NCBI GenBank assembly: GCA_903876795.1
Contig: CAIRBK010000030.1
Coordinates: 1-36,929 of the forward strand
DNA: 36,929 nucleotides
Direction of reading: 5' to 3'
Source: an uncultured Verrucomicrobiota bacterium
GTDB lineage: Bacteria > Verrucomicrobiota > Verrucomicrobiia > Opitutales > Opitutaceae
The notes under the pieces are model-generated. The model was not told the DNA's origin, made no database searches, and saw only the letters and a program-made list of their open reading frames with translations. Positions 1-36,929 of the stretch are shown here, one piece after another. Positions within the stretch are counted from its first letter, which is position 1, and the number at the start of each line of letters is the position of its first letter. The position numbers and the translations under genes are program-made.

Positions 1-168
1 GACCCACGCCTTCCCGCACTCAAACCACGTGAAATCATGATATTAAACACCTGTTAACCCACGCTTTTTGCGAGTGCACTCACGCTGGCCTCAGCAGGAT
101 GATTTAAAATCACATCTGGAAATGAAATTAGGACCTCCCTCAAACCAAACGGCGAACCCGCCCACTAC

Positions 169-1704
169 ATGGGCTATCTCGTTCTCCAATCGGAAAACGA
201 CAAAGTCTTCGACGTCATCGACGGCCAGCAGCGCCTCACCACCCTAAGTCTGATTGTTTTAGCGGTCCTAAAAAACCTTCGCCGCTTGGTCGAGACCGGC
301 AAAGACGCCGAGGCCAACAAACAACGCCAAGAGCAAATCCGACAAACCTACATAGGTTACCTCGACCCCGTCACCCTCGTCCCGCGCTGCAAGCTCAGCC
401 TCAACCGCAACAACGATAACTACTACCAAACTTACCTTGTTCCTCTTGAGGCCCTGCCCGTTCGCGGCTTCCGCGCGTCCGAGCATTCCCTGCGCAAGGC
501 CTTCGAGTGGTTTGATCGCCGCATTGCCGAGGAATACGTCAAAAACAACCCTAACCCAGGCGTCGCCTTGGCCACCTTTGTAGAAGGCATGAGCGACAAG
601 CTCTTCTTCACTGTCATCACCGTCACCAACGAGCTCAATGCTTACAAAGTTTTCGAGACCCTAAACGCACGCGGGGTGCGTCTCTCTTCGACCGATTTGC
701 TCAAAAACTACCTCTTCTCCTTGCTCCACCGCGAGGGACAACATGAGCACGAGATTAAGAACTTGGAAAACCGTTGGGAAGCCATGGTCGGCCGCCTCGG
801 CAGCGAGAGTTTTCCGGATTTTCTCCGGGTTCACTGGAACAGCCGCAACGCCTTCGTGCGCCAGACCGAACTATTCAAAACCATCCGCAACCGCATGTCC
901 TCGCGCGAGGCCGTCTTCGATCTCATCCGTCGCATGGAGCAGGATGTCGAAACCTACGTCGCTCTCACCCAGCCCGAAACCTCCGATTGGTCGCCCGAGG
1001 CCAAACAGTATGTCAAAGAGCTAAGAATGTTTAGCGTGCGCCAGCCCTTCCCCCTGCTTCTTAGCGCCAAGCGCACCCTCCCCGAGGGTTTTGTCTCCCT
1101 CCTCCGCGCCTGTTCCGTTGTATCCTTCCGTTACAACGTGATCGGTAGCCAGCCAGCCAACGAGCAAGAACGCGTCTATAATTCGGTCGCCACAAAGGTG
1201 GCCTCCGGCGAGCTAAACACCGCCTCGGCCATTATCGCAGGACTCTCAACCATCTACCCCAACGACAAATTCTTTAAAGAAGCGTTCTCCGAAAAATCCA
1301 TTCGCACCACCCAGTCCCGCAATAAACGCATCGTTCGTTATATCCTCTGCGCCCTGGAGTATAAACTCACCCAAACCGACCTCGATTTCGATAGCATCGC
1401 GTTTAATATCGAACACGTCCTCCCGGAAAATCCCGGCGCGGGCTGGGACGCCTTTTCCGAAAACGAACTCGAAGCGCTCACCTATCGGCTGGGCAACCTC
1501 GCCCTGCTCGCCAACGGCACCAATAAAGACATCGGCAACGCCCCCTTCGCCGCCAAAAAACCCGCCTACGCTACCAGCACCTTTGCCGCCACCCGCAAAC
1601 TCGCCGAGGAAAACGACGACTGGACCCCGGAGCGCCTCGCCGCCCGGCAAAACTGGATGGCGAACCAAGCCACCTCCATCTGGCGCATCGACCAACTTTC
1701 CTGA
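169..1704 (+). CDS. DUF262/DUF1524 (GmrSD-like) protein, N-terminally truncated
   Basis: DUF262 plus DUF1524 proteins include the GmrSD type IV restriction enzymes, which cut modified phage DNA; this is a family-based role. The DGQQR motif of DUF262 is at residues 18-22. The C-terminal third has the HNH-like DUF1524 pattern: IEHVLP near residue 419, then RLGNLALL, an N-rich stretch and the F-x-x-K-K-x-x-Y segment. The first ATG is already inside the domain. The same frame stays family-like upstream (NEIRTSLKPNGEPAHY, from position 121) but meets a TGA at 100-102 with no usable start codon between. The usual first 50-60 residues, with the F-x-R-x-Y-x-W motif, are absent in all three forward frames of 1-120. 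I infer a 5' deletion, so activity is doubtful. The Mod remnant begins 5 nt downstream, which suggests an original shared operon. Confidence 0.8.
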   Translation: MGYLVLQSENDKVFDVIDGQQRLTTLSLIVLAVLKNLRRLVETGKDAEANKQRQEQIRQTYIGYLDPVTLVPRCKLSLNRNNDNYYQTYLVPLEALPVRGFRASEHSLRKAFEWFDRRIAEEYVKNNPNPGVALATFVEGMSDKLFFTVITVTNELNAYKVFETLNARGVRLSSTDLLKNYLFSLLHREGQHEHEIKNLENRWEAMVGRLGSESFPDFLRVHWNSRNAFVRQTELFKTIRNRMSSREAVFDLIRRMEQDVETYVALTQPETSDWSPEAKQYVKELRMFSVRQPFPLLLSAKRTLPEGFVSLLRACSVVSFRYNVIGSQPANEQERVYNSVATKVASGELNTASAIIAGLSTIYPNDKFFKEAFSEKSIRTTQSRNKRIVRYILCALEYKLTQTDLDFDSIAFNIEHVLPENPGAGWDAFSENELEALTYRLGNLALLANGTNKDIGNAPFAAKKPAYATSTFAATRKLAEENDDWTPERLAARQNWMANQATSIWRIDQLS

Positions 1705-1709
1705 TCACC

Positions 1710-2273
1710 GTGTCCGCCAAGAAAACCAAACTCGAACTGACTTGGATTGGAAAAGAGAACCGGCCTCGGCTGGAGCCGCGCATCCTCATCCCCGACGACT
1801 CCAAATCCTACCACGCCAAGCATCGCGTTTCGGAGAATGATATTTTTGATAATCGACTCATTTTCGGCGATAACCACCTCGCGCTAAAAGCGCTGGAACA
1901 CGAGTTCGTTGGCAAAGTTAAATGCGTCTTTATTGATCCGCCCTACAACACCGGCAGCGCATTTGCCCAGTATGACGATGGTATTGAGCACTCTTTGTGG
2001 CTGTCTCTAATACGGCCTCGCATAGAACTAATTCACCGTCTGCTAAAGCCCAGCGCCTACACCGCGTCCGCCGATAGCCCACCGTTGAACTTCCGCCATT
2101 CCCCGGCCGACAAGAGCAACATGGCGAAGTATCTCTTCGGCGGTTTCACCAAGTGCCTCTATCCCGTGCAGAAATTCCAATCCGACTCCGAGCGGAAGCT
2201 CGCAGTCATCTTGGAGCGCGAGGCAGTCAAATGGTTCAAGCCCGCGAAGGGACAGTTCCAGATCCAGAAATAA
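1710..2273 (+). pseudogene. Type III restriction-modification remnant: Mod N-terminus fused to a Res fragment
   Basis: This open frame of 187 residues is a chimera. Residues 1 to about 113 match the start of a type III DNA methyltransferase (Mod): KLELTWIGKENRPRLEPR, then the FDNRLIFGDN segment, then the catalytic DPPYNTGSAF motif near residues 76-85. Just after LIHRLLKP the methyltransferase pattern stops. The frame continues as a late piece of the restriction/helicase subunit (Res): NFRHSPADKSN, KYLFGGF, CLYPVQKF, SDSERKLAVILE and KWFKPAKGQFQI. It ends before the Res PD-(D/E)XK nuclease motif. Most of Mod, including the AdoMet-binding motif and target recognition region, is gone, as are the helicase and nuclease parts of Res. 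It cannot methylate or cut DNA in the usual way. The junction is near 2050. The gene starts 5 nt after the DUF262 stop. Confidence 0.8.
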
Positions 2274-2290
2274 GCCTGCTTAACCCGTCG

Positions 2291-3139
2291 ATGGGGGACT
2301 ACGTGATCGCGAGATACGCAAAAGAACCACAGGAGGTGGCCGGTATTATAATTAACATAGGTTCGGTTCCTGCGCTGGTGAAGTTGCGGTCGATGAACGG
2401 CTCGGCAATTGTTAGTCCTCGCTTCTACAGCGAGGCCTGCACGCTGTTGGCGAACTATTACTCATCAACACCCGTCGATATAAAGTTGAAGATTAAGCTG
2501 GCATCAATGATTGCTAATATAAAGTCGCCCAGTGCCTCGTGCTTGGCGTTCGCGGATACAATCACCGCAGACATACCGCGAGTCGCCGCTCCGGTCTTAT
2601 CGCAAAAATCATTTCATTCCGACTTAATCGATTTAATTGAATATGGCTACAACCGAGAGATATTCAATGAAGAATCTTCCGATGCCGAAGGCTTCCTTTT
2701 CGAGCTGGCAGGAAAAAGACTGAGTATTGATGATCAGCGATCCCTTTCTGCGGTGCTCGACCTACAGCCAATTGGAAATAAGGAAGAACTTATTACTGCC
2801 TTCCGAGCGTCGGTTGTATCCATGCTTTCAGGTGAAATCGACTCACTTGTTGAAGATCGTGGAGTGATTGAGGACGTGATCGATTCCGAGAATCTTGGAG
2901 ACGCACGTAAAGATGTTCGTCGATTCGTAGACGGATTTTTCGACGACTACTATATCGAGTTCACTCAATCCGATGTGGAAGAAGTCGCAGACTCGTGCGA
3001 CGTTAGCGGAATCATTTCACGTAACCGTGAGGCGCACGAAGAATGGTCTCGAACAAGGAATGAGCCGAGGATAAATCTGGCTGTTCACGACGACGCCTTT
3101 ATCGACGAGTTGTTCCGCTCCGACTTTCCTCCTATTTGA
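2291..3139 (+). CDS. Hypothetical protein, possible C-terminal remnant of a STAND-type NTPase
   Basis: No catalytic motif is visible in these 282 residues. The same frame reads ISLLNPS directly before the ATG, giving a continuous NPSMGDYV segment. This resembles the NPS-x-x-DF motif that follows the NTPase part of novel STAND (nSTAND3-like) proteins. The acidic end (DDAFIDELF) would also suit the C-terminus of such a protein. I therefore suspect a gene that lost its N-terminal nuclease and NTPase domains, joined to the Res fragment around 2270-2276. The assignment rests on short motifs only and could be wrong. Base composition is clearly poorer in G+C than the flagellar region. No ribosome binding site is evident before 2291. 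It ends 38 nt before the GHKL gene. Confidence 0.5.
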   Translation: MGDYVIARYAKEPQEVAGIIINIGSVPALVKLRSMNGSAIVSPRFYSEACTLLANYYSSTPVDIKLKIKLASMIANIKSPSASCLAFADTITADIPRVAAPVLSQKSFHSDLIDLIEYGYNREIFNEESSDAEGFLFELAGKRLSIDDQRSLSAVLDLQPIGNKEELITAFRASVVSMLSGEIDSLVEDRGVIEDVIDSENLGDARKDVRRFVDGFFDDYYIEFTQSDVEEVADSCDVSGIISRNREAHEEWSRTRNEPRINLAVHDDAFIDELFRSDFPPI

Positions 3140-3177
3140 TTGGGTAGTCATATCTCCAACGACCACACCATTTATCC

Positions 3178-5226
3178 ATGGCCACCAAAATCCCCGTCAA
3201 CCTCTCGATAGACTACCTCAAGTCAATCACGGTAACGAGCCGTCCTCTTTTGGCGTTGTCGGAGGTGATTTGGAATGGGCTCGATGCGGATGCGCAGCGC
3301 GTATCCATACGTTTTGATCGCAACAAGCTGGACACGGTGGAGGCCATTCGGGTGATCGATGATGGTTCTGGCATCGACTACGATCATGCAGGAGTCTTGT
3401 TCGGCACGCTCGGTGACAGTTGGAAGAAGACCAAGAATCGAACGACCGGCGGCCGTGGCTTGCACGGCAAGAACGGCAAGGGTCGTTTCCGCGCGTTCAG
3501 TTTGGGTAGTCGCATCACTTGGGCGACGATTTCCCATCGCGAGGGCACTGTCCTGATCTCATATCGCATCGCAGGCACAACAACGGCGTTAAAGGATTTC
3601 GACGTGAGCGATCCGGTGCCCATGAAAAATGGGGCCAAGCCAGGCACGGAAGTGTTGATCGAAAACCTGCACAAGGAGTTTGGCTCACTTACTCACTCTG
3701 ATGCGGCTCTCGATGTTACGCGGGAATTCGCGAGCTATTTGGCGAAACATCCCAACGTGGTCATCGACTACGATGGCGTGGTTCTCGACCCACGCAGTGT
3801 GCAGATTTGCGCTGCTGATTTACCTTGTGCCGAGGTGACGCTTTCCAACGGCACGACGACAACGCCCATGGTGCGGGTAGTCGAATGGAAGACCAAGGTC
3901 GAACGCAGCCTTCATCTTTGCGACGAGACAGGCGTGTCGTTTCATGAGGTGAAACTGGGAACAGGAGTGCGCGCACCGGGGTTCAATTTCACGGCCTATC
4001 TTCTTTGCGACGTCATTCGCGAAATGGATAAGGACAACAAACTCATACTTGAAGATCTCCATCCTGACATCGAAGCACTCGTCGATACCGCGAAAAAGAC
4101 GCTGAAGGGGTATTTTCGGAAGCGAGAAGCCGAAGACCTTTCCAAGGCGGTCGCCCGCTGGAAAGCGGAGAAAATTTACCCCTACGAGGAAAAACCCGAT
4201 CTGACTCCCGTCGAAGAGGCGGAGCGCCAGGTGTTCGATATCGTGGCGATCAACGTTCAGGAATACTTGCCAGATTTCGAAGAATCCGCGCAGTCGTCGA
4301 AACGCTTCACGTTTCGCCTCCTTTCTCAGGCCATAAAAGACAATCCTGAGTCGCTGCAAAAAATCATCGGCGAGGTATTGGCCCTCAAAACAGATGCGCA
4401 AAACGATTTGGCGGAATTGCTCGAACGAACGCCGCTAGCTGCGATCATTCACGCGGCAAAAATCGTCACTAACAGGCTCGATTTCGTGAAGGGCATAGAG
4501 GATCTGCTCTTCGACAAGGACACCAAGAAGGTGCTGCTTGAGCGAGATCAGCTCCACAAAATCCTCGAAAACGAAGCGTGGATTTTCAGCGAAGAGTTCG
4601 CTCTGGCGGGCAGCGAAAAGACACTCGAAGAGGTTTTGAATCTTCACCTCGATAAGTTGGGGAAGCGAGAAGATGATCCCGATCCCGTCGAAGTGGGCGA
4701 CGGCAAGCGTGGTCGGGTGGATCTTATGTTTCACAAGGCAGTGCAGCCCCGGACAGGAGAATTTGATTACATGGTCGTGGAGTTGAAACGGCCGTCGCAG
4801 AAGATTAATGACGAGGTCCTGGCCCAGGTAAAAAAATACGCCTACGCAGTTGCCCGCGATCCACGGTTTCACGGTGTTCCGATTCGCTGGACCTTCGTGG
4901 CGGTCTCAAACGAGTTGGACGACTTTGCCCAGCGGGAGGCCAATCAGCGAAACCGTCCCAGGGGGCTAGTCTCGGATGATTCTGAATTTCATATCCGTGT
5001 TTGGGCCAAGACGTGGTCTGAAATCTTCAATGATGCTCGGTCGAGGCTGCGCTTTTTCAAGGATCAGCTCGCCTATGAGGCCGACCGCGACAGCGCGCGG
5101 GCTTACCTCAAGGCCAAGCACGACAAGTTTCTGCCAACGCCCGAGCAGGTGGAGGCTGTGGGGAAACAAACGGAAAAGAATGACGCCCAGGAGACTTCTA
5201 CCGCGAAAACTGCACCAACCTCGTGA
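3178..5226 (+). CDS. GHKL ATPase fused to a Shedu/DUF4263-like PD-(D/E)XK nuclease domain
   Basis: This 682-residue protein appears complete. The N-terminus is a GHKL (Hsp90/MutL/MORC-type) ATPase: N-box E29-x3-N33-x2-D36-A, the DDGSGI box at 61-66, and the glycine-rich lid GGRGLHGKNGKGR at 91-103. A charged helical middle region (about 300-480) follows. The C-terminal part has a nuclease-like core with D515 (RVDLMF) and E535-L-K537 (VVELKRPS), then a QVKKYAYAV helix and a hydrophobic strand. This is the order seen in DUF4263/Shedu nucleases. GHKL ATPases of the MutL/MORC type are known in restriction-modification and other defence operons. I infer an ATP-controlled DNA-cleaving defence protein. 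It shows no damage, unlike the three genes before it, and whether it acts alone is unknown. Confidence 0.8.
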   Translation: MATKIPVNLSIDYLKSITVTSRPLLALSEVIWNGLDADAQRVSIRFDRNKLDTVEAIRVIDDGSGIDYDHAGVLFGTLGDSWKKTKNRTTGGRGLHGKNGKGRFRAFSLGSRITWATISHREGTVLISYRIAGTTTALKDFDVSDPVPMKNGAKPGTEVLIENLHKEFGSLTHSDAALDVTREFASYLAKHPNVVIDYDGVVLDPRSVQICAADLPCAEVTLSNGTTTTPMVRVVEWKTKVERSLHLCDETGVSFHEVKLGTGVRAPGFNFTAYLLCDVIREMDKDNKLILEDLHPDIEALVDTAKKTLKGYFRKREAEDLSKAVARWKAEKIYPYEEKPDLTPVEEAERQVFDIVAINVQEYLPDFEESAQSSKRFTFRLLSQAIKDNPESLQKIIGEVLALKTDAQNDLAELLERTPLAAIIHAAKIVTNRLDFVKGIEDLLFDKDTKKVLLERDQLHKILENEAWIFSEEFALAGSEKTLEEVLNLHLDKLGKREDDPDPVEVGDGKRGRVDLMFHKAVQPRTGEFDYMVVELKRPSQKINDEVLAQVKKYAYAVARDPRFHGVPIRWTFVAVSNELDDFAQREANQRNRPRGLVSDDSEFHIRVWAKTWSEIFNDARSRLRFFKDQLAYEADRDSARAYLKAKHDKFLPTPEQVEAVGKQTEKNDAQETSTAKTAPTS

Positions 5227-5510
5227 CGTCGTAGGGTCTGGCGGACTGTGAGGCAAATGAGGCGAATGGCAGGCTTTGTCTCTGCGGTGTCGTTTGGAAT
5301 TCCCTCATTGAGCATCTTTGTTGGCCTTCTCCAAATACGAGAGTTGAGAGCGGAAACGCTAATTTGACTCTCCGAAGTTCGGATTTCCAAGGTCGTCGGG
5401 CAGCCAATGAGTGAAGCCCGGCCCCGGGCCAAAAGGATGCCCGCGACCCGGCAGCGTTCCGGTTGGCGGCCCAGGCAGGCGCGCAGTGGATGCGGCGCCT
5501 CGGATTTTTG

Positions 5511-5879
5511 CTAGGCGCGGCGGGAGTATGCCTTGATGGCGCCGGCGGGCGACACGGGCGGCGGGGACTCGGGACGGGAGGGCGCCAGGCTGCAACGCAG
5601 GAGCAACTGCTCGTTTTCACGATCCAGGTGGAGTATCTGCAACGAACGCTGGCGGGCGCGCTCGAGGAGTTCCCCGCCATGATCGTCGGCGGCGCGAGGA
5701 TGGGCGCGCAGCTCGGCCAGGCTGGCGTCGAGGCGGGCCGAGAGGGCCTGCTTGCGTTCACGCCAGGCGGCGTCCGGGGGATGACGGAGTTGTTTGAGAA
5801 TGCGGTTTTCCTCCAGGCAGAGCTGGTGGAGCTCGTCACACAGGGCCAGGTGGCGGGCGAGGATTTCGGGGAGACTCAT
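5511..5879 (-). CDS. FlgN-like flagellar export chaperone (putative)
   Basis: This small, mostly helical protein of 122 residues has a leucine-heptad N-terminus (LCDELHQLCLEENRILKQ) of the kind found in FlgN family chaperones, which hold the hook-associated proteins FlgK and FlgL before export. The C-terminal 25 residues are proline- and serine-rich. Its start overlaps the stop of the TPR gene by 4 nt (ATGA), so the two are translationally coupled. It is the last gene of a three-gene unit headed by a sigma-28-like promoter at 7683-7710, which suits a late flagellar role. Similarity is at the level of size, helix pattern and context, so another small coiled-coil protein is possible. Confidence 0.5.
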   Translation of the reverse strand: MSLPEILARHLALCDELHQLCLEENRILKQLRHPPDAAWRERKQALSARLDASLAELRAHPRAADDHGGELLERARQRSLQILHLDRENEQLLLRCSLAPSRPESPPPVSPAGAIKAYSRRA

Positions 5880-7141
5880 GGGTGCGTGATCGCGAGGGGA
5901 GGCGTTGCCGGACGCAAGGCTTGGATTTGCTCGCGGGTGGCGACGGCCCAGGAAAGTTGGGAGGAGCGCCAGGTCGCCATGCGCACGATGTCGGCCAGAT
6001 CGGCCGGCGGGGGATCGCCGGCGAGTTTCACGATCTGCGCATAGGTGGCGATGGCTTCGGTGGGTTGCTCAAGACGCTCCTGGCAGAGGCCGAGTTGGTA
6101 GAGCACGGGCAGGCGCCAGGCCGGGGTCGTATCGAGCCCGTCGAGCGCGCGATAGACCAGCAGGGCGGAGGTGAATTCGCCCTGTTGGTAGAGCTGGTTG
6201 GCGAGCTGGTTGCCGGTGCGGCGCTGCCAGGCCCGCCAGTTGCCGGACTGGTCGGCGCGGGCCCGCTCGTAGTGGAGGAGATCTAGGGTCACTCGCAGCG
6301 ATTCGTCGCGGCGGCCGTTTTCACCAAGCACTTGGGCTAGGAGGAAACGGGCCTCGGGGCTGTGGGGATCGTCGGGGTCCTGTCCGATGAAGACGGTGAG
6401 CGCGGCAATGGCGGAGGTGTGCTCGCCGGCGCGCAGGAGGCATACGGCGGCCTTGAAGCGGGCTCGGGCGCGGTCGGCGGGCGCGAGGTCAAGCAGGTCG
6501 AGGCGCTTGAAGAAGCGGGCAGCCTCGGTGTAGTTGCCGTCGGCGAGATGGGTCTCGGCGATCTCAAACTGGGCGGTGCGCACGATGCGCCGGTAGCGCT
6601 CGGTCTCCGCCTCGGGCAGCTTGAGCGTGGAGTGGATGACGGAATAAAAGCGGGCGATGGCGAGCTTGGGGCTGCCCAGATCGCGCAAGGTCCGGCCCGA
6701 CTCCAGGAGCGCCGCAGGGATCTCAAGGAAGTCCGGGTGGTTTTTGATCAGGTGCTCGTAGGTGGCGGCGGCCTTCACCCCGTCGCCGGAGAGACGGTAG
6801 GCGCGGGCGATCCCGAGAAGGGCGCGGGCGCTTTCGGTTTCGTCGTCGGTGGCGCGGGCGACTTGCCGGTAGGCGAGGAGGGCCGAGGCGCCGTCGCCGG
6901 AGGCGAGTTTGGCCTCGCCGATCCGCATCAGGCTCGCGCGCTCCTCTGCGGCGACATCGGCTGTGGCCGCAGCCGCTGGGGCCGGCTTGGTGGCGGGCGT
7001 TTCCTTGGCCTCGTGTGCGGCGGGAGTCGCAGGCGGGTGCGCGTCGGCGTGACCGGCGGCCTCCGGCGCCTCGATGGAGGCGACGGAGGGTCGGAGCAGG
7101 GCAACGAACAGGAGGAGCGGGAGGGCGGCGTGGGACTTCAT
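5876..7141 (-). CDS. Exported tetratricopeptide-repeat protein
   Basis: The 421-residue product begins with a signal peptide (LPLLLFVALLRPSVAS, cut near residue 21). An Ala/Pro-rich low-complexity spacer runs to about residue 65. After it come at least seven TPR-type helix pairs, for example GDGASALLAYRQVARA, GDGVKAAATYEHLIKNHP, GNYTEAARFFKRL and LEQPTEAIATYAQIVKLA. It is probably a periplasmic protein-protein scaffold. It overlaps both neighbours by 4 nt: the proline-rich gene upstream and the FlgN-like gene downstream. Expression from the sigma-28-like promoter at 7683-7710 would link it to late flagellar assembly or motility, but the partner is unknown. Confidence 0.75.
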   Translation of the reverse strand: MKSHAALPLLLFVALLRPSVASIEAPEAAGHADAHPPATPAAHEAKETPATKPAPAAAATADVAAEERASLMRIGEAKLASGDGASALLAYRQVARATDDETESARALLGIARAYRLSGDGVKAAATYEHLIKNHPDFLEIPAALLESGRTLRDLGSPKLAIARFYSVIHSTLKLPEAETERYRRIVRTAQFEIAETHLADGNYTEAARFFKRLDLLDLAPADRARARFKAAVCLLRAGEHTSAIAALTVFIGQDPDDPHSPEARFLLAQVLGENGRRDESLRVTLDLLHYERARADQSGNWRAWQRRTGNQLANQLYQQGEFTSALLVYRALDGLDTTPAWRLPVLYQLGLCQERLEQPTEAIATYAQIVKLAGDPPPADLADIVRMATWRSSQLSWAVATREQIQALRPATPPLAITHP

Positions 7142-7623
7142 TTCAACTCATAGGTGGCGCGGCTGACGGGTGCCTCGGGAGGCATGAAAAACGGCAGGAT
7201 CTCGTCGATGCGCACCCCGGCTTTGGGCGCATAAACATCCGGCAGGATTTCGACGCCTCCCGGGATGGCCGGAAGTGCGGGCGTCGCGGGCGGCGTGTTG
7301 ACCGAGGTGGCGGGCGGTGGATGCGCGGGCGGGGCGATCACCTCGGTGCCGGTTTTGGCTTCGAGGGGTTCGATCTCCGGATCGAGTTTGGCCGACGCCG
7401 CATCGGTGGGTCGCACCGGTGGTGGCGGCACCACGGGCACCGGGGCGAAGCGGAGGGCCTGCGGAGAGGCTTGCACCAGGTAGGGAAGCGAGGCTTCGGA
7501 ACGCGTGGAGGCTTGATTGGCCGCCAGGATCGTTACCAGGATGCAGGCCGCCGGAGTGCCGAGTCGCTTGGCTCCGGTGCGGATGCGCACCGATCCGGAT
7601 GGACGCGGAAATTGGGCGGACAT
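7138..7623 (-). CDS. Proline-rich membrane-anchored or exported protein of unknown function
   Basis: I chose the ATG at 7621-7623, giving 161 residues starting MSAQFPRPSG. A longer frame to 7692 would run through the sigma-28-like promoter and is unlikely. A basic N-terminus is followed by a hydrophobic stretch (TPAACILVTILAANQA, about 24-40) that could be a signal or anchor. The middle is rich in proline and alanine (VPVVPPPPVRP, PPAHPPPATS), as in a periplasm-spanning linker. The end holds short conserved-looking segments (GVEILPDVYAPKAGVRIDEILPFFMPP). It is the first gene of the unit with the TPR and FlgN-like genes and overlaps the TPR gene by 4 nt. No family is recognised. Confidence 0.6.
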   Translation of the reverse strand: MSAQFPRPSGSVRIRTGAKRLGTPAACILVTILAANQASTRSEASLPYLVQASPQALRFAPVPVVPPPPVRPTDAASAKLDPEIEPLEAKTGTEVIAPPAHPPPATSVNTPPATPALPAIPGGVEILPDVYAPKAGVRIDEILPFFMPPEAPVSRATYELK

Positions 7624-7682
7624 GGGAGGGTGGTTCGGTGTTATGTGGGCACAGTTCCATCCTGATTTGGGTTCGATGAGGT

Positions 7683-7710
7683 ATATCGGCACTGCGGGGG
7701 GAAAACTTTA
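7683..7710 (-). promoter_or_regulatory. Sigma-28 (FliA)-like promoter upstream of the proline-rich/TPR/FlgN-like unit
   Basis: On the - strand the sequence reads TAAAGTTT (TAAA at 7707-7710) and GCCGATAT (7683-7690), with 16 nt between TAAA and GCCGATAT. The FliA consensus is TAAAGTTT-N11-GCCGATAA, so both boxes match with one extra spacer base. Transcription would start near 7676, about 50 nt before the ATG at 7623. Confidence 0.65.
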
Positions 7711-7756
7711 GGATGTTTCCGGGGTTTTCCATTCAGACATCTCAAGGGCCTCCCGC

Positions 7757-7772
7757 CGGCGTCGACACGCCG
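7757..7772. repeat. Small perfect hairpin in the gap between the HDOD and proline-rich genes
   Basis: The arms CGGCGT and ACGCCG pair over 6 bp around the loop CGAC. No T-tract follows on either strand, so it is not a clear terminator. It lies between the end of the HDOD gene (7889) and the sigma-28-like promoter. Confidence 0.35.
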
Positions 7773-7888
7773 CAGGGCCGGGGCAGCTCCTGCGGTGGTC
7801 CGCTGCGCCGAATCGACATCAATAGAGAGCCTCCAACCAGGAGCTTGGCGGAGGCCCGCGGGCATCGACCGACGGTACAAGCCGAGGC

Positions 7889-8788
7889 CTAGCCCAGCCC
7901 GCCGTAGCTGGTGCTCGGATGAGCCGGCAGGCTGAGTCCGCACTGGTGGCAAAGATCGCGAGTCGCCTCCGAGATGTCACCACTGAGCTTGATGATGTCC
8001 ATGGACGGAAGGCCGGCCTCGGCAAACGTGGTGTCCGAGATGGGCCAAGCATCGCTGACGACGCCGAGTCCGAAATCGGTGCCGGCGACCAAGGCGGCCG
8101 TCAGGTGCAGCATGGCGCTCCAGCGGCGGATTTCCGGCCGTCCGACACGATCCAGGTCGTGCTGATGCGCGATGACCGCCCCGAAAATCGGGTTCAAGCC
8201 CCAAAGGGACAGCAACATGGCACCGGCTTCGGCGTGGGTGCAGCCAAAGGTTTCCCGCTCCCAGAGAATGACGGCATGGATGTCGGGCAGGTCGGCGCTG
8301 CCGGCCGGGATTTCGTGGTGCAAGGCCACGCGCTGGATCAAGATGCGCCCGAGGTTGTGGAGCAGGCCGATGGTGTAGCCGCTCTTGGGGTCCAGATCGG
8401 CTTGGGTCGCCAGGATTTCCATGCCGACGGCCATCGCGATCGAGTTGAGAAACAACCGTTCTGCGGAGATGCCGTAGAGCGGGAGGTTTTGTTCGCAGAG
8501 CCTGGCGGAGACCGTGGCACAGGTGGCACGATAAGCGGCGGCGATGCCGAGCCACGCAAGGGCCTGATCGATGCTGGTCACGGTTTCGCCGCGGGTGGCG
8601 CTGGCGGTGTTGGCCATGCGAAACAGGCGGGTGGAGATGGCGACGTCGCTGGTCATCAACTTGACTACCTGGTTGATGTCCACGTCGGGCTGCTTGAGGG
8701 CGTTGTGAAGCGCGTCGATGAGTTTGGCCGAGGACGGCAGGCGAACCGAGGCCTCCTTTAGCGATCGCGGGGTGATGATCGTAGACAT
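7889..8788 (-). CDS. HDOD domain protein 1
   Basis: The 299 residues are mostly one HDOD domain, a degenerate HD fold common in signalling proteins. Typical segments are LPSSAKLIDALHNALKQPDVDINQVVKLMTSD split over the first 50 residues, ISTRLFRMANTAS (about 51-63), TVTSIDQALAWLG, and a middle GYTIGLLHNLGRIL where a true HD enzyme would have HD. HDOD proteins generally act as adaptors in motility, chemotaxis or second-messenger signalling and are not hydrolases. It lies 7 nt after a second HDOD gene on the same strand, so the two are probably paralogues made from one transcript. The ATG at 8786-8788 gives a good N-terminus. Confidence 0.85.
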   Translation of the reverse strand: MSTIITPRSLKEASVRLPSSAKLIDALHNALKQPDVDINQVVKLMTSDVAISTRLFRMANTASATRGETVTSIDQALAWLGIAAAYRATCATVSARLCEQNLPLYGISAERLFLNSIAMAVGMEILATQADLDPKSGYTIGLLHNLGRILIQRVALHHEIPAGSADLPDIHAVILWERETFGCTHAEAGAMLLSLWGLNPIFGAVIAHQHDLDRVGRPEIRRWSAMLHLTAALVAGTDFGLGVVSDAWPISDTTFAEAGLPSMDIIKLSGDISEATRDLCHQCGLSLPAHPSTSYGGLG

Positions 8789-8795
8789 GGCTCAG

Positions 8796-9674
8796 TTAGG
8801 GTGTGGTTGCGATGCGGGAGTAGCCGAGGGCATTGCGGGTGATCTCGATGAGCTGCACGGACTTGATGCCGAGGGCCTCAAGCCGCTCCTTGCGCAAATG
8901 GATGCCCTGCTGCTTGGCGTGAAGGGCGACGCGGTTGCTTTCGGCAAGGGTCTCGGCGGTTTGCAGAACCAGGGCGAGCGGGGATTCAGCGGGGCAGGCG
9001 AGTTGGTCGGAAGATTTTTCAATGCTCTCGCTGATCAACGCCGGGAACGCCCATTTGCGGGTGATAAAACAAGACACTTCGATGTGGTTGACGCCAAAAG
9101 TGCGTTTTTCCCAGTCGAGCAGGGAGGTGGCGTCCTGCCACTCAAGGTGGTCCACATGCACGAGGCTTTGTTCGGCCCATTTGTTTAGCGACAAGATGCC
9201 GAGAGGGCGCATCAGGCCGGAGAGGTAGGCGAGGTTCGAGTCCATGCCGACCTCCTTGGCCAGAAGCTGGCTAGCCGCTGCGGTAAACAGCACGCTGCGG
9301 TTAAATTGATCGCCGGTGATCCCATAGGCGCGGAGCCGGTTGGGCGCCAAACCTTGCATGGTGGCCGTGGCGACGAGGCGGGCGATCTCGCGCATACCGA
9401 CGCGCTGCAGGGCCTCTTCGATGGTTTTGCACGCACTGTTTTTGTTGAAAAAGAAAGCTGAATTCGCGGTGCGGACCACGCGGGCCGAGAGCATGACGTC
9501 CCTGCGAAGGATGGCGGCCAACTCCGTTATCGTCGTCCTGGGGTTGGAGATCGCCACGTTGAGCAATGCAAGGACCTGTCCGGTGGCACTTATGGACTCG
9601 GTGATGGCTAACAAACAATCGGGATCGTTGGTGAGGTGAGTGCCCGTGCGAGGGCGGATGGTTTCAATCGACAT
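8796..9674 (-). CDS. HDOD domain protein 2
   Basis: I set the start at the ATG 9672-9674 (MSIETIRPRTG, 292 residues); the frame opens to 9716, but that extension has no family features. HDOD signatures are ITELAAILRRDVMLSARVVRTANSAFF at about 49-75, TIEEALQRVGMREIARLV and LAYLSGLMRPLGILSLNKW, in which the catalytic HD positions are not kept. The product is probably a signalling adaptor. It is the first gene of the HDOD pair. A 14-bp palindrome (9720-9733) lies 46 nt upstream, and the terminator of the preceding regulator gene (9810-9843) isolates this pair, so its own promoter should lie in 9675-9809. Confidence 0.85.
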   Translation of the reverse strand: MSIETIRPRTGTHLTNDPDCLLAITESISATGQVLALLNVAISNPRTTITELAAILRRDVMLSARVVRTANSAFFFNKNSACKTIEEALQRVGMREIARLVATATMQGLAPNRLRAYGITGDQFNRSVLFTAAASQLLAKEVGMDSNLAYLSGLMRPLGILSLNKWAEQSLVHVDHLEWQDATSLLDWEKRTFGVNHIEVSCFITRKWAFPALISESIEKSSDQLACPAESPLALVLQTAETLAESNRVALHAKQQGIHLRKERLEALGIKSVQLIEITRNALGYSRIATTP

Positions 9675-9719
9675 AGGTTGGATAGTTCGGCCCCACGGAT
9701 CGTCGCCTTCAGCCAAAAC

Positions 9720-9733
9720 TTAAACGCGTTTAA
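9720..9733. promoter_or_regulatory. Perfect 14-bp palindrome upstream of the HDOD pair
   Basis: The sequence TTAAACGCGTTTAA is fully self-complementary and lies 46 nt before the HDOD protein 2 start. A dimeric regulator could bind it. That role is inferred only from its symmetry and position. Confidence 0.4.
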
Positions 9734-9809
9734 ATCTTTTCCCTTTCTTGGATAAAGATTCCCGATTTCGCTTGGGATCAAATACCTACAAGACTCCGGT
9801 AAAAACCCC

Positions 9810-9843
9810 AAAAAAGCCCGCGACCCAGGGGAGGGCGCGGGCC
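9810..9843 (-). terminator. Rho-independent terminator of the REC-pseudoREC-STAS gene
   Basis: On the - strand GCCCGCG (9836-9842) pairs with CGCGGGC (9816-9822) over 7 bp with a 13-nt loop, followed directly by six T residues (9810-9815). It sits 26 nt after the stop of the regulator gene. Confidence 0.75.
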
Positions 9844-9869
9844 GGGTGATCCAGGCAAAGCGACGTCGA

Positions 9870-11012
9870 TCAGACGGCCGCCGGGGTCTTGCTGAAACTC
9901 TGGCGGGCGATATCGATGGTTTCGTGGAATTGCCAGCCGCGGGTGTCTTCGTAACCCTTGCACTCGGCCACCAGCGTGCCTCCGCCGACCAGGGTGAATT
10001 GCAGGGCGACTTCACGGCAGGTTTGCATGGCGGTAAGCAGGAGCTTGATGAGCGACATGTCGAGGCGTTTGACCTCGTGGAGATCGAAGACGGCCTTGTT
10101 GATGCCGCTGTTGACGGCATCGGCAACCTTGCCCTTGAGGTAGGTGGAGACTTCGTTGACCACACCGGGGGTGCAGGCCTCGGGGAGTTTCATGATGAAC
10201 ATTTCGCCGTCGCACAGGAAGTAGCGTTCCGAAGTGTCCAGATTCATGGCCTTGGCGATCTTCGACTCCAGCTCGGGCATATCGAGGGGCTTGGTGACGA
10301 GTCCGGTAAATCCGACCTGCTGGGCCTGTTGCTGGGCGGCGGTATCGGTCTTCACGACCAGGCCGAAGATGGGCGTGTATTTGGTCTTAAGGTTGGTGCG
10401 AAGGACGCGGAAAAGCGTGCAGGCGGCGTCATCGGGCAACGAAAGCGAAATCATCATGAGATCAACGGGGCTGCGCCCGGTGAAATCGATCGCCTCGCCG
10501 GTCGTGGTCACGCCCTGCACCTGCCAGGGGGTGTGCTTGAGGCCGTCCTGTATCTGGGCGAGGATGGCGGGCTTGTCCTCGACCACGAGAATGGTCGCGG
10601 GATCGAAGATGGACTTGGCCTTGGCCGGGGCGTCGGTGATGGGCTTGAGATCGATGATGCGTCCGACCTTTTGGACGAGCAGGTCCTCCTTGAAGGGCTT
10701 CACGATGTAGTCGCGCACGCCGATCTTGGCGATTTTGAGGACGTTGTCCTTGCCGCCCTCGGCCGTGAGCATAATCACGGGAATGGCCTTGAGCGCGGGA
10801 TCGGACTTGAGCTTGGTGAGCATTTCCACGCCGTCCATGACGGGCATGGTGACGTCGAGCAGAATCAGGTCGGGATTCTCCTTGGTGGCGAGGGCGAGGC
10901 CCTCGACGCCGTTGCTGGCCTCCAGAATCTCGCAATCGTAGTTCTTAAAGGCCTTTTTGATGATGATGCGGACGGTCTTAGAATCGTCCACGGACAGGAT
11001 TTTATAGCGCAT
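9870..11012 (-). CDS. Response regulator with receiver, pseudoreceiver and STAS-like domains
   Basis: The first receiver (1-120) is complete: D9-D10, phosphoacceptor D53, T83 and K105 (IVKPF). A second receiver-like domain (about 137-255) begins ATILVVEDKP, but where DLMMIS aligns with the usual D-L-x-x-L-D, S189 replaces the phosphoacceptor aspartate, so it cannot be phosphorylated normally. The last 110 residues look like a STAS or anti-sigma-antagonist fold (INKAVFDLHEVKRLDMSLIKLLLTAM, then LQFTLVGGG). The protein could pass a phospho-signal into protein-protein switching near the flagellum. It lies 20 nt after the CheX-like gene in the same direction, and that family dephosphorylates receiver domains. 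A strong terminator follows at 9810-9843. Confidence 0.8.
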   Translation of the reverse strand: MRYKILSVDDSKTVRIIIKKAFKNYDCEILEASNGVEGLALATKENPDLILLDVTMPVMDGVEMLTKLKSDPALKAIPVIMLTAEGGKDNVLKIAKIGVRDYIVKPFKEDLLVQKVGRIIDLKPITDAPAKAKSIFDPATILVVEDKPAILAQIQDGLKHTPWQVQGVTTTGEAIDFTGRSPVDLMMISLSLPDDAACTLFRVLRTNLKTKYTPIFGLVVKTDTAAQQQAQQVGFTGLVTKPLDMPELESKIAKAMNLDTSERYFLCDGEMFIMKLPEACTPGVVNEVSTYLKGKVADAVNSGINKAVFDLHEVKRLDMSLIKLLLTAMQTCREVALQFTLVGGGTLVAECKGYEDTRGWQFHETIDIARQSFSKTPAAV

Positions 11013-11032
11013 GGTGGGCGAGAGTGGGCGGG

Positions 11033-11548
11033 TTATTCTCCGGGAGGCTGCATGAGCAGGTCAGCGATGAGGGGCTGGCCCGCGATCTCGAAGCGGTAAA
11101 CGCGACGGGTGGCCGAACTGATCGGCTCGATGCTGAAGTTGGTGCCGCGCAGGATGGACGGGATGGTGAGTTTGCAGGGGAAGCCGCGATCGGAGAGTTG
11201 GTTCTTAAAGGTGCCGACGGTCATGTTGGTGAGTTCGCCGATGGCGTCGTTCACCGCCTCGTCCCCGAGATCGGCGACCTCGGCGGCACTCATCCCGAGC
11301 AGATTGGCGGCGCATTGCTCGGCGAATTTCACGTCAAGATAGAGGTAAATGAGTCCGTTGAGGGACCCGATGAAACCGACGGTGCCGACCACATGGGCGT
11401 GATCGAGCGCCAAGCTGTCGAGCGGGTTGGGGGCGGTGACGGCTTGGTAGATGGCGGGTTGTCCCAGCATCGTGCTGAAGACTTCTTTCACCGCTTTGGT
11501 GATGGTTTCCTCGAAAACGGCATCGGGTATGTCTTGGGTCGCGGGCAT
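11033..11548 (-). CDS. cheX: CheX-like chemotaxis phosphatase
   Basis: CheX family proteins remove phosphate from CheY-type receivers using an E-x-x-N motif. Here it is E105-L-T-N108 within DAIGELTNMTVGTFKN, in the expected helix. The fold pattern of 171 residues fits: an N-terminal helix pair, strands (GTVGFIGSLNGLIYLYLDV), the conserved FAEQCAANLLGM helix, and a C-terminal SIEPISSATRRVYRFEIAG sheet. The E and N suggest an active enzyme. The target may be the receiver encoded immediately downstream. A run of eight A and nine G residues (11579-11595) lies 31 nt before the start codon and might affect expression. Confidence 0.8.
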   Translation of the reverse strand: MPATQDIPDAVFEETITKAVKEVFSTMLGQPAIYQAVTAPNPLDSLALDHAHVVGTVGFIGSLNGLIYLYLDVKFAEQCAANLLGMSAAEVADLGDEAVNDAIGELTNMTVGTFKNQLSDRGFPCKLTIPSILRGTNFSIEPISSATRRVYRFEIAGQPLIADLLMQPPGE

Positions 11549-11578
11549 GGGACGGGTGAGGTTTTAATAGTTGGAGAT

Positions 11579-11595
11579 AAAAAAAAGGGGGGGGG
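11579..11595. repeat. Homopolymer tract (A8 G9) before the CheX-like gene
   Basis: Eight A residues (11579-11586) are followed by nine G residues (11587-11595), which read as C9 T8 on the coding strand. It is in the gap between the small unknown gene and the CheX-like gene. Tracts this long can slip during replication. It may alternatively be an assembly or sequencing weak spot. Confidence 0.6.
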
Positions 11596-11608
11596 TATCC
11601 GGCGAGGT

Positions 11609-11962
11609 TCAGGCGGAAGCGGCGCGCATGTGCTCCGGGATTTTTTCTTGGGAGGGAGGCGGCTCCGGCATGGCCTCGGCCACGGCGTCGGCGGCGGCCT
11701 GCCAATCAAACGGCGAGGCGCCGCAAAAGAACGTGCGCTCATGGGAGGTCGCCCCGGCGGGGCCGGACCAGTGGGTCTGGAGGCTGAAGCGGTTGTTGCC
11801 GAGGGCGCTGGCCTGAAGGTTAAGCGTGAAGCCGGCGCGTTCGTGCCAGCACACGGCCGCACCGGTGAGGTAGTTGGCCCGGCGTTTCCATCCGCCGGCG
11901 CACTCGGGCTTGAGCATGGCCAGCGTGGTCTCTACCTGATTGAAGAAAGACAGGAGTCGCAT
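11609..11962 (-). CDS. Small hypothetical protein under a sigma-28-like promoter
   Basis: The frame is open to 12031, but a sigma-28-like promoter occupies 11982-12008, so I chose the next ATG at 11960-11962 (MRLLSFFNQVETTLAML, 117 residues). The body has alternating strand-like segments rich in W and aromatic residues (GFTLNLQASALG, NRFSLQTHWSG, FDWQAAADAVAEAM), suggesting a small beta sheet with a terminal helix. I recognise no family. It is transcribed away from the sigma-54 activator gene and towards the CheX-like gene 60 nt further on, so it may head that unit. Motility-linked expression is inferred from the promoter only. Confidence 0.5.
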   Translation of the reverse strand: MRLLSFFNQVETTLAMLKPECAGGWKRRANYLTGAAVCWHERAGFTLNLQASALGNNRFSLQTHWSGPAGATSHERTFFCGASPFDWQAAADAVAEAMPEPPPSQEKIPEHMRAASA

Positions 11963-11981
11963 AAGCGGGGGAATGGCGACT

Positions 11982-12008
11982 ATATCGGTGCGAACAGCCG
12001 GCAATTTA
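11982..12008 (-). promoter_or_regulatory. Sigma-28-like promoter before the small hypothetical gene
   Basis: On the - strand TAAA (12005-12008) is followed after 15 nt by ACCGATAT (11982-11989). This matches the FliA boxes TAAA and GCCGATAA except for two positions. It points towards the ATG at 11962. Confidence 0.5.
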
Positions 12009-12099
12009 GGGCCAAGGGTGAAATTCATCAAAATTTCCCGCTTTCCGCCGGGAGAGCGGTGCCCTTATGGTGGCCCCTTGGAAATTTCCGCCCCCGCCC

Positions 12100-13674
<1,575 letters not shown>

Positions 13675-13729
13675 GCCCGGAAGCGGACCCGGACGGGCCC
13701 ACGAACCCGCAGGCCCGCCCAGAATCAAT

Positions 13730-13763
13730 CCCCGTGTAGCCGCGTCCGTCCCCGGACGCGCAG
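13730..13763. repeat. Short dispersed repeat, copy 1
   Basis: It begins CCCCGTGTAGCC and continues as a C- and G-rich, self-complementary segment. A second copy at 36782-36815 shares about 28 of 34 positions. This copy lies 56 nt after the stop of the sigma-54 regulator gene and contains the hairpin at 13741-13760. Confidence 0.5.
13741..13760. repeat. Perfect hairpin between convergent genes (first of two)
   Basis: CGCGTCCG pairs with CGGACGCG over 8 bp around the loop TCCC. It sits between the sigma-54 regulator and the FliT-like gene, which converge. It could help stop transcription from either side, although no T-tract follows. Confidence 0.5.
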
Positions 13764-13774
13764 CCCCTCAAACA

Positions 13775-13794
13775 AACGCCCGGGGACGGGCGTT
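13775..13794. repeat. Perfect hairpin between convergent genes (second of two)
   Basis: AACGCCCG pairs with CGGGCGTT over 8 bp around the loop GGGA. It begins 14 nt after the first hairpin, and the stems are of equal length, as in paired REP-like elements. Confidence 0.5.
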
Positions 13795-13915
13795 GCCACA
13801 CTACCAGCGTGGGCACACCTCCAGGAACTTGTCCGCAGGGGACGGTCCGCTTTTCCCGGGCGCGGAGGCACGGCACCAGCGCGTTCGAGGCACCGGATTA
13901 CCCTCACGGTGAGCC

Positions 13916-14251
13916 CTAGGCCGACTTCAGGTAGCCGTGGCGCACGGCCTTGACGCGCTGCGAGGTCTCGTTGATCGAGGCCAGCTCGGCGAGATCGCGG
14001 ACCCGGGCCGCCTCGATACGTTCGGACAGGCGGCCAAACCGGCGGCGCAACGCCTCGGCGCGGGGAGCGAGTTCGGCATGATCGCCGGCTTTTTCCTCGG
14101 CCAGGCGCCGGAGGACCGCCAGCTCCCGCTCCAGGACCGACGAAAGCCCCTGCCAGTCCTCGTGGCCGACGGCGCCCTCCTCCTCGTGGGAGAAAGACTC
14201 GACGCAGGCCAGGAGGCGGAGCGTGAGGGGACTGGGTCCGGCGGCGGGCAT
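13916..14251 (-). CDS. FliT-like flagellar chaperone (putative)
   Basis: The start at ATG 14249-14251 gives 111 residues (MPAAGPSPLTLRLLACVESF). The frame to 14329 lies entirely over the fliS end and has no helical character, so I did not use it. The product is almost all helix, with EDWQGLSSVLERELAVLRRLAEEK in the first half and a charged coil (LRRRFGRLSERIEAARVRDLAELA) in the second. This matches the size and helix layout of FliT/FlgN chaperones. It overlaps none of its partners and starts 13 nt after the fliS stop, the classical place for fliT (fliD-fliS-fliT). FliT normally binds FliD. Sequence identity to FliT is weak, so the name rests on context. Confidence 0.55.
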   Translation of the reverse strand: MPAAGPSPLTLRLLACVESFSHEEEGAVGHEDWQGLSSVLERELAVLRRLAEEKAGDHAELAPRAEALRRRFGRLSERIEAARVRDLAELASINETSQRVKAVRHGYLKSA

Positions 14252-14264
14252 GGCGGGTAAAGGA

Positions 14265-14672
14265 TCAGGCGACGCGGGGCTCGTTGGAGCGGAGCATCTC
14301 GGCCCAGGAATCGCGCAGGGTGCGCACAAGGCGCTCCACCTCGATCAGGGGGGCCTCGTCCTTGCGCAGGTTGGCCTCGAAGAGGCGGCGCAGGTGGTAG
14401 TCGTAGAGGCGGTCGAGGTTGGCGGCGACCTCGCCACCGGCATCCAGGTTGAGATTGGCGCGAAGCTCGCTGATGACCGCCTGGGCGCGCAGAAGGGCTG
14501 TATTGATGGTTTCTATACGGCGGGGAGCGTCCTCCGGGAGGGCAAAGGCCGCGCGGCCCTGCGCCATGAAGCGCAGTGCCCCGTCATACATGAGAAGGAC
14601 TAGCTGGCCGGGACTGGCGGTGAGGATCGACTGCGTCTGGTAGGCGCGGGCCCCGGGATAGGCCGTGGTCAT
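14265..14672 (-). CDS. fliS: Flagellar export chaperone FliS
   Basis: FliS binds the C-terminus of newly made flagellin in the cytoplasm and delivers it for export. The 135 residues carry the family's opening AYQTQSILTASPGQLVLLMYDGALRFM (residues 10-36), then helices with INTALLRAQAVISELRANLNLDAGGEVAANLDRLYDYHLRRL split over the middle, and a final VRTLRDSWAEML. Length is typical. It starts 3 nt after the stop of the FlgM-like gene and is followed by the FliT-like gene, so flgM-fliS-fliT form one late unit behind the promoter at 15048-15075. No flagellin gene is present here, so its client is encoded elsewhere. Confidence 0.93.
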   Translation of the reverse strand: MTTAYPGARAYQTQSILTASPGQLVLLMYDGALRFMAQGRAAFALPEDAPRRIETINTALLRAQAVISELRANLNLDAGGEVAANLDRLYDYHLRRLFEANLRKDEAPLIEVERLVRTLRDSWAEMLRSNEPRVA

Positions 14673-14675
14673 GGT

Positions 14676-14969
14676 TTAGTCCTCCTGGTTGCTCAGATCG
14701 GGCGAGCGGACGATCATCGCGGCGATGCGATCGATCACCGCCCCGGAGGGATAGGAAGGGTCGGTGGCCAGCGCGGCGGCGCGCTCGACGACTTCGGCCC
14801 GCACGGCCGGAGTCTGGGCGAGGGCGGCCTTGAGTTGGGTGGCATTCTCGGTGGACAGGGTGTCGCCGGAGGCGGGCCCCGAAGGGGCGGTGGAGCGAGG
14901 CCCGCGCGGGCGCAGCGAATCGCCGAGCGGGGCGGGCGTGGAACCGACGTTGTTGGTATGGGTGATCAT
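14676..14969 (-). CDS. flgM: FlgM-like anti-sigma-28 factor
   Basis: FlgM holds sigma-28 inactive until the hook is complete, then is exported. This 97-residue protein has the family architecture: an unstructured N-terminal half rich in Pro, Ser and Gly, and a helical C-terminus (TQLKAALAQTPAVRAEVVERAAALAT, then GAVIDRIAAMIVRS) equivalent to the sigma-binding helices. The V-R-x-E-x-V-x-x-x-x-x-A pattern is FlgM-like. A sigma-28-like promoter at 15048-15075 lies about 70 nt upstream, matching the usual autoregulatory loop of flgM. It precedes fliS with a 3-nt gap. Because FlgM sequences vary greatly, I give moderate certainty. Confidence 0.6.
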   Translation of the reverse strand: MITHTNNVGSTPAPLGDSLRPRGPRSTAPSGPASGDTLSTENATQLKAALAQTPAVRAEVVERAAALATDPSYPSGAVIDRIAAMIVRSPDLSNQED

Positions 14970-15047
14970 GGCGTTTTGTCTGTTGACACGGTCAGCCCTG
15001 GATCTCGGTTAAGGGAACGCCGTAGGTTTTTTGTACTTACACAAGGC

Positions 15048-15075
15048 CTATCGGCACAGTCTTCAAAAAGATTAA
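15048..15075 (-). promoter_or_regulatory. Sigma-28-like promoter of flgM-fliS-fliT
   Basis: On the - strand TTAA (15072-15075) is separated by 16 nt from GCCGATAG (15048-15055). The -10 box matches the FliA consensus at seven of eight positions. The spacing equals that of the site at 7683-7710. Confidence 0.6.
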
Positions 15076-15212
15076 GGCCCGATTTTCAATAAATCGCCGC
15101 CCCGGGCTCCCGCCTGAAAACTGCGTCAACTCGTCGCAAAATCCGTTCATTTTGTGTGGTTTGAACTGGTTCACTTCACAGCCGCTTTGACCTGAATGGC
15201 GGGGGAGAGGGG

Positions 15213-15929
15213 TTATTCGGGCTTGGCGGAGGTCGCGGGAGAGGGCACGGGCTGGGGCGGCGGGGCGACGCGGGGCGGCAGGAGCGCGGCCACGGCCTGG
15301 AAGGCGTAACCGGCGAACAAGGACGGGCTTTGCAGGATACCGCCGGTGGGGTCGCCGACGCCGGAGTAGTTGGCGCGGGCGTGGTGGCGGGCGGCGCGGG
15401 CGGTGGGGCCGGAATTGGCGTCAAACACCTCGTCGACCATCCAGAGGGTTTCGCCGGTGGAGAGGTCCACCAACCGGGCGCGGAACGAGAGGGCCAGGGG
15501 CGGGTAGGCGGTGCAGTGGTTGAGGTCGAGGAAGAGCACCGCCTGGGCGTCGGTCTCGCGGACGATGCGCTGGAGGAGATAGGGCGGCAGGAGGCTGGAG
15601 CCGCCGAGGGTCTCGCGGGTGGTCCAGGTGGCGAGCTGGGCGCGGTCGATCGCGAGCCATTCGGCGCGCTGGCTGCGGTCGAGGGTGCGGCGCCAGAGGT
15701 TGTCGTAGCTGGAAACAAAGTTCGGCGGCAGGCGCCCCGTGGTGTCGTGCGCGGGGAGGACCGCCACGCGCCGGATGGACTCGGGCCAGGCGGCGGGGCC
15801 GCGGACGTTGCCGGGCACATAGACGGGGCCTTGGTCGGTAAAGCGGGATTCGATGGAGGCGCAGCCGCCCAGGCCGAGCGCCAGGCCGGCCAGAATCACA
15901 AGAAGGGGGCGGTGACTGCAGACCGTCAT
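15213..15929 (-). CDS. Lipoprotein of unknown function next to fliD
   Basis: The first 23 residues form a lipoprotein signal ending in the lipobox LGLGGC, so the mature protein should be anchored to a membrane through that cysteine. The body (238 residues in total) begins with RRVAVLPAHDTTGRLP, then YDNLWRRTLDRSQRAEWLAIDR, AVLFLDLNHCTAYPPLALSF and RLVDLSTGETLWMVDEVFD. This order of an 'AVLP' strand, a helix, and a 'VDLSTGETLW' sheet resembles the CsgG/GNA1162-like family of periplasmic lipoproteins. It follows fliD by 2 nt, so it is very likely co-transcribed with it. A role in the envelope around the flagellum is inferred. The C-terminus is Pro-rich. Confidence 0.7.
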   Translation of the reverse strand: MTVCSHRPLLVILAGLALGLGGCASIESRFTDQGPVYVPGNVRGPAAWPESIRRVAVLPAHDTTGRLPPNFVSSYDNLWRRTLDRSQRAEWLAIDRAQLATWTTRETLGGSSLLPPYLLQRIVRETDAQAVLFLDLNHCTAYPPLALSFRARLVDLSTGETLWMVDEVFDANSGPTARAARHHARANYSGVGDPTGGILQSPSLFAGYAFQAVAALLPPRVAPPPQPVPSPATSAKPE

Positions 15930-15931
15930 GG

Positions 15932-17668
15932 TTAGTTGTTGTTCTTGTTGGAGAAGGTGTTGGTGAGCTGGCTTTGCATCTGCTTGATCTTGGACTGGGC
16001 GGTTTCCATGGCGGTGAAACCGGCCTCCAGCTGGGCGCGGCGCTGGACCAGGCGGCGCTCGAGGGCGGCGATCTGGTCGGTGAGGGAGGTGTTGCCGGTG
16101 GTGAGGTTGGTTTTCTGGGTGTCGAGGAGGCCCTTGGAACCGAGTTCGTTGCCGATGTAGGTGTCGATCAGCGTGCCGAGCCGGGCAAAGATGCCGGTGG
16201 AGGACTGGCGGAAGAGGGCGGAGACCTCGTCGGGGCGGTTGCGCAGGGCGGCGTCGAGGGTGGCGGAGTTTTTTACGGTCAGGTTGGCGTCGAGGCCGGT
16301 AAAATCGATGCCGATCTGGCCCAGTTGCGACAGGGTGCTGCTGAGGCCGGGGACGTTGGAAAAGACGGCTTTGCGGAGCTGGCTGGCCCAGCTCTGGACC
16401 TCGCGATTGTCACTGAGGACGGAGGTGGAGACCTTGCCCTTGCTGGAGGTGATCTTGGACTGGAGGTCGATGTAGGACTGGACCGAGTTAAAACTGGTGA
16501 TGAAGGAATCGATCAACGAGCGGGCGGAGCCGGTGTCGCTGGAGACGCCGACGGTCGCCGAACCGTCGGCGGCGGAGACGTCGAGGGAGATGCCGGTGAT
16601 GCCGTGGACATCTGCGGTGAGGGTGTTGCCCGTGCTGGTGAGGGTGGCCCCTCCGTTGACGGTGAACTGGGCGTTGAGACCGCGGCTGAGGCTGGCGCCG
16701 GAGGTGAGGCCGAGCGCCCCCATGAGGCCGCCGGAGGTTTCGCTGATGCTGAAGCCGAGATCGCCGGTGGCCTTGTTTTGCAAGGTGACTTTGTCGGAGG
16801 ACGGATCGTAGGCGGCGGTGACACCGGCGGTCGAGGCGTTGATGCGGGAGACGACGCCGGCAAGGGTGTCGGTGCCGGTGTTGTAGGCGATGGTGACGCC
16901 GTTGAGGACAAAGCTGCCGTTGCCGGAGCCATCCACGGCGGTGATGGGGGTGGCGAGGCGGGCGTTGGCCAGGGTGGCGGTGGTGGAGGCGGAGCCGAGC
17001 GCGCCCCCGCTGGTCACGGAACCGGAGTTGTTGTTGGAGAGCCGGCTGACGGCGAGGAAGTTGGAGGTGTCGGTGGCCGAGCCGAGGACGATGGGCGAGG
17101 CGCTGGTGAGCGTGATCTTGTCGGTGCCGGAGTTGTAGGCGGCGGTGACGGCATTGCCGGTGGCGGTGGAGATTTTGTCGAAGAGGTCCTGGAGCGAATC
17201 GGTGAGGGCGACGGTCACGCGGGAGCCGTTGACGGTGAAGACCCCGGCGGTAAGCGCGGTGGCCGAGCCGAAGCTGGCGAGGGTGACGCCGGAGACGTCG
17301 TTGGAGGCCGCGATGGGACTGCCGATGTCGGAGCCGCTGGTGAGCTTCGACGCGGTTGCTCGCTGGGTGACGGCAAAGGTGTAGGAACCGGCGGACGCGG
17401 TGGTCGCGGCGGTGGCGGACCACCCGGTGCCGCCCGAGACGGTGGCCTTGCGGGCGTCGAAGACGCCGTCCTTGTTGAGGGCGGTGATCGAGTCGCGCAG
17501 CTTACCGAGCATGGTGTCGAGGCCGGAAAGCGCGTCGATCTTGTCGTTGTTGTCGCTGATCTCGTTGGTCATCCGCGTGGCCGGTGCGCGCTCGATGGAG
17601 ATCATCTGGTCCACGAAGGTTTTCCAGTCGAAGCCGGAGACGAGGCCGGAGAGTTGGATCGCTGCCAT
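15932..17668 (-). CDS. fliD: Flagellar filament cap protein FliD (HAP2)
   Basis: FliD forms the cap at the filament tip and guides flagellin polymerisation. The 578-residue protein has the expected N-terminus (LSGLVSGFDWKTFVDQMISI, then LDTMLGKLRDSITALNKDG, about 5-65). A Ser/Thr/Gly/Ala-rich middle follows, and the C-terminal coiled coil (QIAALERRLVQRRAQLEAGF, then QSKIKQMQSQL) ends the protein. The length is a little above that of E. coli FliD. It is 110 nt downstream of fliR and could be read from the large flagellar operon or from its own promoter; no clear sigma-28 site was found in the gap. The lipoprotein gene follows after 2 nt, and flgM, fliS and fliT come next. Confidence 0.93.
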   Translation of the reverse strand: MAAIQLSGLVSGFDWKTFVDQMISIERAPATRMTNEISDNNDKIDALSGLDTMLGKLRDSITALNKDGVFDARKATVSGGTGWSATAATTASAGSYTFAVTQRATASKLTSGSDIGSPIAASNDVSGVTLASFGSATALTAGVFTVNGSRVTVALTDSLQDLFDKISTATGNAVTAAYNSGTDKITLTSASPIVLGSATDTSNFLAVSRLSNNNSGSVTSGGALGSASTTATLANARLATPITAVDGSGNGSFVLNGVTIAYNTGTDTLAGVVSRINASTAGVTAAYDPSSDKVTLQNKATGDLGFSISETSGGLMGALGLTSGASLSRGLNAQFTVNGGATLTSTGNTLTADVHGITGISLDVSAADGSATVGVSSDTGSARSLIDSFITSFNSVQSYIDLQSKITSSKGKVSTSVLSDNREVQSWASQLRKAVFSNVPGLSSTLSQLGQIGIDFTGLDANLTVKNSATLDAALRNRPDEVSALFRQSSTGIFARLGTLIDTYIGNELGSKGLLDTQKTNLTTGNTSLTDQIAALERRLVQRRAQLEAGFTAMETAQSKIKQMQSQLTNTFSNKNNN

Positions 17669-17766
17669 GACGGATAAGGGCTGGAGGGTGGAACGGGGCC
17701 GGGTGGGAGGGGCGCAACGAGGCGTTTATCTTAACGTCACTTTCCGGGCGGGCTTTAGTGATTTTT

Positions 17767-17792
17767 TGGTCGCCGGCGTCAGCGGGCGACCA
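17767..17792. repeat. 8-bp inverted repeat spanning the fliR stop codon
   Basis: TGGTCGCC (17767-17774) pairs with GGCGACCA (17785-17792) around a 10-nt loop that contains the fliR stop. On the - strand it is followed by A residues, not T, so it is not a standard terminator for fliR. Confidence 0.4.
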
Positions 17793-18534
17793 GTTCGAGC
17801 ATGGTCCAGGGGAGGCGTTCGAAGGCTCCGGCGAGGTAGCGGGCGAAGAGGGCGCCGCCGCCGGCCAGCATGAGCATGCCCAGCAGGGAGCGCATCGCGT
17901 AGCTCATGATGAAGACATTCATCTTGGGCACGGCGCGGCCGAGGATGGCGAAGGCAAAGGTGATCACGAAGTTCAGCGCGATGAAGGGGGCGGCCATGCG
18001 CAGGGCGAGATCCAGGAGGCGGGCGACCGCGCTCACGAGCGTCTCGGCCATGGCCGGGCTGAGCCCGCCCGCCCCCGGCGGCGCGATCACAAAGCTGTGC
18101 GCGAAGGCGGACAGCACCCCCTCGTGCGCGTGCATCGCGAAAAAAATGAGTCCGCCGAAGAACGCCATGAACGCGGGCAACGGTTCCTGGGAGGGTATGG
18201 GCACGTCGAAGCCGGGGGCGGCCATCAGGCCGATTTCGTTGGCGATGAGGCGGCCGGCCAATTCGGCCGCGGAGAGCACGGTGCGGATGAGCAGGCCCAT
18301 CGCCAGGCCGAGCAGCAACTCGTGGAACGCCGCCGAGGCCAGCGCCACCATCGTGGGCATGGGCGGCGGCGCGGCGACCGGCGTGACCGAGGCGACCAGA
18401 CCACCGATGAGAAACGAGAGCGCCGCCCGCAGCATCGGCGGAAGCGGGTGACCGCCCGGCACCGGCAGAGCCAGCACGATGCCCACTGCCCGCAGCGAGC
18501 CCATGACCATCAGCAGTATCGGCTCCCAGGGCAT
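17779..18534 (-). CDS. fliR: Flagellar export apparatus protein FliR
   Basis: FliR forms, with FliP and FliQ, the membrane core of the type III export gate. The 251 residues are very hydrophobic with about six membrane segments, for example ILLMVMGSLRAVGIVLALPV, MLRAALSFLIGGLVASVTPV, LLLGLAMGLLIRTVLSAAEL and ALNFVITFAFAILGRAVPKM. The LGLAMG...AAELAGRLIANEIGL and RAVPKMNVFIM segments are the conserved FliR signatures. Length fits the family (about 260). It starts 9 nt after the fliQ stop, in the usual fliP-fliQ-fliR order. Confidence 0.93.
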   Translation of the reverse strand: MPWEPILLMVMGSLRAVGIVLALPVPGGHPLPPMLRAALSFLIGGLVASVTPVAAPPPMPTMVALASAAFHELLLGLAMGLLIRTVLSAAELAGRLIANEIGLMAAPGFDVPIPSQEPLPAFMAFFGGLIFFAMHAHEGVLSAFAHSFVIAPPGAGGLSPAMAETLVSAVARLLDLALRMAAPFIALNFVITFAFAILGRAVPKMNVFIMSYAMRSLLGMLMLAGGGALFARYLAGAFERLPWTMLELVAR

Positions 18535-18543
18535 GGCGGCTCG

Positions 18544-18813
18544 CTAGTGCCCGAGCGTGCCGATGCGCGAAAGACTCTGCACGGCAAACTCGCCGAGCAG
18601 GCGCAGCGTCCAGGGCGCGAGCAGGATCATCACCCCGGCCACGGCGATCAACTTGGGGACGAAGGTCAGCGTCTGCTCCTGGATGCTCGTCACCGATTGC
18701 GCGAGGCTGGTGATGAGACCGACGAAGAGGATCACCCCGACAAAGGGCGACATCACATAGAGGACGAACATCACCAGGCTCTTGAAGATGTCGATGGCGG
18801 CTTCGGCGTTCAT
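18544..18813 (-). CDS. fliQ: Flagellar export apparatus protein FliQ
   Basis: The ATG at 18811-18813 gives an 89-residue protein of typical FliQ length with two membrane helices (FKSLVMFVLYVMSPFVGVIL and LIAVAGVMILLAPWTLRLL) joined by the conserved LITSLAQSVTSIQEQTLTFV loop. FliQ packs around the FliP-FliR core of the export gate. The start overlaps the fliP stop by 4 nt, and fliR follows after 9 nt. A longer open frame running up to 19575 is only the unused frame over fliP. Confidence 0.93.
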   Translation of the reverse strand: MNAEAAIDIFKSLVMFVLYVMSPFVGVILFVGLITSLAQSVTSIQEQTLTFVPKLIAVAGVMILLAPWTLRLLGEFAVQSLSRIGTLGH

Positions 18814-19625
18814 TGCTGGAAACTGGTGACGAGGCTTTGCACGACCAGGTGCCAGCCGTCCACCAGGACAAAGAGGAGGAGCTTGAAAGGGAGCGAGATG
18901 ATCGCCGGGGGCATCATCATCATGCCGAGCGCCATGAGGATGGCGGAGACGAGCAGATCGATCACCAGGAAGGGCAGGAAGATGAGGAAGCCCATCTGGA
19001 AGGCGGTCTGAAGCTCGCTGATCACGTAGGCGGGCACGACGACGCGCAGGGGCACGTCTTCCACCTTGGTGGGCGGGAAACGCGCGAGCTGGAGGAAGAA
19101 CTCGAGGTCGCGGGTGCGCGTTTGCTTGAGCATGAATTCCTTGAGCGGCTGGGCGGCCGCTTCGAGGGAGTCGGCGGTGCCGCGTTTGCCCTCCATGTAG
19201 GGCTTGAGGCCGGCCTCGTAGGAGCGTTCGAGGGTGGGGCCCATGATGAAGAGCGTGAGGAAGAGCGCGAGGCCGGTGACGATCTGGTTGGCCGGTGCGC
19301 TGGGCACGCCGATCGCGGTGCGGACAAAGCCGAGCACGATCACGATGCGGGTGAAGGAGGTCATGAGCAGCACCAGCGAGGGGGCGATGCTCAGGAGCGT
19401 CATGACGATGACGATCTGCAGGCCGACGCTGGCGGAGCCGGACTGGCCGCCGCCTTCGAGGTCCACGGCCAGACGCCAGGGGGTGGCTGCGGCGGGGGCG
19501 GCGGCGGTCGCGGCCTCCTGGGCGGACAGGAAGGCGGGGAAGGCGAGCAGGAGCAGCGCGGCGAGGGCGAACCACGCGGCGCCCGCGCGAGGCGGTCTCG
19601 ATCCGGGTTCAGCGGCGGGGTTCAT
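18810..19625 (-). CDS. fliP: Flagellar export apparatus protein FliP
   Basis: The 271 residues begin with a hydrophobic signal segment (AGAAWFALAALLLLAFPAFL) and then the FliP core: VIVMTLLSIAPSLVLLMTSF, FTRIVIVLGFVRTAIGVP, PANQIVTGLALFLTLFIMGP, an EFFLQLAR loop, and AFQMGFLIFLPFLVIDLLVS with ILMALGMMMMPP. FliP pentamers form the pore of the export gate, and the signal peptide is usual for the family. The start lies within the end of fliO (17-nt overlap), and the end overlaps fliQ by 4 nt, so translation of fliO, fliP and fliQ is probably coupled. Confidence 0.95.
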   Translation of the reverse strand: MNPAAEPGSRPPRAGAAWFALAALLLLAFPAFLSAQEAATAAAPAAATPWRLAVDLEGGGQSGSASVGLQIVIVMTLLSIAPSLVLLMTSFTRIVIVLGFVRTAIGVPSAPANQIVTGLALFLTLFIMGPTLERSYEAGLKPYMEGKRGTADSLEAAAQPLKEFMLKQTRTRDLEFFLQLARFPPTKVEDVPLRVVVPAYVISELQTAFQMGFLIFLPFLVIDLLVSAILMALGMMMMPPAIISLPFKLLLFVLVDGWHLVVQSLVTSFQQ

Positions 19626-20070
19626 CGGCGTCTTCGCGGGGGTCGAGGGGGGAGAGCATTTGTATCCCGCCGGCGGCTACACCGAGCAGGAAGCGGCGGC
19701 CGTCGCAGGAGGCGACCACCAGGAACTGGCGGTTGCCGAGAGGGCGGGTGTCCTCGATCTGGATCGTGCCGCGGCGGCCGGAGGCGGCGGGGCGGCCGCG
19801 ACGCCACCACCAGAGGCCGCCGGCGGCGGCGCCGGCCAGGGCGACGAAGAGGAGGGTGCCGGCGGCCGAGGCCGGGGGCGCGGGGCGGGGCGAGGCGGGG
19901 TCGTTCGCGGCGGGGGCGCCGCCGGGGTAGAGCAGGGTGTCGCCGCTGCGGGCGGCGGGGGAAGAGGGTTCGGCGGCGATCATCGGCTGCGCCATCTCCA
20001 AAATGGCGCAGCCGACTACCACTGTCAGCCAGCGGGTCACGCTGGAAGGTGTGAAAAGGGGGGAGCTCAC
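19609..20070 (-). CDS. fliO: Flagellar biosynthesis protein FliO
   Basis: FliO helps FliP assemble in the membrane. This 153-residue protein has an N-terminal signal-like segment (WLTVVVGCAILEMAQPMIAA), a Pro/Ala-rich periplasmic linker, one membrane helix (AGTLLFVALAGAAAGGLWWW, about 70-89), and the cytoplasmic FliO domain (IQIEDTRPLGNRQFLVVASC, then RFLLGVAAGGIQMLSPL). The domain's P-L-G-x-x-x-x-L-x-V-V pattern is diagnostic. It overlaps fliN upstream by 4 nt and fliP downstream by 17 nt. Confidence 0.88.
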   Translation of the reverse strand: MSSPLFTPSSVTRWLTVVVGCAILEMAQPMIAAEPSSPAARSGDTLLYPGGAPAANDPASPRPAPPASAAGTLLFVALAGAAAGGLWWWRRGRPAASGRRGTIQIEDTRPLGNRQFLVVASCDGRRFLLGVAAGGIQMLSPLDPREDADEPRR

Positions 20071-20330
20071 GAGGACGCGGAGGTGTTGGCGGGGCCGACG
20101 AGCTCGGTGATTTTGATGCCGAAATTCTCGTCCACGACGACCACTTCACCGTAGGCGACGAGCTTGTCGTTGACGTAGAGGCCCACCGGTTCGGAGGCGC
20201 GGTGTTGGAGCTGGATGACGGAGCCGGCGGTGAGGGCGAGGACTTCGCGCATGGAGAGCTGGCAGGAGCCGAGTTGAACGGTGACTTTCACCTTCACGTC
20301 GAGAACGAGATCGAGGGTGGCGTTTTCCAT
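20067..20330 (-). CDS. fliN: Flagellar motor switch protein FliN
   Basis: FliN forms the lower part of the cytoplasmic C-ring and takes part in switching and export. Only 87 residues long, it is essentially one SpoA domain (VLDVKVKVTVQLGSCQLSMR, EVLALTAGSVIQL, PVGLYVNDKLVAYGEVVVVD, NFGIKITEL). The N-terminal extension of about 50 residues seen in E. coli FliN is missing, which is common in short FliN forms. It starts 6 nt after the fliM stop and overlaps fliO by 4 nt. Confidence 0.95.
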   Translation of the reverse strand: MENATLDLVLDVKVKVTVQLGSCQLSMREVLALTAGSVIQLQHRASEPVGLYVNDKLVAYGEVVVVDENFGIKITELVGPANTSASS

Positions 20331-20336
20331 GGGGTT

Positions 20337-21362
20337 TCAGGGGCGGCCTTGTTCGGCCGGGGTGATTTTGCGGTTGATCTTCACGGCGACGAGGTCGCGT
20401 TCGACGCCGACGGTGCCGATAAATTTGTGGGTGCCGCTGAGCAGCAGGCGCGTCTGGTCGAGGATGTCCATCGGGAGCTCGAGGACGTCGCCGACGCGCA
20501 GGGAGGATATTTCGCGCAGGGACATCTCGGTGAGGTTCCACTCGGCGCGCACGGGGATCTGCACGTTTTCGTAGATGTCGCGCCACTGGGCGTTGGCCGG
20601 AGGCGCGGAGGGGGCGGTGTCCTTCTGGCGGCGCTGCTGGAGGGACTTCACCAGGGGCTCGATGGTGTAGTAGGGCAGGCCGATCTGGATCTGTTCGGAG
20701 CAGTCTCCGAAGCTGACCTCGATGGCGAGGGCGAGCACGACGGCGTCGCGGGGGGAGGTCTGGAGGAAGCGGCCGTTGTTTTCGTGGCCGATGAGCTGGG
20801 GGTGGAGCTCGCGGTCCTCGCGCCACTGGGAGCACCACTCTTCCAGGATGATCTTGAGCACGTCTTCGAGGAGGGCGACTTCGATCTCGGTGAGGTAGCG
20901 CTCGGCCTTGACGGAGTGGCCGCGGCCGCCGAGGAGGCGGTCCACGAAGGTGAGGGCGAGGCGGGGGTTGACGTCGAGCACGCCGACGCCGAGGAGGGGG
21001 TCGGCCTTGAAGAGGCAGATGTGGGTGGGGGTGGAGAGACCCTCGGTGAACTTGGCGTAGGTCTGCGTCTGGAGGCGGGCCATCTTGAGCGAGCACTCCA
21101 TGCGCAGGAACATGGAGAGGCGGGCCGAGAGGTAGCGGATGAAGTCCTCGTGGAGGATGCGCAGGCGGCGGAGCTCGACCTCGGTGAGGAAGGCGGGGTT
21201 GCGGAAGTCGTAGGGCTCGACGCGGGCGGCGGAGGCGTCGGCGGCGCGGGTGCCGTCGGCGCGGATGAGCGGGGGAGCGGTCTCGGCGGTGGCGGCGGCG
21301 AGCAGCTGGTCGATCTCGCTCTGGTCGAGAATGCCTCCGGAACTGTCTGTCGGGTCGGCCAT
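20337..21362 (-). CDS. fliM: Flagellar motor switch protein FliM
   Basis: FliM is the C-ring protein that receives phosphorylated CheY. The N-terminus keeps the CheY-binding peptide (ILDQSEIDQLL, residues 11-21). The middle CheC-like domain includes YDFRNPAFLTEVELRRLRIL, ARLSMFLRMECSLKMARLQT and DRLLGGRGHSVKAERYLTEI. The C-terminal SpoA domain has VQIPVRAEWNLTEMSLREIS and LRVGDVLELPM, ending with a typical FIGTVGVERDLVAVKI. At 341 residues its length is normal. The E. coli-type signalling route should apply, but no cheY or cheA is in the window. It lies 6 nt after fliL and 6 nt before fliN. Confidence 0.96.
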   Translation of the reverse strand: MADPTDSSGGILDQSEIDQLLAAATAETAPPLIRADGTRAADASAARVEPYDFRNPAFLTEVELRRLRILHEDFIRYLSARLSMFLRMECSLKMARLQTQTYAKFTEGLSTPTHICLFKADPLLGVGVLDVNPRLALTFVDRLLGGRGHSVKAERYLTEIEVALLEDVLKIILEEWCSQWREDRELHPQLIGHENNGRFLQTSPRDAVVLALAIEVSFGDCSEQIQIGLPYYTIEPLVKSLQQRRQKDTAPSAPPANAQWRDIYENVQIPVRAEWNLTEMSLREISSLRVGDVLELPMDILDQTRLLLSGTHKFIGTVGVERDLVAVKINRKITPAEQGRP

Positions 21363-21368
21363 GTCGGG

Positions 21369-21977
21369 TTACTGGACCACGAATTCGGAGAAGAAGAGAC
21401 CCTCGGCGATGCGTTCGCCGAGCACCTGGTTGTAGGCGGCGAGGAGCCGCTCGCGGAGGATGTTCTTGGAGCCGGACTCCTCGAGGTCGGCGAGGGTGAG
21501 GGAGGAGAGCACGGCGAGGGTGACGTCGACCAGCTGGGCGCGGGAACCCTCGAAACGGGCGTGGAGGTTGGGCTTCGAGCCGGTGACGAGGAAGGTGACC
21601 TTGAGGTAGCGGGTGCCCATCGTGCCGGAGAGGTTGACCACGATGTTCTCGAACTTGTAGCCCTCTTCGGCGCCGCCCTTCTCACCGCCCTTTTCGCCGC
21701 CTTTGCCGCCGTGGCCGGAGGACTTCTCGGCTTTTTCGGATTTCTCGGCCTTGGCGGGGGCGGCCTCATGGGACTCGCCGGAGGCGGCCTCATGGACGGC
21801 GGAGCGGAGCTTGGGGATGAGCACGAATTGGGCGACCGCCCAGGTGGCGGCGGGGGCCGCCACGATGGCGATGATCGCGGGGAGCAGCGCCTTGATGCCG
21901 CCGCCGGCGGGTGCGGCCGGGGCGGCGCCCTTCTCGGGAGCGGCGGCGGGGGCGGATTCTGGTTTTTTTTCGGCCAT
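21369..21977 (-). CDS. fliL: Flagellar basal body-associated protein FliL
   Basis: FliL sits around the motor stators in the inner membrane. The 202 residues have an Ala/Pro-rich cytoplasmic start, one membrane helix (LLPAIIAIVAAPAATWAVAQ, about 31-50), and the periplasmic FliL domain with the characteristic NIVVNLSGTMGTRYLKVTFL, LVDVTLAVLSSLTLADLEE and FFSEFVVQ. Between the helix and the domain is an unusual Lys/Glu/Gly-rich spacer with near-repeats (GGKGGEKGGEKGG, about 92-104). Such a charged linker is longer than in most FliL proteins. It lies 13 nt after flgE and 6 nt before fliM. Confidence 0.92.
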   Translation of the reverse strand: MAEKKPESAPAAAPEKGAAPAAPAGGGIKALLPAIIAIVAAPAATWAVAQFVLIPKLRSAVHEAASGESHEAAPAKAEKSEKAEKSSGHGGKGGEKGGEKGGAEEGYKFENIVVNLSGTMGTRYLKVTFLVTGSKPNLHARFEGSRAQLVDVTLAVLSSLTLADLEESGSKNILRERLLAAYNQVLGERIAEGLFFSEFVVQ

Positions 21978-21990
21978 GACCGGGAATCGC

Positions 21991-22863
21991 TTAGCGCTTC
22001 AGGTTGACGACTTCCTCGAGGACGGAGTCGGAGACGGTGACGATGCGCGAGCTGGCCTGGAAGCTGCGCTGGGTCGTGATCATGTTGGCGAACTGCTCGG
22101 TGAGATCGACGTTGGACAGTTCCAGCGTGCCGGCCTCGACGGTGCCCAGGCCGTTGGTGCCGGGGTTGTTTTCACCGGTGTTGACGAGGGCCACGCCACC
22201 GACGGGGCCGGCCGCGACGAAGCCGTTGTAGAGGTTGTCGCCCGCCTTCTGGAGGGCGGAAGGGTCGCGGAAGTTCTGCAGGAGGAGCTTGTTGGTGGTG
22301 GCCGAGGTGCCGTCGGAGTAGAACTCGATCAGGTTGCCCTGGCGGTCGAAGGAAAAGGATTGGAGCTGGGTGCCGGTGGGCGGGGTGCCGAGGACGATGT
22401 CGCCCACGGTGGCGGGGGCGGCCAGGGCGGTGCCGCCGGTGAGACCTTGCACGCGGTAGCCTTTGGAGGTGACGAGGTAGCCCTGGTCGTCCATGCGGAA
22501 GTCGCCGGCGCGGGTGGCGTATTCGCTGCTGTCCACAATGTTTTTGACGCGGAAAAAGCCGTTGCCGGAGACGCCGAGGTCGGTGCTGACGCCGGTGGTG
22601 CTGAGCGCGCCCTGGTTCATGTTGGCGTTGATGGAGCCGAGGCCGACGCCGGTGCCCACCTGGATGGCGGAGAGGTTGGAACTGGTGGCGGTGGACGGGG
22701 CGGAGCTGCGCAGGGTGTTGCTGAAGCTCTCCTGGAAGCTGGCGTTGGAGGCCTTGTAGCCGGTGGTGTTTACGTTGGCGATGTTGTTGCCGATGACTTC
22801 GAGGCCCTTGGTGAAGGCGCGCATCGCGCTGACGCCGGAGGTGAGTGTGCCGATGAGTGACAT
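21991..22863 (-). CDS. flgE: Flagellar hook protein FlgE (short form)
   Basis: The protein has the N-terminal rod/hook motif (GLEVIGNNIANVNTTGYKAS, residues 20-39), the middle hook segment (GALSTTGVSTDLGVSGNGFF) and the C-terminal helix (FANMITTQRSFQASSRIVTV). Position straight after flgD and fliK identifies it as the hook subunit. At 290 residues it is much shorter than the roughly 400 residues of E. coli FlgE, having a reduced outer hook domain. FlgG-type rod protein is the alternative, but flgF/flgG are not next to it and the flgD-flgE order is classical. It is followed by fliL after 13 nt. Confidence 0.88.
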   Translation of the reverse strand: MSLIGTLTSGVSAMRAFTKGLEVIGNNIANVNTTGYKASNASFQESFSNTLRSSAPSTATSSNLSAIQVGTGVGLGSINANMNQGALSTTGVSTDLGVSGNGFFRVKNIVDSSEYATRAGDFRMDDQGYLVTSKGYRVQGLTGGTALAAPATVGDIVLGTPPTGTQLQSFSFDRQGNLIEFYSDGTSATTNKLLLQNFRDPSALQKAGDNLYNGFVAAGPVGGVALVNTGENNPGTNGLGTVEAGTLELSNVDLTEQFANMITTQRSFQASSRIVTVSDSVLEEVVNLKR

Positions 22864-22893
22864 ATCAATGAGGTGGGTTGTGGGTTATCGGGA

Positions 22894-23343
22894 TCAGGCT
22901 TTGGTTTGAGTGGCGGGAACGACGACGGCCGGGGCCACGCGAACGACTTGGGAGAGGGGATAGTAGAGGCCGCCGACGCCGACCTTGACGGTGCCGTCGG
23001 ACGAATCGACGGCATCCACCACGCCGGCGACGGAGCCGTTCTTGGTGTCCAGGGTGACTTGGCGGCCGAGCATGCCGGCGGCGGATTGCAGGGAGAAATC
23101 GGTGCGGATGGCGGCCATGTCCTTGGCCATCTGCGAGGACTGCTCGAGGGCGGAGAACTGGGCCATCTGGGCCATAAAGGAGGTGTCCTCCATGGGTTTC
23201 ATGGGGTCCTGTTTGGTGAGCTGCACGGTGATGAGCTTGAGGAAATCCTCCTGCCCGAGGGTCTTCTTGGGAACGCGACCGGAAGACGCGGCATCCTGAT
23301 AGGAGGAGAGCGCGGAGCCGGACTGGGTGTTGGTGATGGTCAT
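22894..23343 (-). CDS. flgD: Hook assembly scaffold protein FlgD
   Basis: FlgD caps the growing hook during assembly. The conserved N-terminal part is clear: [20 protein letters not shown] (residues 29-48), then [17 protein letters not shown]. The C-terminal part is shorter than in E. coli (149 residues in total against about 230) and lacks the large FNIII/Tudor-like module; it keeps only a small beta segment ([20 protein letters not shown]). It is 6 nt after fliK and 30 nt before flgE, forming the fliK-flgD-flgE group for hook length, cap and subunit. Confidence 0.93.
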
Positions 23344-23349
23344 GGCGGT

Positions 23350-25023
23350 TCAGGCGAGGATGCTGAGGTGGTGCGACGTGTCGGAGTTGCGGGCGTCGCG
23401 GGCGGGGGCGGGCGTGGACAGATCGGCGGAGCGGGTCTGGGTGACCGACCAGCGGGGGGCGACCTCGCGCTCGGCGGTTTCGCGGCGCGGGGTTTCGCGA
23501 CCGAGGTCGAAGGAACCGGAGCCGCCCTTGGGGTCGGTCGCGGCGGCTTCATTCAACTGGGCCCCGGCGGCGGGCGCGGAGAAAACAGGATCGGCCCAAC
23601 GATGCCGGGAGCCTTGATCGCCCCGGGAGAAATCATCCCAAGCCGCCGACAAGGCGGCGTGGATCTCGGGCGAATCGCTGCGGAAATCGGTGTGTACCCG
23701 GCCGCCGCGCATGGCGACGTGAACATCGACCCGGTGGGAATCGTCGAGATCAATGCGGACGGTGACGCGCTCGGCGGGATGGGCCGCGAGGTGATCGGCG
23801 ACCTCGTTGACGCGCTCGACCATGCGCACCGCCTCGGTCGCCAGCGAGGCCGGAGACAGGCTCGGAGCGGGCGTCGCGACCGGCGTCGCCACGGGGGTGG
23901 CGGGAGCGGCGGGGGCGGCGTAGGAAGGATTGGGCGTCATGGCGGATGATTGATAAGCTCGTCCAATGCCAGCGGAATAAGCGGTCTTTTTATTATCCTC
24001 CTTATCAACAGCTTGAATGCTGTTTTTATTTTTTTCACCGAGGGTAAAATCGGGTTTTTCAGGGGTCTCCGCGCCTAGGGAGGCAATTTGTGCCGAGGGG
24101 TTGTTGATCGCGGCGGCGGCCGGAGAAGTGGCCGGTGTGGCGGCTTGGGTCGGGATGGAGGCCTGCGTTGCAACTGGGAGCGCAACCGGAGTCGGGACCG
24201 ATGCGGGGGCGGCCGGCGCGACCGTGTCGATACCGACCGGCGGGGCGGCGGGGATCGGCGCGGTCGGGGGGGCGGCAAGCGGAAGGGCGGCGCCGGGGGT
24301 CTTGGCGGCGACCGGCATGGCGGCGGCGTAGGCGAGGGCTTCACGGGCGGCCTGCCGCAGGGGCGGGCGTTCCACGAGGGATCGGGAAAGGCCGGGGGCG
24401 GCGTCAGAAGCCGAAGCGGTGGCCGGCTCGGCGGATGCGGGATTTTCCTCAATGGAGGCGGGCTGGACGTGGCCAAGCGCGGGCTCAGCGGCGAGCGGTT
24501 GTGGCGGGGGCGGAGGAGGCGGCGTCAGGCCGGCGGTCAACACGGGGTCTTGGGCGGAACAGGAGTCTTCGAGGGGGGCGCGGGCCGGGGGCGGGCGATC
24601 ATCGGGCTGCACGCGATCGCGGGCGGGGGCAGCCTCGGCCTCGGCCGCGGCGGGCGCGGACGGTGGTGTCTCCGCCAAGGCGTCGGCGGCGCGGGCGGCA
24701 GGAAGGGAGACCTTGGACGGCGTGGGCTGGGCCAGGAGGCGGCGACCGAGCGAGGGATCGGCCGGGGCCGGCGTGCCCGCAGGATCGGCGGCCGCAGGGA
24801 GTTGGGTGCCGGCCGGGAGGCAGCTCTCGGCCGGTGCCAGGGTGGGCAATGAGGATGGCGCGGGGGCGGCGGTGCCGGTGGCGGGCGCGGCGGCGGCGAG
24901 GACGGCGTCAAAAGCGACATCCCGGGTCGGCTCGGCGGTGTTCGCGGAGTCGGCGGAGACGGCTGGGAAAGCGGCGGCGGGGGCGGACGGGGCGGCGGGA
25001 ACCACGGGCAAGGATGCGATCAT
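23350..25023 (-). CDS. fliK: Flagellar hook-length control protein FliK
   Basis: FliK measures the hook during export and switches the export gate to filament substrates. The first 400 residues are Ala/Pro-rich and poorly ordered, as in the ruler part of FliK. The C-terminal domain (VTVRIDLDDSHRVDVHVAMR, then RVHTDFRSDSPEIHAALSAA) is the conserved FliK_C region that contacts the export gate. The 557-residue length is normal for a ruler. Between about residues 320 and 361 is a Lys/Asn-rich patch encoded by A+T-rich DNA (23941-24063), unlike the rest of the gene. flgD follows after 6 nt. Confidence 0.88.
   Translation of the reverse strand: MIASLPVVPAAPSAPAAAFPAVSADSANTAEPTRDVAFDAVLAAAAPATGTAAPAPSSLPTLAPAESCLPAGTQLPAAADPAGTPAPADPSLGRRLLAQPTPSKVSLPAARAADALAETPPSAPAAAEAEAAPARDRVQPDDRPPPARAPLEDSCSAQDPVLTAGLTPPPPPPPQPLAAEPALGHVQPASIEENPASAEPATASASDAAPGLSRSLVERPPLRQAAREALAYAAAMPVAAKTPGAALPLAAPPTAPIPAAPPVGIDTVAPAAPASVPTPVALPVATQASIPTQAATPATSPAAAAINNPSAQIASLGAETPEKPDFTLGEKNKNSIQAVDKEDNKKTAYSAGIGRAYQSSAMTPNPSYAAPAAPATPVATPVATPAPSLSPASLATEAVRMVERVNEVADHLAAHPAERVTVRIDLDDSHRVDVHVAMRGGRVHTDFRSDSPEIHAALSAAWDDFSRGDQGSRHRWADPVFSAPAAGAQLNEAAATDPKGGSGSFDLGRETPRRETAEREVAPRWSVTQTRSADLSTPAPARDARNSDTSHHLSILA
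24007..24035 (+). terminator. Terminator-like hairpin antisense to fliK
   Basis: On the + strand AACAGC (24007-24012) pairs with GCTGTT (24019-24024) around a 6-nt loop, followed by a T-rich tract TTTATTTTTTT (24025-24035). This is the layout of a Rho-independent terminator for + strand transcription, but it lies inside the - strand fliK gene. Confidence 0.4.
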
Positions 25024-25094
25024 GCGGGCAGGCCTTCATGGCGGTTCAATCGCGCCGTCCTTGGCGCGAGAATGGAGTTGCGGGATGGGAAAGA

Positions 25095-25703
25095 TCAGGC
25101 CGACGGCTTGGCCGGCAGCAGGAGGCGGAGTCGCTGGGAGATCTCGGCGGCGCGCTTGAGGTTGACGTTGTCGGGACCGGGCGAGCGGCTGAACTCTTCG
25201 AGGATGGCCGAGGAGACCTCGGGCTTCATGAGGGAGAGGAGTTTGGCGACCATGAGGTCGTCCATCTGGCCAAAGATGGCCACGGCGGAGGCGGGCGTGA
25301 GGCGGCTGTAGGTGACGGCGAGGGACTTGAGGTTTTTCAACTCCTGGGCCTGCACTTCGACGAGCCGGTTGCCGATCTCGGCGCGCAGAGACTCGATCTG
25401 GCGGCGGATCTGTTCGAGCTCGCGGGCTTCGTCGGTCAGGCGTTTCTCGCGGGCGGCGACCTCGGCTTCGCGGCGGGCGATGGCGGCGCGCTGCTCGGTG
25501 AGTTCCTTGGCGAGGTTTTCGACCTCGGGGGTCCAGAAATCCCAGGGTTTTTCCGGGCGCTTGGCCTCGATCTGCTCTGCGCGGTGAACGGCGGCGGCGG
25601 AGACGAGCGCACCCGATTCCTTCCAAAGAAGGGCGAGCACCGGACCGGCGGAGAGCAGGATGGCGGCGGCGATGTAAACAGGGGGGGAGGCGAGCGCTTT
25701 CAT
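25095..25703 (-). CDS. MotE-like flagellar protein (MgtE N-domain-like)
   Basis: I chose the ATG at 25701-25703 (MKALASPPVYIAAAILLS, 202 residues); the frame extends to 25850, but that part overlaps fliJ. There is one N-terminal membrane helix (8-28), a long coiled coil (TEQRAAIARREAEVAAREKRL, about 67-115, listed here in part), and a C-terminal helical domain (LAVTYSRLTPASAVAIFGQM, then LLSLMKPEVSSAILEEF) like the MgtE N-terminal domain. MotE family proteins with this layout act as chaperones or scaffolds of the flagellar motor in other bacteria. The gene overlaps fliJ by 4 nt and precedes fliK. Confidence 0.7.
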   Translation of the reverse strand: MKALASPPVYIAAAILLSAGPVLALLWKESGALVSAAAVHRAEQIEAKRPEKPWDFWTPEVENLAKELTEQRAAIARREAEVAAREKRLTDEARELEQIRRQIESLRAEIGNRLVEVQAQELKNLKSLAVTYSRLTPASAVAIFGQMDDLMVAKLLSLMKPEVSSAILEEFSRSPGPDNVNLKRAAEISQRLRLLLPAKPSA

Positions 25704-26152
25704 GCAAGGGGGTTGATGCGGGCGGCGGCGATGCCGGCGAGTTCGTCGAGCAGGGACTGCTCGGCCTTGTCGGCGGCTTCGCGGTGGGCCTGGCGGGCGC
25801 GCTCTTCGAGGCGCTGCATGACCTGGAGACGGCGGCGGGCGGAGAGCCATTCTTCGCGGGCGCGGTCGCGGGCGACACCGGCTTCGTTGAACACGCGGGT
25901 GGCCTCGGCCTCGGCACGCTCGGCCTGGCGGAGGGCGGCCAGGCCGGAGGCCTGCTCGGCGGGACGGAACCGGCCGTCAAGCGCCCCGGTGAGCGCGGTC
26001 GAGATGTCCTCGCGCCAGCGCGAGGCGGTGGCGAGCGCCAGTTGCGTCTGGGCGACCTTCTGCTGGGCGAGGCCGAAGCGTTCGCGGGCGCGGCGCTCGG
26101 CGACATCGCGGAGGGCGCGGACGGATTCGAGGCGGAAGCGGAAGCGTTTCAT
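25700..26152 (-). CDS. fliJ: Flagellar export protein FliJ
   Basis: FliJ is a coiled-coil cytoplasmic protein that sits in the centre of the FliI ATPase ring. The 150 residues are nearly all helix with the typical start KRFRFRLESVRALRDVAERR and a second helix with EEWLSARRRLQVMQRLEERA. Length agrees with the family (about 147). It overlaps fliI by 4 nt upstream and the MotE-like gene by 4 nt downstream, so all three are translationally coupled. Confidence 0.9.
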   Translation of the reverse strand: MKRFRFRLESVRALRDVAERRARERFGLAQQKVAQTQLALATASRWREDISTALTGALDGRFRPAEQASGLAALRQAERAEAEATRVFNEAGVARDRAREEWLSARRRLQVMQRLEERARQAHREAADKAEQSLLDELAGIAAARINPLA

Positions 26153-27477
26153 GGGGTGCCGAGGAGTTGGTTGAGACGGGTGAAGGCGTCGGCCCGGGGG
26201 GTGACCTCGGTGACCGCCTGGCGGAGGAAGGCCTTGAGGCCGTCGTTGAGGGCGACGGCGCGGTCGAGGGCGGCGCTGGCGCCCTTCTGGTAGGCGCCGA
26301 CGGTGATGAGGTCCTCGTTGCGTTTGTAGAGGGCGAGGTGCTCGCGGGCGCGGGCGGCGAGCTCGACCTCGGCGGGCTGGCAGATGTCGCGGGTGAGGCG
26401 GCTGACGCTTTCAAGCACGTCGATGGCGGGGTAGTGGTTGGCGTGGGCGAGGGAGCGGGAAAGCACCAGGTGTCCGTCGAGGATGCCGCGCACGGTGTCG
26501 GCCACGGGTTCGTTCATGTCGTCGCCCTCGACGAGCACGGTGTAGAGGGCGGTGATGGCGCCGGATTCGCCGGCGCCGGCGCGTTCGAGCAGGCGGGGGA
26601 GGAGCGCGAAGACCGAGGGGGTGTAGCCGCGGGTGGCCGGGGGCTCGCCGATGGCCAGGCCGATCTCGCGCTGGGCCATGGCGAAGCGGGTGACGGAGTC
26701 CATGAGCAGCAGGACGTTTTTCCCGGCGTCGCGGTAGCCCTCGGCGATCGAGGTCGCGGTGGTGGCGGCGCGCAGGCGGAGCGGGGCGGGCGTGTCGGAG
26801 GTGGCGACGACCACGACCGAGCGGGCCAGGCCCTCGGCGCCGAGGTCCTTTTCGAGGAACTCGCGCACCTCGCGGCCGCGTTCGCCGACCAGGGCGATCA
26901 CGACGACATCGGCCTGGGCGGCGCGGGCGATCATGCCGAGGAGGGTGGATTTGCCCACGCCGGAGCCGGCGAAGAGGCCGAGGCGCTGGCCGCGGCCGAA
27001 GGGGGTGAACACGTCGAGGGCGCGCACGCCGGTGGGGAAGGTGTCGTGGATGCGCTGGCGGCGGAGGGGATGGGGGGGCTTGGCCGAAGCGGAGGCGGAG
27101 CGGTGCAGCGGCACGGGGCCGAGTGAATCGAAGGGGCGGCCGAGGGCGTCGAGCACGCGGCCCAGCAGCGCGGGACCGGGGACGGGCATGGGCGGGCGGT
27201 CGCAGGCGGTCACGTGGCAGCCGGCGTGCAGGCCGGAGGTCTCGCCGAGGGGCATGAGCAGCACGCGCTCGCCGCGGAAGCCGACGACCTCGGCCATGAC
27301 CTCGAAATCGTCGCGGTCGGAGCTGAGCAGGCAAAGCTCGCCGAGGCCGACGTTGGGGCCCTCGGATTCGATGACCAGGCCGGTGACGGCGGCGACGCGG
27401 CCCATGCGGCGGAGCGCGGGGGCGTGGCGCACCTGGGAGCGGAGGGTCTGGACAAAATCGGTGACGTCGTTGTTCAT
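26149..27477 (-). CDS. fliI: Flagellum-specific ATPase FliI
   Basis: FliI energises the flagellar type III export system and is related to the F1-ATPase beta subunit. Of 442 residues, Walker A is GSGVGKST (171-178) and Walker B VLLLMD (255-260). The ALVGERGREVREFLEKDLG, SVTRFAMAQREIGLAIGEPP and GDDMNEPVADTVRGILDGH segments are strongly conserved in FliI. The catalytic glutamate is in the GERG context. Length and order are normal. It overlaps fliH upstream and fliJ downstream by 4 nt. Confidence 0.97.
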   Translation of the reverse strand: MNNDVTDFVQTLRSQVRHAPALRRMGRVAAVTGLVIESEGPNVGLGELCLLSSDRDDFEVMAEVVGFRGERVLLMPLGETSGLHAGCHVTACDRPPMPVPGPALLGRVLDALGRPFDSLGPVPLHRSASASAKPPHPLRRQRIHDTFPTGVRALDVFTPFGRGQRLGLFAGSGVGKSTLLGMIARAAQADVVVIALVGERGREVREFLEKDLGAEGLARSVVVVATSDTPAPLRLRAATTATSIAEGYRDAGKNVLLLMDSVTRFAMAQREIGLAIGEPPATRGYTPSVFALLPRLLERAGAGESGAITALYTVLVEGDDMNEPVADTVRGILDGHLVLSRSLAHANHYPAIDVLESVSRLTRDICQPAEVELAARAREHLALYKRNEDLITVGAYQKGASAALDRAVALNDGLKAFLRQAVTEVTPRADAFTRLNQLLGTP

Positions 27478-28058
27478 GCGCCGAGCAGTTCGTGGCGGAG
27501 GCCCTCGATCTTGGAGTGGGCGCGGGCGTCGGTGACGCCGAAGCGGCTGCGCACGAGGCAGTCGCCGGGGTTGAGGGTGTCGTCGATGGTGACGCGCAGG
27601 TTGGTGAAATGGGCGCGCCAGGAAGGCACGAGCCGTTCCAGGGCGGCGGCGTCGCGGGGGCCGACGACGAGTTCGAGGCCGTCGCGCTCGGGGTAGAGCT
27701 GGTCGAGGGCCTCGCGGCAGAGTTTTTCCACGAGTTCGGGCGGGGGAACGAATTCGGCGAGGAGGCGGCGGCCGAGTTCGACGGTGAGCTCGGGCAGGGC
27801 GCGGCGCACCTGGACGGAGAGCGCGTCGTGGGCCTCGACGAGGCGCTGGAACACGCCGGCCTGGAGCTGCTGCATCTCGGCGCGGAGTTCGACGATCTGC
27901 TGGTTGGAGAAATCGCGGGCGGCGTCGCCGCCCTCCTGGTAGCCGGCGGCGCGGGCGGCGAGGAGCTCGGCGGCCGTGTGCTGGCGCACCGCGCCGACGA
28001 CGGGTTGCACGGCGACGAGGGGGCGGTCGAACGCGAGGATGTGGTGGTGGACGGCCAT
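27474..28058 (-). CDS. fliH: Flagellar assembly protein FliH
   Basis: FliH dimers regulate FliI and link it to the C-ring. The 194-residue protein has the usual composition: a short variable start, an Ala/Gly/Glu-rich helix (AAELLAARAAGYQEGGDAAR), a coiled coil (NQQIVELRAEMQQLQAGVF), and a C-terminal domain resembling F1 delta (VELGRRLLAEFVPPPELVEK, then LELVVGPRDAAALER and GDCLVRSRFG). It follows fliG by 12 nt and overlaps fliI by 4 nt. Confidence 0.9.
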   Translation of the reverse strand: MAVHHHILAFDRPLVAVQPVVGAVRQHTAAELLAARAAGYQEGGDAARDFSNQQIVELRAEMQQLQAGVFQRLVEAHDALSVQVRRALPELTVELGRRLLAEFVPPPELVEKLCREALDQLYPERDGLELVVGPRDAAALERLVPSWRAHFTNLRVTIDDTLNPGDCLVRSRFGVTDARAHSKIEGLRHELLGA

Positions 28059-28070
28059 GGCGGGCGGGTA

Positions 28071-29096
28071 TCAGGCGACCATCGCGGATTCGCCGTCGCC
28101 GAGGGTGATGGCGCCCTCCTCCTCGAGGCGGCGGACGACCTGGATGATGGCGTCCTGCGCGACCTCGACGTCCTTGAGGCGGACGGGGCCGAGCATCGAG
28201 ATCTCGTCGCGCAGGGATTCGGCGGCGCGCTTGGAAATGGAGGCGTAGATGCTTTCGCGGAGGGATTCGGTGGCCGACTTCATGGCGGTCGCCAGGTGCG
28301 ACGAATCCACTTCGCGCAGCACGCGTTGGAGATCGGCGGGCGGGAGGCGGCGAATATCCTCAAAGCTGAACATCTTGCGGCGCACGGAGGAGCCCAGGGT
28401 GGCGTTGCGTTCCTCGATGCGGGCGAGGAGGTTCTTGGAACTCTCCTTGTCGAGGAGGTTGAGCAAGTCGGCGACGGCGCGCACGCCGCCGGTGACCTGG
28501 TAGGACTGGGCGGTCTTGCCGCCGACGTGGCGGGATAGGTTGCGCACGATCTTGCCGACGAGATCGCGGGGGGTGCTCTCGATGGTGCCGAGGCGTTCGA
28601 CGACGTCCTCGCGCTGCTCGGCGGGGAGCATCATGAAGACCTCGGCCGACTTGGCCGCGCCGAGCTGGGAAAGCAGGTAGGCGATGGTCTGGGGCTGTTC
28701 GTCCTTGAGGAGGTTGTGGATCTGGCGGCCCTCCATCTCGGCGATCTCGGCCATGATGCCGGAGGAGGAGGCGGGGGCGGGCTCGGCGCCGACCTTGCTG
28801 AGGAGCAGGCCGGCCTTGTATTCGCCGCGGGCGAGTTCGAGGGTGCGGCGGGCGTAGTCGAGGCCGCCGAGGGTGCAGCCGAGGCTTTCGCCGATGAGGG
28901 GGGTGAACTCCTCGATGGCGGCGGTGCGCAGGGCGTCGGAGACGACGGTGAGCTGGCCCATCTCGCGGCAGACGGCCTCGAGGTCGGTGTCGTCGAAATG
29001 CTTGAGCAGGTCGGCGGCGACCTCGGGGCCCACGATGATGAGGAAGACCGCGAGTTTCTGCACCCGGGTGAGCTTGGCGTAGTCGAGTTCGGCCAT
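28071..29096 (-). CDS. fliG: Flagellar motor switch protein FliG
   Basis: FliG is the C-ring protein that contacts the stators and sets rotation. The 341 residues carry all three domains. The N-terminal part (LTRVQKLAVFLIIVGPEVAA) binds FliF. The middle domain has the usual E-H-P-Q-T motif as EQPQTIAYLLSQL, with His replaced by Gln. The C-terminal torque helix has the charged residues R-E-S-I-Y-A-S-I-S-K-R-A-A-E-S and DEISMLGPVRLKDVEVAQ. The His to Gln change in the motif is the only oddity. It is 16 nt after fliF and 12 nt before fliH. Confidence 0.96.
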   Translation of the reverse strand: MAELDYAKLTRVQKLAVFLIIVGPEVAADLLKHFDDTDLEAVCREMGQLTVVSDALRTAAIEEFTPLIGESLGCTLGGLDYARRTLELARGEYKAGLLLSKVGAEPAPASSSGIMAEIAEMEGRQIHNLLKDEQPQTIAYLLSQLGAAKSAEVFMMLPAEQREDVVERLGTIESTPRDLVGKIVRNLSRHVGGKTAQSYQVTGGVRAVADLLNLLDKESSKNLLARIEERNATLGSSVRRKMFSFEDIRRLPPADLQRVLREVDSSHLATAMKSATESLRESIYASISKRAAESLRDEISMLGPVRLKDVEVAQDAIIQVVRRLEEEGAITLGDGESAMVA

Positions 29097-29112
29097 GGAG
29101 GGGGGGCGGTGT

Positions 29113-30684
29113 TTAGTTGCGCTTGGTGGCGACCCAGTCGCGCAGGGCGGTGCCGACGTTGGCGGGTTTCTGGCGGATGAGCTCGTTGAGCAGATCGGGG
29201 GTGATCGCGCCGGGGCCGGTGGCGTTGCGACCGGGGAGGCCGCCGGTGGCGACCGGGGAGAGCAGCTCGACGGGCACGGGCTCGGGGCGCTGGCGGCCGA
29301 GCATGCGGAAGAAGATCAGGAAGGCGCCGAGGGCGACGGCCACGGCGACGTAGCGGGAGGCGGTCTCGATCCAGCCCTGCACGCGGGTCTCCTTGGTGAG
29401 GGATTCGATGCGTTCATCGACGACCGGGGGCTGGAACGGGGTCTCCTGGATGCTGACGAGCTCCTCGAGGTTTTGGCCGGCGGCGGGCTTGAGGCCGAGG
29501 GCGTTGATGACGATGCGGCGCAGGCCGTCGAGCTCCGCGGCGGTGCGGGGGGCCGAGGGTTGGCCTTCGGCGGGGGCGCGGGCGGCGATGAACACGGCGG
29601 CGGTGAGCGACTTGATGCCGCCGGGGTTGCGCTTCACGTTGGAGGTCCTGCGGTTGATCTCGTAGCTGACGCTCTGGTTCTTGCGGTTCTGGGCGTTGGT
29701 GACGGCGGTGCGGTCGGCTTCGGCGGCGGGGGCGCCGGGGACGGCCGGGGTGTTGGCGGTGACACCGGTGGTGCCGCTGCGGCGGGCCTCGGTGGAGGTG
29801 TTGTTGTCCTCGGTGTTGGTCTGGGAACGGATGACGGCGCTCTCGGGGTCGAAGCGCTCCTCGGTGAGGGTGGCGGTCTCGTTGTCGATGTCGGCCGAGA
29901 CGCGCACGATGGCCTGGCCGACGCCGAGCACGGGGGTGAGCATGCCCTCGACCTTGCGGGCAAAGTAGTCCTCCACCTGCTGGCGGTAGCGGATGAAGCT
30001 GGAGGCGCTGCCGAGGAGCGGGTCTTCCTTGAGCTCGGAGGAGAGCACGCGGCCGCGCTGGTCAACGACGGCGACTTCGTCGGGGGAGAGGCCCTGCACG
30101 GCGTTGGCCACGAGGTGGCGGATGGAGTTGACGGCCTCGGATTCGAGGCGGCCGTTGACCTCGATGAAGACGGAGGCGGTGGGCTTGATGCCCTGGTCGG
30201 TGAGCAGGAGGCGGTTTTCGGGCTGCACGATCATGACGCGGGCGGAGGCGACGCCGTCGAGGTGGGCGATCGTGCGGGCGAGTTCGCCCTGGATGGCGCG
30301 GTTGTAATTGGTGCGCTGGACGAAGTCGCTCAGGCCGAACTGGCCCTTGTCAAAAATCTCGAAGCCCACGCCCTCGCCGCCGGGCAGGCCCTTGCCGGCC
30401 AACTCCATGCGCAGGCGGTGTACCTGGTCGGCGGGCACGTAAACCGAGCCGCCGCCGACGCCGACGCGGTGCTTGACGCCCTGGGCCTGGAGCGCGGCGA
30501 CGATGGCGGAGGCGTCCTTCTCGGCGAGACGGCCGTAGAGCAGCTGGTAGTCGGGCTGGCGCGACCACATCACGAGTCCGGAGATGACGCCGATGACGGC
30601 GAGCGCGGCGACGATCAGCGAAACGCGTTGGTTGAGGCCGAGCTGGCCCCAAAGGGCGACCATGGACTGGGCGAAAGGTTTCAT
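29113..30684 (-). CDS. fliF: Flagellar MS-ring protein FliF
   Basis: FliF builds the MS ring in the inner membrane, on which the rotor and export gate form. The 523 residues start with a membrane helix (VSLIVAALAVIGVISGLVMW, about 22-41) and ring-building domains (YQLLYGRLAEKDASAIVAAL, GEGVGFEIFDKGQFGLSDFV, QGELARTIAHLDGVASARVM). A Thr/Ala-rich loop sits in the middle, and a second helix (VAVAVALGAFLIFFRML, about 446-462) leads to the cytoplasmic tail LLNELIRQKPANVGTALRDW that binds FliG. Length is close to that of E. coli FliF. It starts 70 nt after the fliE stop. Confidence 0.96.
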   Translation of the reverse strand: MKPFAQSMVALWGQLGLNQRVSLIVAALAVIGVISGLVMWSRQPDYQLLYGRLAEKDASAIVAALQAQGVKHRVGVGGGSVYVPADQVHRLRMELAGKGLPGGEGVGFEIFDKGQFGLSDFVQRTNYNRAIQGELARTIAHLDGVASARVMIVQPENRLLLTDQGIKPTASVFIEVNGRLESEAVNSIRHLVANAVQGLSPDEVAVVDQRGRVLSSELKEDPLLGSASSFIRYRQQVEDYFARKVEGMLTPVLGVGQAIVRVSADIDNETATLTEERFDPESAVIRSQTNTEDNNTSTEARRSGTTGVTANTPAVPGAPAAEADRTAVTNAQNRKNQSVSYEINRRTSNVKRNPGGIKSLTAAVFIAARAPAEGQPSAPRTAAELDGLRRIVINALGLKPAAGQNLEELVSIQETPFQPPVVDERIESLTKETRVQGWIETASRYVAVAVALGAFLIFFRMLGRQRPEPVPVELLSPVATGGLPGRNATGPGAITPDLLNELIRQKPANVGTALRDWVATKRN

Positions 30685-30754
30685 CGTGGGGAAGCGGGCG
30701 GGGTGGCGGGGAAAGGGGCGGGGTTAGGCGAAAGGTAGCGGCCGGGTGCGGCGA

Positions 30755-31093
30755 TCACACCGGCATGCGCATGAGTTCCTGGTAGCCCTCGACGACTTTG
30801 TTGCGCACCTCGACCATGAGGCCGAAGGAGATGGAGGCCTCCTGCATGGCGATCACGCTCTGGTGGAGGTTGGGGTTGTCGCCGAGGAGGACGGAGCGGG
30901 TGATCTGGGAGGCGTTGGCCTGCTTCTGTTCGACGTCGCCGACGAGTTTTTCAAAGATGTCGCCGAAGCCGCCGCCGGCCGGCGGGACGCCCGCCGGGCC
31001 CTTGGGGGCGAAGGTCTCGCGGGCGGGCGCGAGATCGAGGGGCGGCCGGATGGCGGGGGAACCGACGGAAAGGGTGGAGCCGATGATTGCCAT
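30755..31093 (-). CDS. fliE: Flagellar hook-basal body protein FliE
   Basis: FliE is the first periplasmic rod protein and joins the MS ring to the rod. The 112 residues end with the conserved FEKLVGDVEQKQANASQITR, SVLLGDNPNLHQSVIAMQEA and FGLMVEVRNKVVEGYQELMR segments, as in other FliE proteins. It lies 23 nt after flgC in the usual flgB-flgC-fliE order. Confidence 0.93.
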   Translation of the reverse strand: MAIIGSTLSVGSPAIRPPLDLAPARETFAPKGPAGVPPAGGGFGDIFEKLVGDVEQKQANASQITRSVLLGDNPNLHQSVIAMQEASISFGLMVEVRNKVVEGYQELMRMPV

Positions 31094-31116
31094 GGGGTAG
31101 CGCGGGGTTGCTGCGG

Positions 31117-31548
31117 TTACTTGCCGATTTCGAGGGTCTTCAAGGCCATCTGGCGGGCATTCTTGGCGACGGAGAGGTTGGCCTCGTAGGCGCGGGAGGC
31201 GGTGATGAGATCGACCATCTCGAAGGCGAGGTTGACGTTGGGCAGCGTCACCATGCCCTGGGCGTCGGCGTCGGGATGGCCGGCGTCGTTGACTCGCTGG
31301 CCCGGGGTCGGGTCGATGCCGACGCCGGCGACACGCACCGTCGAGAGACCGCCGCCGGCGGCCCGGCCGGCGGCCCCCTGCGTGCGGAGCAGCTCGCTCT
31401 CGAAATTGACGACGCGGCGCTGATAGGCCTTGCCGTCGGGGCCGCGGGTGGTGCGGGCGTTGGCGATGTTTTGCGCGATGACGTCCAGGCGCGTGCGCTG
31501 GGCGCCGAGGGCGCCGTTGGTGGCTTCGATTCCGGTGAGAAGGTCCAT
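31117..31548 (-). CDS. flgC: Flagellar proximal rod protein FlgC
   Basis: FlgC forms part of the rod. The ATG at 31546-31548 gives 143 residues; the longer open frame to 32004 runs over flgB and is not used. The N-terminal rod motif RLDVIAQNIANARTTRGPDG (residues 20-39) and the C-terminal NVNLAFEMVDLITASRAYEA with LSVAKNARQMALKTLEIGK are those of FlgC. It is 14 nt after the flgB stop. Confidence 0.95.
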   Translation of the reverse strand: MDLLTGIEATNGALGAQRTRLDVIAQNIANARTTRGPDGKAYQRRVVNFESELLRTQGAAGRAAGGGLSTVRVAGVGIDPTPGQRVNDAGHPDADAQGMVTLPNVNLAFEMVDLITASRAYEANLSVAKNARQMALKTLEIGK

Positions 31549-31562
31549 GGCGGGCAACGGGG

Positions 31563-31955
31563 TTAGGAAGCGTGGCCGGAGATGGCCATCTTGAGCTGCT
31601 TGATGTGTCGGCTCACCAGGTCGGTGAGAAACTCGTGATCCACGCGGTTGCGGCTCATCTCCATGAGCTCGGTCTCGATCTCGACGCTGTTGCCGTCGGG
31701 CCGCACCGCGCGCACCGAAGGATCTTCGGCCAGACGGGGCCGGAGCGACTCCAACGCCCCGGGCGCGGGCCGGGAACCGGATGCAAACTGGGCCTTCAGC
31801 GCGCGGCTGAAATCGGCGGAGACATCGAGACGGCGATAACCGGGGGTCTCGGCGTTGGCGATGTTGGCCGAGATCGCCTCCTGGCGCATCACCGACGCGT
31901 CGAGCAGCTTGCGGGCAAGCTGGTAATTGACGGAATTGGCGACGGGTTCGATCAT
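31563..31955 (-). CDS. flgB: Flagellar rod protein FlgB
   Basis: The 130 residues carry the FlgB rod motif (AISANIANAETPGYRRLDVS, about 28-47) and the C-terminal NSVEIETELMEMSRNRVDHE. FlgB is the most proximal rod subunit. It is the first gene of the large - strand flagellar operon. A perfect sigma-54 core (31969-31983) lies so close that the predicted transcription start is only 2 or 3 nt before the ATG at 31953-31955, so the message would be nearly leaderless. The next in-frame ATG (MRQEAIS) would cut into the rod motif helix and is less likely. Confidence 0.95.
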   Translation of the reverse strand: MIEPVANSVNYQLARKLLDASVMRQEAISANIANAETPGYRRLDVSADFSRALKAQFASGSRPAPGALESLRPRLAEDPSVRAVRPDGNSVEIETELMEMSRNRVDHEFLTDLVSRHIKQLKMAISGHAS

Positions 31956-31968
31956 CGCCCTGTATTAA

Positions 31969-31983
31969 GCAATGCCGGTGCCA
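31969..31983 (-). promoter_or_regulatory. Sigma-54 promoter core of the flagellar operon
   Basis: On the - strand the sequence is TGGCAC-CGGCA-TTGC, an exact match to the sigma-54 -24/-12 consensus (TGGCAC-N5-TTGC). It is in the only sizeable gap before flgB, and an NtrC-class activator gene is at 12100-13674. Counting the C of TTGC as -12 places +1 at about 31957. Confidence 0.85.
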
Positions 31984-32036
31984 GCGCCGTAACCGGAATC
32001 CCATCCCGTTCTAATACATGATTTTAAAAAAATAAT

Positions 32037-32065
32037 CGATTCGGGACCTATCCACCGCCGAATCG
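32037..32065. promoter_or_regulatory. 8-bp inverted repeat in the flgB/cheR divergent region
   Basis: CGATTCGG (32037-32044) pairs with CCGAATCG (32058-32065) around a 13-nt spacer. It is 54 nt upstream of the sigma-54 core and about 100 nt before cheR. Enhancer sites for NtrC-class activators are usually inverted repeats upstream of the promoter, so an activator site is possible. Confidence 0.4.
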
Positions 32066-32168
32066 GAGCGGGCGGGATGGGCAAAAAATTCCCCCCGGCC
32101 TTTTCCCGTGATTTTGGGGCGGGGCGTTCATTTTTCCGACGGAGGGTCGATAACTCCAAGGCACCGCC

Positions 32169-32999
32169 ATGCGCCCCCACGACTATCAGTTCATTCGCGA
32201 CATCGTTTACCGTCACAGCCGGATCAACCTCGGCGAAGACAAACAGGAACTGGTGAGCGCCCGCCTCGGCAAGCGCCTCCGCGCCACCGGCAAGGCCTCC
32301 ATCGGCGAGTATTGCGACCTGCTGCGCTCTCCGTCCGGCTCCGACGAACTGGGCAACCTCATCGACGTCATCTCCACCAACCACACGTATTTTTTCCGCG
32401 AAGAGGGCCACTTCTCCGCCCTGCGCGACATCATCCTGCCCGACCTGGTGCGCCGCCGCACCACCGAATCCTGGGCCGCCCTCCGCCTCTGGAGCGCGGC
32501 CTGTTCCAGCGGCGAGGAACCCTACTCGGTCGCCATCGCCCTCGACGAATACTTCAACGCGCACCCTCCCTCCTGGCCCCGCCAGATCGAGGCCACCGAC
32601 ATCTCCAGCCGCATCCTCGCCAAGGCCGAGGCGGGCATCTACCCGGCCGAGACCGTCTCCCGCCTCCCCGCCGCCATGGCCAAGACCTATTTCCAGACCG
32701 GCTACGGCGAGCAGACCGGCCTCTTCCGCGTCAAACCCGCCATCCGCGACATCGTCCGCTTCCGCCGTCTCAACCTCCTGGAGGGCCAGCCGCCGTTCAC
32801 CGAGCCTTTCCAAATCATCCTTTGCCGCAACGTCATGATCTACTTCGACCGCCCCACCCAGGAGGAGCTGGTCAACCGCCTCAAGGCCCGCCTCGTCCCC
32901 GGCGGCTACCTGCTCGTCGGCCACTCCGAGAGCCTCACCGGCATCAATCATGGCCTCAAACTGATCCGCCCGGCCACCTACCAGAAACCGCTCCGCTGA
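32169..32999 (+). CDS. cheR: Chemotaxis protein methyltransferase CheR
   Basis: CheR methylates glutamates on chemoreceptors using AdoMet. The 276 residues have the N-terminal CheR domain (FIRDIVYRHSRINLGEDKQE), the conserved NHTYFFRE motif (71-78), the AdoMet motif ACSSGEEPYS (111-120), and IILCRNVMIYFDRPTQEELV with LLVGHSESL near the end. Length is typical. It is the first gene of the + strand chemotaxis unit (cheR, cheB, REC-HD-GYP-like, cheD), diverging from flgB. cheB follows after 7 nt. Confidence 0.96.
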   Translation: MRPHDYQFIRDIVYRHSRINLGEDKQELVSARLGKRLRATGKASIGEYCDLLRSPSGSDELGNLIDVISTNHTYFFREEGHFSALRDIILPDLVRRRTTESWAALRLWSAACSSGEEPYSVAIALDEYFNAHPPSWPRQIEATDISSRILAKAEAGIYPAETVSRLPAAMAKTYFQTGYGEQTGLFRVKPAIRDIVRFRRLNLLEGQPPFTEPFQIILCRNVMIYFDRPTQEELVNRLKARLVPGGYLLVGHSESLTGINHGLKLIRPATYQKPLR

Positions 33000-33006
33000 T
33001 CCGTCC

Positions 33007-34188
33007 ATGTCCCCGCCCCGCCCCATCAAGGTCCTCGTTGTGGACGACTCCGCCGTCGTTCGACGCCTCGTCACCGAGGCCCTCAACGCCGACCCCGATG
33101 TCACCGTGGTGGGCACCGCCTCCGACCCTTTCATCGCCAAGGACCGCATCCTCCAGCTCAACCCCGACGTCCTCACCCTCGACCTCGAAATGCCCCGCAT
33201 GGACGGGCTCACCTTCCTCGGCATCCTCATGCGCGAGCACCCCATCCCGGCCATCATCATGAGCTCCCTCACCACCGAGGGCTCCCAACAGGCCCTCGAG
33301 GCCCTCCGCCTCGGCGCGGTGGACGTCCTCGCCAAGCCCGGCGGTTCCTACAGCTTCGGCGACCTCGGCCCCCGCCTCATCGAGGCCGTCAAAACCGCCT
33401 CCCGCGCCCGTCTCCGCCGCCTCCCCGCCGCGACCGTCCAGGCCCCCGCACCCGCCGCGATCTCCGCAACCTCCCCCGCCCTCGCAACCTCCCCCGCGGC
33501 CTCCGCGACCGCCTCCCCTTTCCGGCTCGCCGCCTCGGCACCGGCCCCCCGCCGCGTCTACACGCCCCCCCCGCCTCCCGTGCGCCCGCCCTCCGCCTAC
33601 CGCGGCGACCCGCGCCGACTCATCGTGCTCGGCGCCTCCACCGGCGGCACCGAGGCCCTCCGCGAGGTCCTCACCGCCCTCCCCGCCGACCTCCCCCCCA
33701 TCGCCGTCGTCCAGCACATCCCGCCCCACTTCTCCAAGGCCTTCGCCGACCGCCTCAACCAACTCTGCGCCTTCCACGTCCGCGAAGCCGTCCACGGCGA
33801 AGCCCTCCCGCCCGGCACCGCCCTCGTCGCCCCGGGCAACCACCACATGCTCCTGCGCTGGACCGGCGCCGGCTACCGCGTCGAACTCAACTCCGGCCCC
33901 CAGGTCTGGCACCAGCGCCCCGCCGTCGACATCCTCTTCAAATCCGTCCCCGACAACCTCTGCCCCCACGTCATCGGCGGTGTCCTCACCGGCATGGGCA
34001 AGGACGGCGCCGAGGGCCTTGTGCGCCTGCGCCGCTCCGGCGCCGCCACCTTCGCCCAGGACGAGGCCACCAGCGTTGTCTACGGCATGCCCCGCGAAGC
34101 CTGGGAACAGGGCGGCGCCGCCGTGCAACTCCCCCTCGAAGCCATCGCCGCCCACATCACCCGGCTCGCCCACGCCTCCCCCGCCTGA
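33007..34188 (+). CDS. cheB: Chemotaxis methylesterase/deamidase CheB
   Basis: CheB removes methyl groups added by CheR. The receiver has D13-D14, phosphoacceptor D59 (LTLDLEMP) and the AKPGGS motif. An Ala/Pro-rich linker of about 60 residues (roughly 140-200) follows. The methylesterase domain keeps the catalytic triad: S211 in GASTGG, H237 in QHIP, and D333 in GMGKDGAEG. With 393 residues the protein is longer than E. coli CheB (349) because of the linker. It starts 7 nt after cheR, and the next gene starts 2 nt after its stop. Confidence 0.96.
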   Translation: MSPPRPIKVLVVDDSAVVRRLVTEALNADPDVTVVGTASDPFIAKDRILQLNPDVLTLDLEMPRMDGLTFLGILMREHPIPAIIMSSLTTEGSQQALEALRLGAVDVLAKPGGSYSFGDLGPRLIEAVKTASRARLRRLPAATVQAPAPAAISATSPALATSPAASATASPFRLAASAPAPRRVYTPPPPPVRPPSAYRGDPRRLIVLGASTGGTEALREVLTALPADLPPIAVVQHIPPHFSKAFADRLNQLCAFHVREAVHGEALPPGTALVAPGNHHMLLRWTGAGYRVELNSGPQVWHQRPAVDILFKSVPDNLCPHVIGGVLTGMGKDGAEGLVRLRRSGAATFAQDEATSVVYGMPREAWEQGGAAVQLPLEAIAAHITRLAHASPA

Positions 34189-34190
34189 CC

Positions 34191-35462
34191 ATGCACCCAC
34201 CCGACGCCAACACCCCCCGCACCGTGCTCGTCGTTGACGACGAACCGCGCGTCCTCGCCGGTCTCAAAGAAGTACTCGAACGCCTGCAACTCCACGTCTT
34301 CACCACCGCCGATCCCCGCCGCGCCATCGACATGCTCCACGAGCGCGCCTTCGGCGTCATCATCTCCGACCACCTCATGCCCGCCATGTCCGGCATGGAT
34401 TTCCTCGTCGAGTGCCAGCGCCTCCAGCCCCACGCCACCCGCATCCTCGTCACCGCCGTCCTCTCCCTGCCCACCCTCGTCGAGGCCATCAACAAGGGCG
34501 AGATCTACCGCTTCCTCGCCAAACCCTGGCTCCGCGAAGAGCTCATCGCCACCGTCCGCAACGCCGTCAACCGCTACGAACTGCTCACCCAAAACCACCG
34601 CCTCCTCTCCGAGTCCTCCGTCCTCAACCAGAAACTCACCCAGGCCAACGTCGCCCTCGCCGAACAGATCACCGCACTCGAACGCCAGCGCACCGCCCTC
34701 GACGACGCCAACCAGGAACTCAGCCGCCGTTACGGCCACTCCCTGGAACTGTGCACCCGCATCCTCGCCACCTACGACCCCTACCTCGCCGGCCAGACCC
34801 GCGCCATCGCCAGCATTGCCGTCCAGATGGCCCTCTCCGAACACTTCACCGCCGAGGAACGCGAAATCCTCAAGACCAGCGCCTGGCTCTGCGACCTCGG
34901 CCTCATCGGCGTCTCCCGCGAAGTCTACCGCGCCTTCCGCCGGGACCCGTCCCGGCTCAGCGAACGCGAACTCGCCGGCATCCACAACCACCCCGTCTAC
35001 AGCCAGACACTCGCCACCCACCTCGACAGCCGCCACCTCGTCGGCGAGACCATCCGCGCCCACCACGAACGCTTCGACGGCGCCGGCTTCCCCGACGGCC
35101 TCTCCGGCCAGTCCATCCCCTGGACCGCCCGCTGCCTCGCCGTCGCCGTCACCTTCGTCGAATCCAGCCTCCCCACCGACCAGGCCCTCGACGAGATCGC
35201 CGCCCAATCCGGCAACGCCCTCGACCCCGAGGCCGTGCGCCTCTTTCGCACCACCACCCGCCTCCAACCCCTGCCCCGCAGCGTCCGCGAAATCATGCTC
35301 GAAGACCTCCAGCCCGGCATGGTCCTGGCCGGCGGCATCTACAGCCCCCACGGCCTGCTCCTCGTCAGCGAGGGCCAGCCCCTCAACCCCGCCATGATCG
35401 CCAAAATCCGCAACCACAACCTCGTGACACCGATCAGCCAGCGCCTGCTCGTCTACTCCTGA
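34191..35462 (+). CDS. Response regulator with a degenerate HD-GYP domain
   Basis: The receiver is intact: D16-D17, phosphoacceptor D60, T88 and K111 in YRFLAKPW. A coiled coil (about 125-180) joins it to an HD-GYP-type output. HD-GYP enzymes degrade cyclic di-GMP, but several metal ligands are altered: the HD pair reads C-D (AWLCDLGLIG in place of L-H-D-I-G-K), the early His is absent (AGQTRAIA), and the late Asp is Val (AVAVTFVE). The GYP motif is GFP (HHERFDGAGFPDGL). The usual C-terminal extension (LEDLQPGMVLAGGIYSPHG) is present. It is therefore probably a signal-responsive binding or regulatory protein, not an active phosphodiesterase. It sits between cheB and cheD, 13 nt before cheD. 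Confidence 0.85.
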   Translation: MHPPDANTPRTVLVVDDEPRVLAGLKEVLERLQLHVFTTADPRRAIDMLHERAFGVIISDHLMPAMSGMDFLVECQRLQPHATRILVTAVLSLPTLVEAINKGEIYRFLAKPWLREELIATVRNAVNRYELLTQNHRLLSESSVLNQKLTQANVALAEQITALERQRTALDDANQELSRRYGHSLELCTRILATYDPYLAGQTRAIASIAVQMALSEHFTAEEREILKTSAWLCDLGLIGVSREVYRAFRRDPSRLSERELAGIHNHPVYSQTLATHLDSRHLVGETIRAHHERFDGAGFPDGLSGQSIPWTARCLAVAVTFVESSLPTDQALDEIAAQSGNALDPEAVRLFRTTTRLQPLPRSVREIMLEDLQPGMVLAGGIYSPHGLLLVSEGQPLNPAMIAKIRNHNLVTPISQRLLVYS

Positions 35463-35475
35463 CTCCCTCCCGCAC

Positions 35476-35997
35476 ATGGCCGGCTCACCCACCATCGCCA
35501 GTCTCTTCGCACAACGCATCGTCGTCGGCGTCGCCGAATTCGCCGTCGCCAACCAGTCCCAGGTCACCATCAGCACCTACGCCCTCGGCTCCTGCATCGG
35601 CCTGGTCGCCTACGACCCCGCCGCCAAGGCCGGAGGCCTCCTCCACCTGATGCTCCCCGACTCCACCCTCTCCCCCGACAAAGCCGCCGCCCAGCCCGCC
35701 ATGTTTGCCGACACCGGCATCCCCGCCTTCTTCAACAGCCTCGGCGGCGTCCGCGCCCAACGCTCCCGCACCAACCTCTTCATGGCCGGCGGCGCCTCCG
35801 TCCTCTCCGGCCCCGACAGCTTCAAAATCGGCGAACGCAACGCCGTCGCCGTCCGCAAGATGCTCACCGTCTACGGCTGCCGCCTCATCGGCGCCGAGGT
35901 CGGCGGCACCGTCAACCGCACCCTCCACCTCGACGTAAGCTCCGGCCAGCTCACCATCAAGCTCCCCGACCGCGTCCTCACCGCCTCCCTCGCCTGA
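35476..35997 (+). CDS. cheD: Chemoreceptor glutamine deamidase CheD
   Basis: CheD deamidates glutamines on chemoreceptors and, in some bacteria, interacts with CheC. The catalytic residues line up with those of Thermotoga CheD by spacing: T34 and C40 (TYALGSCIGL), and H57 (GGLLHLMLP). The rest fits too (AKAGGLLHLMLPDS, TNLFMAGGASVL, IGERNAVAVRKML, IGAEVGGTVNRTLHLDVSSG). At 173 residues it is of normal length. CheX-type phosphatases are encoded in this window rather than CheC. It ends the tightly packed + strand chemotaxis unit. Confidence 0.93.
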   Translation: MAGSPTIASLFAQRIVVGVAEFAVANQSQVTISTYALGSCIGLVAYDPAAKAGGLLHLMLPDSTLSPDKAAAQPAMFADTGIPAFFNSLGGVRAQRSRTNLFMAGGASVLSGPDSFKIGERNAVAVRKMLTVYGCRLIGAEVGGTVNRTLHLDVSSGQLTIKLPDRVLTASLA

Positions 35998-36008
35998 GCC
36001 ACCCTGCC

Positions 36009-36791
36009 ATGAAGCCGCCCTCACGATCCGCCTGGGCCTGGACCGCCCTCGTTTTCCTCGCCTTCGTGGCCACCCGCGCGCCGGCCCAGACCACCCCCGC
36101 CCTCCTGGCCGATGAGTCCTTCACCTACGCCAACGGCTCCATTGTCGGAACAACCGGCGGCTCCGGCTGGAACGGCGCATGGATCAACCCCTACTCGCAA
36201 TCCCCGCTTGCCGTGAGCGGCAACCGGTTGATCCACGACGGCGCCTCCACCATCGAAGCCGCCGGACGCGCCCTCTCCCTCCGCCTCTCGTCCGCCACCG
36301 CCTCCGAAGCCTACATTCTCTTTGACGCGCAATTCTCCACCCAGTCTGGCGGCGGCACCCCCAATCTCCGCCTCATCGACACCTCTGCGGGCAACGCCGT
36401 CACCGGCGGCTTGGGCAACAACGGCCACAGCCAGACCTACGGCATTCTGGGCGCAAACCTCGCCCAAGGTGCCAACACCTCGGTGTCCCTGGCCACCGCC
36501 GCCCGCATCCTCTTCAAAATCGACTATGTTAACAACCAATCGAGCCTCTGGGTGAGCACGGGAGCCGCCTGGGACGTGGCGGCGCTGCCCACCAGCGGAG
36601 CCGACGCCACCTTTGCCGCCGCCCCCCAGTTTGACCGCCTTGATCTCTACGTGCGCAACCTGAGCAATTTCGACAACCTGCGCGTCTACACGACAGCCAT
36701 TCCCGAGCCCGCCAACGCCGCCGCCCTGGCCGGCCTGGCGATCCTTACGCTCACCCTCACCCGCCGAAAGCCCACCCGCCACCCCGTGTAG
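36009..36791 (+). CDS. PEP-CTERM sorting domain protein
   Basis: The 260 residues begin with a signal peptide (WTALVFLAFVATRAPAQ, cut near residue 27) and end with the PEP-CTERM sorting signal: IPEP, a hydrophobic helix (ANAAALAGLAILTLTLT) and the basic tail RRKPTRHPV. Such proteins are exported and processed by exosortase, typically in exopolysaccharide-making bacteria. The middle has a beta-rich, Gly/Ser/Asn-rich sequence with an end strand (FDNLRVYTT), like the concanavalin-type sandwich domains of other surface proteins. No enzyme motif is visible. It lies 11 nt after cheD, but a functional link to chemotaxis is doubtful. The stop codon falls within a short dispersed repeat (36782-36815). 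Confidence 0.88.
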   Translation: MKPPSRSAWAWTALVFLAFVATRAPAQTTPALLADESFTYANGSIVGTTGGSGWNGAWINPYSQSPLAVSGNRLIHDGASTIEAAGRALSLRLSSATASEAYILFDAQFSTQSGGGTPNLRLIDTSAGNAVTGGLGNNGHSQTYGILGANLAQGANTSVSLATAARILFKIDYVNNQSSLWVSTGAAWDVAALPTSGADATFAAAPQFDRLDLYVRNLSNFDNLRVYTTAIPEPANAAALAGLAILTLTLTRRKPTRHPV

Positions 36792-36815
36792 CCCCGTCCG
36801 CCCCCGGCCGTGCGG
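36782..36815. repeat. Short dispersed repeat, copy 2
   Basis: It begins CCCCGTGTAGCC like the copy at 13730-13763 and shares about 28 of 34 positions with it. Here the element supplies the stop codon of the PEP-CTERM gene. Two copies are too few to define a family. Confidence 0.45.
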
Positions 36816-36929
36816 TTCGGGAGTGTCCGCCCGCCCCCATCGGCACAACTACCCCATTGTGTTAGTTTTTCCGTCGTCGACCGGCTCCTACCCCGCCGCC
36901 GCGGGCCCCAACACGCCAAGGCCCGCTCC

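What the first reader, a model, noticed from the sequence alone, without database searches (positions are those of the whole stretch)
3178..5226. Intact GHKL ATPase-Shedu-like nuclease fusion as a candidate defence system
The sequence shows a GHKL ATP site (N33, D36, DDGSGI, glycine-rich lid) and a D515...E535-x-K537 nuclease-like core in one 682-residue protein, the only undamaged gene of the defence island. GHKL proteins of the MutL/MORC type are known in restriction systems, and DUF4263/Shedu nucleases are known antiphage enzymes. Their fusion in one chain suggests an ATP-gated nuclease that may act alone.
Basis: partly seen in the sequence, partly recalled or inferred. Interest (0 to 1): 0.65.

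Follow-up and report, generated by a model that had tools for sequence, protein, structure and literature searches.

The report
GHKL ATPase fused to Shedu-like nuclease
The gene encodes an intact one-protein DNA-cutting machine, a molecular-clamp ATPase joined to a nuclease; a related protein of the same design is already known to protect bacteria from phages, so this is a well-supported new example rather than a new kind of system.

Summary
Window 3178-5226 (+) is an intact 682-residue ORF. Residues 8-320 fold like a MORC-type GHKL+S5 ATPase (model pLDDT 88.7; MORC3 Z 20.7). Residues 432-660 fold as a PD-(D/E)XK nuclease; best solved match is the Bacillus cereus Shedu nuclease (Z 9.0, tied with nickase N.BspD6I), and four Shedu entries are in the top ten. 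ATPase residues E29, N33, D36, D61, G63 and nuclease residues E455, D515, E535, K537, Q550 are identical in 101 of 101 full-length relatives. A profile links the C-terminus to canonical Shedu (probability 90.5), not to HsdR (0.3). But Pfam SduA_C/DUF4263 hits 0 of 66 family members.

The architecture is not new: paraMORC3 (Iyer 2008), and VcSduA, a GHKL-DUF4263 fusion proven to restrict phages alone (PMC12137116). This lineage is probably a sister of VcSduA. Where examined, relatives lie mostly in restriction/defence operons, plasmids and prophages; the upstream defence genes in the window are remnants. Verdict: new member of a known kind; most likely an ATP-gated phage-restricting nuclease.

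The parts
3178..5226 (+). GHKL ATPase - Shedu-like PD-(D/E)XK nuclease fusion, 682 aa, intact
3199..4137 (+). GHKL + S5 ATPase module, residues 8-320 (motif I E29/N33/D36; motif II D61/G63/G65; lid H96/G97/G100/G102/R103; motif IV near G156)
   Evidence: HATPase_c_3 E=1.4e-14; MORC3 5ix2 Z 20.7, rmsd 3.7, 282 aligned; named residues 101 of 101 except G65 100 and G156 99
4138..4467 (+). helical middle region, residues 321-430 (possible clamp/linker; function inferred)
   Evidence: secondary structure of the model
4471..5157 (+). PD-(D/E)XK nuclease domain, residues 432-660: E455, D515, E535-x-K537, Q550, Y554, W613
   Evidence: own AlphaFold2 model pLDDT 85.3; 8ti9 Shedu Z 9.0, 8ps4 7.8, 8ps5 7.6, 8ti8 7.5; hhalign to canonical Shedu prob 90.5; residues 101 of 101
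169..1704 (+). GmrSD/DUF262-type type IV restriction gene lacking about 60 N-terminal residues (context, not part of the fusion)
   Evidence: HEC-06 60-568 of 569 E=3.7e-207; GmrSD_N 43-199 of 199, GmrSD_C 2-137 of 138; in-frame stops in bases 1-168
1710..2273 (+). remnant: N-terminus of a type III methyltransferase joined to the C-terminus of a type III restriction subunit (context)
   Evidence: MTase_III 3-113 of 575 E=1.3e-53; REase_III 695-779 of 871 E=2.5e-11
2153..3139 (+). remnant: C-terminal part of a PDC-S73 candidate defence protein (context)
   Evidence: PDC-S73 469-750 of 752 E=8e-26

Best explanation
It is a one-protein anti-phage nuclease of the paraMORC3 / GHKL-Shedu kind. Two chains meet through the GHKL ATPase heads; ATP binding closes the heads and the helical middle region around DNA; closure on a phage-specific DNA state (most plausibly free ends or replication/recombination intermediates, as reported for E. 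coli SduA) licenses the C-terminal E-D-ExK site to nick or cut it; ATP hydrolysis through E29 reopens the clamp. Shown here: intact ORF, both active sites conserved, predicted folds, Shedu affinity of the nuclease by profile, foreign base composition, defence context of many relatives. Inferred: dimerisation, DNA trigger, ATP gating and phage restriction (in print VcSduA protects, needs E27 and K557, and is modelled as a dimer).
For: Intact 682-aa ORF. E29, N33, D36, D61, G63 and E455, D515, E535, K537, Q550 identical in 101 of 101 full-length relatives. Folds: eleven MORC2/3/4 entries lead for 8-320; the C-terminal model's best match is the B. cereus Shedu nuclease domain and four Shedu entries are in the top ten. 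Profile link to 11 canonical Shedu proteins prob 90.5, E 1.3e-6, with E455/D515/E535/K537/Q550 facing Shedu E221/D260/E274/K276/Q305; control profile of 7 HsdR N-termini prob 0.3. A PADLOC SduA model hits 10 of 66 family members, best 9e-7. Context: of 33 close same-strand neighbours in 52 non-redundant genome loci, 23 were scanned and 17 match restriction, defence or candidate-defence models, against 0 of 10 chromosomal genes of the window. GC 54.2% against 59.3-73.0% in 117 equal-sized windows of the rest. In print: VcSduA(E27A) and VcSduA(K557A) both lose protection (PMC12137116, passages); E. coli SduA senses DNA ends (PMC12904381, passages).
Against: Pfam SduA_C (PF14082) hits 0 of 66 family members, this protein included, at E<=0.01. 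Foldseek finds no PDB match of the nuclease at E<=0.001; MspJI leads at 8.7e-3 and E. coli SduA is eleventh at 0.25. Shedu's Z 9.0 is tied with N.BspD6I 8.2. Foldseek ranks human TRAP1 (Hsp90) first for the whole model, MORC3 eighth. The HsdR control profile is thin (7 sequences, two identical) and does not match canonical Shedu either (prob 0.5). Catalytic spacing E-to-K is 496-511 in 102 of 112 sequences that show both residues, against 530 in VcSduA by its printed numbers, so the one tested protein is probably not of the same subfamily. I found no experiment on this protein or its subfamily (searches).
Confidence: 0.75

Rival explanations
1. It is the restriction half of a sequence-specific restriction-modification system (BbrUII/HgiDII-like): the GHKL-nuclease cuts at a recognition site and a methyltransferase protects the host.
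For: The NCBIfam BbrUII/HgiDII model hits it, E=1.4e-17, best stretch 27-201, with a second stretch whose place is not shown, far below the cut-off (63.5 of 550 bits). One PADLOC REase_II model hits 36 of 66 family members. Other GHKL-nuclease fusions sit next to cytosine-5 methyltransferase genes in 6 of 8 plasmid loci read; one of them (L155) passes the BbrUII cut-off (753 bits) and five more match most of the model below it (L150-L153, L157). In this protein's own family a cluster holding the type I methylase HsdM lies within three ORFs in 6 of 52 loci, and a dcm gene is two genes away in L159.
Against: A methyltransferase is not a constant partner in this family (6 of 52 for the largest such cluster; others were not sought). 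The window has only a truncated type III methyltransferase remnant beside the gene. The family score is far from the BbrUII cut-off.
Confidence: 0.1
2. It is an accessory or back-up nuclease of a restriction operon that needs the partner system (type I, type III, Hma) for targeting.
For: Relatives lie between hsdS and hsdR (L003/L026), overlapping a type ISP gene (L160), next to HmaC (L023), McrC (L088), GajA (L039), GmrSD (L081). Here it follows remains of a type III system. Auxiliary nucleases including Shedu in BREX and related systems are described in print (PMC12839542, passage).
Against: The partners differ from locus to locus and 27 of 52 loci show no same-strand neighbour within 60 bases (some are cut by contig ends). 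Iyer 2008 notes a stand-alone subset of paraMORC3. VcSduA protects alone.
Confidence: 0.1
3. It is a leftover gene with no current role in this host, carried in a decayed island.
For: The three upstream genes are truncated or fused; the patch 1-5226 is 49-57% GC in a 68% GC contig.
Against: This ORF is intact with the catalytic residues kept.
Confidence: 0.05

Closest known systems
paraMORC3 (Iyer, Abhiman, Aravind 2008, PMC2292703)
   Same: N-terminal GHKL + S5 domains with a C-terminal restriction-endonuclease-fold domain bearing E-D-ExK; scattered distribution; both restriction-linked and stand-alone genes
   Different: No difference found in the parts I read; its alignment figure could not be read, so identity with its exact subfamily is not proven
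VcSduA, Shedu type I-D (PMC12137116)
   Same: One protein, GHKL ATPase then PD-(D/E)XK nuclease of Shedu type; catalytic Glu in motif I and nuclease lysine
   Different: Catalytic spacing 530 against 508 here and 496-511 in this family; VcSduA is reported to carry DUF4263, whereas SduA_C does not hit this family
Canonical Shedu SduA (PDB 8ps4/8ps5 E. coli, 8ti8/8ti9 B. cereus)
   Same: Nuclease core by profile (prob 90.5) and, in a tie, by fold (Z 7.5-9.0), including E-D-ExK-Q register
   Different: Other N-terminal domains instead of GHKL (PMC12409362 and PMC12904381, passages)
BbrUII/HgiDII-type restriction enzymes with GHKL heads (NCBIfam NF050001)
   Same: GHKL head plus C-terminal nuclease in one chain
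   Different: Score far below the family cut-off (63.5 of 550 bits), whereas L155 beside a cytosine methyltransferase scores 753; this gene has only a methyltransferase remnant beside it
MORC and MutL ATPases
   Same: ATPase-S5 fold, MORC3 Z 20.7
   Different: No PD-(D/E)XK domain of this kind at the C-terminus (recalled, not tested)

Membership tests
paraMORC3 (GHKL-S5-REase fold) | N-terminal GHKL domain with the conserved motifs followed by an S5 domain | tested here: met
paraMORC3 (GHKL-S5-REase fold) | C-terminal restriction-endonuclease-fold domain with E-D-ExK | tested here: met
   E455, D515, E535-x-K537 in 101 of 101; PD-(D/E)XK fold
Shedu (SduA) | Direct match to Pfam SduA_C/DUF4263 | tested here: not met
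   0 of 66 family members at E<=0.01; none in own genome at E<=0.001
Shedu (SduA) | Shedu-type PD-(D/E)XK core recognisable by sensitive profile comparison, and not equally like another nuclease family | tested here: met
   hhalign prob 90.5 to 11 canonical Shedu proteins; 0.3 to 7 HsdR N-termini; PADLOC SduA model in 10 of 66. Only one control family was compared, with a thin profile
Shedu (SduA) | Fold of the solved Shedu nuclease domain | tested here: inconclusive
   Best match 8ti9 Z 9.0 (143 aligned, 3.5 A) but N.BspD6I 8.2 is within 1
Shedu type I-D / VcSduA | Same subfamily as VcSduA | tested here: inconclusive
Shedu type I-D / VcSduA | Anti-phage activity dependent on ATPase and nuclease residues | not testable with these tools
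   needs bench work
BbrUII/HgiDII type II restriction enzyme | Score above the NCBIfam equivalog cut-off | tested here: not met
   63.5 bits of 550; L155, of another lineage, gives 753
BbrUII/HgiDII type II restriction enzyme | Intact cognate methyltransferase next to the gene | tested here: not met
   only a truncated type III methyltransferase remnant upstream within the window; the contig ends at base 1 and an unlinked one was not sought
MutL mismatch repair protein | MutL equivalog score | tested here: not met
   24.3 bits of 180

The most novel reading that the evidence does not exclude
This subfamily (W-N-x-x-D N-box, short catalytic spacing, no SduA_C match) is a separate GHKL-nuclease clade from VcSduA that acts as a swap-in back-up nuclease inside type I, ISP, Hma and other restriction operons, triggered when phage anti-restriction or stalled restriction leaves DNA ends, with the ATPase clamp reading DNA topology rather than sequence.
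Probability: 0.12. Interest if true: 0.5.

Novelty: new member of a known kind. Interest (0 to 1): 0.28.

Why it matters
It adds an example, probably from Verrucomicrobiae, to the GHKL-headed Shedu-type nucleases and shows that this family escapes the Pfam SduA_C model, so tools that rely on that model may under-count such systems. It offers an intact, compact protein with clear catalytic residues for testing how a GHKL clamp controls a nuclease, a mechanistic question that the VcSduA study leaves as a hypothesis.

Tried and rejected
A single-sequence search of genome contigs found no relative; the alignment-based one found 122, of which 80 were kept. Single-sequence Pfam, PADLOC and NCBIfam searches do not name the nuclease; HSDR_N_2 and PDDEXK_9 hits are weak and below cut-off, and an HsdR profile does not match. 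A solved-structure sequence search with the whole-family profile lists only ATPases among its best 60 of 78. Foldseek of the whole model lists ATPases in its 50 rows; the nuclease alone gives no E<=0.001. Single canonical Shedu sequences give little (prob 6.9 and 1.2); two other GHKL fusions with weak SduA_C matches give 96.5 and 95.1. A viral-contig scan with a canonical Shedu protein found none. I looked for VcSduA's residue numbers (E27, K557): no lysine at 557 among the relatives, and none among 13 further GHKL fusions, though the motif patterns failed in 5 of these 13. MutL was rejected by score. The neighbour scan covered 23 of 33 close neighbours: 19 by PADLOC at 1e-12 and 4 by Pfam only; the 10 left out are 96-186 aa long. 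Genes in flanks were called by a simple longest-ORF script. Repeats near the gene were unremarkable.

Papers: PMC2292703, parts 1-2 of 4 and passages; PMC12137116, PMC12904381, PMC12409362 and PMC12839542, passages; others only in search listings; Gu 2025 and Loeff 2025 known here only as cited (Gu's id was tried and is not held). Searches for prior art.

Full report
OBSERVATION. Window 3178-5226 (+) is an uninterrupted ATG-started ORF of 682 residues and the only match of its kind in its genome at E<=0.001. HATPase_c_3 matches residues 26-123 at E=1.4e-14.

RELATIVES. An alignment-based scan of bacterial and archaeal genomes found 122 relatives among 204 pattern matches, 80 kept, and 31 of 113 in viral contigs; plasmids gave 46 records and phages 2. 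By record titles they range over Verrucomicrobia, Proteobacteria, Bacteroidetes, Planctomycetes, Actinobacteria, Cyanobacteria and others. Of the 111 loci, 101 have an ORF of at least 600 aa; the other 10 were left out of residue counts. In 101 of 101, E29, W32, N33, D36, D61, G63, S81, K83, H96, G97, G100, G102, R103 and E455, W468, D515, E535, K537, Q550, Y554, W613 are identical; G65 is 100 of 101 and G156 99. In a sample of 286 genomes of the same class, all 36 matching genomes are listed (many by a MutL-like stretch only) and none but the window's own belongs to its family; 20 other genomes of that family are listed without a match. So the gene is patchy. One class member (L004) has exactly the record coordinates of L071, an uncultured Verrucomicrobiae bacterium, so the window's class is very probably the same. 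L003 and L026 are the same locus to judge by identical HsdS scores and 100% identity, and L002 and L023 may be; the 52-locus context count uses only L021-L100.

FOLD. With 66 sequences the full model has mean pLDDT 88.7. Realigned by VIA-align, residues 8-320 match MORC3 (5ix2, Z 20.7, rmsd 3.7, 282 aligned), MORC2 and MORC4 in the first eleven rows, then TRAP1/Hsp90 and MutL; Foldseek's own order puts TRAP1 first and MORC3 eighth. The C-terminal part modelled alone has mean pLDDT 85.3. Its best match is the B. cereus Shedu nuclease domain 8ti9 (Z 9.0, 143 aligned, 3.5 A); E. coli SduA 8ps4/8ps5 (7.8, 7.6) and 8ti8 (7.5) are also in the top ten, mixed with N.BspD6I (8.2) and R.BspD6I2 (7.5). 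So the nuclease superfamily is well supported by fold, and Shedu is the leading but not the sole candidate by fold alone. Foldseek by itself was weak: MspJI first at 8.7e-3, E. coli SduA eleventh at 0.25.

PROFILE LINK. Against a profile of 11 canonical Shedu proteins the nuclease domain scores probability 90.5, E 1.3e-6, with E455/D515/E535/K537/Q550 in register with E221/D260/E274/K276/Q305. Against 7 HsdR N-termini (two identical; L132's member chosen by eye) it scores 0.3; canonical Shedu scores 0.5 against the same thin profile. PADLOC's SduA model PDLC00401 hits 10 of 66 members, best 9e-7. Pfam SduA_C hits 0 of 66 at E<=0.01 and nothing in the window's genome. In 288 genomes of the phylum SduA_C matched in 7 (5 above cut-off); three of its loci (L137-L139, 21-27 bits) are themselves GHKL fusions of other lineages, and the two compared (L138, L139) match our nuclease profile at 96.5 and 95.1. 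L139 lies in the sampled genome of the window's genus.

CONTEXT IN THE WINDOW. The gene lies in an AT-richer patch (54.2% GC; 117 equal windows of 5876-36929 range 59.3-73.0%). Upstream are a GmrSD-type gene lacking its N-terminus, a type III Mod-Res remnant (methyltransferase 3-113 joined to restriction subunit 695-779) and the C-terminal part (469-750 of 752) of a PDC-S73 protein. Downstream, 10 genes tested have no PADLOC match at 1e-5. The contig starts at base 1, so the island's other side is unknown. No tRNA lies in the window. Three other HATPase_c_3 ORFs lie elsewhere in the genome and were not identified further.

CONTEXT OF RELATIVES. In 52 genome loci non-redundant at 80% identity, 25 have a same-strand neighbour within 60 bases (33 of 96 immediate neighbours). 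Within three ORFs on either side the largest shared cluster, which holds HsdS, is in 7 of 52 loci, one holding HsdM in 6, one holding HsdR in 4 (names). Of the 33 close neighbours 23 were scanned; 17 match restriction, defence or candidate-defence models (HsdS, HsdR, HsdM, HmaC, GajA, a GajB-like helicase that may be generic, a ThsA/PDC-S25-like protein, GmrSD, McrC, two further PDC models), and 6 do not. Named plasmids show the gene overlapping a type ISP restriction gene, beside a LlaMI-type restriction system and the antiviral reverse transcriptase Drt2, or alone amid conjugation genes; a temperate phage of Pasteurella carries it. What was examined is defence and mobile-element context, not housekeeping; loci without close neighbours were not characterised.

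WHAT IS KNOWN. Iyer et al. 2008 (PMC2292703) defined paraMORC3: GHKL + S5 + C-terminal restriction-endonuclease-fold domain with E-D-ExK, partly in restriction operons, partly stand-alone. PMC12137116 shows that VcSduA of V. cholerae, GHKL then DUF4263 nuclease, protects alone in E. coli against Drexlerviridae and in its host against phage X29, that E27A and K557A abolish protection, and that it is placed in Shedu type I-D. The E-to-K distance there is 530; here it is 508 and in the family 496-511 (102 of 112 sequences), so the two are likely sister lineages within one architecture. Other GHKL-nuclease fusions stand next to cytosine methyltransferases in 6 of 8 plasmid loci; one passes the NCBIfam BbrUII/HgiDII cut-off (L155, 753 bits) and five more match most of that model at 176-315 bits, whereas our protein gives 63.5. 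GHKL-headed nucleases are thus an established and broad kind.

VERDICT. Observation confirmed; interpretation supported; novelty limited to a new member (of a subfamily that the Pfam Shedu model misses). Mechanism as stated in Best explanation, confidence 0.75 for a phage-restricting ATP-controlled nuclease; the DNA signal it senses remains inferred. On rechecking I corrected the residue counts, the methyltransferase statement for relatives and the BbrUII comparison; the odds did not need to change.

Noticed in passing
window 1710-2273: One 187-residue ORF reads from a type III methyltransferase N-terminus (model positions 3-113) straight into the C-terminus of a type III restriction subunit (695-779), as if mod and res were joined by an internal deletion.
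   Followed up: partly
L139 181-1947 (sampled genome of the window's own genus): A second, only distantly related GHKL-SduA_C fusion (589 aa, 22% identity to this protein) in a close relative of the host.
   Followed up: partly
L150, L151, L152, L153, L155, L157: Other GHKL-nuclease fusions stand next to cytosine-5 methyltransferase genes in 6 of 8 plasmid loci read, with a Vsr endonuclease gene in L155 and L157; L155 passes the BbrUII/HgiDII cut-off: probable type II restriction-modification systems with a GHKL-headed restriction enzyme.
   Followed up: partly
L132 847-2046 and L140 501-1727: Canonical Shedu genes lie between an hsdS-like and an hsdR-like ORF (L132, neighbours read by eye) and just before a BREX pglZ gene (L140), parallel to the GHKL fusion between hsdS and hsdR in L003/L026.
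   Followed up: partly
L154 3911-7316: A Rhizobium plasmid has a GHKL ATPase gene directly followed by a separate gene annotated as a Shedu nuclease; the pair was not tested further.
   Followed up: no
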